A DNA stretch of 64,000 nt from Acidobacteriaceae bacterium (lineage in GTDB: Bacteria > Acidobacteriota > Terriglobia > Terriglobales > Acidobacteriaceae), in contig JAPWKE010000003.1 in assembly GCA_028283655.1 (NCBI GenBank), positions 2,976,001 to 3,040,000 on the forward strand, in the 5' to 3' direction. The translations under genes were made by a program, and so were the position numbers. The notes below the pieces were generated by a model. That model made no database searches. It was not told the origin of the DNA and saw only the letters and a list, made by a program, of their open reading frames with translations. Shown piece after piece: positions 1-64,000 of this stretch (within the stretch, counting starts at the first letter, position 1; every line of letters begins with the position of its first letter).

Positions 1-398
1 GTCGTCGTCGTAATGATGGGCGGAGCCGGGTTGACCAGAATGCTGATCGTCGCGGTGCTGGTGAGCGTCGGCGAGGACGAGTCAGAGACAGAAACCGTAA
101 AGGAGGAAGAACCCGCAACGAGTGGTGTTCCGCTGATGACGCAGCCGCTGCTCACCACCAGACCGCTGGGGGCTGCTCCCGAAGAAACCGTACAGGTGTA
201 GGCAGCCTTTCCACCGCTGATCACGATGGCCTGGCTATAGGCCTGGGTCGCGATACCTGTGGCATAGGCTCCGCCGGTAACGGTGAGCGGAGTCGTCGGC
301 GTGGTGGTGCTCGACGTACTACCGGAGCAACCGGTGAGAAGCACGGCGACAGGAACGAGGGAGGATACGACCCGCAGGAAGGTACGGCAAGAAAGCAT
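1..398 (-). CDS. Partial Ig-like (putative Ig) lipoprotein, C-terminus outside the window
   Basis: The frame opens with ATG at 398 and runs off the left edge without a stop. It begins with a hydrophobic stretch ending in a lipobox (LLTGC, Cys about residue 24), so a lipidated, envelope-anchored protein is expected. A Ser/Thr-rich linker follows, then a segment of the putative-Ig (He_PIG) type, with GGAYATGIATQAYSQAI, SGLVVSSGCVISGTP and FTVSVSDSSSPT. Such domains occur in bacterial surface and adhesive proteins. It lies downstream of the exosortase gene on the same strand, 88 bp away. No ligand or enzyme activity can be inferred. Confidence 0.75.
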   Translation of the reverse strand, partial: MLSCRTFLRVVSSLVPVAVLLTGCSGSTSSTTTPTTPLTVTGGAYATGIATQAYSQAIVISGGKAAYTCTVSSGAAPSGLVVSSGCVISGTPLVAGSSSFTVSVSDSSSPTLTSTATISILVNPAPPIITTT

Positions 399-486
399 GT
401 GGCACCTGGTGTAAAGCTGAATCAACCGCGACACGCAGCCGCAGAGGTTCTGGAAGTTTGCGATGAGGCTATCACGCCTCGCAAGC

Positions 487-2145
487 TCAACGATAGGGTG
501 CGGTGAAGTCATTCAGCCGTGCGGCGGCAAGAAATTGCCGCAAATTCTGGGTCAATTCTGCCCGGGCCCGGTCGGGGGCCATCGCCGTATCCGTCGTTTC
601 CGTACGCAGAAGCACCGGCATCACCCGGTTGGGGTCCTGCTCCAGAAGCGCATGGGTATCCGGATGGCTATAGACCAGGCCGAAGTGGCGGGCAGGCGAA
701 GAGTGCTGGCCACAGCTTCCGTTTTCGCAAAGCGTTGTGGCCTCAAGGTACTGCGTGGCACCGTCGTTGAAGAAAGAGCCGACGAAGGCTGCTTCGCCAG
801 CGGCTGTGCGCAGCGGAAGGTCCCCATGCCAGAGCCAGTCTTCCCCGCGCGCGGAGTGGCAGATCAGCGTGTCATGCGCTCCGAGAACCGGAGAGATCCC
901 TACAGAGACCACCGGGCCACCACCGACAGGCGTGTAATCGGCCCAGTAGAAGATCAGTGGCCCGGTCACAAGGTACTCGTTCCACTCCCGGCTTAGCTTC
1001 CAGTCGCCGATCTGCTTCGGGAAGTTGCCGAGAGCTTTGGGGTCATTCACTACATTCTTGTGGCCGCGTTCCGCGATCAGAGCGCGGGCGTAAGAGATAC
1101 TGCCCACCGCGAAGATAAGCAGTAGAGCGGTAAAACGCACCAGGAAAGACGAAGTCGATACGCGCTCGCTGCGCGGCTCGGAGCGAACAGGCAAAGGCGG
1201 AGGACGAAGATCGCCCGTCGCGCTGAAGCGGCGAACAAGCGAGAAAAAGAGCGTCGTCGCAAAGAAGAAGAGGCAGGCCCCGATGATGTAGTCGCCCATC
1301 TCGGCTCGGTTCTGCAGCCAGGTGATGTGCAACGCCACAATGTAATACAGCACCAGAACGCACAGGCGAACGAGGTTGAACACGTAGCCGAGCAGGATGG
1401 CGCAGAGCGTCACCATCACGATGACCCGCGTGCGGAAGCGGTAGACGTATCCCGCGATCAGCGCGATGAAGCCCATCGTGATGGAGCCGCGGATGCCGTT
1501 GCAGCCCGGAGCGATGAACATGCCGAAGTCCGGCGTAAACATCAGGCGGAGTTGATCGGGCGAGAGCTTCTGCCCCAGGGCGTGGGCGAAGCCGCGGGCG
1601 ATTGCCGCAGAGGCATGCTGCAGCGGCAGATCCACCACGAGATTAAACGTGTGCGGAACCGGGTTTACAAACCAGGTGAGCAGGATAGGAAACAGCGCGG
1701 CGCGGTACAGCCGGGTCCCGCCAAAAAGCAGAACGACGCCCGAGGTGTACGCCAGCGCAACCAGCGAGTGTGGCGGCAGAAAGATCGCCCAGGATGGCGA
1801 AAGGATAAGCTCCAGGACCGCGTGGTCACGAACGTGAACCAGCACGATGGTGGCCACAAGAACGACCAGCCCCCACCAGGTGCCACGCATCTCCCAGTCC
1901 AGCGAACGCCAGGCACGCAGGATGAGGATAAGGCTGACCACCGGGATAAAGGCGCCAATGGACTTCAGCGGATCTGTAAGCCAGAGCGCCCACAGATAAC
2001 CTGCCGTGGAGAAGATGGAGAACACGCCCACAATGGCAAGGAGCGCTGCAAGCACCACAAAAGGAGGCATCCGAAGAACGGATACGAGGCGCGCCTTAGT
2101 CGATGGTTGAGTACGCGCACCATCGACTGCTGAAGGAGATAGCAT
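487..2145 (-). CDS. xrtJ: Exosortase J-type transpeptidase with C-terminal EpsI-like domain
   Basis: A 552-residue polytopic membrane protein. Residues about 25-305 carry eight or so hydrophobic helices of the exosortase/archaeosortase family. The conserved cysteine lies in APGCNGIRG (C215) and the arginine in FNLVRLCVLV (R260). The third catalytic residue is less clear: H273 or D285 near the GDYIIGACLFF helix. After a final TM helix (about 333-352), a periplasmic domain of about 200 residues resembles the EpsI/DUF3485 modules fused to or encoded beside exosortases. Exosortases cut and re-anchor proteins bearing C-terminal sorting signals, usually in bacteria making exopolysaccharide. The J subtype is assigned mainly because the small gene directly upstream matches the XrtJ-associated TM-motif-TM family. 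Confidence 0.85.
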   Translation of the reverse strand: MLSPSAVDGARTQPSTKARLVSVLRMPPFVVLAALLAIVGVFSIFSTAGYLWALWLTDPLKSIGAFIPVVSLILILRAWRSLDWEMRGTWWGLVVLVATIVLVHVRDHAVLELILSPSWAIFLPPHSLVALAYTSGVVLLFGGTRLYRAALFPILLTWFVNPVPHTFNLVVDLPLQHASAAIARGFAHALGQKLSPDQLRLMFTPDFGMFIAPGCNGIRGSITMGFIALIAGYVYRFRTRVIVMVTLCAILLGYVFNLVRLCVLVLYYIVALHITWLQNRAEMGDYIIGACLFFFATTLFFSLVRRFSATGDLRPPPLPVRSEPRSERVSTSSFLVRFTALLLIFAVGSISYARALIAERGHKNVVNDPKALGNFPKQIGDWKLSREWNEYLVTGPLIFYWADYTPVGGGPVVSVGISPVLGAHDTLICHSARGEDWLWHGDLPLRTAAGEAAFVGSFFNDGATQYLEATTLCENGSCGQHSSPARHFGLVYSHPDTHALLEQDPNRVMPVLLRTETTDTAMAPDRARAELTQNLRQFLAAARLNDFTAPYR

Positions 2146-2210
2146 CGTGAACGAATCAGCCTGACGCAGGGCTCAGGCGCGGCACTAACCGGCGAGCCCT
2201 CCGCGAAGGG

Positions 2211-2384
2211 TTAGCGGCGGAAGCGCCCACGCAAGGCAGCGAAGGCAGCGCCTGCGGAACCAACCAGCATCAAGATCGCCGTCGGGTTCTCCGGCGAGTT
2301 AACGCAGCCGCCCTGGGCAAATGCGGGTGCTGCAACAGACAGAACAAACACGACCGACAGCACCGAAAGCAAAGTCTTCTTCAT
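2211..2384 (-). CDS. XrtJ-associated TM-motif-TM small protein
   Basis: A 57-residue ORF that begins MKKTLLSVLSVVFVLSVA and ends LRGRFRR. It has an N-terminal signal/TM segment with a possible cleavage site after AFA, then the motif GGCVNSPENPT, then a second hydrophobic segment (AILMLVGSAGAAFAAL) and a basic tail. TM, short Cys/Pro motif, TM and Arg tail is the layout of the small family found next to exosortase J. By analogy with PEP-CTERM tails it may be a substrate or a co-factor of the exosortase encoded 65 bp downstream on the same strand. Function is inferred from context only. Confidence 0.85.
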   Translation of the reverse strand: MKKTLLSVLSVVFVLSVAAPAFAQGGCVNSPENPTAILMLVGSAGAAFAALRGRFRR

Positions 2385-2641
2385 CAGAGGCCTCGTACAA
2401 CACCGAAGTGCTGCTTTGATTTATATCAACGTACGACAAATATACCGAAATCCGGCAACAGCACGATAAAAACTACTTCGGAGGCCGAAAATCAGCCACC
2501 TTATTCCGTCCTGCGCCATAGGAGCCGGGGAATTGTTCAAGGCGCTGAAACCATTGATTTCAAGCACGGTAGACAAGGCCGTTGAACAGCAGATGGTACT
2601 TGTACTGCATTCGAGCAGCCGTTAGCAAGCTGAATTCCTCT

Positions 2642-3682
2642 TCAGGCGTGAATGCTGGCAGCGCGCTCGGAGTGTCCGCTGAGATCCGAAGCACGGGCTT
2701 CGGCATACGCCGCAGCACCGAGAAGAGCGCAGGTATCGTCCAGGATAACGCGCACGGGCATGGACTCCAGCATGGGCGAGAGACGACCCTTATCGAGGAA
2801 TGCCTTGGTAAACTCGCCATTCTTCATCGTCTTCAGAATCTTGGGAGCGATGCCACCGCCAAGGTAGACGCCGCCGTTGGCGAGCACTTTGAGGGCAACG
2901 TTGCCAGCTTCAGCCCCGAAGCTGGAGACAAACATCTCAAGCGTTGCGGCGCAGATCTCACTGGAGCCGTCTTCGCCGCAGGTGCCGATGACCGCGTTGG
3001 GGTCTTCGTTCTGCATGCGTTCGTGCAGCCACTGCGGCTCTTCCATCTTCTGATCGTCGCGCAGGAAGGCGTAGATGTTCTTGATGCCGAGACCAGAGAC
3101 AACGCGCTCAAAGCTGACGCGGCCGTTCAAGGTGCGGCGAAGGTAGTTCAGCAGAGCAATCTCGCGCTCGTTGCGTGCAGCGAAGTCGCTGTGGCCGCCT
3201 TCCGAGGGGATCGGCCGGTGCTGCTGACGGGTGGGGTCCCAGATGAGCAGCGCTTCTCCAAGGCCGGTTCCTGCCGAAACAAGGCCGCGGTGACCGACGT
3301 TGCTGGGGTCGCCCACGTGCAGGGTTTCCACCTTGTCGGCGGCGAGTTCCGGGATGCCGTAGCCGTTGGCCTCAAGGTCGTTGATCAGGAAGATGTGCTC
3401 GATATCGAGGGACTTCTGCAGGTCGCGAGAGTCAAGCGTCCAGGGCAGGTTCGTCAGCTTCAGGCGACCGTCGCGGACGGGGCCGGGGCAGCCGAAGCAG
3501 CTCGCCATGATGTCCTTCTTTTGCGACTCGTAGCCTTCGAGAAACTTGTTGACGACAGCGTCGAGCGTGGCGAACTCGCTGGCGGGAAATTTCTGGTCGC
3601 GAACCGGCTGCAGCTTGCCACCGGTGAAGTTATAGAGCGCGAGATGTACTTTGGTGCCGCCGACGTCGCCTGCAAGAATCAT
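2642..3682 (-). CDS. glk: Glucokinase
   Basis: A 346-residue protein of the bacterial glucokinase (Glk, PF02685) family, not the ROK type. It would phosphorylate glucose to glucose-6-phosphate in the cytoplasm. The N-terminal phosphate-binding loop is GDVGGTKVHLALYN (residues 5-18). The sugar-binding region has LTNLPWTLD and the catalytic-base segment NDLEANGYG, followed by the second phosphate loop GTGLGEA. Length is slightly above the usual 320. It is the last gene of gnd-zwf-pgl-glk, so the operon supplies both glucose-6-phosphate and the enzymes that oxidise it. The start ATG at 3682 is preceded by an AGGAG-like sequence. Confidence 0.92.
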   Translation of the reverse strand: MILAGDVGGTKVHLALYNFTGGKLQPVRDQKFPASEFATLDAVVNKFLEGYESQKKDIMASCFGCPGPVRDGRLKLTNLPWTLDSRDLQKSLDIEHIFLINDLEANGYGIPELAADKVETLHVGDPSNVGHRGLVSAGTGLGEALLIWDPTRQQHRPIPSEGGHSDFAARNEREIALLNYLRRTLNGRVSFERVVSGLGIKNIYAFLRDDQKMEEPQWLHERMQNEDPNAVIGTCGEDGSSEICAATLEMFVSSFGAEAGNVALKVLANGGVYLGGGIAPKILKTMKNGEFTKAFLDKGRLSPMLESMPVRVILDDTCALLGAAAYAEARASDLSGHSERAASIHA

Positions 3683-3732
3683 GGGGTGTTACGGTCTCCT
3701 AACCGCTATTTCAAGGTACATGAAATGTAGAT

Positions 3733-3810
3733 GGAAGGAAGAAAGGCGAGGAAGCAGGGCGTAGGAGTAACGCTCCCTACTTCCTGCGACCCCGCCTCTT
3801 TCCTTCTTCG
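3733..3810. repeat. Intergenic imperfect inverted repeat between pgl and glk
   Basis: A purine-rich arm (GGAAGGAAGAAAGGCGAGG onward) is followed, after a few bases, by a pyrimidine-rich arm (GCCTCTTTCCTTCTTCG). Together they can form a long imperfect hairpin that fills most of the pgl-glk gap. There is no T-run typical of a terminator. It may stabilise mRNA or attenuate expression between the genes. Similar hairpins lie in the other two gaps of this operon. Confidence 0.6.
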
Positions 3811-3819
3811 TCGCTTCCA

Positions 3820-4635
3820 CTAAATTTCCAGCGTACCGACCTTGCGCGTGCCATGCGTGGTCGTGAAGACCTCCGTGGCTACGGGCAGTTTGGCAGCGGC
3901 TGCCTCGTCCAGCAGGTAAAGCAGCTTGCTGGTGTTGGGACGAATGAGCTGTGAGGGGTACTCGTCAACGTTGCGCTCGCCGAGCAGGACGTGTGCGAGC
4001 ACTTCGGCCTTGTCCGCGCCGGCGATGCCGAAGGCAACTTCGGCCCCGTCGTTAATGACCGGCCAGGTGAGCGTGATGCGCCAGGTGTCCTTCTGCGGAA
4101 CATGGTTGGCGATGACGATGCGGCCCATCTCGTTGATGCCTTCCGTGTGCGGGAAGAGCGAGGCGGTGTGACCATCGGGCCCCATACCCAGCCAGACGAG
4201 GTCGAAGCGCGGCGACTCAGCTCCTTCGAGCTTCAGCGCGTTGCGGATCGTGGCTTCGTAGCGCGAGGCGGCCTCTTCAGGGTCAAGCTCACCTTCCATG
4301 CGGAAGACGTTTGCCGGAAGAATCGGCACCAGGTCGAGCAGAAGCTGCTTGCAGACGCCGTAGTTCGATTCGGGGTCCGTCGGCGGAACGCAGCGTTCGT
4401 CCACCCAGAAGAGCTGGAGCTTGTCCCACGGCACGGTGTTCAGGAAGGGGCCGGCGGGATCGGCGAGGAGCTTGAACGCGGCCTGCGGGGTGGAACCACC
4501 CGAGATGGCGATGCGGGCGATGCCGCGGTTGGCAACGGCGTGCTCCACGCGCGAAGCAAAGTAGCGAGCCGAGGCCAGAGCCATGTCGGCTGCCGTGGGA
4601 AAGACCTGGTAGGTAACGTTGACAGTGCGAGGCAT
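3820..4635 (-). CDS. pgl: 6-phosphogluconolactonase
   Basis: A 271-residue DevB/Pgl-type lactonase that hydrolyses 6-phosphoglucono-lactone to 6-phosphogluconate, the second step of the oxidative pentose-phosphate pathway. Family signatures are visible: AISGGSTPQAAFKLL near residues 43-57, FWVDERCVPPTDPESNYG in the middle, and WLGMGPDGHTASLFPH, which forms the substrate phosphate site. Length is typical of the family. It lies between zwf (137 bp upstream) and glk (137 bp downstream) on the same strand, which supports the assignment. Each gap holds an inverted repeat. Confidence 0.93.
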   Translation of the reverse strand: MPRTVNVTYQVFPTAADMALASARYFASRVEHAVANRGIARIAISGGSTPQAAFKLLADPAGPFLNTVPWDKLQLFWVDERCVPPTDPESNYGVCKQLLLDLVPILPANVFRMEGELDPEEAASRYEATIRNALKLEGAESPRFDLVWLGMGPDGHTASLFPHTEGINEMGRIVIANHVPQKDTWRITLTWPVINDGAEVAFGIAGADKAEVLAHVLLGERNVDEYPSQLIRPNTSKLLYLLDEAAAAKLPVATEVFTTTHGTRKVGTLEI

Positions 4636-4664
4636 GGGGGCTCCAAAAGCAGAGTGTAGAGATA

Positions 4665-4754
4665 AGAGTGTGGAGCGTGGAACGCCCCGGAATCACAGTG
4701 GTGGCAGCAATGGCAAAAGGGTAGAGGCGAGCGAATATTTACGCTCCACACTCT
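4665..4754. repeat. 14-bp perfect inverted repeat between zwf and pgl
   Basis: The arm AGAGTGTGGAGCGT at 4665-4678 is exactly complementary to ACGCTCCACACTCT at 4741-4754, with a 62-base loop. Further partial complementarity lies outside (GTGTAGAG against CTCTAC). The words are like those in the gap near 9.0-9.3 kb. Function is unknown; it could be a processing or attenuation hairpin, or a mobile short repeat. Confidence 0.65.
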
Positions 4755-4772
4755 ACCCTCTACGCCCTGTCG

Positions 4773-6302
4773 TTACAGCTTGTGCCAGTTACGGCCGTCG
4801 CGCGCCAGTAGATCATCGGCACACTTCGGGCCCCAGGTGCCGGACTCGTAGTTCGGGAAGTCCTTGGGCGGGTTTGCTGCCCAGGCTTCGAGAATCGGGG
4901 TCATCAGCGCCCAGGTGGTTTCAACACCTTCACGCTCGGCGAAGAGCGTGCCGTCGCCCAGCATGGCGTCGAGCAACAGGCGCTCGTAACCGTTTGCCGA
5001 GCTCTTGCCGAAGGCGTCCGCGTAGCTGAAGTGCATCTCTACCGGCTTGACGTTGGTGGTCGGGCCGGGGATCTTCGCACCGAAGCTGAGCGTGATGCCC
5101 TCGTCCGGCTGAATGCGAAGCTGAAGCACGTTCGGCTGGATCTTGCCGTCGGTGGCGTTGTTTTTGAAGAGGTGCAACGGCGGCTGCTTGAAGACAACCG
5201 TGACTTCCGTCACGCGCTTCGCGAGACGCTTGCCCGCACGGATGTAGAACGGCACACCAGCCCAGCGCCAGTTCTCGATTTCGAGCTTCATGGCAGCGTA
5301 GGTTTCGGTGGTCGACTCCGGGTTGACGCGATCTTCCTGGCGGTAGCCGATGACGCTCTGGCCGTCGACCGTGCCCGCAGCATACTGGCCGCGAACGGTG
5401 TCGGTGACCGGGATCGGCTCAATGGCCTTCCAGACCTTCAGCTTCTCCGTGCGTACGGCCTCGGAAGCAAAGCTGTCAGGTGGCTCCATCGCAACGAACG
5501 AGAGCACTTCCATGACGTGGTTCTGCAAAACGTCACGCAGTGCGCCAGCCGTCTCATAGAACGGGCCGCGCCCTTCGATGCCGATGGACTCAGCAGCGGT
5601 GATCTCGATGTGGTCGATGAAGTTGCGGTTCCAGATGGGCTCAAAGAGCGCATTACCGAAGCGGAAGACGAGGATGTTCTGCACCGTCTCCTTGCCGAGG
5701 TAATGGTCGATGCGGAAGATCTGGTTTTCCTTGAGCACCGCGTTGATTTCGGTGTTCAGCTTCTTCGCGCTTTCAAGATCGACACCGAAAGGCTTTTCGA
5801 TGATGACGTTCGTCCACTTTTCGTCGGTGGTCTCGGTCATACCGTGCTTTTGCAGGCGCTGCGCGATGTCGGCGAAGTACTCGGGGGCTACAGCGAGGTA
5901 GAAAAGGCGGTTGCCCTTGGTGCCAAGCTGGCCGTCGAGTTCGGCGAGGAAGCCCTTGAGCTTCTCAAAGCCAGCGTCGTCGTCAAAGTTCGTGGCAAAG
6001 TACTTGACCTTGTCCATGAAAGGCTTGAGTGCGGAGTCGCCCGCGTCCACGCCGCCGCCCTTGATGATGCCGTCCTGCATGTCAGCGGAGAAGGTCGCGG
6101 AAAGATCGCGACGTGCCACGCCGACCACAGCGAAATCTTCAGGCAGAAGGTTCTGCTGCTTAAGGTGAAAGAGCGCGGGGAGCAGCTTGCGCTTGGTCAG
6201 GTCGCCGGAGGCGCCAAAGATAACAACGATGCAGGGATCCGGCACGCGCTCGTGCTTGTCGATCGTTTCCCCGTCGGTAAGAGACTGTCCAACTTCTGGC
6301 AT
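4773..6302 (-). CDS. zwf: Glucose-6-phosphate 1-dehydrogenase
   Basis: A 509-residue, full-length enzyme that oxidises glucose-6-phosphate to 6-phosphoglucono-lactone with reduction of NAD(P)+. The Rossmann loop is FGASGDLTKRKL (about residues 29-40). EKPFG lies at 169-173. The active-site signature RIDHYLGKE at 197-205 carries the catalytic His and the substrate-binding Lys. The C-terminal half has the usual sugar-binding segments, such as FYIRAGKRLAKR. It follows gnd by 112 bp and precedes pgl. The operon thus encodes the three oxidative pentose-phosphate steps plus glucokinase. Confidence 0.96.
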   Translation of the reverse strand: MPEVGQSLTDGETIDKHERVPDPCIVVIFGASGDLTKRKLLPALFHLKQQNLLPEDFAVVGVARRDLSATFSADMQDGIIKGGGVDAGDSALKPFMDKVKYFATNFDDDAGFEKLKGFLAELDGQLGTKGNRLFYLAVAPEYFADIAQRLQKHGMTETTDEKWTNVIIEKPFGVDLESAKKLNTEINAVLKENQIFRIDHYLGKETVQNILVFRFGNALFEPIWNRNFIDHIEITAAESIGIEGRGPFYETAGALRDVLQNHVMEVLSFVAMEPPDSFASEAVRTEKLKVWKAIEPIPVTDTVRGQYAAGTVDGQSVIGYRQEDRVNPESTTETYAAMKLEIENWRWAGVPFYIRAGKRLAKRVTEVTVVFKQPPLHLFKNNATDGKIQPNVLQLRIQPDEGITLSFGAKIPGPTTNVKPVEMHFSYADAFGKSSANGYERLLLDAMLGDGTLFAEREGVETTWALMTPILEAWAANPPKDFPNYESGTWGPKCADDLLARDGRNWHKL

Positions 6303-6330
6303 TACTACGTTCTCCTAAGGAGAGAGATGC

Positions 6331-6398
6331 GAGAGGCGAGATACAAGATACGAAATTATGCGCAAATCGCGCGTTTCGTACCCCATATCTCGCTTCTC
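6331..6398. repeat. Inverted repeat between gnd and zwf
   Basis: GAGAGGCGAGATA at 6331-6343 pairs with TATCTCGCTTCTC at 6386-6398 (one G-T wobble). Inside, TACGAAA at 6349-6355 pairs with TTTCGTA at 6374-6380, giving a nested long hairpin. It is the third such structure in this operon. Confidence 0.65.
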
Positions 6399-6414
6399 GT
6401 TTCTCTTAGGTTTG

Positions 6415-7320
6415 TTAATCCTTCTTGATGGCGTGACCGCCGAAGGCACCGCGCATGACACTGAGCATGCGGTCCGTCATGTTGTTGTCTTCGCGCGAAC
6501 GGATGCGGCGGATGAGCGACTCGGTGATCACCGGCGCAGAAACGTTCAGGTCGATAGCTTCAAAGACCGTCCAGCGGCCTTCGCCCGAGTCCGGAACGTA
6601 GGGAGCAATGCCGTCGAGCTCAGGATTCTTCTTGAGCGCATCAGCAGTGAGATCGAGCAACCACGAACGAACGACCGAGCCATACTGCCAGATTTCAGCA
6701 ATCTGCGCGTTGTCGAGCTCGAGTTCCTTCTTGGCTTCGAAGATCGCAAAGCCTTCGGCGTACGCCTGCATCATGCCGTACTCGATGCCGTTGTGCACCA
6801 TCTTGACGAAGTGACCAGCACCGGCAGGGCCGGTGCGTCCCCAACCCTTGTCGGCTGCCGGAGCAAGCGTTTCAAAGATCGGCTTCAGGTAATCGATCGT
6901 GGCGACGTCGCCGCCAACCATCATCGAGTAGCCTTCGGTGATACCCCAGATGCCGCCAGAGGTTCCAACGTCAACGAACTCGTAACCTTCCTTCTGCAAC
7001 TCCTCGTAGCGACGCTGCGAGTCCTTGTAGTTGGAGTTGCCACCGTCGATGAAGATGTCGCCCTTGTTCATGTAGGGCTTGAGGCCAGCGATGGTCTTGT
7101 CCACGGGATCGCCCGCGGGAACCATAATCCACACAGCCTTGCGACCGGTGAACGCTTTGCACATGTCTTCGAGTGAGCTGACGCCCTTCGAACCGGCGTC
7201 AGAAAGCTTCTTCACCGCATCTGCGCTGAAGTCAAAGCCAATGATCGTGTGCCCGGCGCGGCGGAGGCGTTCTGCCATGTTGCCGCCCATTTTTCCGAGA
7301 CCGATAATTCCGAGTTCCAT
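6415..7320 (-). CDS. gnd: 6-phosphogluconate dehydrogenase, short NAD-type
   Basis: A 301-residue enzyme that oxidatively decarboxylates 6-phosphogluconate to ribulose-5-phosphate. The start is placed at ATG 7320, because AAGGA lies 8 bases upstream and the protein then begins at once with the Rossmann segment MELGIIGLGKMGGNMA. The catalytic region GAGHFVKMVHNGIEYGMMQ is present. At about 300 residues it belongs to the short GndA/GntZ-like class rather than the 470-residue class. The acidic residue after the second strand (GFDFSADAV) suggests NAD+ rather than NADP+ use; this is inference. It is the first gene of the gnd-zwf-pgl-glk operon. Confidence 0.92.
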   Translation of the reverse strand: MELGIIGLGKMGGNMAERLRRAGHTIIGFDFSADAVKKLSDAGSKGVSSLEDMCKAFTGRKAVWIMVPAGDPVDKTIAGLKPYMNKGDIFIDGGNSNYKDSQRRYEELQKEGYEFVDVGTSGGIWGITEGYSMMVGGDVATIDYLKPIFETLAPAADKGWGRTGPAGAGHFVKMVHNGIEYGMMQAYAEGFAIFEAKKELELDNAQIAEIWQYGSVVRSWLLDLTADALKKNPELDGIAPYVPDSGEGRWTVFEAIDLNVSAPVITESLIRRIRSREDNNMTDRMLSVMRGAFGGHAIKKD

Positions 7321-7349
7321 GGATTCTATCCTTGGCGTGGGTGACGCCA

Positions 7350-7377
7350 CTTAGAGACTACTCCTATGCCGTGTCAA
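7350..7377 (-). promoter_or_regulatory. Candidate promoter of the gnd operon
   Basis: Read on the minus strand, TTGACA at 7377-7372 is followed after 16 bases by TCTAAG at 7355-7350, a 4-of-6 match to a -10 box, about 30 bp before the gnd start. The -35 is perfect but the -10 is weak. Confidence 0.35.
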
Positions 7378-7429
7378 TGCAAACTTGTCACGGAGTTTTG
7401 ATAAACGGAGCGCGTTGTGCTGCCGCGCC

Positions 7430-8329
7430 TCACTTGTAGGGTGTTGCTGCCTCGACGCCGGGAAAGTCGGCGTCAAACGTTACTTCTTTCCAAAGTTCCA
7501 TCTCTTCCTGGAAAGAGGTGATCTTCTGCTGGAAACGGTTGTAGGCGAGCTTGCCGAGCACCAGATGGCGCGGCGACTTCGGCGCAGAGACGGCCGCCAC
7601 CATCGCTTCAACAGCCTTTTGCGGATCGCCAGCCTGCTTGCCGTTCTGCGCTTCCATGTAGGCACGCGTCTTGCCGGCGGTCTGCTCGTAATCCGCAATG
7701 GTCACCTTGGACTTTTTGCCGGAGCTTCCCAGGAATTCGGTGCGGAAGGGGCCGGGCTCCACGATGGTGACGTCGATGCCGAGCGGCTCCAGCTCTGCGC
7801 CGAGCGCTTCGCCGAGGCCTTCCACGGCGAACTTAGTCGAGTTGTAAAACGCCCAGCCGGGTAGACCAACCAACCCGCCAATGCTGGAGAGGAAGAGAAT
7901 ATTGCCGCTGCGGCGCTCGCGGAAGTGCGGCAGAACCGCCTGCGTCATCTGGACCAGACCGAAGACGTTCGTCTCGTACATCGGGCGGTACTCGTCTTCA
8001 GTCGCTTCTTCGAAAGCCGCGGTCAGACCGTAGCCCGCGTTGTTCACCAGAACGTCGATTTGGCCCCAGCGGGCGAGCGCGTCCTTCACCGCTCCGTCCA
8101 CCTGCGCAGGCTGCGTGATGTCGAGTGTGAGGCGCTGAACCTGTGCGGGCGCCTTGGCTTCAAGGTCGGAGAGGGTAGCAATATTGCGAGCAGTTGCGAC
8201 GACGTTGGCACCGAGCGAAACGAGGTACTCGGCCAGCAAACGGCCAAAGCCGGAGCTGGTACCGGTAATAAACCAGGTCTTGCCGCGCTGCGAGGAGTTA
8301 TTGCGGGTGAGTGCTTCAGCAGTGCTCAT
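7430..8329 (-). CDS. SDR-family oxidoreductase
   Basis: A 299-residue short-chain dehydrogenase/reductase of the classical type. The cofactor motif TGTSSGFGRLLAEYL lies near residues 22-36. DVLVNNAGYG stabilises the fold, a serine precedes IGGLVG, and the catalytic pair is in YNSTK (YxxxK). The length and C-terminal region are like those of oxidoreductases annotated only as SDR family, so the substrate cannot be named. It lies upstream of and on the same strand as gnd but 110 bp away, with its own start near 8329. It is divergent from the YkgJ gene. Confidence 0.88.
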   Translation of the reverse strand: MSTAEALTRNNSSQRGKTWFITGTSSGFGRLLAEYLVSLGANVVATARNIATLSDLEAKAPAQVQRLTLDITQPAQVDGAVKDALARWGQIDVLVNNAGYGLTAAFEEATEDEYRPMYETNVFGLVQMTQAVLPHFRERRSGNILFLSSIGGLVGLPGWAFYNSTKFAVEGLGEALGAELEPLGIDVTIVEPGPFRTEFLGSSGKKSKVTIADYEQTAGKTRAYMEAQNGKQAGDPQKAVEAMVAAVSAPKSPRHLVLGKLAYNRFQQKITSFQEEMELWKEVTFDADFPGVEAATPYK

Positions 8330-8394
8330 AGCTACTAGGACGCAAACCGATCGCTTCGCGATGCAAATTGAATGACTAGACTGGTTTTAGCGAT

Positions 8395-9015
8395 ATGAAC
8401 GATCTGTTTCCCCTGAGCGATCTCTTCCCACGAATCGATGCCGCGTTGGAGTCTGCCGCAGAACGCTCCGGCACGTGGCTGGCCTGCAAACCGGGCTGCC
8501 ATCAGTGCTGCACGGGTGTCTTTGCGATCTCTCCGCTGGATGCCGAAGGGCTGCGGACCGGCCTCCAGGCCGTGAGTGAGGCGACGCGGGCAAGAGTGAT
8601 CGAGCGGGCTCGGGAGAGCGTGGCGCGGCTGCTTGCAGAGGGCTTCCCCGGCGATGCAGCTACGGGCGAACTCTTTACCGAGCCGGAGCACGAAGAGGCG
8701 TTTGAAGAGTTCGCCAACGACGAGATTTGCCCAGCGCTCGACCCGGCGACGGGAACATGCGATGTCTATGCGTGGCGGCCGGTGCAGTGCAGGACCTTCG
8801 GGCCCCCGGTACGCGATGAGGAGGAGCACCTGACCGTGTGCGAGCTTTGCTTTATCGATGCTCCTGCGGAGGAGGTCGCACGCTGCGAGATGGACCAAAG
8901 CTGGCGCGGGCTGGAGGAAGAGTTGATCGCCAAAGCCGAGGAGCGCGCAGTGATGAAAGGGCCTACGGTGGTGGCATTTGCGCTAGTGGCTTCGATGCAG
9001 AGCGTAGAGGAATAG
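8395..9015 (+). CDS. YkgJ-family cysteine-cluster protein
   Basis: A 206-residue soluble protein with the CxxxCxxCC signature of the YkgJ/PF03692 family (CKPGCHQCC, residues 31-39). A second cysteine set lies downstream (CPAL, GTCDVYAWRPVQC, CELC). The family is thought to bind zinc or an iron-sulfur centre, but its reaction is unknown. The conserved segment WRPVQCRTFGPPV is typical. It is divergently transcribed from the SDR gene, with 65 bp between the starts. No partner gene nearby points to a pathway. Confidence 0.85.
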   Translation: MNDLFPLSDLFPRIDAALESAAERSGTWLACKPGCHQCCTGVFAISPLDAEGLRTGLQAVSEATRARVIERARESVARLLAEGFPGDAATGELFTEPEHEEAFEEFANDEICPALDPATGTCDVYAWRPVQCRTFGPPVRDEEEHLTVCELCFIDAPAEEVARCEMDQSWRGLEEELIAKAEERAVMKGPTVVAFALVASMQSVEE

Positions 9016-9055
9016 AGAGTGGAGCGTACAGATAGCTGCTGCGAGGGCAGGGGAA

Positions 9056-9180
9056 AGCTTCGACGCTAAGGGCGCTAGGGTCGCAAAGCTCCGCGAAGGT
9101 CTTGTGCGGCTCGCTTGAGCGTGGTGGCGTAGTGAGCATCAAGCAGATCCTTCGCCTACAGCTCAAGATGACAAGTCAAG
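9056..9180. repeat. Intergenic repeat-like sequence
   Basis: The gap 9016-9320 holds words recalled from acidobacterial intergenic DNA, such as GACGCTAAGGGCGCTAGGGTC and GCAGATCCTTCGCC followed by CTCAAGATGACAA. The beginning and end of the gap also share a GTGTAGA/GAGTGTAG-type vocabulary with the zwf-pgl gap. No ORF is convincing here. The repeat status rests on recollection and could not be checked. Confidence 0.3.
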
Positions 9181-9232
9181 AGGCTGGCGCAGGAAGTGGA
9201 CAGCGGCGAGCGCAGAAAATATCCGCAAAAAA

Positions 9233-9274
9233 GTGAGCTGGAGAAGCGAACATACATTCGCCGATCCAGCTCAC
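9233..9274 (-). terminator. Rho-independent terminator of the 9321-10247 gene
   Basis: On the minus strand a stem of GTGAGCTGG/CCAGCTCAC (9 bp, with an inner GGCGAA/TTCGC stem) is followed by a run of six T. It lies about 45 bp beyond the stop codon of the minus-strand gene. Confidence 0.8.
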
Positions 9275-9320
9275 CTTACTGTCTACACTCTAATGTCTAC
9301 TGTTTCGCCCTCGCAGGCGA

Positions 9321-10247
9321 TTACATATTCGTGTTGCCAGCGCGCATGTCTTCGTTGAAGCTGGGCTTCGTGAAGTCGAGGCCTTCTTCGAGCGTGGCGT
9401 AGAACTCATCCTTCTTCGCAGCGAGCTTGTCCGTCGCAGCAGCCCAGCCAGCGGCCGAAACCGTGAGCAGGCCTTCGCTGGCGAGCGCCGCAGCCGCAGA
9501 GCTAAGCTCAGCAACCGTGGTGTTCAGGTACTGAGCGTCGCGCGGATCGGCAATCCAGACGGGCTGTCCGCCGCCGAGGACGTGGCTCAGCCAGAAGACC
9601 TTACCCGCAACGAAATCCTTGCGCTGCTCTGCGTCGGTGTCGTTGAAGATGAACTTGCCCTGCTTGGCCGAGTAGTAACGCGTGGTGACCGGAACCGGCT
9701 GGCGGTTGCCGCTCTTCACGAGCTCAAGCTGGCCCTGATCGAGGATCTTGCGCACAGCGTTGTAGACGAACGCTTCCGCAAACGGCTGCTCGAGCGCGCT
9801 GACAACCTCGGCGAAGGTGCGCGTCAGGGACGCGGAGATCTTCGAGTGGAGCATCGGGGCTTCGCCGTTTTCGAGGTGAATGTCGCCGTGGACGATGAAG
9901 GTGTCCGCGCCGGAGGTGGAGCCGTGGAACGGCCACGCGAAGTTGTCGAACGACAACGGCAGACCGAGCAGCGTGAGATAAACGTTCGGGCGCGGGTTCT
10001 TCAGGCGCTCGGCGATCTCGGCGAAGTACTGCTTCAATTGGTCGGCAAACTTCGGATTGCTGGCATCGAACTGCTCGCTGAGCTCCAGGTTCTCGCTCTT
10101 GGCAGGGTCGGAGGCTAGCGCAACGGTGGCGCGTGCGGTCGGATTACCGGCGAAGTCCTTACCGGGCTCAGCCGGTGTCAACACAAGGCCGGCGGCCTTG
10201 ACCGCGGCTTCCACATGCGCTCCCAGCGCGTTGGCAACAGTGCTCAT
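9321..10247 (-). CDS. Conserved-looking protein of unknown function
   Basis: A 308-residue protein with no signal peptide, TM segment or motif I recognise. The N-terminal part (about 1-110) contains NPRPNVYLTLLGLPLSFDNFAWPFHGST, followed by a histidine-rich patch IVHGDIHLENG near residues 120-130. The middle has Arg/Tyr/Lys-rich segments (TRYYSAKQGKFIFNDTD), and the C-terminal third is Ala-rich and probably helical. Codon use fits its neighbours and it has its own terminator, so it is a real gene. It stands alone between YkgJ (convergent) and the 6S RNA. I do not assign a function. Confidence 0.7.
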   Translation of the reverse strand: MSTVANALGAHVEAAVKAAGLVLTPAEPGKDFAGNPTARATVALASDPAKSENLELSEQFDASNPKFADQLKQYFAEIAERLKNPRPNVYLTLLGLPLSFDNFAWPFHGSTSGADTFIVHGDIHLENGEAPMLHSKISASLTRTFAEVVSALEQPFAEAFVYNAVRKILDQGQLELVKSGNRQPVPVTTRYYSAKQGKFIFNDTDAEQRKDFVAGKVFWLSHVLGGGQPVWIADPRDAQYLNTTVAELSSAAAALASEGLLTVSAAGWAAATDKLAAKKDEFYATLEEGLDFTKPSFNEDMRAGNTNM

Positions 10248-10371
10248 TATGTCCCTTTTCGGAAGAAAATCTCTGGCTTCATTCTACCGTTTCCTGCACC
10301 GACGTGCAGAAACCGCAGAGTTTCTACACAGGTTGCTATCCGCACAGGAGTGGGCTAGCATCTGACGACAG

Positions 10372-10563
10372 AGACCGACCTGCAAAGCAGGTGCGGGCGA
10401 CCACTGCAGGTTGAACCAATACTCTTTGAACAGGGGTTTGGCTCGTGCGAAGGTTCGGTGTGCTATGTCGGCCAGTCCCGAAAGCCTAAAGAACCTCGGC
10501 TAGACCCCACCGCTTACCGGCGGGTTCACCTGCAACTCGACTCACGGCCCAGCGGGTCGGTCT
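10372..10563 (+). ncRNA. ssrS: Probable 6S RNA
   Basis: About 190 nt fold into one long rod. A closing stem pairs AGACCGACC at 10372-10380 with GGTCGGTCT at 10555-10563. A second stem pairs TGCAGG/TGAACC (10405-10417) with GGTTCA/CCTGCA (10523-10534). Then comes an asymmetric central bubble, whose 3' side holds a small hairpin (CCGC/GCGG), followed by an apical arm (GGGGT/ACCCC, AGGTTC/GAACCT). Closing stem, central bubble with a 3'-side hairpin and apical arm is the 6S RNA architecture. The segment GGCCAGTCCCGAAAGCCTAA resembles the E. coli 6S apical region. 6S RNA binds sigma70 RNA polymerase. No clear T-run terminator follows. Confidence 0.75.
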
Positions 10564-10572
10564 TACTAAATC

Positions 10573-10603
10573 CAGGGTGTAGGGTTTAGGGCCCAGGGTT
10601 TAG
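10573..10603. repeat. Short degenerate GGGTTTA-type repeat
   Basis: Directly after the probable 6S RNA lie tandem variants of AGGGTTTAG (AGGGTGTAGGGTTTAGGG, then CAGGGTTTAG). The words look like plant-type telomere repeats but are probably a bacterial intergenic repeat. Confidence 0.4.
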
Positions 10604-10631
10604 AAAACGGCCGCAGCACCTCACCCCTCCC

Positions 10632-11348
10632 ATGCCCAGCCCCCATACTCATCGCACGCAGAAGCCTCCGTATGACGTTGAGGCGGCTGTAGCTACTTTG
10701 CGGTCTGCCGACACCAGGCTTGCAAAGCTGATCGATAAGACCGGGCCGTTCACCATGCGGCTTTCGCCGAAGCAGTCGCCGTTTGAGGCGCTGGTGGAAG
10801 CGATCATCTACCAGCAGATACATGGCAAGGCTGCGGCCAGCATTCATGGGCGCATGCTCGAAAGCTTTGCGCCAGTATGCGGGTTTGGCAAGCATCCTCT
10901 GCCAGAGCATCTGCTTGACTGCCCCAACGAGCAGTTGCGCGGCGCTGGTCTTTCGCACAATAAGACACTCGCGCTGCGCGATCTGGCAGCAAAGACTCTC
11001 GACGGCACCGTGCCGACGCTGGCGAAGATTCGCCGCATGAGTGATGACGAAGTGATCGAGCATCTGACGCAGGTTCGCGGCATCGGCCGCTGGACCGTGG
11101 AGATGATGCTGATGTTTCGCCTTGGTCGACCCGACGTTCTGCCGGTTGGCGACTACGGCGTGCGCAAAGGCTTTGCCCTGACGTTTCAGGGGCTGAAGCC
11201 TGACACAAAAGTGACCGCCGACATGCTGCCAAGCGCGGAGGTAATGGCAAAACGCGCAAAGCGCTGGCAACCTTGGCGTTCGGTGGCGAGTTGGTACATG
11301 TGGCGTGCCTGCGACCTCGCAGCAGGCAAAATCGTTCAGCCGGAGTAA
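10632..11348 (+). CDS. DNA-3-methyladenine glycosylase 2 (AlkA-like)
   Basis: A 238-residue HhH-GPD base-excision glycosylase that removes alkylated purines from DNA. The helix-hairpin-helix segment is LTQVRGIGRWTVEMMLMF (about 146-163). The catalytic aspartate is in LPVGDYGVRKG (D174). An upstream helix carries FEALVEAIIYQQIHGKAA, also typical of AlkA/MagIII-like enzymes. The AlkA N-terminal beta domain is missing, so this is the short subtype. DUF2809 follows after 6 bp and GH57/DUF3536 after that, so the three genes may be cotranscribed. No oxidised-base (OGG1) marker is evident. Confidence 0.88.
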   Translation: MPSPHTHRTQKPPYDVEAAVATLRSADTRLAKLIDKTGPFTMRLSPKQSPFEALVEAIIYQQIHGKAAASIHGRMLESFAPVCGFGKHPLPEHLLDCPNEQLRGAGLSHNKTLALRDLAAKTLDGTVPTLAKIRRMSDDEVIEHLTQVRGIGRWTVEMMLMFRLGRPDVLPVGDYGVRKGFALTFQGLKPDTKVTADMLPSAEVMAKRAKRWQPWRSVASWYMWRACDLAAGKIVQPE

Positions 11349-11354
11349 GCCGTT

Positions 11355-11783
11355 ATGCCCGCACGCCGGACACATGCAGCTCTCGCTCTTATCGCTGTCA
11401 CAACGGTGGGAATCCTGTGGAGATACGCTCCGCTGCATCTGCCGCGCTTTGCCTGGAAGTACGGTGGTTCGATGCTGTGGGCGGTGGCGGTGTACTGCCT
11501 TTGTGCGACGATTTTGCCTCGCACCTCCGCGCGCCGGCTGGCCCTGCTCAGTGCAGCGATTGCGCTAGCGGTGGAGTTCAGCCGCCTGATGGCGTGGCCG
11601 CCGCTGGATGCCTTTCGCCACACGCTGGCAGGCAAGCTTCTGCTTGGTGCGATCTTCTCCCCACACAATATTGCGGCATACTGGCTGGGAATTCTTCTCG
11701 CCGCGATGATCGATGCGCGACACGCACTTCCAGCGGATGAAAAGCCCCGGCTAGGAGCTGGCAGCCGCCATTCGGTATCCTGA
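11355..11783 (+). CDS. DUF2809 membrane protein
   Basis: A 142-residue integral membrane protein with four hydrophobic segments. Family landmarks are WKYGGSMLWAVAVYCL, the VEFSRLMAWPPLDAFRHT loop and GKLLLGAIFSPHNIAAYWLGI. These match the DUF2809 (YjgA-like) group, whose function is unknown. The start ATG lies 6 bp after the glycosylase stop and the stop is 6 bp before the next start, so it is embedded in a plus-strand operon. Nothing in the sequence suggests a transported substrate. Confidence 0.8.
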   Translation: MPARRTHAALALIAVTTVGILWRYAPLHLPRFAWKYGGSMLWAVAVYCLCATILPRTSARRLALLSAAIALAVEFSRLMAWPPLDAFRHTLAGKLLLGAIFSPHNIAAYWLGILLAAMIDARHALPADEKPRLGAGSRHSVS

Positions 11784-11788
11784 ACGCT

Positions 11789-14440
11789 ATGGCGCGTAAC
11801 GAGAATCCCGCGACACAGACCCTCGACACTGTTGAATCTACGCCGAGTGCAGCGCAGCATTACGTCTGCGTGCATGGCCACTTCTACCAGCCTCCGCGTG
11901 AGAACCCGTGGCTGGAGACGGTGGAGGTGCAGGAGTCTGCTGCGCCGTACCATGACTGGAACGAGCGCATCACCGCCGAGTGCTATGCGCCGAACGGCGC
12001 GTCGCGCATCCAGAACAAGGCCGGCGAGATTACGCGCATCATGAACAACTACTCGCGCATGAGCTTCAACTTCGGGCCCACGCTGATGAGTTGGTTGAAG
12101 GACTTTGCGCCGCGCACCTATCGCATGATTCAGGAAGCGGATGTGGCCAGCGCAGAGCGTTACAGTGGGCATGGCTCCGCGATGGCGCAGGTGTACAACC
12201 ACATCATCATGCCGCTGGCGAACGAGCGCGACGCGCGCACGCAGATCCGCTGGGGCATCGCCGACTTCGAACATCGCTTTGGACGAAAGCCTGAAGGTAT
12301 CTGGCTGGCGGAGACAGCCGTGAGCCGCTGGGTGCTCGACCTGCTTGCGCAAGAAGGCATTAAGTTCACCGTACTCGCGCCGCACCAGTGTGCCCGGGTT
12401 CGTCCGCTTGCGACATCGGAGATTGCTGAGCCGATGACCGCTTCTGAAGTAGAGGCGAGAGCGCTGCGTCATCGTGGCGCTACCGACGCGAAAGACACCG
12501 CTGATTCGAAGCCTGCGAAGGTCGCAGCTGAGGTCCAGGCCCAATGGACACAGTGGACAGAAACACCGAACTCCGACGTCGATACGACGCATCCGTATCT
12601 CGTAAAGCTTGATGAAGGCCGCTCGATCTCCGTCTTCTTTTACAACGGGCCGAACTCTCGCGCGATCGCGTTTGAAGGCCTGCTGAACTCCGGCGAGACC
12701 TTCGCACAACGCTTGCTGACGGGCATTGACGAGTCCAAGCCGAAGGACGTTCCCCAGCTTGCGCATGTAGCGACCGACGGCGAAAGCTACGGCCATCATC
12801 ATCGCCATGGCGAGATGGCGTTGAGCTATGCGATGCATTGGATCGAGCAGAACAAGCTTGCCATCTCGACAAACTACGGCGAGTTTCTGGCGAAGTTTCC
12901 GCCGCACTCTGAAGCAGAAGTGGTCGATGATTCTTCGTGGTCGTGCGCACACGGTATCGAACGCTGGCGCTCGGATTGCGGTTGCAACGGCGGCAAGCAG
13001 GGCTGGAACCAGCGTTGGCGTGCACCGCTGCGCGCCGCTCTCGACCTGCTGCGCGACCGCACAGCACCGCTGGCAGAGAACGTGGCGAAGCCGCTCTTCA
13101 AGGACCTCTGGGAAGCTCGCGATGCCTACATCCAGGTCGTGCTCGACCGCTCGCAGGAGACGATCGACAACTTCTTTGCCGAGCACACCACGCATACGTT
13201 GAACGAAGCCGAGCGCATGACGGCGTTTGAACTGCTGGAGCTCGAGCGCCACACGCAGTTGATGTACACGAGCTGCGGCTGGTTCTTCGATGAGATCTCC
13301 GGCATCGAAACGGTGCAAATTATCGCCTACGCAGGCCGTGTGCTGCAGCTTGCCGGTCAGCTTTTTGGAGCACCGGGCAAGGCTCTGGAAGCAGAGTTTC
13401 TTGCGCTGCTGGAGCAGGCAGAGTCCAACGTGCCCGAGATTGGCAACGGCGCAGAGGTTTATCGCCGCTACGTTGTGGGCGGACGGCTTGATCTCGAGCA
13501 TGTCGGCGCGCACTATGCGATCAGCTCGATCTTCCGCTCTTACCCCGACGCCGGACAGCTGTTCTGCTTCGATGTGCAGCGACGCACCTATGAGGTGCTG
13601 GCCTCGGGACGCGGGCGCTTTGCCTTCGGAGTGGCATCGTTGAAGTCACGCATCACGGAAGAGACCGAAGACGTCTGCTTCGCCGTGCTGCACCTTGGCG
13701 ACCAGAACCTCTCCGCCGCCGTGCGAGGCTACACGCCGGAAGACGAGGCGATGTGGAAGGAGTTCGAAGAGCAGGCAAAGACCGCGATCATTCGTGCGAA
13801 TCTTCCTGACCTGATCCGCCTGGTCGACCGCTTCTTTGGTGGGTCGATGTACTCCCTGACCTCGCTGTTTGCCGATGAGCAGCACCGGATTATGCAGAGC
13901 ATTCTCGACCAGACGATGGACGAGGTGGAAGGCTCGCTGACTCGCATCTATGAAGAGCACGCAACGTTGCTGCACTTCCTGACCGAGAGCAACATGCCGG
14001 TGCCTGCGGCGCTGTCGTTGACCGCAGGCTTTGCCGTCAACGCGTCGCTGCGGCGCGCGCTCGAAGGCGAAACGTACGATACCGCAGAGGTCTCGCGGCT
14101 CGTACGGCGAGCGCAGCTGGACAAGCTGACACTGGATACGCCGCTGCTGGCTTACGCCGCAGACAAGCGCATGAAGCGGGCGATGACCGCGCTGGAAGCG
14201 GCCGAACCTGCAGGAACGCTGACCGTGCTAAACGAAACGGTGGCGGTCGCCGAGAGCCTGCGGTCCCTGCCGATGGACATCAACCTGTGGCAAGCGCAGA
14301 ACATCTGGAACGATCTGCTGCAGCATGAAAGTGCTGCAGAGTGGTCGCGCGAGTGGCGTGACGGCTTCCGCAAACTGGGCGTCGCACTGAAGATCAGCGT
14401 CGACGATCTTGTGGTGGAGCACGGCGTGGCAACGTTCTAA
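11789..14440 (+). CDS. DUF3536 / GH57-like glycoside hydrolase
   Basis: An 883-residue protein. The N-terminal half is of the GH57-type (beta/alpha)7 fold: VCVHGHFYQPPRENPW, YHDWNERITAECYAPN, SFNFGPTLMSWL and PEGIWLAETAV with the likely catalytic Glu. THVATDGESYGHHHR-like sequence near residue 330 would supply the acid. The C-terminal half matches the DUF3536 extension usual for this family. GH57 enzymes act on alpha-1,4-glucans, but for DUF3536 members the substrate is not established. It is probably cytoplasmic, as no signal peptide is seen. It ends in a strong terminator shared with the opposing helicase gene. Confidence 0.85.
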   Translation: MARNENPATQTLDTVESTPSAAQHYVCVHGHFYQPPRENPWLETVEVQESAAPYHDWNERITAECYAPNGASRIQNKAGEITRIMNNYSRMSFNFGPTLMSWLKDFAPRTYRMIQEADVASAERYSGHGSAMAQVYNHIIMPLANERDARTQIRWGIADFEHRFGRKPEGIWLAETAVSRWVLDLLAQEGIKFTVLAPHQCARVRPLATSEIAEPMTASEVEARALRHRGATDAKDTADSKPAKVAAEVQAQWTQWTETPNSDVDTTHPYLVKLDEGRSISVFFYNGPNSRAIAFEGLLNSGETFAQRLLTGIDESKPKDVPQLAHVATDGESYGHHHRHGEMALSYAMHWIEQNKLAISTNYGEFLAKFPPHSEAEVVDDSSWSCAHGIERWRSDCGCNGGKQGWNQRWRAPLRAALDLLRDRTAPLAENVAKPLFKDLWEARDAYIQVVLDRSQETIDNFFAEHTTHTLNEAERMTAFELLELERHTQLMYTSCGWFFDEISGIETVQIIAYAGRVLQLAGQLFGAPGKALEAEFLALLEQAESNVPEIGNGAEVYRRYVVGGRLDLEHVGAHYAISSIFRSYPDAGQLFCFDVQRRTYEVLASGRGRFAFGVASLKSRITEETEDVCFAVLHLGDQNLSAAVRGYTPEDEAMWKEFEEQAKTAIIRANLPDLIRLVDRFFGGSMYSLTSLFADEQHRIMQSILDQTMDEVEGSLTRIYEEHATLLHFLTESNMPVPAALSLTAGFAVNASLRRALEGETYDTAEVSRLVRRAQLDKLTLDTPLLAYAADKRMKRAMTALEAAEPAGTLTVLNETVAVAESLRSLPMDINLWQAQNIWNDLLQHESAAEWSREWRDGFRKLGVALKISVDDLVVEHGVATF

Positions 14441-14458
14441 CCAGCAACGATGAACCCA

Positions 14459-14497
14459 ATAGAGAAAGGCCCGGCGCTATGCCGGGCCTTTCTCTAT
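14459..14497. terminator. Bidirectional terminator
   Basis: A 15-bp perfect stem, AGAGAAAGGCCCGGC with GCCGGGCCTTTCTCT, and a 5-base loop, extended by two more pairs. It lies between converging genes and reads as a terminator on both strands. Confidence 0.85.
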
Positions 14498-14513
14498 GCT
14501 TTCGAGACAGCGC

Positions 14514-16004
14514 TTAGCTGCTGCGACGACGACGCGGTGCGCCGGGGCGTCCGCCGGAAGCCGGACGGCCGCCGCCGTTCGAACCAGGACGTCCACCCTG
14601 CGGGCGACCCGAGTGAGGACGGCCGCCAGCACCCTTTGCGGGGCGCGGTCCACGCTGCTGTGCATGGGGAGCGCTCTCAGCAGACGACTCGTTCTTCCAC
14701 GAGCGGCTTTCCATCGCCAACAGATCGCTGATGTCCTTCACGCCCTGCTTGCCCATGTCGACAGGAGCATTGCGCTCTTCCTTCGCGAGGTTCTTGTCCG
14801 ATTCCTTCCACTGGAACTGGATCTTCAACTCGCGCTCAAGCTTACGTGCGTCACCCTTTTCGAGCGGCGTCACAAAGGTCGTCGCAACGCCCTTATTGCC
14901 TGCACGGCCGGTACGGCCAATGCGGTGAACGAAATCGTCCGAACCGTTCGGCAGATCGTAGTTCACAACATGCGCGATGTGCGCGATGTCGATGCCGCGA
15001 GCAGCAACGTCGGTCGCGACGAGGATGCGGGCGCGGCCGTCAGCAAAGCGCTTGAGCGCCTGCGTACGCTGCGACTGCGAGCGATCGCCGTGGATCACTT
15101 CAGAGGTGTGGCCGAGCTTTTCCAGCTTGCGTTCGATACGGTCCGCACCGTGCTTGGTGCGCGAGAAGACGATGTAGGTGCCTTCTTCTTCCGCCAGCAT
15201 CTTGTCGAGCTGAGCAAGCTTCTGGTCCTGCATCACGATGTAGCAACGAAGCTCAACGCGGTCAGAAGGCTTGGAGGTGTTGCCGATTTCGACACGCACC
15301 GGCTTGTTCACATACTCCTTCACGATCTCGCGAATGTTCGCGTCGAGCGTAGCGGAGTAGCACATGGTCTGGCGATCCTTGGGCTGTGCCGCAACGATGC
15401 GACGGATAGCCGGGAGGAAGCCCATGTCGAGCATGCGATCGACTTCGTCGAGCACGAGCATGTCGACGTCCTGCAGCGAGATCGCCTTGCGACGGAGGAA
15501 GTCCTCAAGACGGCCAGGCGTTGCGACAACAACGCGCGGTCCGCGCTTCAGCTCTTCGATCTGTCCGCGTTCGCTCAGACCGCCAACAACGAGAACGGCA
15601 TCGTTCTTCGTGGTGGGGCAAAGCTTGTGGAAGTTCTCCAGAACCTGCATCGCGAGTTCACGCGTGGGCAGAAGGATGAGCGCGAGAATCGGCTCCTTGT
15701 GCGTCTTGGTCGACGGCACAGAGATGTCTTCGAGGCGCTCGATCATCGGCACGAGGAAGCTGAGCGTCTTGCCCGTTCCAGTCGATGCAGTGGCGAGAAT
15801 ATCTTCGCCTTCGAGCGCGGGAGGAATTGCACCAGCCTGAACAGCCGTCGGTGTGACGTAGCCAGCCGCGCTCAGGCGGCTCTTCAGCGCATCAGAGAGC
15901 TTGAAGTCATTGAAAGTGACCGCAGAGGCATCAGCCTGGGTGATCGTGCGCGCGGGTTCAAGGGGCTTAGGGTTGAGGATGGAGTCAAGCGTGAGGTTAG
16001 ACAA
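14514..16004 (-). CDS. DEAD-box RNA helicase (DEVD variant)
   Basis: An ATP-dependent RNA helicase. The Q motif is followed by motif I (ATASTGTGKT), motif Ia (PTRELAMQV), motif II as VLDEVDRMLDMGF (DEVD instead of DEAD), motif III (SAT), and motifs V and VI (ATDVAARGIDI, HRIGRTGR). A low-complexity Gly/Pro/Arg/Ser tail of about 60 residues ends the protein and probably binds RNA. I place the start at TTG 16004, with AGGA 11 bases upstream, because an upstream ATG at 16079 adds a Cys/His-rich stretch unlike the family and lacks a ribosome site. Other starts are possible. A role in ribosome assembly or cold adaptation is common for the family. Confidence 0.85.
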   Translation of the reverse strand: MSNLTLDSILNPKPLEPARTITQADASAVTFNDFKLSDALKSRLSAAGYVTPTAVQAGAIPPALEGEDILATASTGTGKTLSFLVPMIERLEDISVPSTKTHKEPILALILLPTRELAMQVLENFHKLCPTTKNDAVLVVGGLSERGQIEELKRGPRVVVATPGRLEDFLRRKAISLQDVDMLVLDEVDRMLDMGFLPAIRRIVAAQPKDRQTMCYSATLDANIREIVKEYVNKPVRVEIGNTSKPSDRVELRCYIVMQDQKLAQLDKMLAEEEGTYIVFSRTKHGADRIERKLEKLGHTSEVIHGDRSQSQRTQALKRFADGRARILVATDVAARGIDIAHIAHVVNYDLPNGSDDFVHRIGRTGRAGNKGVATTFVTPLEKGDARKLERELKIQFQWKESDKNLAKEERNAPVDMGKQGVKDISDLLAMESRSWKNESSAESAPHAQQRGPRPAKGAGGRPHSGRPQGGRPGSNGGGRPASGGRPGAPRRRRSS

Positions 16005-16366
16005 AGTTTTCGTAATCCTGATCTTCTTGTTGATAAAGCAGTGAATCGCATGCAGAGACGCAGACGTGCGGGCACACAAAGGCCGCAGGCCATAACGTCA
16101 TGGATTCCGGGTATCAGCATTGCGTCAGGAGGGATCGAAGATCAATCTTGGGAGAGCAACGCTGCTGCACGGCGAGGTCGGCTCACAATCGAGCGACCGT
16201 CCAGCCAGAGCATCCAGCGTAGTGCTGGCAAAGCGTTCAGCGCGCGGTCTCTGGCTCGACCCGAATCCATCGGTGGTCGTCTCCCGCAGCGCCTGCGATC
16301 AAGAAACAATCGCAGATGCAATAGTAGCATGGAAAGCATAAACTCTTATAGCGAAATCAGCAGCAC
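16005..16366. other. Non-coding gap upstream of the helicase
   Basis: The only open frame here is a 65-codon minus-strand frame with no ribosome site. No hairpin or repeat stands out. Helicase promoter elements are presumably in this region but were not resolved. Confidence 0.4.
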
Positions 16367-17248
16367 TTATTTCACCGCAGGATACGGCCCGGAGCGTCCG
16401 CTCAAACCATCCATCCATCCACGCGCGAAGTACCTTAGCTTCTTCAACTTACCTTCATGCGGCTCGTAGACGACAATCTTCACCAGCTCTTTCAGGCTGA
16501 GGTAAATCTGTCCGAGACAGAACTTCAGATGGTTCCGCCAATGCCGTTTGAGCATCAGGATCTTGTTGCGTTCCTGGTAGTAACGGCGTACGGGGCTATA
16601 GTTGGCCGCCTGGAAATGCCCCTGCTTGAAGATGTGTTTGTGCAGAGTCGGCGTGCCAGGCGCATGCATGAGCACAGCCTCGGGGCACTCAAGAATCACC
16701 ATGCCCGCAGAACGCACTCGCAAACTGTATTCGTAGTCCACAGCATCGATAAAGTACTCGTCGGCAAACCACCCGACGCGATCAGTCAATGCTGTCCGCA
16801 ACAGGGTTCCGCTGGTCATGGCACCGTTCAACGTGCCGTCTTCCCCGACGAACGGCGGCAGGATCGCACCGTCCCGTTTGTCCACGTAACGCGGAACCAT
16901 CAACGCCAGCCGCTCGCCGTAGGCGCTGCCTGCAAACGAGTTCACCATCGTCTCAACGAAGCCTGGGGTAACGGTACTGTCCTGATCGAAGAGCAAAGAG
17001 TATTCATGCCCAGCGGCAAAACGCAGCCCCACATTCAAGGCTGTGGCGATCCCAAGATTCGCTCCGTTTTCGATAAGTTCAAAGTTACCCGGGGCATGGG
17101 CTCGAAGCAGAGCTAATTCCTGCTCATTCGAGCCGTTATCCACGACTACGATCTGCGCGACCTGGGGCTTTAGCGCAGCCAGATTTTCGATCACACTCTC
17201 ATCGGGGTGGTACGCAATCACTATGCCGTAAACATCCTGTACTGTCAC
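16367..17248 (-). CDS. Family 2 glycosyltransferase (rhamnosyltransferase-like)
   Basis: A 293-residue GT2 enzyme. The N-terminal nucleotide-sugar fold includes VVVDNGSNEQE and GANLGIATALNVGL. The metal-binding DXD-type motif is LLFDQDST. The acceptor side has YFIDAVDYEYSLRVRSAG, and the C-terminus is basic and helical. The pattern is like rhamnosyl/galactofuranosyl transferases of surface-polysaccharide synthesis, so the donor is probably a deoxyhexose; this is inference. Translation appears to start at GTG 17248, with AAGGTG 8 bases upstream. It is divergent from the flippase gene, and the polysaccharide cluster extends to 20554. Confidence 0.85.
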   Translation of the reverse strand: MTVQDVYGIVIAYHPDESVIENLAALKPQVAQIVVVDNGSNEQELALLRAHAPGNFELIENGANLGIATALNVGLRFAAGHEYSLLFDQDSTVTPGFVETMVNSFAGSAYGERLALMVPRYVDKRDGAILPPFVGEDGTLNGAMTSGTLLRTALTDRVGWFADEYFIDAVDYEYSLRVRSAGMVILECPEAVLMHAPGTPTLHKHIFKQGHFQAANYSPVRRYYQERNKILMLKRHWRNHLKFCLGQIYLSLKELVKIVVYEPHEGKLKKLRYFARGWMDGLSGRSGPYPAVK

Positions 17249-17325
17249 TTCAAATTCACCTTGGCTTGTTGGATGCCTGCAACTCGAATAGTGTCAACAG
17301 CTGCGGGTAGAATAGCACTCAGCCT

Positions 17326-18732
17326 ATGCGCCTTCTCGAGCGTCTTACCCATTCCCTGACAGATGATCCGAGACTTAAGCGCATGTTGCATGGAGGCGCG
17401 TCCGGCCTCATTGCCAAGCTCTTCGCAGTCCTGATGAGTGCTGTCTCCTTGCCCCTCACCGTACGCTACCTCGGCAAGCTCGAGTACGGCCTGTGGGTTA
17501 CGATCTCGACCACTGTGGTCATGCTCGCCGTGCTTGACCTTGGCATCGCGAACACACTCACCACACAGATCGCGATGACCAATGCAGAGGACGACCAGCC
17601 ACGCGCCAAGGCTTACTTCGCCTCGGCCTTCTGGTCCACGACCGGCATCTGCGCCATCCTTGCGTTCGTCTTCTACGGTGTGTGGAGCCTGATTAACTGG
17701 GGCCACCTGCTTCATGTGACGGACCCCGTACTCGTTTCACACACGCGCGGCGCGGTGCTCGCGGCAGGGCTTTTCTTCTTCGCCTCCATGCCGCTCACCC
17801 TGGCGAACCGTGTTCTCTGCGGCTATCAGGAAGTACATCTCTCAAACTACTTCGGCATCTTCTCCAACTTCCTGAATCTGGTCGCGGTCATTGGCGGCAT
17901 CCTGATGCACGCCAACCTGCTGCAGCTCATCCTCTGCTACTGCGGCGCGGGGATGATCGGCAACCTTGTCCTCAATGCGTGGCTGCTTTTTTACCACCGC
18001 CCCTATCTGAAGCCGAACCCCCGCCTCATGAGCACCAGAATCGCTCGTGAACTCTTCAAGCAAGGCACGCTCTTCTTTCTGCTGCAGCTTACCGGGCTCG
18101 TCGTCTTCAACTCCGACAACCTCATCATCACGCACTACCTTGGACCGGACCAGGTAACGCCTTACAGCATCGCATGGAGGCTGATCTCCTACGCCTCGAT
18201 GCTGCAGAGCATTATGATTCCGTCCTTCTGGCCAGCCTTCACCGAAGCGTACTTCAAGGGTGACATCGAATGGGTACGCAAGACCCACTCTGAACTCGTC
18301 CGCAAAACCTTGCTCGCTGTTAGTGCTGTTGCGCTCTGCATGGCGCTTTTCGGACGTACCCTGATCTACTACTGGGCGGGCCCTGCGGCAGTTCCCTCCC
18401 ATGCACTCATGTGGGCCATGGCAGGATGGGCTGTACTCGTTTCCGCCACCACGAATCAGGCGCTGCTGCTCACCGCCGTCAACCGCCTCGGCGTTGAGGC
18501 AGGTGCTGCGATCGTCTCGGCTGTCGCAAACCTGGTCTTCTCCATATTCCTTGTCCAGCGCGTTGGAGCGATTGGAGCCGTGATCGGCACCTCGCTCTCC
18601 TTCCTGATCTTCATGGTCGCTCCGCAGGAGTGGGAGGTGCGCCGCGTGCTCAGTGGACGCTTCCTGCCGAAACGAAACGGACAAGAGATGAAAGAGATCG
18701 CCGAAGACGTCCTTTCCGGAACATCAGTATGA
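17326..18732 (+). CDS. Oligosaccharide flippase (Wzx/MATE-like)
   Basis: A 468-residue polytopic membrane protein with about 12 TM helices and the polysaccharide-export architecture: N-terminal basic segment, GLIAKLFAVLMSAVSLPLTV, then repeats of paired helices. It would flip lipid-linked sugar units across the inner membrane. The next gene starts within its stop codon (ATGA at 18729-18732), giving translational coupling with two glycosyltransferases. The cluster therefore looks like a small exopolysaccharide or O-antigen unit lacking a polymerase. Confidence 0.85.
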   Translation: MRLLERLTHSLTDDPRLKRMLHGGASGLIAKLFAVLMSAVSLPLTVRYLGKLEYGLWVTISTTVVMLAVLDLGIANTLTTQIAMTNAEDDQPRAKAYFASAFWSTTGICAILAFVFYGVWSLINWGHLLHVTDPVLVSHTRGAVLAAGLFFFASMPLTLANRVLCGYQEVHLSNYFGIFSNFLNLVAVIGGILMHANLLQLILCYCGAGMIGNLVLNAWLLFYHRPYLKPNPRLMSTRIARELFKQGTLFFLLQLTGLVVFNSDNLIITHYLGPDQVTPYSIAWRLISYASMLQSIMIPSFWPAFTEAYFKGDIEWVRKTHSELVRKTLLAVSAVALCMALFGRTLIYYWAGPAAVPSHALMWAMAGWAVLVSATTNQALLLTAVNRLGVEAGAAIVSAVANLVFSIFLVQRVGAIGAVIGTSLSFLIFMVAPQEWEVRRVLSGRFLPKRNGQEMKEIAEDVLSGTSV

Positions 18733-19562
18733 GCGGCGTACTCGCAGTGCTCGTGCTGTACAACACGCATCTGGGCGAGAGCCCGGCGTTTCTGGCGTTA
18801 CAGCACTTCCGCGAAAGTCACCCGCTTCCTCTCTTCGTCGCCGATAACTCTGCACAGGCACAGCCGTTACCGCCAGACTTCCATGGCATCTATCAGCACG
18901 ACGGGCAAAACGCCGGCCTCGCCGCGCGTTACAACGATGCGCTCGCACGGGCGAAGGAACAGAACGCCGAGTGGCTGATGCTGCTAGATCAAGACACCCA
19001 ACTCACTGTGGAGTATCTCGCCGAGGCGCTTGCCGTTCCTGCTCGCTACGCCACGCAGCCTGAGGTCGTCGCGGTCGTCCCGCATCTCGTCAGCCGCGGT
19101 CGCATCCTCTCTCCGCATCACCCGCCGTTCCCTGATCACCCACTCACGACAGATCCGGCCTCAGTCGGTCCGCTCCATCCTGCGTTCTGGACCTTCAACT
19201 CAGGCGCGCTGCTGCGCGTTGCCGCGCTCGAAGCCATCGGAGGGTTCCCGCGAGAGTACTGGCTTGACTATCTTGACCACGCAACGATGTACAGACTGAA
19301 ACAGAACGGTGGCACCGTCGCTGCCATGCCTGTTTCTCTGGAGCACGATCTCCACTCAGATGCCCCGATCAACGCAATCAATGACGCGCGCGATCACAGC
19401 CATGTACAGGCCCAGGCGCGCTTCTACCGCGACTTCGCCACCCCCACAGAACGCCAACGCTTCCGCCGCTGGATGCTGCGAGAAGCGGCCAACCGCCTAA
19501 AGCATGGAATGCTGCGCGCCTCCGTACGCCGCCTGCGCACGGCCCTTGGACAAATCCCATGA
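18729..19562 (+). CDS. Family 2 glycosyltransferase
   Basis: A 277-residue GT2 enzyme. The start is ATG 18729, overlapping the flippase stop by 4 bp; upstream in-frame codons inside the flippase are unlikely to be used. Visible signatures are VLVLYNTHL, QNAGLAARYNDAL, the metal motif MLLDQDTQL and GGFPREYWLDYLDHATMYRL. The layout resembles rhamnosyltransferases. It overlaps the following glycosyltransferase by 4 bp (ATGA), so the three genes are coupled. Confidence 0.85.
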   Translation: MSGVLAVLVLYNTHLGESPAFLALQHFRESHPLPLFVADNSAQAQPLPPDFHGIYQHDGQNAGLAARYNDALARAKEQNAEWLMLLDQDTQLTVEYLAEALAVPARYATQPEVVAVVPHLVSRGRILSPHHPPFPDHPLTTDPASVGPLHPAFWTFNSGALLRVAALEAIGGFPREYWLDYLDHATMYRLKQNGGTVAAMPVSLEHDLHSDAPINAINDARDHSHVQAQARFYRDFATPTERQRFRRWMLREAANRLKHGMLRASVRRLRTALGQIP

Positions 19563-20554
19563 ACCCCACACCCTCTGCGGAAACGCCACTCATCCAGGTA
19601 CTCCTCGCTACCTACAATGGAGCTCGCTTCCTTCGCGAACAGATCGACTCCGTCCTCGCCCAGAGCTATCCCGCTGTTGAACTCCTGCTACGCGATGACG
19701 GCTCTCGTGATGGAACCCAGGCCATCCTTGAGGAGTACGCAGCAAACCATCCCGGTCGCATTCGCGTACTGCCGAACGATGGATCAACCGGGCATGCGAA
19801 GACAAATTTTCTGCGTTTACTGCAGGCATCCACTGCGCCCTACGTCGCCTTCTGCGATCAGGACGACGAGTGGCTTCCCAACAAACTCGAGCTTGAAATG
19901 GCTGCCATGCGCGGACTCGAAGCGGAGCATGGCACACAGACACCCTTACTCGTCTTCACCGATCTTCGCGTGGTCGACGAACACCTGAAGACAATTGCCG
20001 AGAGCTTCTGGAAGCATCAGCTTCTTGCAGAAGAAACCATTGACCACTTCGAGCGCATTCTCGCGCAGAACGTTGTGACCGGCTGTACCGAGCTAATGAA
20101 CGACGCGCTACGCAGCCTTGTCCTCCGCATGCCCGAAGAAGCACACATGCATGACTGGTGGTCGGCCCTCTGCGTAAGCTCGATGGGCCACGCCGCGCTT
20201 GTGCGCCAACCAACCGTGCAGTACAGACAGCATGAGAACAATGTACTTGGTGCCTTACGGAACAAGCCTGTCACCGGCATTCCGATCTGGCGCAACCACG
20301 GCAAACGCAAAGAACGCTGGGAGATGAGCCTGCATCAGGCCGAAGCGATGCTGCGCGTATATCCGCATGAATTGCCATCTGCGGCTGTCCGCAAGCTCAA
20401 AGCCATGCTGCGCTGTGAGCAGAGCCCCAACCGCTTCGTGCGCGTATTCACCTTTGTCACGAACCGCTTTTTTGCCAAAGGCTATCGTGGAAACTTCGCC
20501 ACAGCCTGGTATCTATGGGACCTCGACGAGGCCCGCAGACAGCAAAAAAACTAA
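19559..20554 (+). CDS. Family 2 glycosyltransferase
   Basis: A 331-residue enzyme of the RfbF/WsaE-like GT2 group. It has VLLATYNGARFLREQIDSVL, LLLRDDGSRDGTQ, the DXD-type motif FCDQDDEWLPNKLELE, and a central MHDWWSALC segment. The C-terminal half is alpha-helical and basic. The start overlaps the previous gene by 4 bp. With the flippase and two other GT2 enzymes it would add sugars to a surface polysaccharide; donor and linkage cannot be read from the sequence. Confidence 0.88.
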   Translation: MNPTPSAETPLIQVLLATYNGARFLREQIDSVLAQSYPAVELLLRDDGSRDGTQAILEEYAANHPGRIRVLPNDGSTGHAKTNFLRLLQASTAPYVAFCDQDDEWLPNKLELEMAAMRGLEAEHGTQTPLLVFTDLRVVDEHLKTIAESFWKHQLLAEETIDHFERILAQNVVTGCTELMNDALRSLVLRMPEEAHMHDWWSALCVSSMGHAALVRQPTVQYRQHENNVLGALRNKPVTGIPIWRNHGKRKERWEMSLHQAEAMLRVYPHELPSAAVRKLKAMLRCEQSPNRFVRVFTFVTNRFFAKGYRGNFATAWYLWDLDEARRQQKN

Positions 20555-20565
20555 CGAGCGCTGCC

Positions 20566-21531
20566 TTATCGGCTGGAGCGAGGGCTCTTCTTCGCGACCG
20601 CCTTCTTGGCCGCAGGCTTATACGACTTGCGCTTGGGAGGAACGGGTTTCTTCAACTGGGCCGCCTCCGGCTTCACCTTCTTGCGCTCGACCTTCTTACC
20701 GGCAGCCGCGCGCTCCAGAGCCTGCACTTCGCCCGGCAGAAGCTCACGGAAGCCACCCGGAGGCACATCCAGCGTCAGCGCGCCGTAGGCGATGCGCCGG
20801 ATCTTCTCCACGTGGTGACCGACCTCTTCAAACATCTTGCGAAGCTGACGGTTACGGCCTTCCGTAAGCGTGATCTCAAACCACGGATTCTCGCCGCCAC
20901 GCACTTGCTCGATCTTCGCAGGCTGCGTGAGAACACGGTCGCGCCGACCGCTGCGAACCTCGTTCAAACGGCCGCGATCGATCATGATGCCGCGACGAAG
21001 CTGGTCGATGACCTGCTCGGTGGGAGCACCGGAAACCTTGACGAGGTACGTCTTCTCCACACCAGCCGAAGCCTTGGAGAGCCGGTTAGCCAGCTCGCCA
21101 TCGTTGGTCATCAGCAGCAGGCCTTCGCTCAGGTAATCGAGACGGCCGACGGGGTAGAGGCGCGGCATCTCCTTGTGCTCGCCAAAGCGCTTCTTCTGCG
21201 CGTCCTGGCCGAGAAGCTTACGCACCGTGGGGCGGCCTTCGGGATCGTCAAGCGTGGTGACGTAGCCGCGAGGCTTGTTGAGCATGAAGTAGCGATGCTC
21301 TTCGACACCGAGAAGCAACTTGCCGTCGACGCGGACGTGGTCGCGCGAGAGATCAGCGCGGGTGCCGAGTTCGGTGACGGTCTGGCCGTTCAACTGCACG
21401 CGGCCCTCGAGGATGATCTGCTCAGCGCCACGGCGCGACGCAAAGCCGGCCTGGGCAAGGATCTTCTGCAAGCGTTCGCCGCGCGGTTCGTCGTCGTTGG
21501 GTTTGGTGGAGGGCCGGGTCGTGGGCTTCAT
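20566..21531 (-). CDS. rRNA pseudouridine synthase (RluB/RsuA family)
   Basis: A 321-residue protein. An N-terminal S4 RNA-binding domain (RLQKILAQAGFASRRGAEQI, about residues 18-70) precedes a RsuA/RluB catalytic domain. There YPVGRLDYLSEGLLLMTNDG carries the catalytic aspartate of GRLDYxxxG. The last 60 residues are Lys/Ala/Pro-rich. It isomerises a uridine in rRNA, probably in 23S. The start is put at ATG 21531, as the upstream frame reads through the terminator of the neighbouring TonB gene. Confidence 0.9.
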   Translation of the reverse strand: MKPTTRPSTKPNDDEPRGERLQKILAQAGFASRRGAEQIILEGRVQLNGQTVTELGTRADLSRDHVRVDGKLLLGVEEHRYFMLNKPRGYVTTLDDPEGRPTVRKLLGQDAQKKRFGEHKEMPRLYPVGRLDYLSEGLLLMTNDGELANRLSKASAGVEKTYLVKVSGAPTEQVIDQLRRGIMIDRGRLNEVRSGRRDRVLTQPAKIEQVRGGENPWFEITLTEGRNRQLRKMFEEVGHHVEKIRRIAYGALTLDVPPGGFRELLPGEVQALERAAAGKKVERKKVKPEAAQLKKPVPPKRKSYKPAAKKAVAKKSPRSSR

Positions 21532-21585
21532 CTCTTCATTATCTCCCGTGAAAGGAATGCGCGAGAAAGAGTTTGCCGCAAACGC

Positions 21586-21618
21586 AGCAAAGCCGCCGGG
21601 AATCCCGGCGGCTTTGCT
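21586..21618 (-). terminator. Terminator of the TonB receptor gene
   Basis: A 15-bp perfect stem (AGCAAAGCCGCCGGG with CCCGGCGGCTTTGCT) and a 3-base loop lie 20 bp beyond the receptor stop, before the pseudouridine synthase gene. The T-tract is short. Confidence 0.75.
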
Positions 21619-21637
21619 GGTTGGTTTGGGTATCCGC

Positions 21638-24600
21638 TTAGAAGTCGAAGCGAGCAGCAAGCTGCGCCGCGCGGTTGTAAGCAGAGTTCGTGTCCACCTG
21701 CAGCGTGCCGTAGGTCGACGATCCGATCGTGGCCTGAACGGCATTCGACGCGCTGTACACAAAGTGGGTGTGGTTGGTGACGTTGAAGTAATCGGCTTCG
21801 AGCGTCAGACGAGCATTGCTCGCAAAGCGGTTCGGGATCTTGATCTCACGACGGAGGCTAAGGTCCCAACGGTAGTTACCTGGCTGGAAGAGGCCCGAGT
21901 AAGGAGCCGTACGAGCGGAAACCGCAAAGCGATAGTTAGGCGTTGTCGTCCATGCGTTCGGGTCGAGATACTGCGTCTTTCCGAGGGTCGCGCTGGTCAG
22001 TGCCGGGCGGTTGGCAAGCTTACCGTTGCCCGAGTAGTTCGGGTTACGGTACGAGTACGCAACAGCCTGCGACGGGTTCGTGTTGGCCGAGTTCAAGGTG
22101 AAGGACATCGGAGCGCCAGAGTATGCGCTGAAGATGCTCGACAGCTTGAAGCCACCCAGGATGTTACGCGTCACCAGGTTTTGGCCACCCAAAGAGCCCT
22201 TGCCGAACGGCAGGTCCCACGATCCGGTCATCACAACCTTGTGGCGCTGATCGGCCAGCGACAAGCTGCGATCCAACGAGCGAGCGGCGTGGAACTTGCC
22301 GTCCTCAGCGTAGGCTGCAGGGATGTCGTAACCGGAACGGAACGTACCGTTGTTATCAATCGACTTCGACCAGTTGTAGTTGGCCATGAAGGTAAAGCCT
22401 TTGACAAAGCGGCGGGTAGCGTACACCTGCAGCGAGTTGTAGCTCGTGTTGCCGACAAAACCGTACGCGTCGCTCATGCCTGTGTACTGTGCATAAGGCT
22501 TCAGCGCTTGACCAATCGTCGGGCTGCCCTGCGATCCAAGGAAGCTCGCATAGGGAGTGTTGACGCCAGCAGCAGCCAAGGAAGCTGTGGTTGCCGGGTT
22601 GGAAAGCTGCGAACCGAGACCAAGATACTTCGGATCCAGCTGGTTGATGAACTGACCGCGGCCGTTCAGCGTATCCGGCGTCAGGAAGTGTCCCTGCGAA
22701 CCGACATAGGTGATCGTCAGAGCGGTGGACGTACCCAATTGCTGCTGAATACCGAAGCTGTAGTTGATGAACTGCGGTGCACGGCTGCCGTAGTAGGGAT
22801 CGGCATACGTTGGGCTACCCGAAGAGATACCTGCTGCTCCGGTCGAATAATAGGTGTAGGTGTTGGCAAAGCTGGCTGCATTCGGGTTCGTTGACGGAGC
22901 AACGTAGTTCGATGCCGTAGCGAACGACTGATCCAGGTTCCAGAACGTCGAGCCGGTTACGCCAGCTGCGTTCGGGTTGCTGAACGTGGTGCTTGCTGTG
23001 GTGCTGAAACCAGTGGTGCCAGTGCCCTGACGGGAAACAGCGCTGCCGCCGTTTGCATTGCCATGCGTGTACATCACACCATAGCTGCCACGGATGAGCG
23101 TGGTCGGCGTCGCCTGATAAGCGAAGCCAAGACGCGGGCTGAAGCCCTTGAAGAAGTCCTGTGTCGGGCTGTGGCAGTTGCAACGGCCATTGCCAAAGCC
23201 ACCCAGAACGTACGCGCCCGGAGTGCCCGTGATCGAGTTGGTAACCGTGGGCGTCCAGAACGAGAAGCGGTCCTGCACTTCGCGGTACGTCGGGTAATAG
23301 TCATAACGAACGCCAAGATCCAGCGTCAGCCTGTCGGTAACCTTCCAGTTGTCCTGCACATAACCAGAGATGGGGTTATAGCGGCCACCGGTTTCCGGCA
23401 CAGCCGAGACGGTTCCCGTACCCGTAGTCACAGCGCCCAGCAGGAAGCTGGCATACGCGTTACCCGTGGTCGAAAGGCCAGTCGTCGTGGTGGTGAAACC
23501 CTGCGTTGCGGTGGAGTTGAAAGTCAGCGCGAGAGGAGCCGATCCGGTCGTGTTGTTCAGGTAGTTGTACTGCAACCATGCATCTTCACCACCGAAGGTG
23601 AAGTTGTGGCGACCGATCGTCCACTGCAGGTTATCGACCAGCACGAAGCCGTTCGCCACAGGACGGTTAGAGGAATAACCAGCCCAGCGGTTGATCGTGT
23701 TGTTACCCGTAAACGTGGTCGTTGGGAAGCTATCCGCAATCTGGCCTGAAGGCAGACCCTGGATACCCAGCGCCGATGCGCCATAGGATCCACCCGTGTT
23801 CTGGTTATAGCCGGGACCGTCATAACGGCCAAAGCCAAACTTGAACTGGTTCACCAGGTGCGAGTTGATGGTGTAGGTATCTTCTGCGAGGAACACCTTC
23901 GTCTTCGGCGAGAACTGCTGAGACGAGATATACGGCGCAGGCAGACCATTCGAGCTCTGGCCGGCGCTGGTGCTTACAGCAGCAGGTGCCGTCGTTGCCT
24001 GGCGGCCCCATGCGAGCACTACCGAAAGGCGCTGCTTGGTGCTGATGTCGTAATCAATACGGCCAGACGCGCTCCAGTTATTGAGGCCCGTCTTGTAGTT
24101 CACAACGTAGTTGTTATCGACCAGGCCATTGGAAGCAGGAAGGAACGACTGCATCTTCTGGGCAACAGCAGAACGCAACGGCACTACGTTGTTCACGAAG
24201 CCGGAACGCGAAAGGTAGGCAGCGGTATTGCCAACTGCAGGGTGATAGACCGTCGTCGTCGGGTCATAGAGGCAACCGGCTACAGCTGTTGTTGATCCGT
24301 TGCAAAGCGCAGGATTGGTGGCCATGCTGGCGAAATTACCCTGACGCCATGCTTCTACAGGAATCGTCTCGCTCGAGTACGGCACCTGGCGGCGGAAGCG
24401 ATAGCCTTCATAACCACCGAAGACGAAAAGCTTGTCCTTGATGACGGGGAAGCCAAGGAAGAGACCATACTCGTGCTGGTGCTCGCTAGGCTTCTGCGGC
24501 AGACCCGTAATCGGGCTGTTCACCTTCTGGAAGCCCCAGGTGTCGAGACCGGTATCACGGTAGTAGTCATAGACCGATCCGTGAATCTTGTTCGTACCGG

Positions 24601-25369
24601 ACTTGACGTTGTAGTTCTGTACGCCCTGACCTTCGTAAATGGCCGAGTAGCCAGAGGTCTGCACCTGGAACTGATCGATGGAGTCTACAGCGAACGCGCT
24701 CCAGACGAAGCGAGGATCGCCTTCGCCGGCAACCGAGGTAATCGGCACGCCATCGATGTAGATAGCCGAAACCGCGCCACGCGAACCCGAACCATTCACC
24801 GAACCTGCGTTGGTGGTCGAGTTGCCGTTCGTCACTTGACCGTTCACACCAGGAAGCAGTGCGGCAAAGTCCGTTGCACGACGCTGGCCGGTACCGTCCT
24901 GAATGAGCGGCAGAGAGGAGTATTGTTCCTGCTCAATGGTCGTGCCGAGCGTTGCGTTCGAGCTTTCCAGAACGGGCGGCGCATCGGTAACCGTGACCGA
25001 TTCGGTAACATCGCCGGTTTCAAGCTTCGCGTCGACCGAGAAGGTCTGCATCGCGTCCATCTTGATGTTCTTCTGGACGTATGTCTTGAAGCCGGGGAAA
25101 GTCACGGTCAACGTGTACGTTCCGGGATCAAGCGAAAAGGTGTAATCGCCCGCGCTGGTTGCAGGCATTTCGCGCGTTGTGCCTTGCGAATCGCTCCGAA
25201 CAACAACCTTCGCACCGGGAACGGCTGCGCCTGTGGAGTCTACAACGTGGCCGGTGAGGCCACCCTTGCCGGCGAGCTGCGCCATCGCGCCTGCTGCCGA
25301 GATTGCCATCGTGAGGCCGAAGATGCCGATGCGGCGAAGCATGCTCTTCGTGGAATTCTGTGCGTTCAT
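21638..25369 (-). CDS. Oar-like TonB-dependent receptor
   Basis: A 1243-residue outer-membrane protein. A signal peptide (LRRIGIFGLTMAISAAGAMA) is followed by a carboxypeptidase-regulatory-like domain (GGLTGHVVDSTGAAVPGAKV). Next come a plug domain (SVTVTDAPPVLESSNATLG, then GVNGQVTNGNSTTNAG) and a very long beta-barrel rich in Tyr/Asn/Gly/Ser. The last residues (AARFDF) fit a C-terminal barrel signal. Such proteins are expanded in Acidobacteriota and probably import or bind carbohydrate or peptide ligands; the ligand is unknown. The start ATG at 25369 has GGGAG 8 bases upstream, so the ATG 15 bases further up is less likely. Confidence 0.9.
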   Translation of the reverse strand: MNAQNSTKSMLRRIGIFGLTMAISAAGAMAQLAGKGGLTGHVVDSTGAAVPGAKVVVRSDSQGTTREMPATSAGDYTFSLDPGTYTLTVTFPGFKTYVQKNIKMDAMQTFSVDAKLETGDVTESVTVTDAPPVLESSNATLGTTIEQEQYSSLPLIQDGTGQRRATDFAALLPGVNGQVTNGNSTTNAGSVNGSGSRGAVSAIYIDGVPITSVAGEGDPRFVWSAFAVDSIDQFQVQTSGYSAIYEGQGVQNYNVKSGTNKIHGSVYDYYRDTGLDTWGFQKVNSPITGLPQKPSEHQHEYGLFLGFPVIKDKLFVFGGYEGYRFRRQVPYSSETIPVEAWRQGNFASMATNPALCNGSTTAVAGCLYDPTTTVYHPAVGNTAAYLSRSGFVNNVVPLRSAVAQKMQSFLPASNGLVDNNYVVNYKTGLNNWSASGRIDYDISTKQRLSVVLAWGRQATTAPAAVSTSAGQSSNGLPAPYISSQQFSPKTKVFLAEDTYTINSHLVNQFKFGFGRYDGPGYNQNTGGSYGASALGIQGLPSGQIADSFPTTTFTGNNTINRWAGYSSNRPVANGFVLVDNLQWTIGRHNFTFGGEDAWLQYNYLNNTTGSAPLALTFNSTATQGFTTTTTGLSTTGNAYASFLLGAVTTGTGTVSAVPETGGRYNPISGYVQDNWKVTDRLTLDLGVRYDYYPTYREVQDRFSFWTPTVTNSITGTPGAYVLGGFGNGRCNCHSPTQDFFKGFSPRLGFAYQATPTTLIRGSYGVMYTHGNANGGSAVSRQGTGTTGFSTTASTTFSNPNAAGVTGSTFWNLDQSFATASNYVAPSTNPNAASFANTYTYYSTGAAGISSGSPTYADPYYGSRAPQFINYSFGIQQQLGTSTALTITYVGSQGHFLTPDTLNGRGQFINQLDPKYLGLGSQLSNPATTASLAAAGVNTPYASFLGSQGSPTIGQALKPYAQYTGMSDAYGFVGNTSYNSLQVYATRRFVKGFTFMANYNWSKSIDNNGTFRSGYDIPAAYAEDGKFHAARSLDRSLSLADQRHKVVMTGSWDLPFGKGSLGGQNLVTRNILGGFKLSSIFSAYSGAPMSFTLNSANTNPSQAVAYSYRNPNYSGNGKLANRPALTSATLGKTQYLDPNAWTTTPNYRFAVSARTAPYSGLFQPGNYRWDLSLRREIKIPNRFASNARLTLEADYFNVTNHTHFVYSASNAVQATIGSSTYGTLQVDTNSAYNRAAQLAARFDF

Positions 25370-25832
25370 CTGGTGCTCTCCCAAGCCCCGGATCGACCGG
25401 GGTGGTTCAATTCTTTGCAGTTGGGCGGCCTCTAACGGGTCACCTTTTCTGTAGTTGTCTTACAGATTCGGGATACTAGACCGCACAAACAACGACCGTC
25501 AAGCATCTTGCCTACAACTTCTGAAGATTTATTTCGCCCTGCATCTGTAAAGGGAATTCCATCAGTAAAAATGCGTCGCACCGCGAAATAATACCCGTTA
25601 GCTTCCGGCAAGAATGCATCGATTTAGTAAAGGAATTCCTTGCGTTCCCCGCCATGGAACGGCACAAAGAAAGACTTCCCGGGGAGTGCCCGGGAAGTAA
25701 CTGCCTGACAGGTTATGGGGAGTATCAAACCCAGTATTTCTCTGCCGCAGACTCTCGTTGCCGCTGTGGACAACTGGCCTTACAGGGCTGTGTCGGCACG
25801 ACCGCCCGCACAACCAAAGGACAAACCCGTAA
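25370..25832. other. Non-coding region between scpB and the TonB receptor
   Basis: It holds the receptor promoter region and the scpB terminator. No convincing small gene was seen; the apparent frames have no ribosome site. AAGGAATTCCTT near 25630 is a perfect 12-bp palindrome of unknown role. Confidence 0.4.
25674..25698 (-). terminator. Probable terminator of scpB
   Basis: ACTTCCCGGG pairs with CCCGGGAAGT across a 5-base loop. On the minus strand a T-rich stretch (CTTTCTTTG) follows. It lies 135 bp past the scpB stop. Confidence 0.65.
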
Positions 25833-27008
25833 CTACTCTGCCGGTTCGTCCTGCTCGGTTTCTTCGGGCACGCCATCGGCCTGCGCGTCGTGCTCTTCGG
25901 CGGAAGGCTCCGCTTCTGCAGCGGCCGTTGCGGTCTCAGCCTCTTCGTGCGCTCCGTCCGGTTCGCCCTTATCTTCCAGGCGGTCCTCGACAGAGTCGGG
26001 CTGCGGTTCAGCCGCAGGCGGAGCGTTGAGTTCATCCACGCTCGGGGAGCCCGGACCAGCTTCTGCGCGGGCATGGCCGCGTTCCACAGCCTCTTCCATC
26101 TGGATCTCCTCCTGTACGGCTTCGTTCAACTCACCGGCCATCTTTTCGAACTCTTCAATACTGGGAAGCTCGTTGATATCCCTGAGGCCGAAGCGGACAA
26201 GGAATTCTTTGGACGTCTTATAGAGCATGGGACGGCCGATCACCTGCTTGCGGCCAGCGGTCTGCACCAGCTTGCGCGTAATCAGCGAGCCGATCACGCC
26301 GCCAGACTCGACGCCGCGGATTTCCGAGACTTCCGGCGCGGTGATGGGCTGTTTGTACGAGATGACGGCGAGCGCTTCAAGCGCCTGCAGCGACAGCTTC
26401 AACGGCGGTTTCAGCGACTTCACAAAGCCGCGAACGGCGTCGTGATACTCCGGCTTGGTCGCAAAACGGAAGCCGCCTGCGACTTCGCGGACTTCAAGCC
26501 CACGATCGCCGATAGCGTAATCCTTGATCAACTGGTCGAGAATCTCGCGGAAGTAAAGGCGCAGGCTGCGCTCGCGTGCCTTGACCTCGGCCGCAATCAT
26601 TTTCTCGTTCCGCGCAGAGGCCTTGGCAGCGTCAGCCGCGGCGGCCTCAAGCTCTTCCGGCGTCGCGGCCTCAAGCATCGGCTCCGCCTCAGCAGGCTCT
26701 GCAGCAGAGGTCTCTTCTTCAGCAGCGGTCTCTTCAGGCGACTCTTCCGGCTCCTGCATGGCGGCAGACGGCTCGTCAGCAGCCTCTTCTTCGGCGCTTT
26801 CGACGATCGTCTCGGCGTTCATCGCCTCAGGATCCATCTCCGTCGGCTCAGCGTCGTCAGCGACGCCGAGGTCAAGCGTCGGCTGCTCCGCTTCGCGGGC
26901 GTCGAGTTCGAGCTGCGCTTCTTCACCCAGCAACCCAACCAGCTGCAGCAGGGTAACCGGTTCTTCTGATGCGTAGATGACCGCTTCGATCTTGGCTTTG
27001 AGACTCAT
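25833..27008 (-). CDS. scpB: Segregation and condensation protein B
   Basis: A 391-residue ScpB, the winged-helix partner of the SMC-ScpAB condensin. Residues 1-32 (MSLKAKIEAVIYASEEPVTL) begin the first winged-helix domain. It is interrupted by a Glu/Ala-rich insert of about 100 residues (about 33-135), then continues with LRLYFREILDQLIKDYAIGDRGL. The second domain contains LQALEALAVISYKQPIT and IGRPMLYKTSKEFL. A further Glu-rich tail ends it. Typical ScpB is about 180-200 residues, so this copy is nearly doubled by low-complexity acidic sequence. Confidence 0.9.
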   Translation of the reverse strand: MSLKAKIEAVIYASEEPVTLLQLVGLLGEEAQLELDAREAEQPTLDLGVADDAEPTEMDPEAMNAETIVESAEEEAADEPSAAMQEPEESPEETAAEEETSAAEPAEAEPMLEAATPEELEAAAADAAKASARNEKMIAAEVKARERSLRLYFREILDQLIKDYAIGDRGLEVREVAGGFRFATKPEYHDAVRGFVKSLKPPLKLSLQALEALAVISYKQPITAPEVSEIRGVESGGVIGSLITRKLVQTAGRKQVIGRPMLYKTSKEFLVRFGLRDINELPSIEEFEKMAGELNEAVQEEIQMEEAVERGHARAEAGPGSPSVDELNAPPAAEPQPDSVEDRLEDKGEPDGAHEEAETATAAAEAEPSAEEHDAQADGVPEETEQDEPAE

Positions 27009-27095
27009 GGTTTCTTTTCTTTTGTCGAGACACCAAGTGTATCGCGACCGGGGTTCGCTAGACTGAGCGTACTTCGTTCCAGGAGTCCTTTGCTC

Positions 27096-28160
27096 ATGCG
27101 CTCACTTGCTCTTCGTCTCGCAGTTTTGCTGGTTTTCGCCTCCATTTTCCGCTCTGCCAGTGCGCAGACACAGGAAAAACCCTGGCCAATCCGCGCTGTC
27201 GTCGTCGCCACCTTCGAAATCGGGGCCGATACCGGCGACAAGCCAGGCGAGTTCCAGCTCTGGGTAGAACGCGAGCATCTGGATGAGGTCGTGCCCTTCC
27301 CAGGCGGCGTTCACCCGCTGCGCACCAACAAAGAGCACACCATTCTGGGCATGATCAGCGGAACGACGATCGCTCCGGCCACGGCCTCGATCATGGCGCT
27401 TGGGCTCGATCCGCGCTTTGACCTCTCGCACGCCTACTTCCTCATCAACGGCATCGCAGGCGTGGACCCGAAGGTGGCTTCGCTGGGCTCCGCCGCGTGG
27501 GCAAAGTTCGTGGTGGGTGACGTCACCCGCATGATCGACTCGCGAGAGACGCCGAAGAGCTGGCCCTATGGCCTCTTTGCCGTGAGCGACAAGGAGCCGA
27601 ACCAGCCCGTAGGAAAGCGCGCTGCCTGGTTTAACTCCAACCTTTATCCGCTGAACGCCGGGCTCGTGGACTGGGCCTTTGCCATGACCCGCGGGCTGAA
27701 GTTGCCGGACGATGAAGACTCGGCAACGCTGCGGGCGAAGTTTGTCGGCGACGCGTTTCGCGAAGCTCGCCGTCCGCCGTTTGTGCTCGAAGGCGACTCC
27801 TTCGCCAGCGATTACTTCTGGCACGGCGCTGTCATGAACCAGTTCGCCGAAGACTGGGTACGCAACTGGACCGGCGGCAAGGGCGTCTTCGCCATGACGG
27901 ACATGGAAGACTCCGGAATGATGGAGGCGTTGACGCGGCTGGACGGCATGAAGCGCGTGGACAAGAACCGCGTGCTGGTACTGCGGACGGCCTCGAACTA
28001 CTCCACGCCGCCTCCGGGGCATGACCCCGTGGAGAGCCTGCTGACGCCGCATCTTGGCAAGCTGGCCTTCGAGACCGCCTATCAGACCGGCGCGCCCGTG
28101 CTGCACAAGCTGGTCAACGACTGGGCCACCACCCGCGATCACATCCCCGGCACGAAATAA
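27096..28160 (+). CDS. Purine nucleoside permease (NUP family)
   Basis: A 354-residue protein of the NUP family (PF06516). An N-terminal signal peptide (MRSLALRLAVLLVFASIF) is followed by family landmarks AVVVATFEIGADTGDKPGEFQ, FPGGVHPLRTNKEHTILGMISGTT and SHAYFLINGIAGVDP. The length is usual. The protein is expected to act in the periplasm or envelope on purine nucleosides; the founding member is a nucleoside transport protein, but enzyme-like behaviour has been proposed. The start is ATG 27096 (AGGAG 10 bases upstream), not the in-frame TTG 6 bases earlier. It stands on the opposite strand between scpA and scpB. Confidence 0.88.
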   Translation: MRSLALRLAVLLVFASIFRSASAQTQEKPWPIRAVVVATFEIGADTGDKPGEFQLWVEREHLDEVVPFPGGVHPLRTNKEHTILGMISGTTIAPATASIMALGLDPRFDLSHAYFLINGIAGVDPKVASLGSAAWAKFVVGDVTRMIDSRETPKSWPYGLFAVSDKEPNQPVGKRAAWFNSNLYPLNAGLVDWAFAMTRGLKLPDDEDSATLRAKFVGDAFREARRPPFVLEGDSFASDYFWHGAVMNQFAEDWVRNWTGGKGVFAMTDMEDSGMMEALTRLDGMKRVDKNRVLVLRTASNYSTPPPGHDPVESLLTPHLGKLAFETAYQTGAPVLHKLVNDWATTRDHIPGTK

Positions 28161-28166
28161 GGCAAA

Positions 28167-28198
28167 ACGGCAGCGGTTCGAAGCGGAACCGCTGCCGT
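28167..28198. terminator. Terminator between the nucleoside permease and scpA
   Basis: A 13-bp perfect stem (ACGGCAGCGGTTC with GAACCGCTGCCGT) has a 6-base loop and lies 6 bp past the permease stop. It can also act against the converging scpA transcript. Confidence 0.75.
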
Positions 28199-28283
28199 GT
28201 ATAGCGAAGAACGCAAAGCGTCCCTACGAGTGCAAAACCCACCAACAACCGCAACGCTTACTGCCTAAGCTCTGCGACCGACC

Positions 28284-29333
28284 CTAGCTCCAGTCGTCGC
28301 GGACAACGGCGTTCTCACTCATCACCTGCTCGAAGTTCTCAGCCTTTTTGATCATGATGTCGCCAAGCGCTTCCGGCTGGCGGAAGAGGATCGCCTGCAG
28401 GCGGATGAGCTCCAGCATCGCCAGGAACGTGCAGATCAGCGAGCGTTCCGAGCGGGCATTGCCCAGCAGTTTGCGCAGGCTTACCGGGCGGTCTTCCATC
28501 AGAAGACGCTGCTTCACGTACTGAATCATCTGCGCGACCGTTACGCTCTCCTCGTCAATCCTGTGGACCGGACGATCGCGGAGCTTCTGCAAGACATCGC
28601 GGAAGACGAGCAGCAGCGAGGAGGTGTCGGCGTCGATCTCGCGCTCTGAGTCCAGCGAGCTGACGCCTTCGTCGAGCAGAAAACCCTTCATCCCAGACTG
28701 CGTCCAGGTTGCGTCTTCGATCTGCTGCTTCTGCTGCAGCATCTGTGCAGCCGACTTGAAGCGTTCGTGCTCCAACAGACGCTCCACCAGCTCGCGACGA
28801 GGATCTTCATCAATGCCTGCGGCCACTTCCATCGGATCGCGCGGCAGCAGCATCTTGCTCTTGATGTGGATCAGCAGCGAGGCCGTGTAAACAAACTCGC
28901 CAGCAGAGTCTACGTCTGTCTGCTTGAGATGGTGTGTGTACTCAAGAAACTGAGCCGTGATCTTCGCCATCGGAATGTCGTAAATGTCGATGTTCTGCTT
29001 GCGAATCAGGTCGAGCAGAAGGTCGAACGGGCCGTCGTACACACGACCGACGGTGATCATGAAGGGCGACTGCGAAGCCTCTTCTTTTTCCTTCTCCTTG
29101 TCGGTCTTCTGACGAGGCTCAGGAGCAGGCGGCCGCACCGGCGGATGCTCCAGCGCAAAGTGCGCAGCGCCCGAAGCCGAAGACGTCTCCGCAGCGGCAG
29201 CTTCCGGCGCAGCCGTCTCTGCCTGCACCACTTCGTTCTGCTCGGACGAGTCCGGCTCAGCCTGCTGCGGTTCCTGCCCGTCCGGCTGCTGCTCGATCAG
29301 CTCATCCTGCGGATTAGTCTCCGATGGTGGCAT
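28284..29333 (-). CDS. scpA: Segregation and condensation protein A
   Basis: A 349-residue ScpA kleisin that bridges SMC heads during chromosome segregation. The first 85 residues are Glu/Pro/Ala-rich and probably disordered. The kleisin core starts at FMITVGRVYDGPFDLLLDLIR, with KQNIDIYDIPMAKITAQF. A middle segment ELVERLLEHERFKSAAQML precedes the C-terminal winged-helix (VTVAQMIQYVKQRLLMEDR). It overlaps the end of trpS by 20 bp, so translation is probably coupled. The convergent NUP gene separates it from scpB. Confidence 0.9.
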   Translation of the reverse strand: MPPSETNPQDELIEQQPDGQEPQQAEPDSSEQNEVVQAETAAPEAAAAETSSASGAAHFALEHPPVRPPAPEPRQKTDKEKEKEEASQSPFMITVGRVYDGPFDLLLDLIRKQNIDIYDIPMAKITAQFLEYTHHLKQTDVDSAGEFVYTASLLIHIKSKMLLPRDPMEVAAGIDEDPRRELVERLLEHERFKSAAQMLQQKQQIEDATWTQSGMKGFLLDEGVSSLDSEREIDADTSSLLLVFRDVLQKLRDRPVHRIDEESVTVAQMIQYVKQRLLMEDRPVSLRKLLGNARSERSLICTFLAMLELIRLQAILFRQPEALGDIMIKKAENFEQVMSENAVVRDDWS

Positions 29334-30939
29334 AGCTGTGCTCCGTATCGGTGATGTCGATACCCGCAGCGTTGGGTAGCTGCAGGATATAGTGATCGTT
29401 CTGCTTCACTACAGAGAAGGTGATGTTGTCCTTACCGGCAGCCTTCTTCGCCGCCGACCACGGGCCAACATACATCTTCTGCGGAACGATGAAGTCGTGC
29501 AGACGGTGCTTCTTGTCCCAGCAAAGCAAGCTGATGATCTCGTACGACTTGGGCTTCAGGACAAAGCTCCAGGTCTCCTCCGCATCATCCTCGCGCGCAG
29601 CGACTACAGCAACGCGTCGATTATTCCGCGTCAGATAAAGGCCTTCCGACTCCTGCTTCAGCGATACATGCGGGCCGGCAATCTCCTGCCTCCAGGTATC
29701 GCGCAGGTTACGGGCAAGCACCAGAGGCTCGTTCGACCACCAGGCGCTCAAATGCTCCAGGTCGTAGACCTCTCGCTCAGCGCTCTCCTGTGCAGAAAAG
29801 AGGCTCGTCTTCCGCGCACGGATGCCCGAAAGGTCACGGGACAGCCCCGTGGCCGAACGGATCTCCGCCATCACAGCTTCCGCACTCTTCGCGGCACGGC
29901 GCGCACCGTCTTCAAGAACATCCCAGATGACGTCGGGCTTATCTTCCAGCTCACGACGACGCACCTGCATCGGCGCGATGTGCTCCACGATCGAGGTTCC
30001 GAGCATCATCTTGCACTCGTCACAACGCAACGAGGCGTTGCGGCATCCCTCGCGGATCGTCGAGTCCATCTCCACACGCGAGAAAACCGTGTGCAGATCA
30101 GCAACCGGGCAAATATCCGGATCGCCGGGGTCATGCTGCGTCGGGCGTTGTCCGCCGTTCGTCATGCTCTGGGCCTTGCGCATGACCGTGGACATATCGT
30201 CGGTCAGATAGATCGCATTCCCATAGCTCTTCGACATCTTGCGGCCGTCCAGCCCAGGGAGCTTCGGCGAAGGGGTCAACAAAGCCTCGGGCTCCGGCAA
30301 CAGAAGGCGATCGGGATCGAGCTCTGTCTGCACCGTTCCTGCGGCACCGGGCACAATGCGCTTGGGCGAGTAAAACTGGTTGAACCGGCGCGCCACTTCG
30401 CGCGTCAACTCAACGTGCGCCACCTGGTCGGCTCCAACGGGCACAAAGCGCGGCTTGTAGAGCAGGATGTCCGCAGACTGCAGCAACGGATAGCCAAGGA
30501 AGCCGTACGTGTTCAGGTCCTTCTCGGCAAGTTGCTGCTGCTGGTCCTTGTACGTGGGGACGCGTTCCAGCCAGCCAAGCGGCGTAATCATGCTGAAGAG
30601 CAGATGAAGCTCCGCGTGCTGCGGAACATGCGACTGAACAAAAAGCGTCGACTTGCCAGGGTTGATCCCTGCGGCGAAGAAGTCGAGCGCGATGTCGAAG
30701 ATGTTCTGCTTGAGCTGGCTTGGATCAGCGTAATCGGTAGTCAGTGCGTGCAGGTCGGCGATGAAGAAGTAGCACTCATACTCTGCCTGCAGCTTGACCC
30801 AGTTGTAGAGCGCGCCCATGTAGTTGCCGAGGTGCAGCTTGCCGGTGGGGCGCATGCCGCTGAGCACGCGAGGACGCGGTGCTCCTGGCAGAGAGACGGG
30901 CTTGGGGTCGCAGTAGGAAACGGGATTCGAAGAACTCAT
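29314..30939 (-). CDS. trpS: Tryptophan-tRNA ligase with C-terminal extension
   Basis: A 541-residue class I synthetase. The HIGH-like motif is PTGKLHLGNYMG (K34-N39), the KMSKS motif lies at 234-238 (GRKMSKSYGNAI), and a Cys cluster (C299, C306, C309) may bind zinc. Bacterial TrpRS is usually about 330 residues; the catalytic and anticodon parts end near residue 370. The last 170 residues form a separate module (LVLARNLRDTWRQEI, YEIISLLCWDKKHR, MYVGPWSAAKKAAGKDNITF) that I do not recognise. The gene shares 20 bp with scpA. Confidence 0.92.
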   Translation of the reverse strand: MSSSNPVSYCDPKPVSLPGAPRPRVLSGMRPTGKLHLGNYMGALYNWVKLQAEYECYFFIADLHALTTDYADPSQLKQNIFDIALDFFAAGINPGKSTLFVQSHVPQHAELHLLFSMITPLGWLERVPTYKDQQQQLAEKDLNTYGFLGYPLLQSADILLYKPRFVPVGADQVAHVELTREVARRFNQFYSPKRIVPGAAGTVQTELDPDRLLLPEPEALLTPSPKLPGLDGRKMSKSYGNAIYLTDDMSTVMRKAQSMTNGGQRPTQHDPGDPDICPVADLHTVFSRVEMDSTIREGCRNASLRCDECKMMLGTSIVEHIAPMQVRRRELEDKPDVIWDVLEDGARRAAKSAEAVMAEIRSATGLSRDLSGIRARKTSLFSAQESAEREVYDLEHLSAWWSNEPLVLARNLRDTWRQEIAGPHVSLKQESEGLYLTRNNRRVAVVAAREDDAEETWSFVLKPKSYEIISLLCWDKKHRLHDFIVPQKMYVGPWSAAKKAAGKDNITFSVVKQNDHYILQLPNAAGIDITDTEHSYATIGD

Positions 30940-31011
30940 TGGAAAATAAGGGCTCTCACAAAGGATACAGGCTCGGAAAGCCCAAACAGCACTGGGATTC
31001 AGGCAATGGCG

Positions 31012-31731
31012 TCACAAAGACAACAGCAGATGCTGGAAGAACATGAACGCCGGGACAAACACCCCAAGGATGATCTTGAAGCCCACGAAGAAGAACCCGA
31101 TCATGATCCAGAGCGCGTACTGCTCAAACGCCTTAGCCGCGTTGTAGGGCAGGAAGTGCACCAGGATCTTGCCGCCGTCGAGAAACGGCACGGGAACGAG
31201 GTTGAAGATCGCCAACAGCAGGTTGACGAAGATGGCGATGTCCAGCAGCAGCAGCACGGGGAAGATGCTTGGCAGGCTCGTGGTATCGACCGGCGCGCGG
31301 AAGGTCAGCATCATCACTTCCCCCAGCGACTGTTGTGCTCCCGGAACCAGGTGCTTCAGCACAATGAGCACGACAAGGCAGACGACCGCAGCCACAACCT
31401 GAGCCAGCGGCCCGGCCAGCGTCGCCAGCATCTCGCCGTTCTTCTGCCGGAAGTTGCGGTAGGTCATCGGAACGGGCTTGCCCCAGCCGAGGATAAGCGG
31501 CGACGTCCAGACATACAGCAGCGGCCAGATGGCCATGCCGAAGAGGTCGAAGTGCACGATAGGGTTCAGCGTCATGCGCCCGAGCATTCGCCCGGTCGGG
31601 TCGCCGAGCTTGTTGGCCGCCCACGCCTGCGCGCAGTCATGGATGGAGATGGCGAGCACCATGAGAACCAGCTCGAAAATGATCAGTGCAACGTTCAGAG
31701 GCATCGCCAACAAGGATACGCCGTTTGCCAT
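31012..31731 (-). CDS. Degenerate M50/site-2-protease family membrane protein
   Basis: About 239 residues from the start preferred at 31731, with five to six TM helices of the PF02163 type. Family landmarks are LGDPTGRMLGRMTLNP, GWGKPVPM, LAGPLAQV and the second motif NLVPVPFLDGG (N177, D185). The catalytic HExxH is altered to HDCAQ (H31-Q35): Glu is replaced by Asp and the second zinc-ligand His by Gln. It may therefore be inactive or chemically unusual. Starting at 31731 avoids overlap with the divergent ridA gene; a start at 31704 is also possible. It lies upstream of trpS on the same strand. Confidence 0.85.
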   Translation of the reverse strand: MANGVSLLAMPLNVALIIFELVLMVLAISIHDCAQAWAANKLGDPTGRMLGRMTLNPIVHFDLFGMAIWPLLYVWTSPLILGWGKPVPMTYRNFRQKNGEMLATLAGPLAQVVAAVVCLVVLIVLKHLVPGAQQSLGEVMMLTFRAPVDTTSLPSIFPVLLLLDIAIFVNLLLAIFNLVPVPFLDGGKILVHFLPYNAAKAFEQYALWIMIGFFFVGFKIILGVFVPAFMFFQHLLLSL

Positions 31732-31761
31732 GCAAGCTTCGCTCGGCGGACAATCAGGGCT

Positions 31762-32154
31762 ATGGCAAAGCAGATCATCAGCACACCGGACGCGCCGCAA
31801 GCTATCGGCCCTTACTCGCAGGCCGTGCGCCTGGGCAACATGCTCTTCACCTCGGGACAGATCCCGCTCGACCCCGCTACCGGCGAGATGATCACCGGCG
31901 ACATCACCGCACAGACTGAGCGCGTCGTCGCGAACCTGCAGGCCCTGTTGAAAGCCGCTGGGTTTACTGTGGAGAACGTGGTGAAAACCACCGTCTTTCT
32001 CAAAGACATGAACGACTTCGCCGCAATGAACGCGGTGTACACCACCGTCTTCGCTGCCGAAGGCGCCAAGCCGCCCGCACGCTCCACCATCCAGGTCGCT
32101 CGCCTGCCCAAGGACGCGCTGGTGGAGATCGAAGTCACCGCGCTACTCGACTAA
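31762..32154 (+). CDS. ridA: RidA-family enamine/imine deaminase
   Basis: A 130-residue YjgF/RidA protein. It hydrolyses reactive enamine/imine intermediates released by PLP enzymes such as threonine dehydratase. Hallmarks are AIGPYSQAVRLGNMLFTSGQ, VVKTTVFLKDMNDFAAMN and PPARSTIQVARLPKDALVEIE, which contains the conserved catalytic Arg. The start ATG at 31762 lies 30 bp from the divergent peptidase-family gene. The same frame stays open far upstream through trpS, but only this part is the gene. Confidence 0.95.
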   Translation: MAKQIISTPDAPQAIGPYSQAVRLGNMLFTSGQIPLDPATGEMITGDITAQTERVVANLQALLKAAGFTVENVVKTTVFLKDMNDFAAMNAVYTTVFAAEGAKPPARSTIQVARLPKDALVEIEVTALLD

Positions 32155-32172
32155 CTCCCCAAAAAGAAGAAG

Positions 32173-32203
32173 CGGCGGCGAGAGGAGTTTCCTCTCGCCG
32201 CCG
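32173..32203. terminator. Bidirectional terminator between ridA and the TonB receptor
   Basis: A 14-bp perfect stem (CGGCGGCGAGAGGA with TCCTCTCGCCGCCG) and a GTT loop, flanked by A-runs on one side and TTCTTT on the other, suit both converging genes. Confidence 0.85.
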
Positions 32204-32223
32204 TTCTTTGCTTGGCTTGCGGT

Positions 32224-35200
32224 TTAGAACAGGATGCGAGCGCCAAGCTGAAGCTGACGGTTGTCGAAGTTGCTGTTGACACCGGTGATCTTGCCAAAGT
32301 TCCCCGACGAGAGCGTGCCAGTCGGCGCGCCCAGGTTGGTGAAGTTGAAGACGTTGATCGCCTCGCCGCGGAACTGCAGCTTTACCTGCCGGTAGACCGG
32401 GAAGTCGCGGAAGACCGCAGCGTTGATGTTGCGAACACCCGGAGCGTCGATGGCATAAGGACGCAGCGTGCCATCCGAACCACCAGGGCCGGTGCCTGGG
32501 CAGGTCGTGGGTGAGCTGGCGCTATAGCCGCAGAAAGCAGTCGTATCGAACCACTTCGCAGCCGTCGCGTTCGGCAGGATGCCGACCTTCTTGCCCGCAA
32601 CGACATTGGGGCGATCGCTGGTGTTCCCGTCGCCGTTGTTATCGGAGCCGGTCGTGATGTTGAACGGTGCGCCGCTCGAGATCGTCGCAATCGCCGAGAT
32701 CGTCCAGCCATTGAACGCACCACGAACGAACGGGTTCTTGCCCTTGTAGTAATCCGGCTTCAACAGCACGTTGAAGACCGCCGTGTGGCGAACATCGAGG
32801 TCCGTGCGCTGGCGGTCAAGCTGCGGCAGGTTGTAGTCCTCGAAGTTGTTACCCAGTGTGTTGTTATTCATGTACGCCGACGCCAGCGTCTTCGACCATG
32901 AGTAGTAGCCCTTCGCGCTGAAGTGCTGCGAGAAGCGCTTGTCCACCGACACCTGCAGACCGTTGTAGTTCGACGTCTGGCGTGAACGCACTACGTACAC
33001 CTGGCTATACGTCGGTGTGCCGCCGATAGCCACATTCACCGGACGACGAGCATTCGCCGTTGCCGTTGTATTCGCCGTCGGGGTTGCCGTGTTGAAGACC
33101 GGATAATTCGCGTCGTCATAGAGCGGCAGCTTGCGGTTGAGCGCGCTGACGAAGGCCATGGAAACAGCCAGCGTCGGCGTGAACTGCTGCTCTACGGCAA
33201 AGTTCATCTGGTAGTTATACGGCCAGCGGTAATCCGCATCCATCGCCAGAATCTGCGTGGGCTTGATGAAGCGCGGGTTCGCCGGATCGTAGTTGTATGG
33301 ATACGGCGAGATACCGCCAGGGAAGTCCGTCGTGTCCGTCGAGTAGGGATGCGTCAGGCTCGTAACGTTGCTGTACTGCGCACGCACCGAGAACGGCTGC
33401 GAGTTCGACGGAAGCTCAAACTCGTTGCCGCCGATGGATCCAAAGAACAGACCCGCGCCAGCATGAACAATCGTTTTGCCGTTGCCGAAGGCATCCCACG
33501 CAAAACCGATACGCGGCGACACATGGTTGTAACGCGTCGGCGAACCGGTCTTCGGCACGCCGGGGTCACCTGGGAAGAGCAGGCCACGCGGAGCCGATGG
33601 AATCGCCACAGATTGAACACCGGCTCGGAAGTTCGTGGTGCGGTTCATGGTGTCGGTCGGTGCGGTCTGCACGTCGTAACGCAGGCCAAGGTTCAGCGTA
33701 AGGTTGGGCAGTACCCGCCAGTCATCCTGGAAGAAGGCGCCGTAGTTGAAGTAATTGGCGTTCGCATAGACGGGCGAGTCCTGGTTCATCGTGTTCGGCC
33801 GGCCCAGCACAAAGTCGCTGAGCGCGTTACCGGTACGTGAAGTCGTGCTGGAGGTGAACGCAAAGACGCCGTAGTTGTTCAGCAGCGTCTGCTGCGCGTC
33901 CTTCTCCAACGCGCCTTCTGCGCCGAGATGAATGGAGTGCCGCCCCTTGTTCCAGGCCATCACATCGCGCAGCGCGTACAGGTTGTCACCCGCCAGAGGG
34001 CCAGCGATCGCCTGCGACAGCGTGAACCAGCCGTTGACCGAAATTTGCGGTAGCGACGGTGTTCCCTGCACGTTGAAGTCCGAGCCATAGGCCGCAATCG
34101 TCGTCTGCGGAATGTTTGTACGGCCAGCGATCAGGCGCGAGTAGTTCGCCCACACCTGATTGACCATCGACGAGTTAATCGTCCATGTGTCCGAAAGGTT
34201 CGCGTTCTGCTGACGCCAGTTGAAGAGCTGCATCGACCAGCCCGGAACCGTGCCGCCCGAAGGAAGCTGTGTGCTCATGCCGTTCGTCTGGAAGTAGTTC
34301 GCGCTGATGCGGTGATTGCCGATGTTGTGGTCAATCTTGATCAGGAACTCATCGCTCTGGTTCTGCGTAGTGTACGTCGAAATAAGCCCGTTGTTTGTGT
34401 TCGAAGGGCCCGGAACATTGCGGCTCAACACCTGCTGCGCGGTGGGGTCGAGCGTGCTGGTGATGATGTTGCCCGCATACGGCACACGGGTGATCGGGTT
34501 GCAAACGATGAAGCGTCCGCCGTGATCGGTGAGCGCCTTGTCCGTTGCAGAAACCGTCTGCGTGCAGCTTGTGATCGTGCCCGAGTTTGTCGGCAGGTTT
34601 TCGCTGAAGTTGCCGGCACGCTGCAACGTGTCAGGAACAATCGCGCTGTTCAGCGGTGCGCTCTGCGACTGGCGCAGACCAGCGTACGAACCGAAGAAGA
34701 ACGTCTTGTCCTTGACGACCGGACCGCCGACCGTAGCGCCAAACTGATGACGATGCAGCGGCAGCGCCTTCTGCCCGGTGCCCCAGCTTGAAGCGTTGGC
34801 TGCGTTATTGCGCTCGAAGTCAAAAACCGACCCGTGCACCTTGTTGGTGCCCGACTTCGTCACAGCCGAAACAATGCCCGCAGACGTGCGACCGAACTGC
34901 GCGGAGAAGTTGTTCGTCTGGACGCTGAACTCCTGAATGGCGTCCGGGTTCGGCAGAATGTTGCCCGTGTTGCGCAACCCCGTCATGTTGATTCCGCCGT
35001 CCAGGTAGTAGCTGACCTGACCGACCGTTCCGTCCGTCGATCCGTTGATGTACGTATGCTGCTCAGGATAGCCAAGGTTGTTCACCGTACGGCTTGCCTG
35101 AACGCCCGGAGTCAGGGGAAGAAGATCGTACGGATTGCGGCCAACGAGCGGAAGGTTATCCACCTCCTGGTTGTCGATCACTCGCCCCAGTGTGGAGTTT

Positions 35201-35595
35201 GTGTTGTTCACAAGCGGCAGATCGCTGGTCACTTCGACCACCTGCTGCTCCTGCCCAACAGCCAGTGCAACCTTGTCCAGCGATGCCGACTGCATCGCGT
35301 TCAGCGTGATGCCGGAGCGTTCAAGCGTCTGAAAACCGGGTGCAGAAACGTGTACGGCATACGAGCCAATGGGAAGAAACTCGACGCGGAAGCCGCCGTC
35401 GCCACTGGTCGTGACCGTACGGGAGAAATTCGTGGAGGTTTGGCGAACGGTGACCGTCGCACCGGGGATGGACGCCCCGGTGGAGTCAACGACCGTTCCT
35501 GAGAGAGTGGCGGTGTCAGTCTGACTGAAAGCCTTATGCGGCGCGAAGAGGCCGAAGGCGAAAAATAGTAAAAGCAATTTAGCGAACGAGCGCAT
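32224..35595 (-). CDS. Oar-like TonB-dependent receptor
   Basis: A 1123-residue outer-membrane receptor. A signal peptide (KLLLLFFAFGLFAPHKAFS) leads to a carboxypeptidase-regulatory domain (TLSGTVVDSTGASIPGATVT), then a plug with VDNLPLVGRNPYDLLPLTPGV and SAVTKSGTNKVHGSVFDFERNN. The large barrel is rich in aromatic and Asn/Thr residues and ends QLGARILF. Start ATG 35595 has AGGAG 8 bases upstream. Two LacI-like operator candidates lie upstream (35722-35811), suggesting sugar-responsive control. It is a paralogue of the receptor at 21638-25369, with clearly different sequence. Confidence 0.9.
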   Translation of the reverse strand: MRSFAKLLLLFFAFGLFAPHKAFSQTDTATLSGTVVDSTGASIPGATVTVRQTSTNFSRTVTTSGDGGFRVEFLPIGSYAVHVSAPGFQTLERSGITLNAMQSASLDKVALAVGQEQQVVEVTSDLPLVNNTNSTLGRVIDNQEVDNLPLVGRNPYDLLPLTPGVQASRTVNNLGYPEQHTYINGSTDGTVGQVSYYLDGGINMTGLRNTGNILPNPDAIQEFSVQTNNFSAQFGRTSAGIVSAVTKSGTNKVHGSVFDFERNNAANASSWGTGQKALPLHRHQFGATVGGPVVKDKTFFFGSYAGLRQSQSAPLNSAIVPDTLQRAGNFSENLPTNSGTITSCTQTVSATDKALTDHGGRFIVCNPITRVPYAGNIITSTLDPTAQQVLSRNVPGPSNTNNGLISTYTTQNQSDEFLIKIDHNIGNHRISANYFQTNGMSTQLPSGGTVPGWSMQLFNWRQQNANLSDTWTINSSMVNQVWANYSRLIAGRTNIPQTTIAAYGSDFNVQGTPSLPQISVNGWFTLSQAIAGPLAGDNLYALRDVMAWNKGRHSIHLGAEGALEKDAQQTLLNNYGVFAFTSSTTSRTGNALSDFVLGRPNTMNQDSPVYANANYFNYGAFFQDDWRVLPNLTLNLGLRYDVQTAPTDTMNRTTNFRAGVQSVAIPSAPRGLLFPGDPGVPKTGSPTRYNHVSPRIGFAWDAFGNGKTIVHAGAGLFFGSIGGNEFELPSNSQPFSVRAQYSNVTSLTHPYSTDTTDFPGGISPYPYNYDPANPRFIKPTQILAMDADYRWPYNYQMNFAVEQQFTPTLAVSMAFVSALNRKLPLYDDANYPVFNTATPTANTTATANARRPVNVAIGGTPTYSQVYVVRSRQTSNYNGLQVSVDKRFSQHFSAKGYYSWSKTLASAYMNNNTLGNNFEDYNLPQLDRQRTDLDVRHTAVFNVLLKPDYYKGKNPFVRGAFNGWTISAIATISSGAPFNITTGSDNNGDGNTSDRPNVVAGKKVGILPNATAAKWFDTTAFCGYSASSPTTCPGTGPGGSDGTLRPYAIDAPGVRNINAAVFRDFPVYRQVKLQFRGEAINVFNFTNLGAPTGTLSSGNFGKITGVNSNFDNRQLQLGARILF

Positions 35596-35721
35596 GGTTC
35601 TTTCTCCTGGCGCCGGTGGATCTCGCAGAAACGAAGCGGGAGCGCGCTGGCGGGGGTGACTTCGAAACAAGCCGCAGCCTGCGCTTACGCAGATTGCAGC
35701 AGACCTGGAGCCCTTGGCCGG

Positions 35722-35811
35722 TGAACGTTAACACCTGCCCTCGAACCACACCCTTGAAAGATCTCGGCGAAGGGAGAAAGTTCGGTGCATCCCGCTGTGT
35801 TAGCGTTAGCA
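35722..35811. promoter_or_regulatory. Two candidate LacI-type operators between the TonB receptor and msrB
   Basis: TGTTAGCGTTAGCA at 35798-35811 fits the TGnTAnCGnTAnCA pattern of LacI-family sites. At 35721-35734, GTGAACGTTAACAC reads on the minus strand as TGTTAACGTT, a strong half-site. The rest of the 440-bp gap (35596-36036) shows no gene. The regulator is not in this window. Confidence 0.45.
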
Positions 35812-36036
35812 CGCGCGGAACAATAGCACAGCCCGGACACCTTCCGCCAGCGCGGTACAGTGGAACAGGATGTTCCGTCCTGGGTTCCAGCAGCGAAGTA
35901 CTTACGCGTCCACTCCCAAAGCACGCAAATTCAGGCAAGGCAAAGAGAAGAGTTTCAACACAGCCAGCAGAACGCCACTGCGCCGTCCCGGGCCACCGAA
36001 GCATCCAAATACCAGAGAACGAGAGGAGTTTCCGTG

Positions 36037-36498
36037 ATGACGAACATTCCCGAAGGCGGCCCGCTGGCCGACGCCGCCAAAGAGTTGCAGCCAGCTACCC
36101 CGGCACGCGTAGAGAAGACCGAGGCCGAGTGGCGCGAGCAACTGACGCCCGAGCAGTTCCACGTTTTGCGTGAAAAAGGCACGGAGCGTGCCTTTACCGG
36201 CGCTCTTTATGACAAGAAGGAAGACGGTTTGTATCACTGCGCGGCCTGCGGCGCAGCGCTCTTCAAGAGCGACACCAAGTACGACTCAGGCTGCGGCTGG
36301 CCCAGCTTCTGGGAGCCGATCACGCCCAACGCCGTGATTTATCACGAGGACGTCAGCTTCGGCATGAAGCGCGTCGAGGTCACCTGCGCCACCTGCGGCT
36401 CGCACCTCGGCCACGTCTTCCCGGACGGCCCGCGGCAAACCACCGGCGAGCGCTTCTGCATCAACTCAGTATCGCTCGGCTTTGAACCAAAGCAGTAA
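36037..36498 (+). CDS. msrB: Peptide-methionine (R)-S-oxide reductase
   Basis: A 153-residue MsrB that reduces methionine-R-sulfoxide in proteins. Zinc ligands are the CAACG (C68, C71) and CATCG (C117, C120) pairs. [10 protein letters not shown] includes a possible resolving Cys (C86). The catalytic Cys is C141 in [13 protein letters not shown]. Start ATG 36037 is chosen because AGGAG sits 8 bases upstream; a longer frame from 35860 has no ribosome site. No signal peptide, so it is cytoplasmic. It stands alone, followed by a terminator shared with rpmB. Confidence 0.95.
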
Positions 36499-36514
36499 AC
36501 AGTAGACGCACAGA

Positions 36515-36544
36515 AAGCCCCGGCAGCGCAGGCTGCCGGGGCTT
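36515..36544. terminator. Bidirectional terminator between msrB and rpmB
   Basis: AAGCCCCGGCAGC pairs with GCTGCCGGGGCTT (13 bp) around a 4-base loop between converging genes. Confidence 0.8.
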
Positions 36545-36590
36545 CGATCTTACAGGGACGAATAAAGCGAGGCGCCGAAGCGCAAAACGC

Positions 36591-36779
36591 TTAGCCCTTG
36601 ACGATCTTGCCAGTCTTGATGCAACCGGTGCAGACCTTCACGCGCTTGGAAACGCCGTTGGTCTTTGACTTTACCGACTGCAAATTCGGGTTCCAGCGAC
36701 GACGGGTGACGTTGTGCGCGTGAGAAACATTGTTACCGAACTGGGGGCCCTTACCGCAGAGCTCGCAAACCTGTGCCAT
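36591..36779 (-). CDS. rpmB: 50S ribosomal protein L28
   Basis: A 62-residue L28 of the large ribosomal subunit. Starting [21 protein letters not shown], it has the Cys pair CELC and a second pair after ARRRW-like residues and [11 protein letters not shown], so it is the zinc-binding form. The basic middle ([20 protein letters not shown]) is as expected for rRNA binding. It stands alone, with AGAGGA upstream of the ATG. Confidence 0.96.
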
Positions 36780-37021
36780 GTTGAATTCCTCTCAAAACAA
36801 ACTTTTTGACCGCGAATCTCCCCGGATATGCCTCGAGACGCTGTGGACATCCGATGTCAGCAAGGGAGCGGAGGGCGTGCCAAGGCATTAAGATGCCAGG
36901 GGCCACTTCCGTGTCAGGAGTTTAGTGTACCACCGGCTCGCCCCAAAAACCATACTTTCTAGCGCAAAATACTAGTTGCACCATTTGTGTGGCAGCCCCC
37001 CAAAGCGAATATCCTGCTGGA

Positions 37022-39034
37022 ATGGGAATGCTCGTGAACCGATCGAAGTGGAAGCAGCGCCACCGGGCCGTATTGGCCGCCTCTCTGCTGTCGTTGGGCA
37101 GCGCCACGCTGGCCGCTCAAACAGCAGGCAAGACCGCGACACCTGTCGTCGAGGCAGGCGCCAAAAGCTCGCGCGAGACGGCAAAATACGCCTCCGACCC
37201 GCAGCACGAGCCTAGCCTGAGTGACGCCGCAAAGCTCGCCCTGGTTCGCAGCAAGATCAAGTACGTCTTCATCCTCTTTCAGGAGAACCGCTCCTTCGAC
37301 TTCTACTTCGGCTCCTTCCCGATGGCTCGCGGCCTCTACTCGCAGCCGCCTGCCGAGACACCCGGCTTTGTACAACCGTTCGTCAACACCGACGGCACCA
37401 TCGGTACCATCACCCCGTTCCGCATTCCCTCCTTCATCACCGACAAGAACGGCAAGCGCGTTCCGCTCTACCCAGAAGACGTCGCCTCGCTGAACCACTC
37501 GCACGTCGCCATGGTGCGCAAGCTGGCACTCGACAAGAACAACATTCCGCACAACGACCAGTACGCGCTCGCCGAAGAGGGCGTGAAGATCGAGGGCGGC
37601 AAGCCCAACCGCGTGCCCTCACTCGCGCGCAAGCAGTTCGGTGAGCTCGTGATGAGCCACGTTGACTGCGATACCGCGCCATTCCTGTGGCAGTGGGCGG
37701 ACCGTTTCACCCTCTTCGACGGCTTCTTCAGTACCGTCATCGGGCCCTCCGGTCCAAACGCGATCGCGATGCTCTCCGGCCAGACCGGCCAGACCGAGTG
37801 GATGCTGCATCCGGAACTGGGCAAGCCGAAGAACGGCACACAGCTCCCGCTGGTGAGCAACGCGCATCCTTACTGGAGCCTTCCGCTCGACGCTGCCGGC
37901 AAGCCCGCCGCACCCAAGCCGAACAGTGAACCGCGCCACGCACCGAACCTCACCTACGCTTCCCTGCCCCTTTCGTTCATGGGCAGCAATATCAAGCAGG
38001 AGACAGCCAAGGACCGCGATCCCGGCATCGACCTGCGCGACGTGCAGGAAGACTTGGAGAAGATCGCCGGGCACGGCACCATGCCGGTGAACTGGGGCTG
38101 GTATCAGCAGGGCTACGATCATGAGCCCACCGACCCTGCAGGGATCGCGACCCACAAAGAGTATGTGATCCACCACAACGCGCCGCAGTACTTTGGCTAC
38201 GTCGCCAACAACCCAGACACCAGCCTGCACATGCATGGTCTCGGTGAGTTCTTTGACGACGTCGCCAACCATCACCTGCCCAAGGACGGCGTCTTCTACG
38301 TTCGCGGCGGCTACGGCAACATCCACGGCTTGAAGCCCGCCGACCCGAACCCGCGCCTGGCGCAGGTCTTCTACGGCAACGACGATCACCCCGGATACGC
38401 CGACACTGGCATCAGCGAAACGCTGCTCGCGAAAGAGATCAACGCCATCGCGCAAAGCCCCTACTGGGACCAGAGCGTGATCCTGATCGCGTACGACGAA
38501 AGCGATGGCCTCTTCGACCACATGCAGCCCGTCGTTCGCAACCACATGGAGGACGGCTCGCCGCTGAACCAGAGCACGCGCATCCCCTTCCTGCTGATCT
38601 CGCCTTACGGAAACACGCACGTCGTCTCGCACGAGCGCACCGAACACAGCGGCATCATTCGCTTCGTCGACGACCTCTTCAGCCTGATCCCGCTCGCCGA
38701 CCTGCCCGACGAAGAGCACGCCCGCGAGCTGGGCAAACAGCGCGGACTTGGCCCCGACATGGGCCCCGCCGACGACAAGGTTGCGGGAGTCGGCAACCTG
38801 CTTTCGGGCTTCGACAACGCCCGCCTGCTGGGCAAGCGCAAGCCCGTTCCCGCGTCATACGCGATCATTCCCGATAACGTCGCGATGAGCTTCCCGCACT
38901 ACGGCGGCGAGGGCTGCAAGGCCCTGAGCATCAAACCCACAGACGCCGACCTGCCCAACCCCGTTCCTGCAGACTTCAATCCGCGACCGGACGTTACGCC
39001 GGGCGATCCGCGCTCGGGAAACTGGACACCATAA
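37022..39034 (+). CDS. Phospholipase C / alkaline phosphatase-family phosphoesterase
   Basis: About 670 residues. A signal peptide (RAVLAASLLSLGSATLAAQ) is followed by a phosphoesterase domain of the PF04185 family (non-specific phospholipase C, acid phosphatase AcpA). Key segments are FILFQENRSFDFYFGSF (metal-binding ENRSFD), VIGPSGPNAIAMLSGQTGQ with the nucleophile region, IAYDESDGLFDHMQPV, and RIPFLLISPYGNTHVVSHER. It is predicted to be secreted and to release phosphate or diacylglycerol from lipids. The start is 37022 or 37028. It is followed after 1 bp by a solute-binding protein gene. Confidence 0.88.
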   Translation: MGMLVNRSKWKQRHRAVLAASLLSLGSATLAAQTAGKTATPVVEAGAKSSRETAKYASDPQHEPSLSDAAKLALVRSKIKYVFILFQENRSFDFYFGSFPMARGLYSQPPAETPGFVQPFVNTDGTIGTITPFRIPSFITDKNGKRVPLYPEDVASLNHSHVAMVRKLALDKNNIPHNDQYALAEEGVKIEGGKPNRVPSLARKQFGELVMSHVDCDTAPFLWQWADRFTLFDGFFSTVIGPSGPNAIAMLSGQTGQTEWMLHPELGKPKNGTQLPLVSNAHPYWSLPLDAAGKPAAPKPNSEPRHAPNLTYASLPLSFMGSNIKQETAKDRDPGIDLRDVQEDLEKIAGHGTMPVNWGWYQQGYDHEPTDPAGIATHKEYVIHHNAPQYFGYVANNPDTSLHMHGLGEFFDDVANHHLPKDGVFYVRGGYGNIHGLKPADPNPRLAQVFYGNDDHPGYADTGISETLLAKEINAIAQSPYWDQSVILIAYDESDGLFDHMQPVVRNHMEDGSPLNQSTRIPFLLISPYGNTHVVSHERTEHSGIIRFVDDLFSLIPLADLPDEEHARELGKQRGLGPDMGPADDKVAGVGNLLSGFDNARLLGKRKPVPASYAIIPDNVAMSFPHYGGEGCKALSIKPTDADLPNPVPADFNPRPDVTPGDPRSGNWTP

Positions 39035-39035
39035 G

Positions 39036-40061
39036 ATGTTGCGTCACGTCCTCCTCGCAGGCGCGCTCGTCCTCAGCGCGAGCCATCTCACCGCGCAGAA
39101 CTCGGCCGCACCAGCCACCGCAACAGGCGACGCGGTCGCACGTATCGCCGCAACCCACACGCTCGTCTGCGGCATCGACCAGAGCGAAGCCGAGTACACG
39201 CTGGACGAAGATCACGGCCCTCGCGTGGCGTTTGATCAGCAGATGTGCCGCGCCGTTGCTGTCGCCATCGCAGGCGTCGACGCGAAGGTCGAGTTCAAAG
39301 GCTATCCCGATGAAGAGACCGCACTGGCCGACCTTCGCGCTGGCGAAATCGACCTCGTCCCCAGCGTAACGATCAATGTCTCGCACCGCGCCGATGCCAC
39401 GCTGGAGCTGACGCAGACCGTGCTGATCGACGGCGTCGGCCTGCTGGTGCCGACGAAGACGCACATCACCACCGCAAAGGAACTCAGCGGTAGAAAAGTC
39501 TGCTTCCTCGCCGAAACCGAGCACGAAGCCGTGCTGCAGACCGCCTTTGCCGCGCGCGGCATCAACCTCCTCCCCTATCCGTTCCAGGAAGAGGGCGAGA
39601 TGGAAGCCGCCTACAGCTCCGGCAACTGCGTCGCCATTGGCGCGGACCGCACGCGGCTCGCAGCCATTCGCGTGAGCTTTGGTGAAGATGCCAAAGACCA
39701 CCTGCTGCTGCCCGATCACTTCGACGACGAGCCAATGGCGATGGCGACGCGCGCCACCGACGCACACCTGCGCCGCATCGCCGACTCCGTCCTTGCGGTC
39801 CTGCTCTCCGGCGAAGAGGTCCGCACAACAGAGCCCCACGTCGACTCTCTTCTCCGTCAGCGCCTCAGCGGCAAAACGCTCGAACTCGGCCACCCGCTGG
39901 GCCTTCGCGCAACCTGGGCCGCAGAGGTGCTCGCCACGGTCGGCGACTACGGCGAGATCTACGAGCGCACGCTCGGCTCCGACTCTCCGATGCAACTGCC
40001 ACGCGGCATCAACCGCCTGTGCTCCCAGGGCGGCGCCCTCTGCGCTACGCAGCTGAAGTAA
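39036..40061 (+). CDS. Extracellular solute-binding protein (SBP_bac_3 type)
   Basis: A 341-residue periplasmic protein with a signal peptide (MLRHVLLAGALVLSASHLTA). The fold resembles amino-acid/polar-solute binding proteins: GIDQSEAEYTLDEDHGPRVAFDQQMCRAVA, then KVEFKGYPDEETALADLRAGEIDLVPS. No permease or ATPase gene is nearby, so it is either an orphan subunit or a sensor. Its start is 1 bp after the stop of the phosphoesterase, and the two are certainly cotranscribed. The ligand is unknown. Confidence 0.85.
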   Translation: MLRHVLLAGALVLSASHLTAQNSAAPATATGDAVARIAATHTLVCGIDQSEAEYTLDEDHGPRVAFDQQMCRAVAVAIAGVDAKVEFKGYPDEETALADLRAGEIDLVPSVTINVSHRADATLELTQTVLIDGVGLLVPTKTHITTAKELSGRKVCFLAETEHEAVLQTAFAARGINLLPYPFQEEGEMEAAYSSGNCVAIGADRTRLAAIRVSFGEDAKDHLLLPDHFDDEPMAMATRATDAHLRRIADSVLAVLLSGEEVRTTEPHVDSLLRQRLSGKTLELGHPLGLRATWAAEVLATVGDYGEIYERTLGSDSPMQLPRGINRLCSQGGALCATQLK

Positions 40062-40124
40062 CGCCACAGCCCTTCAAGCAGCGGCGAAGTAGAGCAGCGG
40101 TCACGCAGCAAGCCAAAGCTTACA

Positions 40125-40193
40125 TTTGTTGTCATAAAAACAACGGTTTACAACAAACGGTAGGAATGAGAGTTTGTAGAACAAACTCTCATT
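40125..40193. promoter_or_regulatory. Cluster of perfect palindromes upstream of the RpiR regulator gene
   Basis: AATGAGAGTTTGT at 40165-40177 is exactly repeated in inverse at 40181-40193 with a 3-base spacer. Just upstream, TTTGTTGT (40125-40132) and ACAACAAA (40150-40157) form a second inverted repeat. The DNA is AT-rich compared with the surroundings. They are candidate operators or RNA hairpins; the adjacent RpiR gene could be autoregulated. Confidence 0.5.
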
Positions 40194-40347
40194 ATCCAGA
40201 GAGAAAAGTAGCTCTTGCTGCAGAAATCTTCTGCCGCAAGCGAGCTTGCGATATAAAAATATAGACAACATTCGATGTTTCCGCACCGAACCATCAGACG
40301 CTTGAACACAGCCCTGCCGGGGCTGCGTTCCTTCTGGAGCTTTATTC

Positions 40348-41220
40348 GTGAAACGTACTCTGCCCGAGCCGTCCCCTATCGCAGACCAGGTAGCAAAACA
40401 TCGTTCCGCACTCAGCCCACGTCGGCAAGAGATCCTCAGCCCCATCTTCGACAACCCCAAAGAGTTCGTTCTGCTCTCTGTGCGCGCCTGCGCCGAACGC
40501 CTGCAGACAGACTCCGCCTTCCTGCTGCGCGTCGTGCAGCAACTGGGCTTTGCGTCCTACGGCGACTTCAAGAAGTACCTGCACGACCTCTCGCTCTCCA
40601 ACGCCACCACATACGAACGCATGCAGCAGACCGGCGGCTCAAGCAGCTCGCTCGATAACGTGCTGGACGCCTCGCTGCGCGGTGGGATCGAAAATCTGCA
40701 AGCCCTGGAAGCGACGCTCGACAGAGCACGCCTCGTCGCACTCTCACGCAGAATGCACGCGGCGCGCCGCATCCTGATCCTTGGTGGCGACCTCTCCGGC
40801 GCAGTGGGTGAGTACCTGCAGTACCAGCTGACGATGCTCGGCCTCTCGCCTCAACTGCTTCGCAGCACAGGCGAGATGATCCACGCGGTCCGCTCCGTCG
40901 AGAAGCAGGATGTCGTCATTGGCATCACGTTTCGCCGCGGCCTGCGCTGCACCGTCGACGCCCTTCGCGAAGCCCGCCAACGTGGCGCTCACTGCGCGGC
41001 AATCACCAACGCGGCCAGCAGTGCAGCTGCGCGCTACAGCGACGACGTCTTCCTCGCGGGCATTGAAGGCTCATCTCTGCGCAGCACTTTCGTCGCGCCG
41101 TTTGCGCTCATCGACGTGCTGGTAGCTGCCTGCGCCAACGTGAAGCGCAGGAAGGTACTGAAGCTGATGAGCGAAGCAAGCGACGAGCAGGTGAACGGCT
41201 ATCGCTGGTTTCAGGATTAG
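40348..41220 (+). CDS. MurR/RpiR-family transcriptional regulator
   Basis: A 290-residue regulator. Residues 1-75 form an HTH_6 domain (SPRRQEILSPIF, FVLLSVRACAERLQTDSAFLLRVV). Residues about 120-255 form a SIS sugar-phosphate-binding domain (RRILILGGDLSGAVGEYLQYQL, DVVIGITFRRGLRCTVDALR). Members of this family (HexR, RpiR, MurR) respond to sugar phosphates. No metabolic gene is adjacent, though the pentose-phosphate and xylose loci are in the same window. Its own upstream region holds inverted repeats. Confidence 0.9.
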   Translation: MKRTLPEPSPIADQVAKHRSALSPRRQEILSPIFDNPKEFVLLSVRACAERLQTDSAFLLRVVQQLGFASYGDFKKYLHDLSLSNATTYERMQQTGGSSSSLDNVLDASLRGGIENLQALEATLDRARLVALSRRMHAARRILILGGDLSGAVGEYLQYQLTMLGLSPQLLRSTGEMIHAVRSVEKQDVVIGITFRRGLRCTVDALREARQRGAHCAAITNAASSAAARYSDDVFLAGIEGSSLRSTFVAPFALIDVLVAACANVKRRKVLKLMSEASDEQVNGYRWFQD

Positions 41221-41232
41221 CCACACTCAAGC

Positions 41233-41811
41233 TCAATACACGTAAGGATCTTTGCGGAAGATGTTCGGTCGCGTGAGGCGAATGCTGATGCCCGAACTGA
41301 TTCCGTAAGGATGCAGATTCCCGTAGGTGAACTGCGGCCAGAACTGGTACTCCACATCAATCAGACGCACGGTGATGCGGCTGTTCAGCGGAATGTCCAG
41401 GCCTGCTCCCGGCGCCATCGCAAAGTAGGAGCCAGTGGCATAGTGGAACGGGAAGGTCATATAGCCTCCCCCGACGAGAAACTTCGCATACGGCTGCAGA
41501 TGCGGCTTGCGCAGGATCGTAACCGACGGCCCGACGAGCACATGCGTCTGCGTGACGTCTTCATCGGTGTGAAAGCGCAGGAACCGCGCCTCTGCCTCGA
41601 TGCTGACGCGCGAACGCAGGTGCAGACCACCAAAGGCCGTAATGCCGCCGAGGTTGCGGTCGCCATAAGGATTATGGAAAGCCGAAACGGCAACACCAGC
41701 GGAGAAGAAGAGTCCCGGCCCTGTTGCCGTGGGGATGGCTTGCGCCTGAGCGCGAACCACCATCCCGGCAACAACAACGGCAAAGCAAACGAGGCTGCGG
41801 AAGAGTTTCAT
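41233..41811 (-). CDS. Outer-membrane beta-barrel protein
   Basis: A 192-residue protein with a cleavable signal peptide (LFRSLVCFAVVVAGMVVRAQA) and alternating hydrophobic/aromatic beta strands, as in OmpA/OmpW-like small barrels. Examples are VGPSVTILRKPHLQPYAKFLV and RLIDVEYQFWPQFTYGN. No enzymatic motif is seen. It lies 13 bp downstream of the giant NHL/Ig-repeat gene on the same strand, so the two are probably co-expressed. It converges with the RpiR gene. Confidence 0.8.
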   Translation of the reverse strand: MKLFRSLVCFAVVVAGMVVRAQAQAIPTATGPGLFFSAGVAVSAFHNPYGDRNLGGITAFGGLHLRSRVSIEAEARFLRFHTDEDVTQTHVLVGPSVTILRKPHLQPYAKFLVGGGYMTFPFHYATGSYFAMAPGAGLDIPLNSRITVRLIDVEYQFWPQFTYGNLHPYGISSGISIRLTRPNIFRKDPYVY

Positions 41812-41824
41812 AGGCGGGCCTCGC

Positions 41825-42490
41825 TTACTTCACGGTGAGGGTAACGGTTTGCGACTCAGCCACGCCGGTGTTCTGGCCTCGCGCCACCACCTGGAAGGTG
41901 TAGGTACCGGCAGGCGTCGTGTTCGTATGCAGCCCTGAGCAGCCAGTGGCCGCGCCAAGCGTCATGATCGCGATCACCAGTACCAGCAGGCTTGCCAGCT
42001 TTCTGCGACGACGCAGCCCGAAGAGTGCCAGCATCGCCATAGCTCCAACAGGCAGCATCGCAAACGTCAGCTTCGAACTTGCGTTCGTCGTCGTTGAGCC
42101 CGAGCCCAGCGGATTGCCCGTATCGACCGTGACCTGAGCGGTCATCGTACCGCCCGCCTTCAGGTCCTGCGAGGTTGCTGAGAACGTGCAGGTCGCGTCC
42201 ACCGGAAGTCCCAGGCAGCCGAACTGCATGGTGTCCGCGAACGTTCCCACAGAGCTCACCGTCAGCGTCGCCGCCGAGTGCTGCCCGCTCGTCAGCGAGA
42301 TCGCCGACGGGTTCAACGTCAGCGTGAACTGCGGTGTCTGGTCAGACGAGATGCTGGTTTCAGGCGAGGTCGAGGTCGCATAGCTTGCATCACCCGAGTA
42401 CACCGCGGTGAGCGTCTGCGAGGCCGAGCCAACCGTGATCACCAGCGTAGCCACGCCCGTGCTATCGACCGTCGCCGTACCCACGGTCAT
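41825..42490 (-). CDS. C-terminal part of the NHL/Ig-repeat protein, in a shifted frame
   Basis: This 221-codon frame continues the giant upstream ORF after a 1-base shift. TVGTATVDSTGVATL continues the interrupted eleventh Ig-like repeat (the upstream frame stops in SMTFMNGSN). A further Ig-like segment and a spacer follow. Then comes an unusual module: a TM helix (LPVGAMAMLALFGL), RRRR, a second TM helix (ASLLVLVIAIMTLG), a lipobox-like ATGCSG and an Ig-type strand ending LTVK. It may still be made as a separate peptide, but it is best seen as a fragment of one gene spanning 41825-47237. Confidence 0.75.
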   Translation of the reverse strand: MTVGTATVDSTGVATLVITVGSASQTLTAVYSGDASYATSTSPETSISSDQTPQFTLTLNPSAISLTSGQHSAATLTVSSVGTFADTMQFGCLGLPVDATCTFSATSQDLKAGGTMTAQVTVDTGNPLGSGSTTTNASSKLTFAMLPVGAMAMLALFGLRRRRKLASLLVLVIAIMTLGAATGCSGLHTNTTPAGTYTFQVVARGQNTGVAESQTVTLTVK

Positions 42491-45400
42491 TGCTTCCGTT
42501 CATGAACGTCATAGAGCCTGTCGGCACCGACGGCCCGGTGTAGCGGACCACTGCAATCAGCGTCACCTGCTGGCTGTTGTTAGGGTCCGTCGTTGCAGTG
42601 AGCGTCGTCGAAGTAGCCCGCAGGTTTACGACCTGCGTGATCGTTGGCGACGTTGCGGCGAAGTTCGTTCCATTGCCGGCATACGTTGCAATCACCGCGT
42701 GCGATCCAGCAGCCAGCAGCGGCAGCGTGAGCACTGCGTTCCCGGTGCCATCCAGCGTGGCGGAGCCCAGCGTCGTGGAGCCGTCAGTAAACGTCACCAC
42801 ACCCGCCGCAACGTCCTGCCCGGCGTTCGCTACTGTTGCCGTGAAGGTAATGCTGCTCAGCGTCAGGGCAGGATTCGCGTTCGACGTGAGCGTGACCGAG
42901 GTCGCCTGGCGCACGACGAGCGTCAAAGGCGTGGAGGCAGAGGCCGCAGCCTTGCCATCACCCAGATAGTTCGCCGAGATCGTATGCGTGCCCGGCGCAA
43001 GCGTCGAGATCGAAAGCGTGCCGACACCGGTGCCATCGAGCACCGCCGTACCAAGGATCGTGGAGCCTTCGACGAAGTTCACCTTCCCGGTAGCCAGGCC
43101 GCCGTTCGAGGTGATCGCCGCCGTCAGCACCACAGGCGCGCCGTAGGTTGCGGGGTTCGCGCTTGCCGTCAGCAGTACCTGCGTGTCGGCGTTGGTGATG
43201 GTCTGCGTCAGCACCGAAGACGTCGTAGTCGCATAGTTCGTATCGCCTGCGTAGCTGATCGAAATGCTGTGCGGACCAACAGCCAGCGCTGTAGTGGTAA
43301 ACGTTGCCGTGCCGCTTGCGTCAAGCGTGCCCGCACCGAGTGTCGTGGCTCCATCGAGGAACGTGACTGCGCCGCTGGGTGCGGTCGAGATCGCTCCACT
43401 CAGGTGGGCCGTGAACGTCACGCTTGCACCGGAGACCGCTGGATTCAAGCTGGAGGTAATCACGCTCGTCGTCGGCTGAACAATCTGCTGCTGCAAAGCC
43501 ACGGAACTCGAAAGCGTGTGATTGCTATCGCCCGAGTACTTCGCCGTAATCGTGTGCCCACCAAAGGTAAGCGCCGAGGTCGCCAGCGAAGCCGCTCCCG
43601 TAGTGCTATCGACCGCAGGGGAACCCAGCAACGTTCCGCCGTCATAGAAGCTGACCGTGCCCGTAATGTTCGGGCTTGGGCTCGTCACCACCGCACTGAA
43701 GGTCACCGAGGATCCGAGTGTCTGCGGCGTCTTGCTCGTGGTTAACGAGGTTGCCGTAGAGCCTTGCGTAATGGTCACCGCAACAGCGTTCGAAACAGCT
43801 TTTGCGTTGTTTCCGTCGCCACCATAGCTGACCGTGAGCGAATGCGGACCGACCGCAAGTGTTGAGAGAGAGAAGTTATTGGTTGCCGCAACAGTTTGCG
43901 TGGAAACGCTCGCTCCGGCATCCAGCAGAGTAATGGTGCCCGTTGGAGTGACACCGGTCGAAGCAATCACGGAGGTGAACGTTGCAGCAACACCTGCGTT
44001 CACGCTACCAGTTGGACCGGAAAGCGTCAGCGTCGGGGTAGCGAGTGCGATCACCTCGGGGCTCGACGAAGAGATGCTGGAGTTATAGTTCGTGTCGCCA
44101 CCGTAGCTGGCAGTGATCGAGTGATTGCCAACGCCAAGCGTCGTCGTGGAGAAAGTGGCCGCTCCCGTCGCAGAGACCGTACCGGTACCCAGCGTGGTCG
44201 CACCGTCAGAGAAGGTGACCGTGCCGGTAGGAATGCCGGTCGCGCTGGTGACCTGAGCGGAGAGCGCGACGCTCTTGCCCGCCAGCCCCGTGCTCGTAAC
44301 ACTGAGCGTTGTCGTCGTCGCGGTCTTGTTCACCACTTCACTAACGGCAGTGGATGTGCTGGCCGAGTAGTTCGTGTTGCCGCCAAACTTCGCCGTGATG
44401 GAGTGCGTAGCGACTGAAAGCGTGCTGCTTTGGAACGTCGCTTTTCCATTTGCATCAAGCTGCGCGGTTCCGAGCGTCGTGCCTCCGTCCATAAAGGTGA
44501 CCGTGCCGGTGAGCGTCCCCGCACCCGTCGCAGAAGTCGTGGCCGTAACCGTCGCCGTAAAGGTGACGATCGCTGCCGCGTTCGCAGGAGTTGAGTCCGA
44601 AACAAGCGTCGTTGCCGTTGGAATTTGATCAACCACCACCGAGATCGGCGCAGACATGCTGACGTCGTTATTCGTATCTCCGGTGTACGACGCCTTGATG
44701 CTGTGCGTGCCCGGCGTAAGTGCGGACGTCGCGAAACTTGTCTTCGAAGAGCTAAGCGTTCCGCTTCCGATAGAGTTTGCTCCATCGAGGAACTGCACAG
44801 TCCCCGTAGGCGCTGTCGTCGCCGTGCCGGTAACGGTTGCGCCGAACGTAACCGTGCTGCCGACAGGAAGCTCCGTCTTGTCAGACGACTCGGTCGTTGC
44901 CGTGGAAGCGAGTGCGATGACTTCGCTCACCTGCGGCGACGTAGCCGAAGCATTCGTGGTGTCGCCAGAGTAAACGGCTGTGATCGTATGCGTCCCTACG
45001 GTCAGCGTCGAGATGTTGATGCTCGCAATGCCTGAAGCCAAGGTTGCCGACCCGACAGCAGAACCGTCCGAGTTGAACGTCACCGTGCCGCTCGCTGTTC
45101 CGCTGGCTGCCGTTACCGTCGCCGACATGCTGACCGACTGCGTCACAACGCCGGGGCTTGGCGAAACCGTGAGGGCCACCGTGGCCTGCTGCTTGACCAC
45201 CTGCTGCAGAGCAGGAGACGTGGCCGCGGCATTTTCATTATCGCCAGAGTAAACAGCCGTGATCGAGTGCGTTCCCAGCGCGAGTTGCGAGGTACTGCAC
45301 GCTGCACCATTGTTCGCTACAGTGACCGCCTGGCAGATCGTCGTCGTTCCATCCTTGAAGTCGATCGTACCGGTGAGGGCTGTTGTTGCGTCCGTTGTGA

Positions 45401-47237
45401 TGCTCGCCGTAAAGGTGACGCTCGCACCGAACATGCTGGGAGTTCCGCTGGTCGCAACCGTAATCGCCGTCGGGTTCACCGTAAGCACATCACCGGTAAG
45501 CGTGACGATCGCCGGAGTGTTGCCCGCGTCGGAGTTCACCGTAAGCGTTCCGGTAACGGTATCGCCAACCGTGGTCGGAGCAAACTCTACGCCGAGATTG
45601 CATTGAACACCAATAGCGAGCGTGCCAACAGCGCAAGTTGTTGTAGCGGAATCGATTGCCGACTGGTCGAACGCAAAGCCACTCACGTTGAGCGTGGCGT
45701 TACCGTCATTTTCCAGTCCGACGGCTTGAGGAGCGGACGTCTTGCCCACGCGAATCGTGTCATAGATCAGCGGAACCGCCGCTGCGGTAACGCGGCGAAT
45801 ACGGTTATGGAACATATCCGCGATGAAAAGCTGACCGGTCTGATCAATCCACAGCGCATAGGGGCCGTAGAGGCTGGCGACGTTGGCAGCACCACCATCA
45901 CCGCCAAAACTTTCGCTATCCGTGCCCACGATGGTATTGATAAGCCCCGTCGCGACGGAGATTTCGCGTACGCGATTGTTGCCCGAATCGCCGATGTAGA
46001 TATTTCCGGCCGGGTCAAGTGCGACGCCTGCAGGGGCGTTCAGCGCAGCGGCGGGCCCTGAGCCACCATCACCATCGAACGTGCGGTTTCCGTTTCCAGC
46101 CACGGTCGTGATCACGCCGCTGGGATCGATCTTACGGATGCGGTTGTTGGTGAGATCGGCAACATAAAGCGAGCCGTCTGAGCCAAGCGCAATCCCCCAG
46201 GGAGAGGCCAGTTGAGCAGCAGTAGCCTTTCCGCCGTCGCCAGAGTAGCCGGACACAGACGTACCGGCAATGGTCGTGATGACACCCGTTCCTGCAGCCA
46301 CCTTGCGCACAACATTGTTGCCGGTATCTGAGATGTAGAGCGAACCGTCGGTGCCCATGGCAAGGCCTTCGGGCAGCGATAGCGTCGCTTTGGTGGCAGC
46401 CGCACCGTCGCCGGAGTAGCCCTGCACACCACAGGTTCCGGCAACCGTTGTGATGATGCCGCTAACGGCATCGACACGGCGAACGCACATATTCACCGAG
46501 TCCTCGAAGAAGATATCGCCAGCGCCGTCGAGCACAATGCCGGAAGGCGAAGAAATGCTGGCAGACGTGGCGAGACCGTTGTCTCCGGAGTAGCCCGGCG
46601 TGCCGTTTCCGGCCACCGTGATAATCATGTTTGTCGTCGCATTCACCTTACGAACGCGGTTGTTATTACTGTCCGAGATGTACAAATTGCCTGCAGCGTC
46701 CGAAACGATGCCCATCGGCAGAAAGATCTGCGCCAGGGTTGCCACCACGTTATCGCCGCGATAAATCCAGTCACCGCTGCCCACCACGGTATCAATCCGG
46801 CCGGGCTTCAATACTGCGAGGCTGCCCGTCGCCATTCCACTGACAAGCGCCTGCCCGAGAACCTGGCCATCAGATGAAAGCACCTCGACCACGCCGACAC
46901 GAAGCCCGGGGTACAGCGGCTTGAACGTAACGTTGGTGGTGCAACTACCGCCCGCAAGATACACGCCAAGCGCACAGCTTCCAGTGCCGGGGACAGCCGT
47001 GAAATCCGAAGTCGTCGCCCCCTGCGTGGAGGCCACAGCACCAGGTCCTATACCCGAAACAGTCAGCGGGATCGTGACCGTCAGCGCAGCTGACGTCGTG
47101 CCGACGGCGGTGGTGGTGGGAAAGGCTGTGGCAGATTGCGCCTGAACGGCGTTCGCTGTGGCGAAGGACAAGCCAAGAAGACATAAAGCCTTCAAGACAT
47201 ACGACTTAGCGGTCAGCTTCCGGGAAGAAAGAGGCAT
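42462..47237 (-). CDS. Giant NHL-propeller and Ig-repeat surface protein (frameshifted)
   Basis: A 1591-codon frame. Signal peptide (YVLKALCLLGLSFATANA), then an N-terminal Ig-like segment, then six NHL repeats, each with GNLYISDSNNNRVRKV-like cores (about residues 165-480). A choice-of-anchor-type domain is followed by about ten tandem bacterial Ig-like repeats of about 95 residues (TGTVTFxDGxTTLGTAxLDxxGxA..). The eleventh is cut by a frameshift near 42490 and completed in the downstream frame. It is probably an extracellular or adhesive protein. Function is not known; the paralogous NHL lipoprotein at 61412 is shorter. Confidence 0.8.
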   Translation of the reverse strand: MPLSSRKLTAKSYVLKALCLLGLSFATANAVQAQSATAFPTTTAVGTTSAALTVTIPLTVSGIGPGAVASTQGATTSDFTAVPGTGSCALGVYLAGGSCTTNVTFKPLYPGLRVGVVEVLSSDGQVLGQALVSGMATGSLAVLKPGRIDTVVGSGDWIYRGDNVVATLAQIFLPMGIVSDAAGNLYISDSNNNRVRKVNATTNMIITVAGNGTPGYSGDNGLATSASISSPSGIVLDGAGDIFFEDSVNMCVRRVDAVSGIITTVAGTCGVQGYSGDGAAATKATLSLPEGLAMGTDGSLYISDTGNNVVRKVAAGTGVITTIAGTSVSGYSGDGGKATAAQLASPWGIALGSDGSLYVADLTNNRIRKIDPSGVITTVAGNGNRTFDGDGGSGPAAALNAPAGVALDPAGNIYIGDSGNNRVREISVATGLINTIVGTDSESFGGDGGAANVASLYGPYALWIDQTGQLFIADMFHNRIRRVTAAAVPLIYDTIRVGKTSAPQAVGLENDGNATLNVSGFAFDQSAIDSATTTCAVGTLAIGVQCNLGVEFAPTTVGDTVTGTLTVNSDAGNTPAIVTLTGDVLTVNPTAITVATSGTPSMFGASVTFTASITTDATTALTGTIDFKDGTTTICQAVTVANNGAACSTSQLALGTHSITAVYSGDNENAAATSPALQQVVKQQATVALTVSPSPGVVTQSVSMSATVTAASGTASGTVTFNSDGSAVGSATLASGIASINISTLTVGTHTITAVYSGDTTNASATSPQVSEVIALASTATTESSDKTELPVGSTVTFGATVTGTATTAPTGTVQFLDGANSIGSGTLSSSKTSFATSALTPGTHSIKASYTGDTNNDVSMSAPISVVVDQIPTATTLVSDSTPANAAAIVTFTATVTATTSATGAGTLTGTVTFMDGGTTLGTAQLDANGKATFQSSTLSVATHSITAKFGGNTNYSASTSTAVSEVVNKTATTTTLSVTSTGLAGKSVALSAQVTSATGIPTGTVTFSDGATTLGTGTVSATGAATFSTTTLGVGNHSITASYGGDTNYNSSISSSSPEVIALATPTLTLSGPTGSVNAGVAATFTSVIASTGVTPTGTITLLDAGASVSTQTVAATNNFSLSTLAVGPHSLTVSYGGDGNNAKAVSNAVAVTITQGSTATSLTTSKTPQTLGSSVTFSAVVTSPSPNITGTVSFYDGGTLLGSPAVDSTTGAASLATSALTFGGHTITAKYSGDSNHTLSSSVALQQQIVQPTTSVITSSLNPAVSGASVTFTAHLSGAISTAPSGAVTFLDGATTLGAGTLDASGTATFTTTALAVGPHSISISYAGDTNYATTTSSVLTQTITNADTQVLLTASANPATYGAPVVLTAAITSNGGLATGKVNFVEGSTILGTAVLDGTGVGTLSISTLAPGTHTISANYLGDGKAAASASTPLTLVVRQATSVTLTSNANPALTLSSITFTATVANAGQDVAAGVVTFTDGSTTLGSATLDGTGNAVLTLPLLAAGSHAVIATYAGNGTNFAATSPTITQVVNLRATSTTLTATTDPNNSQQVTLIAVVRYTGPSVPTGSMTFMNGSNDRGYGDGR

Positions 47238-47574
47238 AAGAGAGGTGTCACCTGGATCGATAGATCATGAAAAGCAAGCTTTGAAACAGCTCTTATACCT
47301 AAGTAATCGTTTTTTCGGGTTACCAAAATTCCCCGTTCCGGGGAGAACCCACCTCGCCAAGTTGCAGATAGACCTGAAAATGGGGGATATGACGCGCTTT
47401 CGATCGTTGCTGCAGAACGGTTACTTCATCGGTAAAACGCGGTCTTTTCGTGCCAAATGTCCAATTTCAGGACACCAAAACGACTAAAAAGCTGCCTTTC
47501 CAGCACGAAAAACCGCCGTTTCCCCTCTGCAATTCTCGGGGGTAACGGCGGTAAAGATTACCTTTTGAAACGAT
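47238..47574. other. Non-coding gap between xylA and the NHL/Ig-repeat gene
   Basis: No convincing gene lies here; a 109-codon plus-strand frame overlaps the NHL/Ig gene start and has no ribosome site. It contains the xylA terminator and presumably the promoter of the NHL gene. Confidence 0.5.
47512..47552 (-). terminator. Terminator of xylA
   Basis: On the minus strand ACCGCCGTT/AACGGCGGT and CCCC/GGGG form a stem followed by TTTTT, about 22 bp beyond the xylA stop. Confidence 0.8.
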
Positions 47575-48906
47575 TTAGAGCTTGTCGGAGTAAATGAGTC
47601 GGGCGAGCAGATTTTCGATCTGCTCCTGCTTGCCGGAGCGAGGCTCAGGCTTCGTTCCGGAGGCCAGCGCCTTTTGCTCCAGCTGCTCGAGGGTGAGCTT
47701 GCCGGAGAAGATCGCCTGCGCGTCTGCCGTTTCCCAGTCTGCGTAACGCTCCTGCAGAAGAGCATCGTAGCGACCGTCTTCGATGATCTTGGCAGCCGTG
47801 AGGAAGGCCCGGGCGCAGAGGTCGGCTCCTCCCACGTGAGCGTGGACCATGTCCTCCGCGGTGAAGCTCTGGCGGCGGACCTTGGCGTCGAAGTTGCAAC
47901 CACCCTTGCCCAGACCACCGGCCTTGATGACCTGGTACATGCTCATGGACATGGTCCAGAGGTCGTTCGGGAACTGGTCGGTGTCCCAGCCGAGGAGCGC
48001 ATCGCCGCGGTTGATGTCGAGCGAGCCAAGGATACCGAAGGCACCGGCGGTGGCGATCTCGTGCTCGAAGCTGTGGCCGGCGAGCGTAGCGTGGTTGGCT
48101 TCGAGGTTTACGCGAACCTCGTTTTCGAGGCCGAAGGTCTTGAGGAAGCCGTAGACCGTGGCGGCGTCGAAGTCGTACTGGTGCGAGGTCGGTTCCTTGG
48201 GCTTGGGCTCGATGAGGATCTGGCCGTCGAAGCCAATCTTGTGTTTGTAGTCGACGACCATGGAGAGGAAGCGGCCCATCTGGTGCAGCTCCTGCTTCAT
48301 GTTGGTGTTGAGCAGGGTCTCGTAGCCTTCGCGACCACCCCAGAGAACGTAGTTGGAGCCGCCGAGGCGCTTGGTGGCGTCGAGGCAGTTCTTGACCGTC
48401 GCCGCAGACCAGGCGAAGACTTCGGGGTCAGGATTGGTCGAAGCACCGGCCATAAAGCGCGGATGGGAGAAGAGATTGGCCGTACCCCAGAGGACCTTCG
48501 TGGAGCATGAGGTCATCTTCTCTTCGAGGTAGTCAATCATGGTGTGGAAGTTCTTCAGCGTACCGGCGAGGGTGTCGGCGGCGGGAGCGATGTCGGCGTC
48601 GTGCCAGCAGAAGAAGGGCAGATCGAGGACGCGGAAGAGGTCAAACGCGGCGTCGGCTTTGACCTTGGCGAGCGCGATGGGATCGCCCGCGGTGTTCCAG
48701 GGGCGGTTGATCGTGGGGCCGCCGAAGGGGTCGGAGCCAACCATGGCGAGGGAGTGCCAGTAAGCGACGGCAAAGCGGAGGTGCTCCTTGAGCGGCTTGC
48801 CGAGGACGACGCGGTCGGCGTCGTACCACTGGTAGGCAAGCGTGTTGTTGCTATCGGGGCCTTCGTACTTGACGGTGGGAAACGGACTGAAGACGGTGTC
48901 GGACAA
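47575..48906 (-). CDS. xylA: Xylose isomerase
   Basis: A 443-residue enzyme that converts D-xylose to D-xylulose in the cytoplasm. Catalytic and metal-site signatures are present: FFCWHDADIAP (His/Asp), LWGGREGYETLLNTNM, GQILIEPKPKEPTSHQYD and HDxxR-type GWDTDQFPND. Length matches the class II family (about 440). It has its own terminator and promoter region. The rest of the xylose genes (xylR, symporter, xylB) lie 4.5-10 kb away on the same strand, separated by the retron, GAF and greB genes. A weak XylR-like half-site (ATTTATTT on the minus strand) is near 48945. Confidence 0.95.
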   Translation of the reverse strand: MSDTVFSPFPTVKYEGPDSNNTLAYQWYDADRVVLGKPLKEHLRFAVAYWHSLAMVGSDPFGGPTINRPWNTAGDPIALAKVKADAAFDLFRVLDLPFFCWHDADIAPAADTLAGTLKNFHTMIDYLEEKMTSCSTKVLWGTANLFSHPRFMAGASTNPDPEVFAWSAATVKNCLDATKRLGGSNYVLWGGREGYETLLNTNMKQELHQMGRFLSMVVDYKHKIGFDGQILIEPKPKEPTSHQYDFDAATVYGFLKTFGLENEVRVNLEANHATLAGHSFEHEIATAGAFGILGSLDINRGDALLGWDTDQFPNDLWTMSMSMYQVIKAGGLGKGGCNFDAKVRRQSFTAEDMVHAHVGGADLCARAFLTAAKIIEDGRYDALLQERYADWETADAQAIFSGKLTLEQLEQKALASGTKPEPRSGKQEQIENLLARLIYSDKL

Positions 48907-49314
48907 GGCGGTTGTTCTCCTATGGTTTCAGGCTTTTTAGTGCCTACGAAATAAATAAGGCTCGGGCGTTTCGGCTTTGACGCGGAGCGTGTGGTTCAGG
49001 CTCACGAAAGCAGCCGGAAAACGGGACGCATTAGATGTACCACGCGAAAGATATCTTCGCCTAGAGGGATTTTGAGGTTGGAGGTTCGCAGGAATCAGTG
49101 TGACGCAATGGATAGTAGCTGGCTGTGACGCGAAGCGCGTTTATCGGTACTAATCCCGTGCTCCCGCTTGAGCGGGTGCTCGATGAGTGCGTTGTTCTGA
49201 CGCGACATTTGGCGATACGATGTCCCCGTGACGACCGCACACAGTGCAGTCGCTCAGGGCCAAAGATTTACCGAGCTGTTGACTGGAAGTGACGGGACGA
49301 AATAGCTTATATCC

Positions 49315-49444
49315 AGCTCCTAGTTTTTACGACAGTTTAGTTCGTTCAGTCTGTCGGTGGCTGGTGTAGAGCCAGCCCGGAATTATTGATTGGTATTCTC
49401 GCCCCTCCCGCTTCGCTCCCGGGGCGCTGCTCACAGTAGGAGCT
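49315..49444 (+). ncRNA. Candidate retron msr-msd RNA
   Basis: About 130 nt directly before the effector gene. AGCTCCTA (49315-49322) and TAGGAGCT (49437-49444) are exactly complementary, as expected for a1/a2. The base after a1 is G (49323), the place of the branching G. Next come two short hairpins: CGACAG/CTGTCG with a 15-base loop, and GGCTGG/CCAGCC. An msd-like hairpin with arms CGCCCC (49400-49405) and GGGGCG (49421-49426) completes it. A TTGACT -35 candidate lies at 49279. The predicted reverse-transcribed part is short (about 60 nt). Confidence is moderate because no homologue could be compared. Confidence 0.5.
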
Positions 49445-50365
49445 ATGAAAACGTGGATCGAGGAGCCGAGGTTGCGCTCGGCGTGCGAACGGATCGTGAA
49501 GTCCTTGAGTCCGGATCACTACCGCTTCAGGCGTATCTCGCCTGTCGTTTTCATTTGCGGTGGGCTCAACAGCAAACCCCGAAACAGGCTTCGCGACTAC
49601 CTCCAGAAACGGAGGCCGGAGTTGCAGATCTTCTACGCCGAACGGGTGTGGGAGCTGATCTCATCTAATCCCGGCCTTGGCGCCCTGAAGATGGAATCCG
49701 ATCTAGCGGCTTTGTCCGACATGGTGGTCATCATCGTCGAGAGCGCTGGCACCTTTGCGGAGCTGGGCGCCTTCTCACATGTCGAAGCTCTCCGCAAGAA
49801 GCTGCTGCCGATCGTGGACATCGAGTACAAGGTTGCAAACTCGTTCATCAACACCGGCCCTATCCGCTGGATCGACCAAGAGTCTGACTTCCGGCCGACG
49901 ATCTGGACGAAGCAGGCCCAGATACTCGAGTGCGCGCCTGAGCTTGAAAGCAAGATCGACACGATCCCCAAGCCGAAGCCGACAAAGGTGTCCGACCTGG
50001 TCAACAGCCGCAAGCACCTCCTGTTCTTCCTCTGTGACCTTGTGGCGGTGATCGCCCCGGCCACGATCGAGGGCATCGACTACTTCATGGGAAAGATTGC
50101 GCCCAGCGCTCCCACAGCCGATCTGGAACTCACGCTGCTCGTTGGGCTCGCGGAGGCGATGGGGCTTCTGCGCAAGGACGCCATAGCAACAGCTGGCGGC
50201 TCCACTACGATCTTCTTTTCGCCGGCCAAGACGGATGCGCTGCAGCACCCGTATCACCGCATCAGGATGGTCAACCTGCCCGAACTGCGAGCCGAATTCA
50301 TCTCGGGTTTGCTCACGATTCCGGAGGCGGTTAAGGCGATGAGGGAGGTGGATTCGAAACGATGA
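49445..50365 (+). CDS. Retron effector of the St85/RcaT type
   Basis: A 306-residue protein. Residues about 1-155 form a nucleoside-deoxyribosyltransferase-like fold, with VVFICGG, FYAERVWELI, LAALSDMVVIIVESAGTFAELGAF and SFINTGPIRWI, as in RcaT of retron Sen2. The C-terminal 150 residues are helical and may bind DNA or the RT-msDNA complex. In this retron type the RT and msDNA hold the effector inactive until phage interference. It overlaps the RT start by 4 bp. A GGAG lies only 2 bases before the ATG, which fits better with an a2 segment than with a normal ribosome site. Confidence 0.85.
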   Translation: MKTWIEEPRLRSACERIVKSLSPDHYRFRRISPVVFICGGLNSKPRNRLRDYLQKRRPELQIFYAERVWELISSNPGLGALKMESDLAALSDMVVIIVESAGTFAELGAFSHVEALRKKLLPIVDIEYKVANSFINTGPIRWIDQESDFRPTIWTKQAQILECAPELESKIDTIPKPKPTKVSDLVNSRKHLLFFLCDLVAVIAPATIEGIDYFMGKIAPSAPTADLELTLLVGLAEAMGLLRKDAIATAGGSTTIFFSPAKTDALQHPYHRIRMVNLPELRAEFISGLLTIPEAVKAMREVDSKR

Positions 50366-51273
50366 TCATTGAGAAGATGTGCAACGAGCTGTCTCTGCCG
50401 CCGGCCTATGTCGCGCGCCTGGTGCGCACTGCCTCCTACCAGTACAAGCAGTACCAGATTCCGAAGAAGACCGGCGGCACTCGCACAATTCTCCATCCAT
50501 CGAAGCGCCTCAAGGCGCTGCAACGGTGGCTGCTGGCAAACGTCATTGCGTCCTGGCCCGTTCATCCTGCTGCCTCGGCGTACCGCAAGGGCGGGACGAT
50601 CCTCGACAATGCCAAGGTGCACGCGAAAAGCAAGTATCTCCTGCGGATGGACCTGCAGGACTTCTTCCCGTCGCTGAAGATGCAGGATTTGCGCGAGTAC
50701 GCCAAGCAGCGATCTGGGCTGTTCACGAATTGGACGAGCGAAGACTTCGAGAGCTTCGGCCGGCTCATCTTCAGAGAAGGGCAACTCACGATCGGCGCGC
50801 CTACCTCGCCCGCCGTTTCGAACGCGCTGTGTTTCGACCTCGACGTTGCCATGAACGCGCTGTGCCAATCCCGCGGTGTTGCGTACACGAGATACGCCGA
50901 CGACTTCTTCTTCTCAAGCACCGAGAAGGGAGTTCTGGCGAAGGTGCAAACCGAGATCGAGGCCCTTGTAGCGGCCTCGGCGCTGCCGAAGGGTCTAAAG
51001 ATCAACAAGACCAAGACCAGGCACAGTTCCAAGCGCAAGGCACGCCGCGTCACTGGTATCGTGCTGGGAAGCGATGATCTGGCGCATGTCAGCCGGCAAA
51101 CAAAGCGGCATGTGCGGTCGCAGGTTCACCATCTCGACACACTCACCCCTAAGCAGCGCGTCAGCCTCGCCGGGATGATCTCCTACATCACGGGATTCGA
51201 GCCTGATTTCATGAACGTGCTGATTACTAAGTATGGGGCCACCCAAGCCATTAAAGCCCGGAATGGCGATTGA
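50362..51273 (+). CDS. Retron reverse transcriptase (St85 type)
   Basis: A 303-residue retron RT that copies the msd region to make msDNA. Conserved parts: palm motif MDLQDFFPSLK (about 96-106), retron NAxxH-like segment DNAKVH (about 82-87), GAPTSP (145-150), the catalytic YADD (178-181) in AYTRYADDFFFSS and the VTG motif (230-232). There is no maturase or integrase domain, and the C-terminus is short. The ATG overlaps the effector stop (ATGA), so they are coupled. Retron rather than group II intron or DGR RT, because of VTG and NAxxH and the adjacent RcaT-like gene. Confidence 0.88.
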   Translation: MIIEKMCNELSLPPAYVARLVRTASYQYKQYQIPKKTGGTRTILHPSKRLKALQRWLLANVIASWPVHPAASAYRKGGTILDNAKVHAKSKYLLRMDLQDFFPSLKMQDLREYAKQRSGLFTNWTSEDFESFGRLIFREGQLTIGAPTSPAVSNALCFDLDVAMNALCQSRGVAYTRYADDFFFSSTEKGVLAKVQTEIEALVAASALPKGLKINKTKTRHSSKRKARRVTGIVLGSDDLAHVSRQTKRHVRSQVHHLDTLTPKQRVSLAGMISYITGFEPDFMNVLITKYGATQAIKARNGD

Positions 51274-51627
51274 TCGGTTCCGACTACGATCTCCCGAACG
51301 GATCGTCCATGTCGGGATGTTGGACGCCACTTGGGAACCCCACTGACCTCGCCGATCGGCTCATTGAAGAGCCTCCGTCCGAATCGCAAGAACGCCCGCT
51401 CATGATTGTTGGATGATGGACTGTTGTGATCTCGATGGGGCAAAGTGGCCAATGCATTCACTAGGTCACATCAGTACCGGTATGTCGGCTTGTCGGAAGC
51501 GATCCATCGGTGACGGCAACGGCGTTTTTCAGGATTAGTCGGTCGTTTGGGCGATATGACGACCTCATCCCCAAGTGCCAAATGAGATGCGATTCGAAGC
51601 GTAACTCGATAGAATCGTGCCATCCCT
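51274..51627. other. Gap between the retron RT and the GAF gene
   Basis: About 350 bp with no supported gene; short frames on both strands have no ribosome site or family match. No terminator was clearly found after the RT. Confidence 0.4.
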
Positions 51628-52374
51628 ATGATGCAGACGCCCGCGCAACTCGAAGCAGCTGGACTCGAAGTCACCGACCTTGCTGACGAATCTCTGTATT
51701 CAACGCGCCCCCTGCATTCCCGCAGTGGAGCGATGCAGATGGAAGGATTGCATCGGCTGGCGGTCGCTTTCGTGGAGAGTCCAGAGACCATTCTCCAAGA
51801 ACTCGTCAATGCAGCGGTTCGCCTCTGCGGTGCCGATAGCGCGGGGATCAGTATTGAGCGTGAAGGCAGGACAGACGAGAATTACTATCACTGGGTCGCG
51901 ACCGCAGGAGAGTACTCCTCCTTCCTGGACGCTTCTCTTCCCCGGACTCCGAGCGCCTGTACCGTGTGTCTCGAACGTGGAACGCCGCAATTATTCCGCG
52001 TAGATCAGCGTTTCTTCGACATTCTGGGCGTTGAAGCCGCGCTGGTGAAAGATGGGATACTGCTCCCTTGGCAGGTCGAGGAGATGCGCGGAACGATCTT
52101 CATCATCTCGCACAGCCGCAATGAAGCTTTTGACAGCGAAGATCTCCACTTGATGCAGATTCTCGCCAAGTTCGCTGCGATGGGCATTCGGCAACAGCGC
52201 CAGCAAGAAAAGCTGCTGAGACAGGCGGCTACCGCCGCTGCGATGGCGATGGCACATGATCTTGCCCACCAAATCAACAACCCCCTCCAGAGCCTTACAA
52301 ACGTTCTTTTCCTCGCCAAGCAGAGCGATGGGGTGGGCGACGAAAAATCGCTCGCAATGAAGTTGCGACGATGA
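51628..52374 (+). CDS. GAF-domain protein with H-box, 3' end frameshifted
   Basis: A 248-residue protein. A GAF sensor domain (about residues 40-195) is followed by a histidine-kinase-type H-box (MAHDLAHQINNPLQSLTNVLF), so it resembles kinase-sensor or phosphotransfer proteins. There is no ATPase domain. The stop at 52374 appears premature: one base over, the frame reads DDDFARLSSLAKTLLALPRKSS to a TGA at 52441, giving a typical GAF/H-box C-terminus. Ligand unknown. It lies between the retron and greB. Confidence 0.7.
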   Translation: MMQTPAQLEAAGLEVTDLADESLYSTRPLHSRSGAMQMEGLHRLAVAFVESPETILQELVNAAVRLCGADSAGISIEREGRTDENYYHWVATAGEYSSFLDASLPRTPSACTVCLERGTPQLFRVDQRFFDILGVEAALVKDGILLPWQVEEMRGTIFIISHSRNEAFDSEDLHLMQILAKFAAMGIRQQRQQEKLLRQAATAAAMAMAHDLAHQINNPLQSLTNVLFLAKQSDGVGDEKSLAMKLRR

Positions 52375-52559
52375 CTTCGCCAGGCTTTCTTCCCTGGCAA
52401 AAACTTTATTGGCGTTGCCAAGGAAATCTTCCGAGCAATGACATCCACTTGTCCGTAAAGCGGTGTCCGTACAAGTGACGGCCTAGCGGCCTTGGCTCGC
52501 TACCGAGAAGTGGGCCTATGGGAAGTCATGGTGAAGCCGACTTTGTACAGACGCACCTT

Positions 52560-52611
52560 GCGGCTGAAGCCGCTTTGATTCGTGGCGGCTTGATGGAAGG
52601 GCTGAAGCCCT
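52560..52611. repeat. REP-like GGCTGAAGCC palindromes
   Basis: Two palindromes, GCGGCTGAAGCCGC (52560-52573) and AGGGCTGAAGCCCT (52598-52611), share the core GGCTGAAGCC; a third copy lies at 55075-55090. The rest of the 52442-52738 gap shows no gene. Confidence 0.6.
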
Positions 52612-52738
52612 GCCCAACCGTTCGTGGATTCTGGAGAGTTGCCCCTCACGGGTAGCGCGCCGCTGTCGCTTGATAGTTGCCAAGAGAGGCCTTCGGAGTG
52701 TCGCATTCAGGCCGGCTGAGCAAGGCACCGATTGTTTT

Positions 52739-53329
52739 CTAGGGCTGCTTCGCAGCAGCGTAAGAGCCGGTTGGCTCACGGAATGGCTGTACGTCGATGC
52801 GCTCGTACCGAATCTCGAGAACCTTCAGACGCTCTTTGCCGCCCGGCGCATCGAGAATGACGCTATCGCCCACAGCCGACCGCATGAGCGCACGGCCTAG
52901 CGGCGATACCCAACTGATATGGTTGCGATCGAGGTCGACCTCGTCTCCGCCGACGATGCTTACCTCTCGTTCTTCTCCCGCAGCATTGGCATAGAGCACG
53001 GTCGCACCGAAGTAAGCCTTCGCTTCCTGAAGCTTCGATCTTGGAGCTTCGGGGTCTACGAGGTCTGCGGCTTCGATTCGCTTGGAGAGGAAACGAATGC
53101 GGCCGTCGATCTGCCTCAGCCGCCGCTTAGCGTATTGGTAGTCGGCGTTCTCACTACGATCGCCGAGACTGGCAGCCCAGGCGACGGCCTCCGTCACGGC
53201 TGGACGATCTTTGGCTAGCAGGAACTGGTGCTCGTCTTTCAGGCGCGCAAGGCCGCCGGGCGTGATGTAGTTTTTGACGGGCACCGCGGGTGCGTCATTT
53301 TGCGGTCGCCTGGTAAAGCCTTTTCGCAT
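52739..53329 (-). CDS. greB: GreA/GreB-family transcription elongation factor
   Basis: A 196-residue factor that stimulates transcript cleavage by stalled RNA polymerase. The N-terminal coiled coil has SLGDRSENADYQYAKRRL and its acidic tip. The C-terminal FKBP-like domain includes VSIVGGDEVDLDRNHISWVSPLGRAL. A basic N-terminus of about 20 residues is not part of the core. Placement between xylR and the GAF gene suggests a later arrival with the retron segment, but codon use is normal. GreB is preferred because of the extended C-terminal segment. Confidence 0.88.
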   Translation of the reverse strand: MRKGFTRRPQNDAPAVPVKNYITPGGLARLKDEHQFLLAKDRPAVTEAVAWAASLGDRSENADYQYAKRRLRQIDGRIRFLSKRIEAADLVDPEAPRSKLQEAKAYFGATVLYANAAGEEREVSIVGGDEVDLDRNHISWVSPLGRALMRSAVGDSVILDAPGGKERLKVLEIRYERIDVQPFREPTGSYAAAKQP

Positions 53330-53486
53330 TCCTTCTTCTCTCCGGGCGCTAGAACAGCAACTCCGCTCAGAGACGGCGGGAGCTTGCCCCTATAAGTAAC
53401 AGTAAACCGCGAGCCCTCTGGATGACTCCAGCCTTCATGTGCGATTGGGCTGGAGTTCGACCGCCGAGCGGCTTCCCTTGTGGGCG

Positions 53487-54725
53487 TCAGGCCGTCTTGG
53501 CCGACTTGCGCGGGCGCTTGGTGTGGGTCGAGGCCTTGTAGTAGCCGGTGTGGCGTTGCAGCACGACCGCTGCGGCTCCGCGAAGGAGAGCGAGTTCCCC
53601 GTCGCCGATGGAGATGAGGGCTGGCGCGGATTTGGTGAGCAGGCCCTGCTGGCAGAAGCGCTCGATGACCGGGCGGGCGAGCTCCCAGTGCATGGTGATG
53701 TCGCCGGCGAAGAAGATGGCCTCGGGCGAGAGCGCGGCGTTGACCATGTGGAGGCCTCGACCGATGGCTTCGCTTTGCTTGCGGAGAGCGGCCTTGGCGT
53801 CTTTGTCGCCGCCGGAGGCGAGCGCGATGAGCTCCGCCATGATGATCTTGCCTGCACCGGCTTTGCCGCCGCGGTAGTAACGCAGAGCCGCGCGTGAAGA
53901 AGCGAACATCTCCCAGCAGCCGTTTTTGCCGCAGCCGCAGCGTGGGCCGGAAGGGTCGACGCAGATGTGGCCGAACTCACCCGCGAGGCCGTCGCGGCCA
54001 GTGACGAGGCGGCCTTCAGCGAGTACGGCTGCGCCGACGCCTTCGCTGATCGCGAGCAGAACGACGTTGCGGACGCGGTCGACGTGGCCGAACCATAGCT
54101 CAGAGAGGAGGCAGGCGTTGGCGTCGTTCTCGAGCTCGACGCGCAGGCCGAGGCGGCGGCCGATGGCGGCGGCGACGTCGAGACCTTCCCACGGGAGATT
54201 GGGAATCAGTGCCAGGCGGTTAGTGTCGGGGTCGACGCGGCCGGGGATGGAGAGGCCGACGCCTTCGAAGGTTTTTTCGGGGTGCTGGCTGCGGAGCCGG
54301 TCCATGGCGTCGGCGATGGCGACGAAGGCGCGCTCGGGCTCAGGCGGCAGAGGGACGACGGTGCGCGAGAGGAAGCGGCCGTTGAGGTCGACGATGGCGG
54401 TCACGGCCTGAGTGGGGCGAACGTCGGCGACGAGGATGACGAGGTCGTCGTTGAGCGAGAGCATGGTGGGACGGCGGCCGCGCGCGGTCTTGATGACGGC
54501 GCCTTCGCGGATCCAGCGCTCTTCGAGAAGCTGCTCCACGATGGAAGAGACAGTGCTGGGTTGCAGGCCGGTTTCGCGCGCGAGGTCGACGCGCGAGATG
54601 GGTTGCGCCGAGCGGATGCGCTCGAGGATGACGTCGCGGTTGATGTCGCGCGTCAGCTCGGTGGAGGCGGCTTCGATATAGGCGAGCTCGCGCACAGAGG
54701 CGTGGCTTTTAGAAACACTCTTCAT
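53487..54725 (-). CDS. xylR: ROK-family transcriptional regulator, likely XylR
   Basis: About 412 residues. The N-terminal HTH (VDLARETGLQPSTVSSIVEQL) is followed by a ROK sugar-sensing domain with VENDANA-like ELENDANACLL, GEFGH and the zinc cysteine motif CGCGKNGCWE. XylR-type ROK regulators repress xyl genes and are relieved by xylose. It lies downstream of xylB and the symporter on the same strand. An upstream in-frame ATG at 54761 is also possible; no strong ribosome site favours either. The last residues (KRPRKSAK) are basic. Confidence 0.85.
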   Translation of the reverse strand: MKSVSKSHASVRELAYIEAASTELTRDINRDVILERIRSAQPISRVDLARETGLQPSTVSSIVEQLLEERWIREGAVIKTARGRRPTMLSLNDDLVILVADVRPTQAVTAIVDLNGRFLSRTVVPLPPEPERAFVAIADAMDRLRSQHPEKTFEGVGLSIPGRVDPDTNRLALIPNLPWEGLDVAAAIGRRLGLRVELENDANACLLSELWFGHVDRVRNVVLLAISEGVGAAVLAEGRLVTGRDGLAGEFGHICVDPSGPRCGCGKNGCWEMFASSRAALRYYRGGKAGAGKIIMAELIALASGGDKDAKAALRKQSEAIGRGLHMVNAALSPEAIFFAGDITMHWELARPVIERFCQQGLLTKSAPALISIGDGELALLRGAAAVVLQRHTGYYKASTHTKRPRKSAKTA

Positions 54726-54772
54726 ACTGGTTCGGTCTTCGTTCCCAATGGAGTGCATCATACGCGCCCGAT

Positions 54773-55015
54773 TCAGGCTTTGTACTTATCGCCGGAGCGG
54801 GGGCGGAAGCGCAGCGTGTAGAACGCTCCGAATGCGGTGAGCATGAGTCCCCACCAGAAGGTGGGGTGGTATTGGTGCAGGACGGTGGGGGCTTCGTGAT
54901 GCCCGAACCAGGCCCATGCACCGTAGGGCAGCAGAACGATGCCATAGAGAAGCGTCATGACGCCGACGAAAAACCAGATGCTGAGCGATTCGCCTTGCCC
55001 AGTGCCTTCTGCCAT
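54773..55015 (-). CDS. Small membrane protein of the xylose operon
   Basis: An 80-residue protein with two hydrophobic segments (WFFVGVMTLLYGIVLLPYGAW and FWWGLMLTAFGAFYTLRF) and a basic tail. It has a strong ribosome site (AAGGAGGT, 7 bases before ATG). It lies between the symporter and xylR and is plausibly an accessory subunit of the transporter. Function unknown. Confidence 0.7.
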   Translation of the reverse strand: MAEGTGQGESLSIWFFVGVMTLLYGIVLLPYGAWAWFGHHEAPTVLHQYHPTFWWGLMLTAFGAFYTLRFRPRSGDKYKA

Positions 55016-55038
55016 GTTCGTACCTCCTTGGTTCCTCA

Positions 55039-55129
55039 GGGGCTAGCGCCCCGTTTGTTGATAGTGCGGGATGGCACGGCTGAAGCCGTGACCTTCGGTT
55101 TGTGGCCCAGGGCCTCAGGAGCTGAGGCC
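55039..55129. repeat. Cluster of three palindromes (REP-like)
   Basis: GGGGCTAGCGCCCC (55039-55052), CACGGCTGAAGCCGTG (55075-55090) and GGCCTCAG/CTGAGGCC (55111-55129) lie in the symporter-small protein gap. The middle one shares the GGCTGAAGCC core with 52560-52611. Confidence 0.6.
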
Positions 55130-55152
55130 TCTGTGTCGTTTATGCATGGGGA

Positions 55153-56889
55153 CTAGAAGAAGGCGATATTGAGGGCGACGAAGACGATGGCGACCACGGA
55201 GGCCCAGAAGATTGGCTTCTGGAAGAGCGTGGTTGCACCATCATCTGGGATGACGGTTGCGCCGTAGACGAGGCCTTCGAGTTCGGCGTCGCTCTTGGGC
55301 TTGGTCATGAAGCTGACGGCGACCGTTACGCCCACGCAGATGAGCCAGCTCCAGAGGGCACGGAAAAGGTTTTCGGCCATCGGCTGCGCATCGGGAGAGA
55401 GGGCGATGTGCGCAAGCGCTGCCTTGCCGCCTTCGTGTACGTAGACGAACATCGCGACGGAGCTTGCTGTGCCTGCGAGCAGACCCCAGAAACCGCCAGC
55501 TTTGGTGGCGCGCTTCCACAACATGCCGAGAATGACGGTGCCGAAGAGCGGTGCGATGAAGAAGCTGAAGAGCGCCTGCACGTAGTCCATGATGGAAGAC
55601 GCGTTGGCAAGGATGTAGGCGCTGGCGATGGAGATCAACATGCCCACGACGGTGGACCAGCGGCCCATGGCGACGTAGTGCTTATCGCTGGCCTTCTTGT
55701 TGATGTACGCGCCGTAGAGGTCGTAGGTCCAGACGGTGGAGAAGGCGGAAACGTTGCCGGCCATACCGCTCATGAAACCAGCGACGAGCGCCGTAATGCC
55801 GAGACCAAGCAGGCCGGGACCGCAGTAACGCACGAGCATCAGCGGAAGGACTTCGTCATAAGCGTGCTGATGGGTGACGCGGGCAACGTCGCCGGGGACG
55901 AGGTGCATGATGCTGCCGTCGGGGTTCTTCAACACAGAGAGAGCGAGCAGGCCGGGCACGATGACGATGAGCGGGACAGCCATCTTGAACGCTGCCCCGA
56001 TGACGGGAGCCATCTTCGCGGCGCGCAGGTTGTTGGCCGACAGAACACGCTGGACGACGAGGAAGTCGGTAGTCCAGTAGCCAAAGCTGACGACCGCACC
56101 GAGCCCGAAGATGAGGCCGAACCAGTTGACGCCCATCGGGTTCGAAGCGAAGCTCCCGGTTGTCGCCCAGAGGTGCGTGTAGTTGGTGTTGCCGACGTTG
56201 TGCGCGATCTGCGCTTTCAGGTTGCTCCAGCCACCGGCCTCGATGAGGCCGAGGATGGGGATGAGCGCGGCCCCGGCCCAGATAAGGATGAACTGCAGAA
56301 CCTCATTGATAATGGCCGAGCGCAGGCCACCGAGCATGACATAGATGGCAACGGTGACGGCCCCGACCCAGATGCTGAAGGTGATGTTCCAGCCGAGGAT
56401 CGTCTTCATAACGACGGCCATGGCATACATGTTCACGCCGGACATGAGGATCGTCATGACGCCAAAGCTGACAGCCGAGACGCCGCGTGCGCCTTCGCCG
56501 AAGCGCAGCTGCAGGTAGCCGGGGACGGAGTGCGTCTTCGAGATGTAATAGAACGGCATCATGACGATGCCGAGGAAGAGCATCGCCGGAATCGCGCCGA
56601 TCCAGTACCAGTGCGTCGCGAGGATGCCGTACTGGTACGCCGAGCCAGCCCAGCCCATCAGCTCCAGCGAGCCGAGGTTGGCAGAGACGAAGCTGAGGCC
56701 CGCGATCCAGGCGCTCATCTCACGGCCCGCGAGGAAGAACTCTTCGCTGGTATTTGTGGAACCCTTCACGTAAAAGCCGATGAAGATGACGACCGCGAAG
56801 TAGAGCACGAGGATGAGGATGTCGACCGGCGACAGGTGCAGGGTCGGCGTGCTGGATTGAAAGAGCGCAAGCGAGGCGAAAAGCGGCAT
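55153..56889 (-). CDS. Sodium:solute symporter, probably sugar uptake
   Basis: A 578-residue SSS-family transporter with about 14 TM helices. It carries LGSLELMGWAGSAYQYGI, ALVAGFMSGMAGNVSAFSTVW (the Na+-site helix) and FQKPIFWASVVAIVFVAL near its C-terminus. The family includes SglT-like sugar carriers. Because xylB lies 18 bp upstream and xylR downstream, xylose or another pentose is the likely substrate; this is inference. The start ATG at 56889 is followed by a hydrophobic N-terminus. Co-transcribed with xylB. Confidence 0.88.
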   Translation of the reverse strand: MPLFASLALFQSSTPTLHLSPVDILILVLYFAVVIFIGFYVKGSTNTSEEFFLAGREMSAWIAGLSFVSANLGSLELMGWAGSAYQYGILATHWYWIGAIPAMLFLGIVMMPFYYISKTHSVPGYLQLRFGEGARGVSAVSFGVMTILMSGVNMYAMAVVMKTILGWNITFSIWVGAVTVAIYVMLGGLRSAIINEVLQFILIWAGAALIPILGLIEAGGWSNLKAQIAHNVGNTNYTHLWATTGSFASNPMGVNWFGLIFGLGAVVSFGYWTTDFLVVQRVLSANNLRAAKMAPVIGAAFKMAVPLIVIVPGLLALSVLKNPDGSIMHLVPGDVARVTHQHAYDEVLPLMLVRYCGPGLLGLGITALVAGFMSGMAGNVSAFSTVWTYDLYGAYINKKASDKHYVAMGRWSTVVGMLISIASAYILANASSIMDYVQALFSFFIAPLFGTVILGMLWKRATKAGGFWGLLAGTASSVAMFVYVHEGGKAALAHIALSPDAQPMAENLFRALWSWLICVGVTVAVSFMTKPKSDAELEGLVYGATVIPDDGATTLFQKPIFWASVVAIVFVALNIAFF

Positions 56890-56907
56890 AGTTGAAGATT
56901 TCCCGGG

Positions 56908-58404
56908 CTAACGAACGATTTCGGCTTGGGGATAACTGTGTTGCAGTTGCTGGTTGTATGTCGCTCGAGCTGCGGCGTATGCCGCGCGAAGTTCGGGGCG
57001 AGGACGTGCTGTTTCGTCGGTGCGCAGCTTGACGAGACGTGCAGCGATCTCGTTGAACTCCGCAGATTGACCCTTGTATGTGACGACAGCCACCATAGCC
57101 TGAATGACCGCCCCGAGACAACCTGCCTCTAGTTCGATTGGCACGTGAATCTCTGCGCCGGTTGCGTCGGCGAGCATCTGACGCCAGGCACGGGAACGCG
57201 CTCCGCCGCCGATGAGGTGAATCGAATCAGCAGCCTGACCTTCAAGAATCAAATCAAGCCCATTCAGGATGCCGAAGCTGATGCCTTCCACCGCTGCGCG
57301 AATAAGATGCGCGGGCGTGAAGTTCACCGGAGAGACGCCATGCAGCGAACCCTTTGCGGCCGGCAGGTCGGGTGTGCGCTCGCCGTTCAGGAAAGGCAGG
57401 AAGACGAGGCCGTCGGCTCCCGGCGCGGTGGCGTCGAGCGCGGGGTCAATGTCTGCGACGGTCTTGCCGAGAAGTTGCACGGTGCCGGTGACGACGTTGG
57501 TGGCGTTCATGGTGCAAACCAGCGGCAGCCAGCCGCCGGAAGACGAGCAAAATGAGGCGACGTTGCCGGTGGGGTCGAGCACGGGCTGGTCGCGGAAGGA
57601 GTAGACCGTGGACGACGTCCCGAGGCTGAGCGTGACGATGCCTTCACGGACGTTGCCAGTGCCGATCGCACCCATCATGTTGTCGCCGCCGCCGGAGCTG
57701 ACAAGGCAGGAGGAAGACAGGCCGAACTCTGCAGCGACTTCTGCTCGCAGCGTGCCGACAACTTCCGTGGAGTCGATGAGCGAGGGCAGCGCAGCGAAGA
57801 GCTGGCCACTGCCACCGTCGATGGCGTCGAGGACCTCGCGCGTCCAGCTGCGGGTGCGGACGTCAAAGAACGCGGTGCCGCTGGCGTCGCCGTACTCGGC
57901 GCGCATCTGGCCAGTCAGCCAGTAGTTGAGGTACTCGTGCGGAAGCAGGATGTGGCGGACGCGAGCAAAGTTCGCGGGCTCGTGCTCGGCGAGCCAGAGC
58001 AGCTTGCTGACGGTGTAGCCGGTGAGCGGAACGATGCCAAAGCGCTCGAAGAAGGCTTCCCGGCCGCCGAGACGGCGGATGATTTCGGCGTTCTCGGGGG
58101 CGGTCTGCGTGTCGTTCCAAAGCTTGGCGGGGCGGATAACCTCGCAGGCTTCGTCGAGCACGACGAGGCCGTGCTGCTGACCGCTGACGCCGAGGCCCTC
58201 GATGGCAGGATACCCGGCCTCCTCGAGCGCTTGTTTGACGGCGAGGCACAGAGCATCGACCCACCACTGCGGCTGTTGCTCGCGCGCACCGTCGGCACGT
58301 TCAATGAGTTCATGCCGCGCGTAGCCGCGACCATGCACGGTGCCATCCGAGGCAACAACGAGCGCCTTGGTTCCCTGTGTTCCGCAATCAATTCCGATGT
58401 ACAT
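56908..58404 (-). CDS. xylB: Xylulokinase
   Basis: A 498-residue FGGY-family kinase that phosphorylates D-xylulose. The N-terminal ATP fold starts YIGIDCGTQGTKALVV; substrate-side segments are VSGQQHGLVVLDE and KLWNDTQTAPEN. The C-terminal half has SSGGGDNMMGAIGTGN and the FGGY signature-like ATPGADGLVFLPFLNGERTPDLPAA, ending LIGGGARSRAWRQMLADA. It leads the operon xylB-symporter-small protein-xylR. An inverted repeat resembling a XylR operator is 37-64 bp upstream of the start. Confidence 0.93.
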   Translation of the reverse strand: MYIGIDCGTQGTKALVVASDGTVHGRGYARHELIERADGAREQQPQWWVDALCLAVKQALEEAGYPAIEGLGVSGQQHGLVVLDEACEVIRPAKLWNDTQTAPENAEIIRRLGGREAFFERFGIVPLTGYTVSKLLWLAEHEPANFARVRHILLPHEYLNYWLTGQMRAEYGDASGTAFFDVRTRSWTREVLDAIDGGSGQLFAALPSLIDSTEVVGTLRAEVAAEFGLSSSCLVSSGGGDNMMGAIGTGNVREGIVTLSLGTSSTVYSFRDQPVLDPTGNVASFCSSSGGWLPLVCTMNATNVVTGTVQLLGKTVADIDPALDATAPGADGLVFLPFLNGERTPDLPAAKGSLHGVSPVNFTPAHLIRAAVEGISFGILNGLDLILEGQAADSIHLIGGGARSRAWRQMLADATGAEIHVPIELEAGCLGAVIQAMVAVVTYKGQSAEFNEIAARLVKLRTDETARPRPELRAAYAAARATYNQQLQHSYPQAEIVR

Positions 58405-58440
58405 CGTTCACCAGTCCAGCCTTCAGAGCGTTTGCTGTGT

Positions 58441-58468
58441 GAATTGTTTGTTGGGAGCAAATAAATTC
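58441..58468. promoter_or_regulatory. Candidate XylR operator upstream of xylB
   Basis: A 28-bp AT-rich imperfect palindrome: GAATTGTTTG at one end, CAAATAAATTC at the other, with GAATT/AATTC arms exactly complementary. It resembles ROK/XylR sites (TTTGT..CAAA half sites). Confidence 0.45.
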
Positions 58469-58686
58469 GCCAGCAAAGCCGTTTACGAAAGTATGCGAAC
58501 GATATCGGAGTCAGGAGAGGATGGTCAAGAGTCTTGTTCATGGATTTATTTCAGGAAGTAGAACTGCCTGATGGAGACAGCCGATCCTGTTTCTGCGAAC
58601 AACCTATCGCGAGATGGAACTCGGTGGGTGGGCGCTTGCTTGACGCTGTACCAGGAGACTGCGGTCGCGGAAGGGCGTGGGGTTAT

Positions 58687-58712
58687 GGCAGGGCGAAGGC
58701 TTATGCCCTGCC
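58687..58712. repeat. GC-rich hairpin in the xylB-transsulfuration gap
   Basis: GGCAGGGC (58687-58694) pairs with GCCCTGCC (58705-58712), followed by GTTTTC. It is either a REP-like palindrome or a weak terminator in the 550-bp divergent gap. Confidence 0.5.
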
Positions 58713-58797
58713 GTTTTCAGGCTTCCTTCAGGGGCTGCGTTGAGGGCTTCTGCCGTAGAGGAAGGACGATGTATTCTCAGATAGAGAAGGAAATGCG

Positions 58798-58878
58798 ATG
58801 AACGCTACGGGAATGCAAGCGAGCATGGCCATGTATGCCCCAGGCGGCAACGGGCCAGAGTTGGAGCGCGGAGCCTAA
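58798..58878 (+). CDS. Candidate 26-residue Met-rich leader peptide
   Basis: ATG 58798 (AGAAGGAA about 6 bases upstream) opens a 26-codon frame ending TAA 58878. The peptide has Met at positions 1, 6, 10 and 12 and ends ELERGA. It lies about 90 bp before two Cys/Met-metabolism genes, so a leader-peptide attenuator is conceivable. The frame may be chance. Confidence 0.35.
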   Translation: MNATGMQASMAMYAPGGNGPELERGA

Positions 58879-58969
58879 GGGCTTCCTCCTGCACTGAGCA
58901 GCTGTCTGGGGCAACCTGCAAACGACGACTCTCAACCAAAACCTGTCGCATTCCCCGATGGAGAATCCC

Positions 58970-60149
58970 GTGTCCGAACGTCCTGATTTTGATCCGTCCA
59001 CATTAGTTATTCACTCCAATCGCAGCTACGAGAAGCAGTCGAACTCGATTCTCTTCCCGATTCACCAGACGGCGACGTACATCCACGAGAGCGTGGGTGT
59101 GACGAAGGGTTATGGCTACTCGCGCGGGGCGAACCCGACGGTGAATGCGCTGGAGCAGGCCATTGCTGCCGTGGAAGGAACGGCGCAGGCGCTGTGCTTC
59201 CGCTCAGGTATGTCGGCGATTACGACGCTTTGCTTCGGCCTGCTGAAGGCGGGCGATCATGTGTTGCTTTCTGACGTGATCTACGGCGGCACGATTCGGC
59301 TGTTTCACCAAGTGCTGACGAACTTCGGCGTGGAGTACAGCTTTGCCGATACGTCTTCGGCAGAGGCTGCGGAGAAGGCCCTGCGGCCGAACACGAAGCT
59401 GCTGTTTATTGAGACGCCTGCGAACCCGACGCTGAAGCTTTCGGATGTTCGCGCGATGGCGGACCTGGCGCACTCGCGCAAGGACCTGCTGCTGGCGGTG
59501 GACAATACGTTTCTGACGCCGCTGCTGCAGAACTGCCTGGACATGGGGGCGGACATCTCGATGCTGTCGACGACGAAGTATATCGACGGCCACAATGCGA
59601 CGATTGGCGGCTCGCTGGCGACGCACAACGAAGAGATTACCGAGCGGCTGCGCTTTGTGCGCAAGATCATCGGCAGCATTCAGGCGCCGTTCGATTCGTG
59701 GCTGGCGCTGCAGGGCATCAAGACGCTGCCCGCGCGGCTGGCTATCCACTGCGAGCACGCGATGCAGGTGGCGACGTGGCTGGAGAAGCAGCCGCATGTG
59801 CTGAAGGTGAACTATCCCGGATTGCCGTCGTTCCCGCAGCATGAGCTGGCGAAGAAGCAGCAGAAGAACTTTGGCGGCATGATGTCGTTCGAACTGGATG
59901 CGAGCACCGAAGTGTCCATGCGCTTTATGGAGTCGCTGAAGCTTTGCACCTGCGCGGAGAGCCTGGGCAGCGTGGAGACACTGGTGACGAAATCCGGCGA
60001 CGGCTTCGCACTGCGATCTGCCGCTGGCCGAGCGTGAGAGGCTGGGCATTACGGACCGCCTGATCCGCTTGTCCGTTGGGCTGGAAGCTCCGAAGGATTT
60101 GATTGCGGACTTCGAGCAGGCGTTTGAGGCGACGTTCGGCAAGAGCTAG
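58970..60149 (+). pseudogene. Frameshifted transsulfuration PLP enzyme (MetB/MetC type)
   Basis: A Cys/Met-metabolism PLP-fold enzyme, probably cystathionine gamma-synthase or beta-lyase. Early landmarks are FPIHQTATYIHESVG, YGYSRGANPTVNALE and SGMSAITTL. VDNTFLTPLLQ and STTKYIDGHN (PLP lysine near residue 205) follow. A single extra G at about 59996 shifts the frame, so the plain ORF ends at 60037; in the next frame LPLAERERLGITDRLIRLS continues the usual C-terminus to TAG 60149. The GTG at 58970 has GGAG 6 bases upstream and is preferred over ATG 58958. The gene may be inactive or the base an error. Confidence 0.8.
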
Positions 60150-60161
60150 AGGAGATTGCGA

Positions 60162-61325
60162 ATGAACTGGCGCACGAAGTTGATGCATCCCGGACGCACT
60201 GCGCCGGATGGGTTCGAGTCTCTGGCGGTGCCGACGTATCGCGGCTCTACCGTGGTGTTCCCTTCGCAGGAAGGTGTGCGCGACGGCTGGCAGGTCCATG
60301 AGACGAGCTACTCCTATGGAAGCTATGGGACGCCGACGACGGCAGAGCTGTCGGTGCGTCTCGCAGAGCTTGAAGGCGCGCAACATACGTTTCTGACGCC
60401 CAATGGGCAGTCGGCGATCGCGTTGATTCATCTGGCGTTCGCTTCGGCCGGGGACCACGTGCTGCTGCCTCGGAACGCCTACGGAACGAACCAGGACATT
60501 GCTTCCGGCATGCTGGCCCGCTTTGGCATCGAGGTAGAGCCTTATGACCCGTTGATTGGTGCGGGCATTGCCGGGCTCATTCGACCGACGACGGTGCTGA
60601 TCTGGTGCGAGAGCCCGGGGTCGATCACGATGGAGATTCAGGATGTGCCGGGCATTGTGGCCGCGGCGCATGAGCGCGGTGTGCTGGTCGCTTTGGACAA
60701 TACGTACTCAGCAGGTGTGCTGTTTGACGCCTTTGCGCATGGCGTGGATGTGAGTATGCAGGCGCTGACGAAGTATGTGGGCGGGCATAGCGATCTGCTG
60801 CTGGGCTCAGTCTCGGTGAACTCCGAGATCGCGTACGCGAAGGTGGGAGAGGCACATCGGCTGCTGGGCATGGCGGTTTCGCCGGATGAGTGTGCGCTGG
60901 CGCTGCGCGGGCTGCAGACGCTGGGTGTACGGCTGGAGAAGATGGAAGCGTCCGCGCTGCGCCTTGCCCTGTGGCTTGCAGAGCAGCCGATGGTGGAGCG
61001 TGTGCTGCATCCGGCGTTGCCTTCCTGCGGCGGGCATGAGTTTTGGACGAGAGACTTTCATGGCTCGGCCAGCCTGTTCTCGATCGTGTTTCAAGAAGGC
61101 ACCACGCAGGAGCAGGCGAACGCGTTTGTGGATGCCCTGCGGCTGTTCAAGATTGGCTGGAGCTGGGGCGGGACGACGAGCATGGTGATGGCGTATCCCA
61201 GGCTGAAGCGTGCGAATGGCAAGCTGGTGCGGTTGCATATTGGGCTGGAGGACGCGGGAGACCTGCTCGCGGACATCAAGGGCGCGTTGCAATTGACGTT
61301 TTCTACGGACGTGATTCGCGCTTGA
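60162..61325 (+). CDS. metC: Cystathionine beta-lyase-type PLP enzyme
   Basis: A 387-residue Cys/Met-metabolism PLP enzyme. Key segments are YGSYGTPTTAELSVRLAELEGA, LTPNGQSAIALIHLAF, LIWCESPGSITMEIQDVPGI and the lysine in MQALTKYVGGHSD (K204). The C-terminal sequence (GGTTSMVMAYPRLKR, LVRLHIGLEDAGDL) fits cystathionine beta-lyase, which yields homocysteine. It begins 12 bp after the frameshifted paralogue with GGAG 8 bases upstream, so the pair forms an operon. Which step each catalyses cannot be fixed from sequence alone. Confidence 0.85.
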   Translation: MNWRTKLMHPGRTAPDGFESLAVPTYRGSTVVFPSQEGVRDGWQVHETSYSYGSYGTPTTAELSVRLAELEGAQHTFLTPNGQSAIALIHLAFASAGDHVLLPRNAYGTNQDIASGMLARFGIEVEPYDPLIGAGIAGLIRPTTVLIWCESPGSITMEIQDVPGIVAAAHERGVLVALDNTYSAGVLFDAFAHGVDVSMQALTKYVGGHSDLLLGSVSVNSEIAYAKVGEAHRLLGMAVSPDECALALRGLQTLGVRLEKMEASALRLALWLAEQPMVERVLHPALPSCGGHEFWTRDFHGSASLFSIVFQEGTTQEQANAFVDALRLFKIGWSWGGTTSMVMAYPRLKRANGKLVRLHIGLEDAGDLLADIKGALQLTFSTDVIRA

Positions 61326-61363
61326 GGTAGTGGTGTCAGCCAAGATGCAGTAATCGACAAACG

Positions 61364-61396
61364 AAGAGGGCGATGGCGGATAGCCATCGCCCTCTT
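61364..61396. terminator. Bidirectional terminator after metC
   Basis: AAGAGGGCGATGGC pairs with GCCATCGCCCTCTT, loop GGATA. It lies between converging genes and is followed by T-rich sequence on the plus strand. Confidence 0.8.
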
Positions 61397-61411
61397 TGTT
61401 GCTGTTGCGGC

Positions 61412-63508
61412 TTAGGGCTTGACGCCGTACTGGCCAGAGGAGAGGACGGGGTTGGTAGGAGCAGCGACGCCGAGGATCTGCACGAGTGCCGCAGGCTTGG
61501 AGGAAGAGCCGCTGCCGGAGTCGAGCACCCAAAGTGCACCGGCGCGGTCGACCTCGAGGTACGAGGGCTCGTAGAGCGAGTGTGCGGTGTCGACGGGGGT
61601 CGGGATGAAGCCTTTGGCGCCGGAGAGGAAGGATGCTGTGGTCTGGTTGTACTCGACCACTGAGCTGTTGCCGGTGTTGGCGATGAAGAGGTTGTTGTTG
61701 CCGTCGACGACGATCTGCGTGGGCTCATCGAGCCCTGCAGTGGAACTGTCGATGGCGGTGCCAGCCGTGGTGGCCGTGATGTTGCCGGGGACGTAGCTGA
61801 TGGCTGCGGCGGTCTTCGAGCCGCAGTCGCTGGAGCTTCCGCCAGCGGTCACGAACCATGCTTTGGCCGTGTTATCGACCGCGACGGAGATGGTGCCGCA
61901 GGCGGTGTTGGAGGAGGGATCAGAGACCTCGATGCCGAGGCCGGTGATCTGGATAGGGTTGCCCGCGCTGCCAGTACCGCCGGTGGCTGCGGCGGCGGCG
62001 TTGGCGCTGGGCGTGACGGTGAAGAGCTGAGCCACGTTATCGTTGATCGCCGTCATCCAGATGTTGCCGGTGTTGACGTCAAAGGCTGTTCCACGGGAGC
62101 CGCCGACCGTGCCGGTGGGTTGCGGGACGGTGTGCGTGCTAAAGGTGTTGGCCGGAGCGAAGGCTGCGCCGGAGACAAACTCCACCAGAGAGCAGCCGAC
62201 CGAAGCGCAGGAGGACTTGGAGTAGCTGGAGGTCCAGACGTTGCCTAAAGCGTCCGTGGCGATGCCGTAGGTGTTGTCGTCGGTGTTGCTGACCGGCGAC
62301 TGATCGTAGTTGAGAAAGACGGTGTCGCCGGCAGCGGTCAGTTCATAGACGCCGGTGACGTTGCCGTCGGAGAGGAAGAGGTTGCCGGAGTTGTCGAAGG
62401 CCATCTCGCGGAGAGCATCGCCGCTGTCCACGCCTGAGAGCAAATTGGATTCCTCGATTGGCGTCCCTTGCGGGGTGAAGTCGATGAGGTAGCCGCTGCC
62501 CGCGACGTAAACGGTGTCGTCGGCTGAGATGCCGAGTCCCGAGGTCGAGAGCATCGTCGGATCGGTGTATGCGACGCCGACCGTCCAGTCCGTGGGCGCA
62601 GCGGTGAGTGCGGGAGTGACGCTGAAGGCCGGGGTCGAGCTGACGAGGCCGAAGATCGTGCTGACGTTGTTTGCCGGGTAGCGCGCGATGTTCAGAGCAG
62701 CCTGCCAGACGTTGACAGGCACGGGCGAGCCAGAGACAGGGGCCGTTGTTGCCGCGAAGAGTGAGGTGCAGGCGTCGCTGGAGGACGAGATGCTGTTCAC
62801 GCAGGGCTGCAGGATGTTCGCAAGTTCGTGGAGAATGTTCTGCGGAACGACGCCGGCGGTGTTGCTGGGCGTGACCGAGTAGGCGAGGCCCGAAACGGTG
62901 TTCACGATGTTCAGCGAGTTGCCGAAAGCATCTGCGAGGCCCTGCGCGTTCGTGCTGCTGGTTGTGACGCCAGGCATCGCGGTGCCAGCGGTGACGGCGG
63001 CTTCCGTCATGCCTGTGCCGTTGGCGGGAAGGAATCCGCTGAGGGCATAGGCGGCGGCGACGGTGGTGACTTCGTCGATGTTCACGACGGTCTGGCTTGA
63101 GACAAGGCTGCAGGAGCCGAGGGCGGCGACGAGGAAGATGCCGGAGTTATCCGTGCCCGAGGCTGCACCGGGGTTTCCGCCTGTCGCGACCATGTAGGCC
63201 ATCTGGCCGGAGGGGCAGGTGGCGCTGGAGGTGATGGAGAAGTTGCCGTTGATGTCCGTTGTCGTGGTCGCGAGCGGCGTTACGGTGCCGTCGTACCCGG
63301 TGCTGGAGGTCGCGTACAGCGCGATGTTGCTGCCGGTGACAGGCTGCTGACCGCCGTAGACCGTGCCGGAAACGATGGCAGCCGTGGTGGTGGTCTGCGT
63401 GGTGCTGGAGGTGCTTCCGCAGCCAGCAAGAACGAGGCTGACAAGCGATGCCAACATGACGCGGGCGGCAACGTGGCGCCCTCTTGATTCCAAAGTAACT
63501 CGCAGCAT
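61412..63508 (-). CDS. NHL-repeat lipoprotein
   Basis: About 698 residues. The start at 63508 gives a lipoprotein signal (MLASLVSLVLAGCGS, Cys about residue 30). Next are a carboxypeptidase-like or Ig-like segment (SGTVYGGQQPVTGSNIALYAT) and an Ala/Ser/Thr-rich body. Scattered NHL-type repeats follow (MAFDNSGNLFLSDGNV, IATDALGNVWTSSYS, VVDGNNNLFIANTGNSSVV, EVDRAGALWVLDSGSG). It is envelope-anchored; ligand unknown. It converges with metC and shares the terminator at 61364. A longer frame upstream of 63508 lacks a signal. Confidence 0.8.
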   Translation of the reverse strand: MLRVTLESRGRHVAARVMLASLVSLVLAGCGSTSSTTQTTTTAAIVSGTVYGGQQPVTGSNIALYATSSTGYDGTVTPLATTTTDINGNFSITSSATCPSGQMAYMVATGGNPGAASGTDNSGIFLVAALGSCSLVSSQTVVNIDEVTTVAAAYALSGFLPANGTGMTEAAVTAGTAMPGVTTSSTNAQGLADAFGNSLNIVNTVSGLAYSVTPSNTAGVVPQNILHELANILQPCVNSISSSSDACTSLFAATTAPVSGSPVPVNVWQAALNIARYPANNVSTIFGLVSSTPAFSVTPALTAAPTDWTVGVAYTDPTMLSTSGLGISADDTVYVAGSGYLIDFTPQGTPIEESNLLSGVDSGDALREMAFDNSGNLFLSDGNVTGVYELTAAGDTVFLNYDQSPVSNTDDNTYGIATDALGNVWTSSYSKSSCASVGCSLVEFVSGAAFAPANTFSTHTVPQPTGTVGGSRGTAFDVNTGNIWMTAINDNVAQLFTVTPSANAAAAATGGTGSAGNPIQITGLGIEVSDPSSNTACGTISVAVDNTAKAWFVTAGGSSSDCGSKTAAAISYVPGNITATTAGTAIDSSTAGLDEPTQIVVDGNNNLFIANTGNSSVVEYNQTTASFLSGAKGFIPTPVDTAHSLYEPSYLEVDRAGALWVLDSGSGSSSKPAALVQILGVAAPTNPVLSSGQYGVKP

Positions 63509-63770
63509 CCGTGAACCCCGAAGGTGTGACATGCAGGCGCGCGAGCGTTTCAACTGACGCAGCCCTGAAATTGCCAGTAATCCTATGTGGGGTAGACGGC
63601 GATGCCGCCAGCCGGGTTTCGGCCTTAGATTACAGCGGGATGAATACAGAGGGACGTTCCGTCGGGCAGGAGGAAAGTGTCGAGGCAGCCCGGTGAAATA
63701 GTGCCGCATCGGATGAGTACGCCTGACGTTATGAAGCGCGAGCGATGGAGCGACGCCCGAAGCCGTATTG

Positions 63771-64000
63771 ATGACAACCACCCTCATTCTGATCATTTGC
63801 GCGACGAGCATCCTGCTGATGCTCGTTCGGCCGAAGAAGATCGCGGAGATCTATTGGGTCGGCGGTGGGGCGTTGCTGCTTCTGCTGCTAAGGCTGATGC
63901 CTTTGCGACAGGCGGCACGAGCGGTAGCTGACGGCTCAGACGTGTACCTCTTCCTGCTCGGCATGATGATACTTTCGGAGCTGGCGAGAGAGAACGGTGT
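63771..64000 (+). CDS. ArsB/SLC13-type transporter, N-terminal part
   Basis: The frame opens at ATG 63771 and runs past the window end (about 76 residues seen). It starts with a hydrophobic helix, then MLVRPKKIAEIYWVGGGALL, then LLRLMPLRQAARAVADGSDVYLFLLGMM. This matches the start of ArsB-type arsenite carriers or related SLC13 proteins. No ribosome site is obvious. Without the rest, arsenic transport is likely but unproven. Confidence 0.7.
   Translation, partial: MTTTLILIICATSILLMLVRPKKIAEIYWVGGGALLLLLLRLMPLRQAARAVADGSDVYLFLLGMMILSELARENG

Follow-up and report, generated by a model that had tools for sequence, protein, structure and literature searches.

In one report exosortases and PEP-CTERM proteins are connected with polysaccharide attachment (PMC12188702), and a second links surface colonisation to xrtF and the gene of its partner (PMC10936215). 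Dedicated one-substrate sorting systems were defined in PMC3237569, and MYXO-CTERM cleavage is described as Cys-dependent in PMC11980579. Among the matches listed in literature searches for XrtJ, exosortase J, PExPT and TIGR04199/TIGR04200 there was no paper on this system. To our knowledge the acceptor of exosortase substrates is not known, though exosortases are widespread.

The closest described system is the curated XrtJ/PExPT-CTERM pair (TIGR04199, TIGR04200). Here we analysed a window of 64,000 nucleotides of DNA from a soil bacterium of the Acidobacteria, which carries such a pair. The features are:

3..398, minus strand: 5' part of an NHL-propeller lipoprotein with He_PIG Ig domains, the gene of which leaves the window (He_PIG, NHL, Vgb_lyase; LLTGC)
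487..2145, minus strand: xrtJ, exosortase J, 552 residues, exosortase membrane domain and C-terminal soluble domain (TIGR04199, PF09721)
490..1158, minus strand: C-terminal domain of XrtJ (residues 330-552), which resembles EpsI/DUF3485 in its position (PF11984 at E 0.21 only)
1501..1503, minus strand: codon of Cys215, the presumed nucleophile, invariant in XrtJ-like alignments
2146..2210, minus strand: gap of 65 bases between the small gene and xrtJ, GC-rich hairpin possible (not significant)
2211..2384, minus strand: PExPT-CTERM protein, 57 residues, predicted XrtJ substrate (TIGR04200 85.8 bits, cut-off 40)
2214..2279, minus strand: predicted C-terminal transmembrane helix and basic tail RGRFRR (like tails on longer proteins)
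2280..2294, minus strand: PENPT motif, where the exosortase presumably binds and cuts (motif counts in homologues)
2295..2315, minus strand: predicted mature core QGGCVNS with a single Cys (7-residue core in 55/86 minimal homologues)
2316..2384, minus strand: putative Sec signal peptide, residues 1-23, with the end AFA followed by Q24 (read from the sequence)

The original prediction had placed xrtJ at 487-2145 (-), a small ORF at 2211-2384 (-) and a lipoprotein ORF at 3-512 (-), the last cut by the window edge, and these positions were confirmed. Both proteins of the pair scored far above their family cut-offs; order and strand were as in relatives, and at the level of the pair there was no difference from the curated system. 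As the pair is already known to curators, it is ordinary as found. What the analysis adds is that the small protein has a short core, mostly of 7 residues, that a propeller lipoprotein recurs at the loci and that SPECPT copies lie next to polysaccharide genes. Also new are longer proteins with similar tails and counterexamples to a strict pairing of the small gene with xrtJ.

With the PEP-CTERM/exosortase A (EpsH) system the locus shares a predicted Sec signal, a short Pro-Glu motif, a membrane helix and a basic tail, further an exosortase with a putative EpsI-like part and, beside some outgroup exosortases, polysaccharide genes. It differs in that the substrate has almost no cargo, that substrates are few per genome (three were found in the genome of the window, G000) and that the putative EpsI-like domain is fused to XrtJ. 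An exosortase with a neighbouring partner gene is likewise reported for the XrtF system of Flavobacterium johnsoniae, a host of another phylum. MYXO-CTERM proteins are also described as having an invariant Cys next to a C-terminal helix and a basic tail. However, myxosortase is an unrelated CPBP protease with known substrates of large cargo, whereas the window enzyme is an exosortase. Finally, the NHL propeller of the neighbouring lipoprotein is reminiscent of ScyF, an NHL PEP-CTERM protein of scytonemin synthesis. ScyF was the best NCBIfam match for two of three scanned lipoproteins, at 33-39 bits and thus below the 350-bit cut-off. It carries its own PEP-CTERM tail, whereas here the propeller belongs to an N-terminally anchored lipoprotein and a gene of its own encodes the tail.

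From these data we propose, with a probability of about 0.6, that the small protein is a cargo-less XrtJ substrate and gives rise to a Cys-bearing surface peptide which would work with the propeller lipoprotein in the attachment or organisation of surface polysaccharide. The direct basis of this reading is family membership, architecture, co-occurrence and recurrent gene linkage. We infer that the protein is exported and cut twice, that the peptide is transferred and to which acceptor, what it does in polysaccharide attachment and what becomes of it.

The enzyme had been predicted as exosortase J. This was borne out by NCBIfam TIGR04199 (exosortase J) with 720 bits against a cut-off of 200, and Pfam Exosortase_EpsH (PF09721) matched with 113 bits. 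Cys215 sits in FIAPGCNGIRG. Together with Arg260 it is invariant in 19 (alignment A2) and 30 (alignment A3) XrtJ-like sequences; Asn257 is likewise invariant in the 30 sequences of A3. We take Cys215 and Arg260 to have the roles of the catalytic Cys and Arg of exosortases. In an AlphaFold2 model of XrtJ (pLDDT 81) a membrane bundle is followed, from around residue 370 onwards, by an alpha/beta domain at the C-terminus. Compared with PF11984 (DUF3485) the C-terminal part reached 11.7 bits (gathering score 26.1, E 0.21), which by itself is not significant. Its predicted fold was nearest to DcrB, SciW and PsbP with Z-values of 7-9, which is near background (VIA-align). Against solved structures XrtJ gave no sequence match at E 1 and no Foldseek match at E 0.001. 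The C-terminal part is absent from the outgroup exosortases L121, L123, L077, L122 and L113. In L113 a separate DUF3485 gene follows the exosortase, in L123 and L232 the next gene has a similar length and no Pfam match, and a separate gene beside the exosortase of G038 matched PF11984 with 63.4 bits. Genome G096 has a free-standing gene that matches the C-terminal domain of XrtJ and lacks the membrane domain (L088:7170-8171, 22.9 bits), just downstream of a small PExPT gene. The exosortase of G096 is on another contig and is devoid of the C-terminal domain. Possibly an XrtJ fusion was split in this genome.

In the profile search the small protein was recognised as TIGR04200, "targ_of_XrtJ, PExPT-CTERM protein", with 85.8 bits against a cut-off of 40. 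Comparison of the window copy with its G024 counterpart yielded dN 0.175 and dS 1.41 (NG86) or dN 0.194 and dS 0.995 (YN00). The dN/dS of about 0.12-0.20 indicated purifying selection. A GAGG is present upstream of the ATG. A chance ORF was rejected for the small gene and xrtJ because the family scores exceed the cut-offs and the small gene is under purifying selection. A defence system was also rejected (PADLOC, no match at E 0.01). The hairpin in the gap between the two genes had a fold z-score of -1.48 and 16 of 200 shuffled sequences were equally stable; hence, an attenuator was dismissed as not significant.

The protein had been described as two membrane segments flanking a motif. The length of 57 residues, the motif and the C-terminal helix stood. 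From its own sequence and from 86 homologues the architecture appears to be signal peptide, PExPT, helix and basic tail. The hydrophobic stretch at the N-terminus looks like a type I signal peptide that would be cut off, and not like a lasting membrane helix. The homologue set comprised 95 distinct ORFs pooled from loci fetched either for xrtJ or for the small gene; a minimal set of 86 remained after removal of 9 long proteins. Ala or Gly followed by Gln, with the core starting at Gln, was found at the signal-peptide end in 76/86 minimal homologues by a pattern rule. The rule tries Ala/Gly before Gln/Glu first, and to some degree it thereby produces the Gln starts that it counts. The core had exactly 7 residues in 55/86 and contained a Cys in 83/86 (simple pattern rule); the shortest cores of 3-5 residues are probably cuts which the rule set too late.

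Is the small protein a substrate? Similar tails terminate longer proteins in L074, L075, L076, L077, L078 and L122. These are few and mostly from another family. The frames of L074 and L075 (in G012 and G021) have 171 and 232 residues; those in G121, G124, G126 and G127, all of another family, have 100-183 residues. By a rough rule, about 30-120 residues of other, low-complexity sequence precede the tail. In each of four scanned proteins TIGR04200 matched the C-terminal part alone. Only the L074 tail, with 45.3 bits, passed the cut-off; the others had 25-33 bits. Sorting signals are marked by just such recurrence of a tail after other sequence of low complexity, which is why we read the small protein as a cargo-less substrate. 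The original prediction had considered it unsettled whether it is a substrate, a chaperone or a processed signal. The NCBIfam name targ_of_XrtJ and the recurrent tails now favour a substrate, and on sequence grounds this is much the best reading.

As an alternative, the small protein could stay unprocessed as a two-helix membrane accessory or chaperone of XrtJ. Its tiny size, the adjacency to xrtJ and the lack of cargo would agree with this. So would the free-standing match to the C-terminal part of XrtJ beside a small gene in L088 and, in the F. johnsoniae report, the deletion of the xrtF neighbour, which has the same table entries as the xrtF deletion (PMC10936215). We nevertheless consider such a function unlikely. 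A signal-peptidase-like site is present in most of the minimal homologues (76/86 by the pattern rule), similar tails are attached to other sequence of some 30-120 residues (rough rule), copies of the small gene are located far from xrtJ at polysaccharide genes, and five xrtJ copies well inside contigs have no upstream small gene.

The motif was PENPT in 67, PECPT in 10 and another PExPT-like sequence in 18 of the 95 homologues. A Cys is located four residues ahead of it in 84/95, preceded by Gly in 78 of these 84. This invites the proposal that the product is a lipopeptide: the conserved Cys would carry a lipid, as has been suggested for MYXO-CTERM, and XrtJ would remove the helix. In the MYXO-CTERM report cleavage requires the invariant Cys (PMC11980579). 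Yet a lipobox is absent around the Cys (QGGC), and XrtJ belongs to the exosortases rather than to the CPBP proteases. In 11/95 homologues, chiefly distant relatives, the Cys is displaced or absent, and even for MYXO-CTERM the lipidation is a proposal. We regard a lipopeptide as doubtful.

The pairing of exosortase J with the small protein, as predicted, was examined at the level of genomes. In 396 genomes of the phylum TIGR04200 was found in 17 and TIGR04199 in the identical 17, from two genera of one family. Among 200 relatives, TIGR04200 was present in 30 and TIGR04199 in 27, with both above the cut-offs in 27 genomes. The counts ignore kinship and the signal comes mostly from within two genera; in some genomes only part of the first-pass candidates was scored (e.g. 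30/65), thus misses are possible. Outside the genus of the window (172 genomes) both were present in three, the small gene only in three and xrtJ only in none. The original prediction would have been contradicted by a small gene without xrtJ. The identical 17 genomes speak for the pair; three of the 30 small-gene genomes have no XrtJ above the cut-off. G038 has a shorter XrtJ-like exosortase with the separate DUF3485 gene and in G063 XrtJ is in pieces at a contig start. In G115 (completeness estimate 100%) the genome search located the small gene and the lipoprotein, and no exosortase; on this point the outcome is mixed. The locus (L092, G115:C264) has the small gene and the propeller lipoprotein together. 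It may be a remnant, a contaminating contig or a use of another enzyme.

For 31/37 xrtJ copies above the cut-off in the 200 relatives a small gene was located upstream on the same strand, 113-329 bases away (distance between matched stretches), in support of the pairing. Strict adjacency failed in both directions. Six of the 37 xrtJ copies have no upstream small gene, i.e. in G023, where the contig ends, and one each in G002, G014, G017, G018 and G022. Conversely, 15 minimal small genes had no exosortase membrane domain in the fetched stretch; the small gene of G023 on contig C25 was near the contig end and was left out of this count. G017 has one xrtJ above the cut-off, and its only small gene found is a SPECPT gene on another contig. 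Thus, XrtJ may serve the SPECPT protein in trans. G000 itself contains two xrtJ and three small genes: the pair of the window, another pair that lies with BamA on contig C1, and on C1 also a SPECPT copy before export genes, in which a stop codon ends the basic tail.

Gene neighbourhoods were compared in 66 loci from named genome contigs, which overlap with the 200 relatives. Labels were Granulicella, Edaphobacter, Bryocella, Terracidiphilus, Acidobacterium and other Acidobacteriaceae; a few loci labelled as other phyla are perhaps mis-binned. Gene maps were simple longest-ORF calls, which missed the xrtJ of L115, L126 and L127; these were placed from profile-search coordinates. A small gene was within 3 kb of the exosortase in 53/66 loci, always on the 5' side (53/53) and in 52/53 on the same strand. 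The NHL lipoprotein family was within 3 kb of the exosortase in 34/66, which agrees with the original suggestion that the neighbouring lipoprotein belongs to the unit. The propeller gene was 3' of xrtJ, 5', on both sides or divergent. These varied positions show that the association survives rearrangement. In total, the small gene, xrtJ and the lipoprotein occurred in eight different arrangements in contigs labelled as several genera.

In most xrtJ loci the next gene downstream belongs to the propeller-lipoprotein family or encodes BamA. In 18/66 loci, mostly labelled Granulicella, BamA followed xrtJ in place of the NHL lipoprotein, which is, accordingly, not obligatory. Neither the propeller family nor BamA was present in 14/66, and in four of these 14 a contig end was within 2 kb downstream. 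In G000 the small gene and xrtJ are directly upstream of the best-scoring BamA gene (L013:8646-13617, contig C1). This BamA copy matched TIGR03303 with 440 bits, the best BamA-type match in the genome; G000 also has a second Omp85-type match. In the relative L108 the surroundings comprised ribosome recycling factor, folP-type and lytic-transglycolase-type genes.

The lipoprotein neighbour had been called Ig-like. Its He_PIG Ig domains were confirmed; more fully, it is an NHL-propeller lipoprotein. The ORF occupies 3-512 (-) in the window, and the complete frame (L014:12030-14513) has 827 residues. Pfam recognised NHL repeats in it (PF01436, 34.3 bits, cut-off 20), along with two He_PIG Ig domains and a similarity to Vgb lyase. 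The start probably is Met39 at window position 398. This would put LLTGC, which follows Met39, in place as a putative lipobox. A relative of 632 residues (L169) was modelled with a pLDDT of 89.8; its predicted structure starts with a beta domain and also comprises a helical domain and a propeller. It matched the propellers of Pizza, PknD and Vgb in profile and fold comparisons. The family is large, with 32 matches in G000, 24 in G002 and 35 in G391. A second member in the window at 62501-63361 (-), 245 bits, is away from all exosortase matches found.

Within the 200 relatives the lipoprotein family was present in 26/30 genomes with a small gene and in 5/170 others; thus the family was not found in four genomes with a small gene and was present in five that have none. 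In 30 hand-picked genomes the respective figures were 18/18 and 1/12. For these family counts, too, only part of the first-pass candidates was scored in some genomes, which may have led to misses. The chance that a family member is within 3 kb of a random point was reckoned for 14 genomes as about 0.2-6%. A first tree with 13 unlinked rows had a clade of 34 linked rows only. In a second tree 21 unlinked rows were added, mostly the best-scoring unlinked copies (34 unlinked in total). Unlinked rows were labelled by coordinates; in 30 stretches then inspected neither a small gene nor xrtJ was found. In this tree the linked rows did not form one clade, and the largest linked-only group had 20 of 53 rows (support 87). 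The candidate of a dedicated clade of XrtJ-linked lipoproteins was rejected as it was broken up by the 21 further rows. We therefore claim recurrent linkage and not a dedicated clade.

Could the lipoprotein and BamA neighbours be accidents of a conserved gene order at a stable locus? Many xrtJ loci are indeed orthologous in a glk-pgl-zwf context, lipoprotein paralogues are numerous and BamA follows xrtJ in one context only. For the lipoprotein, though not for BamA, the eight arrangements in contigs of several genera argue against an accident. The same applies to the small genes of L084, L088, L090 and L092, which are beside a lipoprotein and have no exosortase next door. On balance, we think this reading quite improbable, although for BamA an accident may apply, and retain the lipoprotein as a likely partner of the substrate.

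These four loci are the 4/15 stand-alone small genes that adjoin a propeller lipoprotein. Nine of the 15 precede polysaccharide genes, seven a gene of the Wza-type cluster and two an RmlA-type gene; L083 and L091 have neither neighbour. One representative per polysaccharide group was analysed by Pfam. In L011 this identified Poly_export and SLBB as well as a Wzz-like protein (GNVR above and Wzz below the cut-off), in L087 a nucleotidyl transferase and a hexapeptide transferase. All nine polysaccharide-adjacent small genes and that of L083 have the motif SPECPT; hence, SPECPT small genes precede polysaccharide-export or sugar-nucleotide genes in 9/10 loci. Another possibility is that the core, once set free by XrtJ, is secreted and serves as a peptide signal, as the core most often has 7 residues with an N-terminal Gln. 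The recurrent neighbours are the propeller lipoprotein, BamA and polysaccharide genes, however, and on inspection of the gene maps no recurring receptor or regulator was noticed. A peptide signal thus is very unlikely.

The preferred reading of a cargo-less substrate implies the following sequence of events. The small protein would be exported by Sec and signal peptidase I would remove the N-terminal signal before Gln24. The remaining 34 residues would be held in the inner membrane by the C-terminal helix. XrtJ, via Cys215 and Arg260, would cut at PENPT or directly behind it. The resulting peptide, some 7-12 residues long and with a single Cys, may then be handed over by XrtJ to an acceptor on the surface, for which a lipid or polysaccharide carrier is the most likely candidate. 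There the peptide could act with the NHL-propeller lipoprotein encoded next to it in attaching or organising surface polysaccharide. The SPECPT version would have a similar function in surface-polysaccharide attachment or organisation together with the products of the polysaccharide-export genes. In a bolder version sorting would occur in trans: the PExPT tail would have been split from its propeller protein and turned into a minimal gene of its own, and XrtJ would be a surface-tagging transpeptidase which joins the Cys-bearing peptide to NHL lipoproteins or polysaccharide. We give this a low probability; if true, an exosortase would attach a small peptide rather than sort cargo. A substrate of signal, about 7 residues and tag is close to a minimal exosortase assay. 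The XrtJ product would be short enough for identification by mass spectrometry, and any moiety attached to it would reveal the acceptor. Concrete candidate partners are the propeller lipoprotein, which recurs at these loci, and the polysaccharide genes; they hint at the role of the system.

Some loci deviated from these patterns. In L162 (6683-7318) two small PExPT genes are in tandem and xrtJ was not seen in the stretch. L232 (5092-7427), in a contig labelled Reyranella (Alphaproteobacteria), has an XrtJ-like exosortase with an upstream ORF with a SPEDPS tail and a gene for 199 residues thereafter, which suggests either a wider distribution or mis-binning. In L093 and L096 (G002 and G022) an xrtJ copy without a small gene has as neighbours several small, apparently membrane-bound proteins and one of 1300 residues, which reads as a TonB-receptor-like outer-membrane protein.
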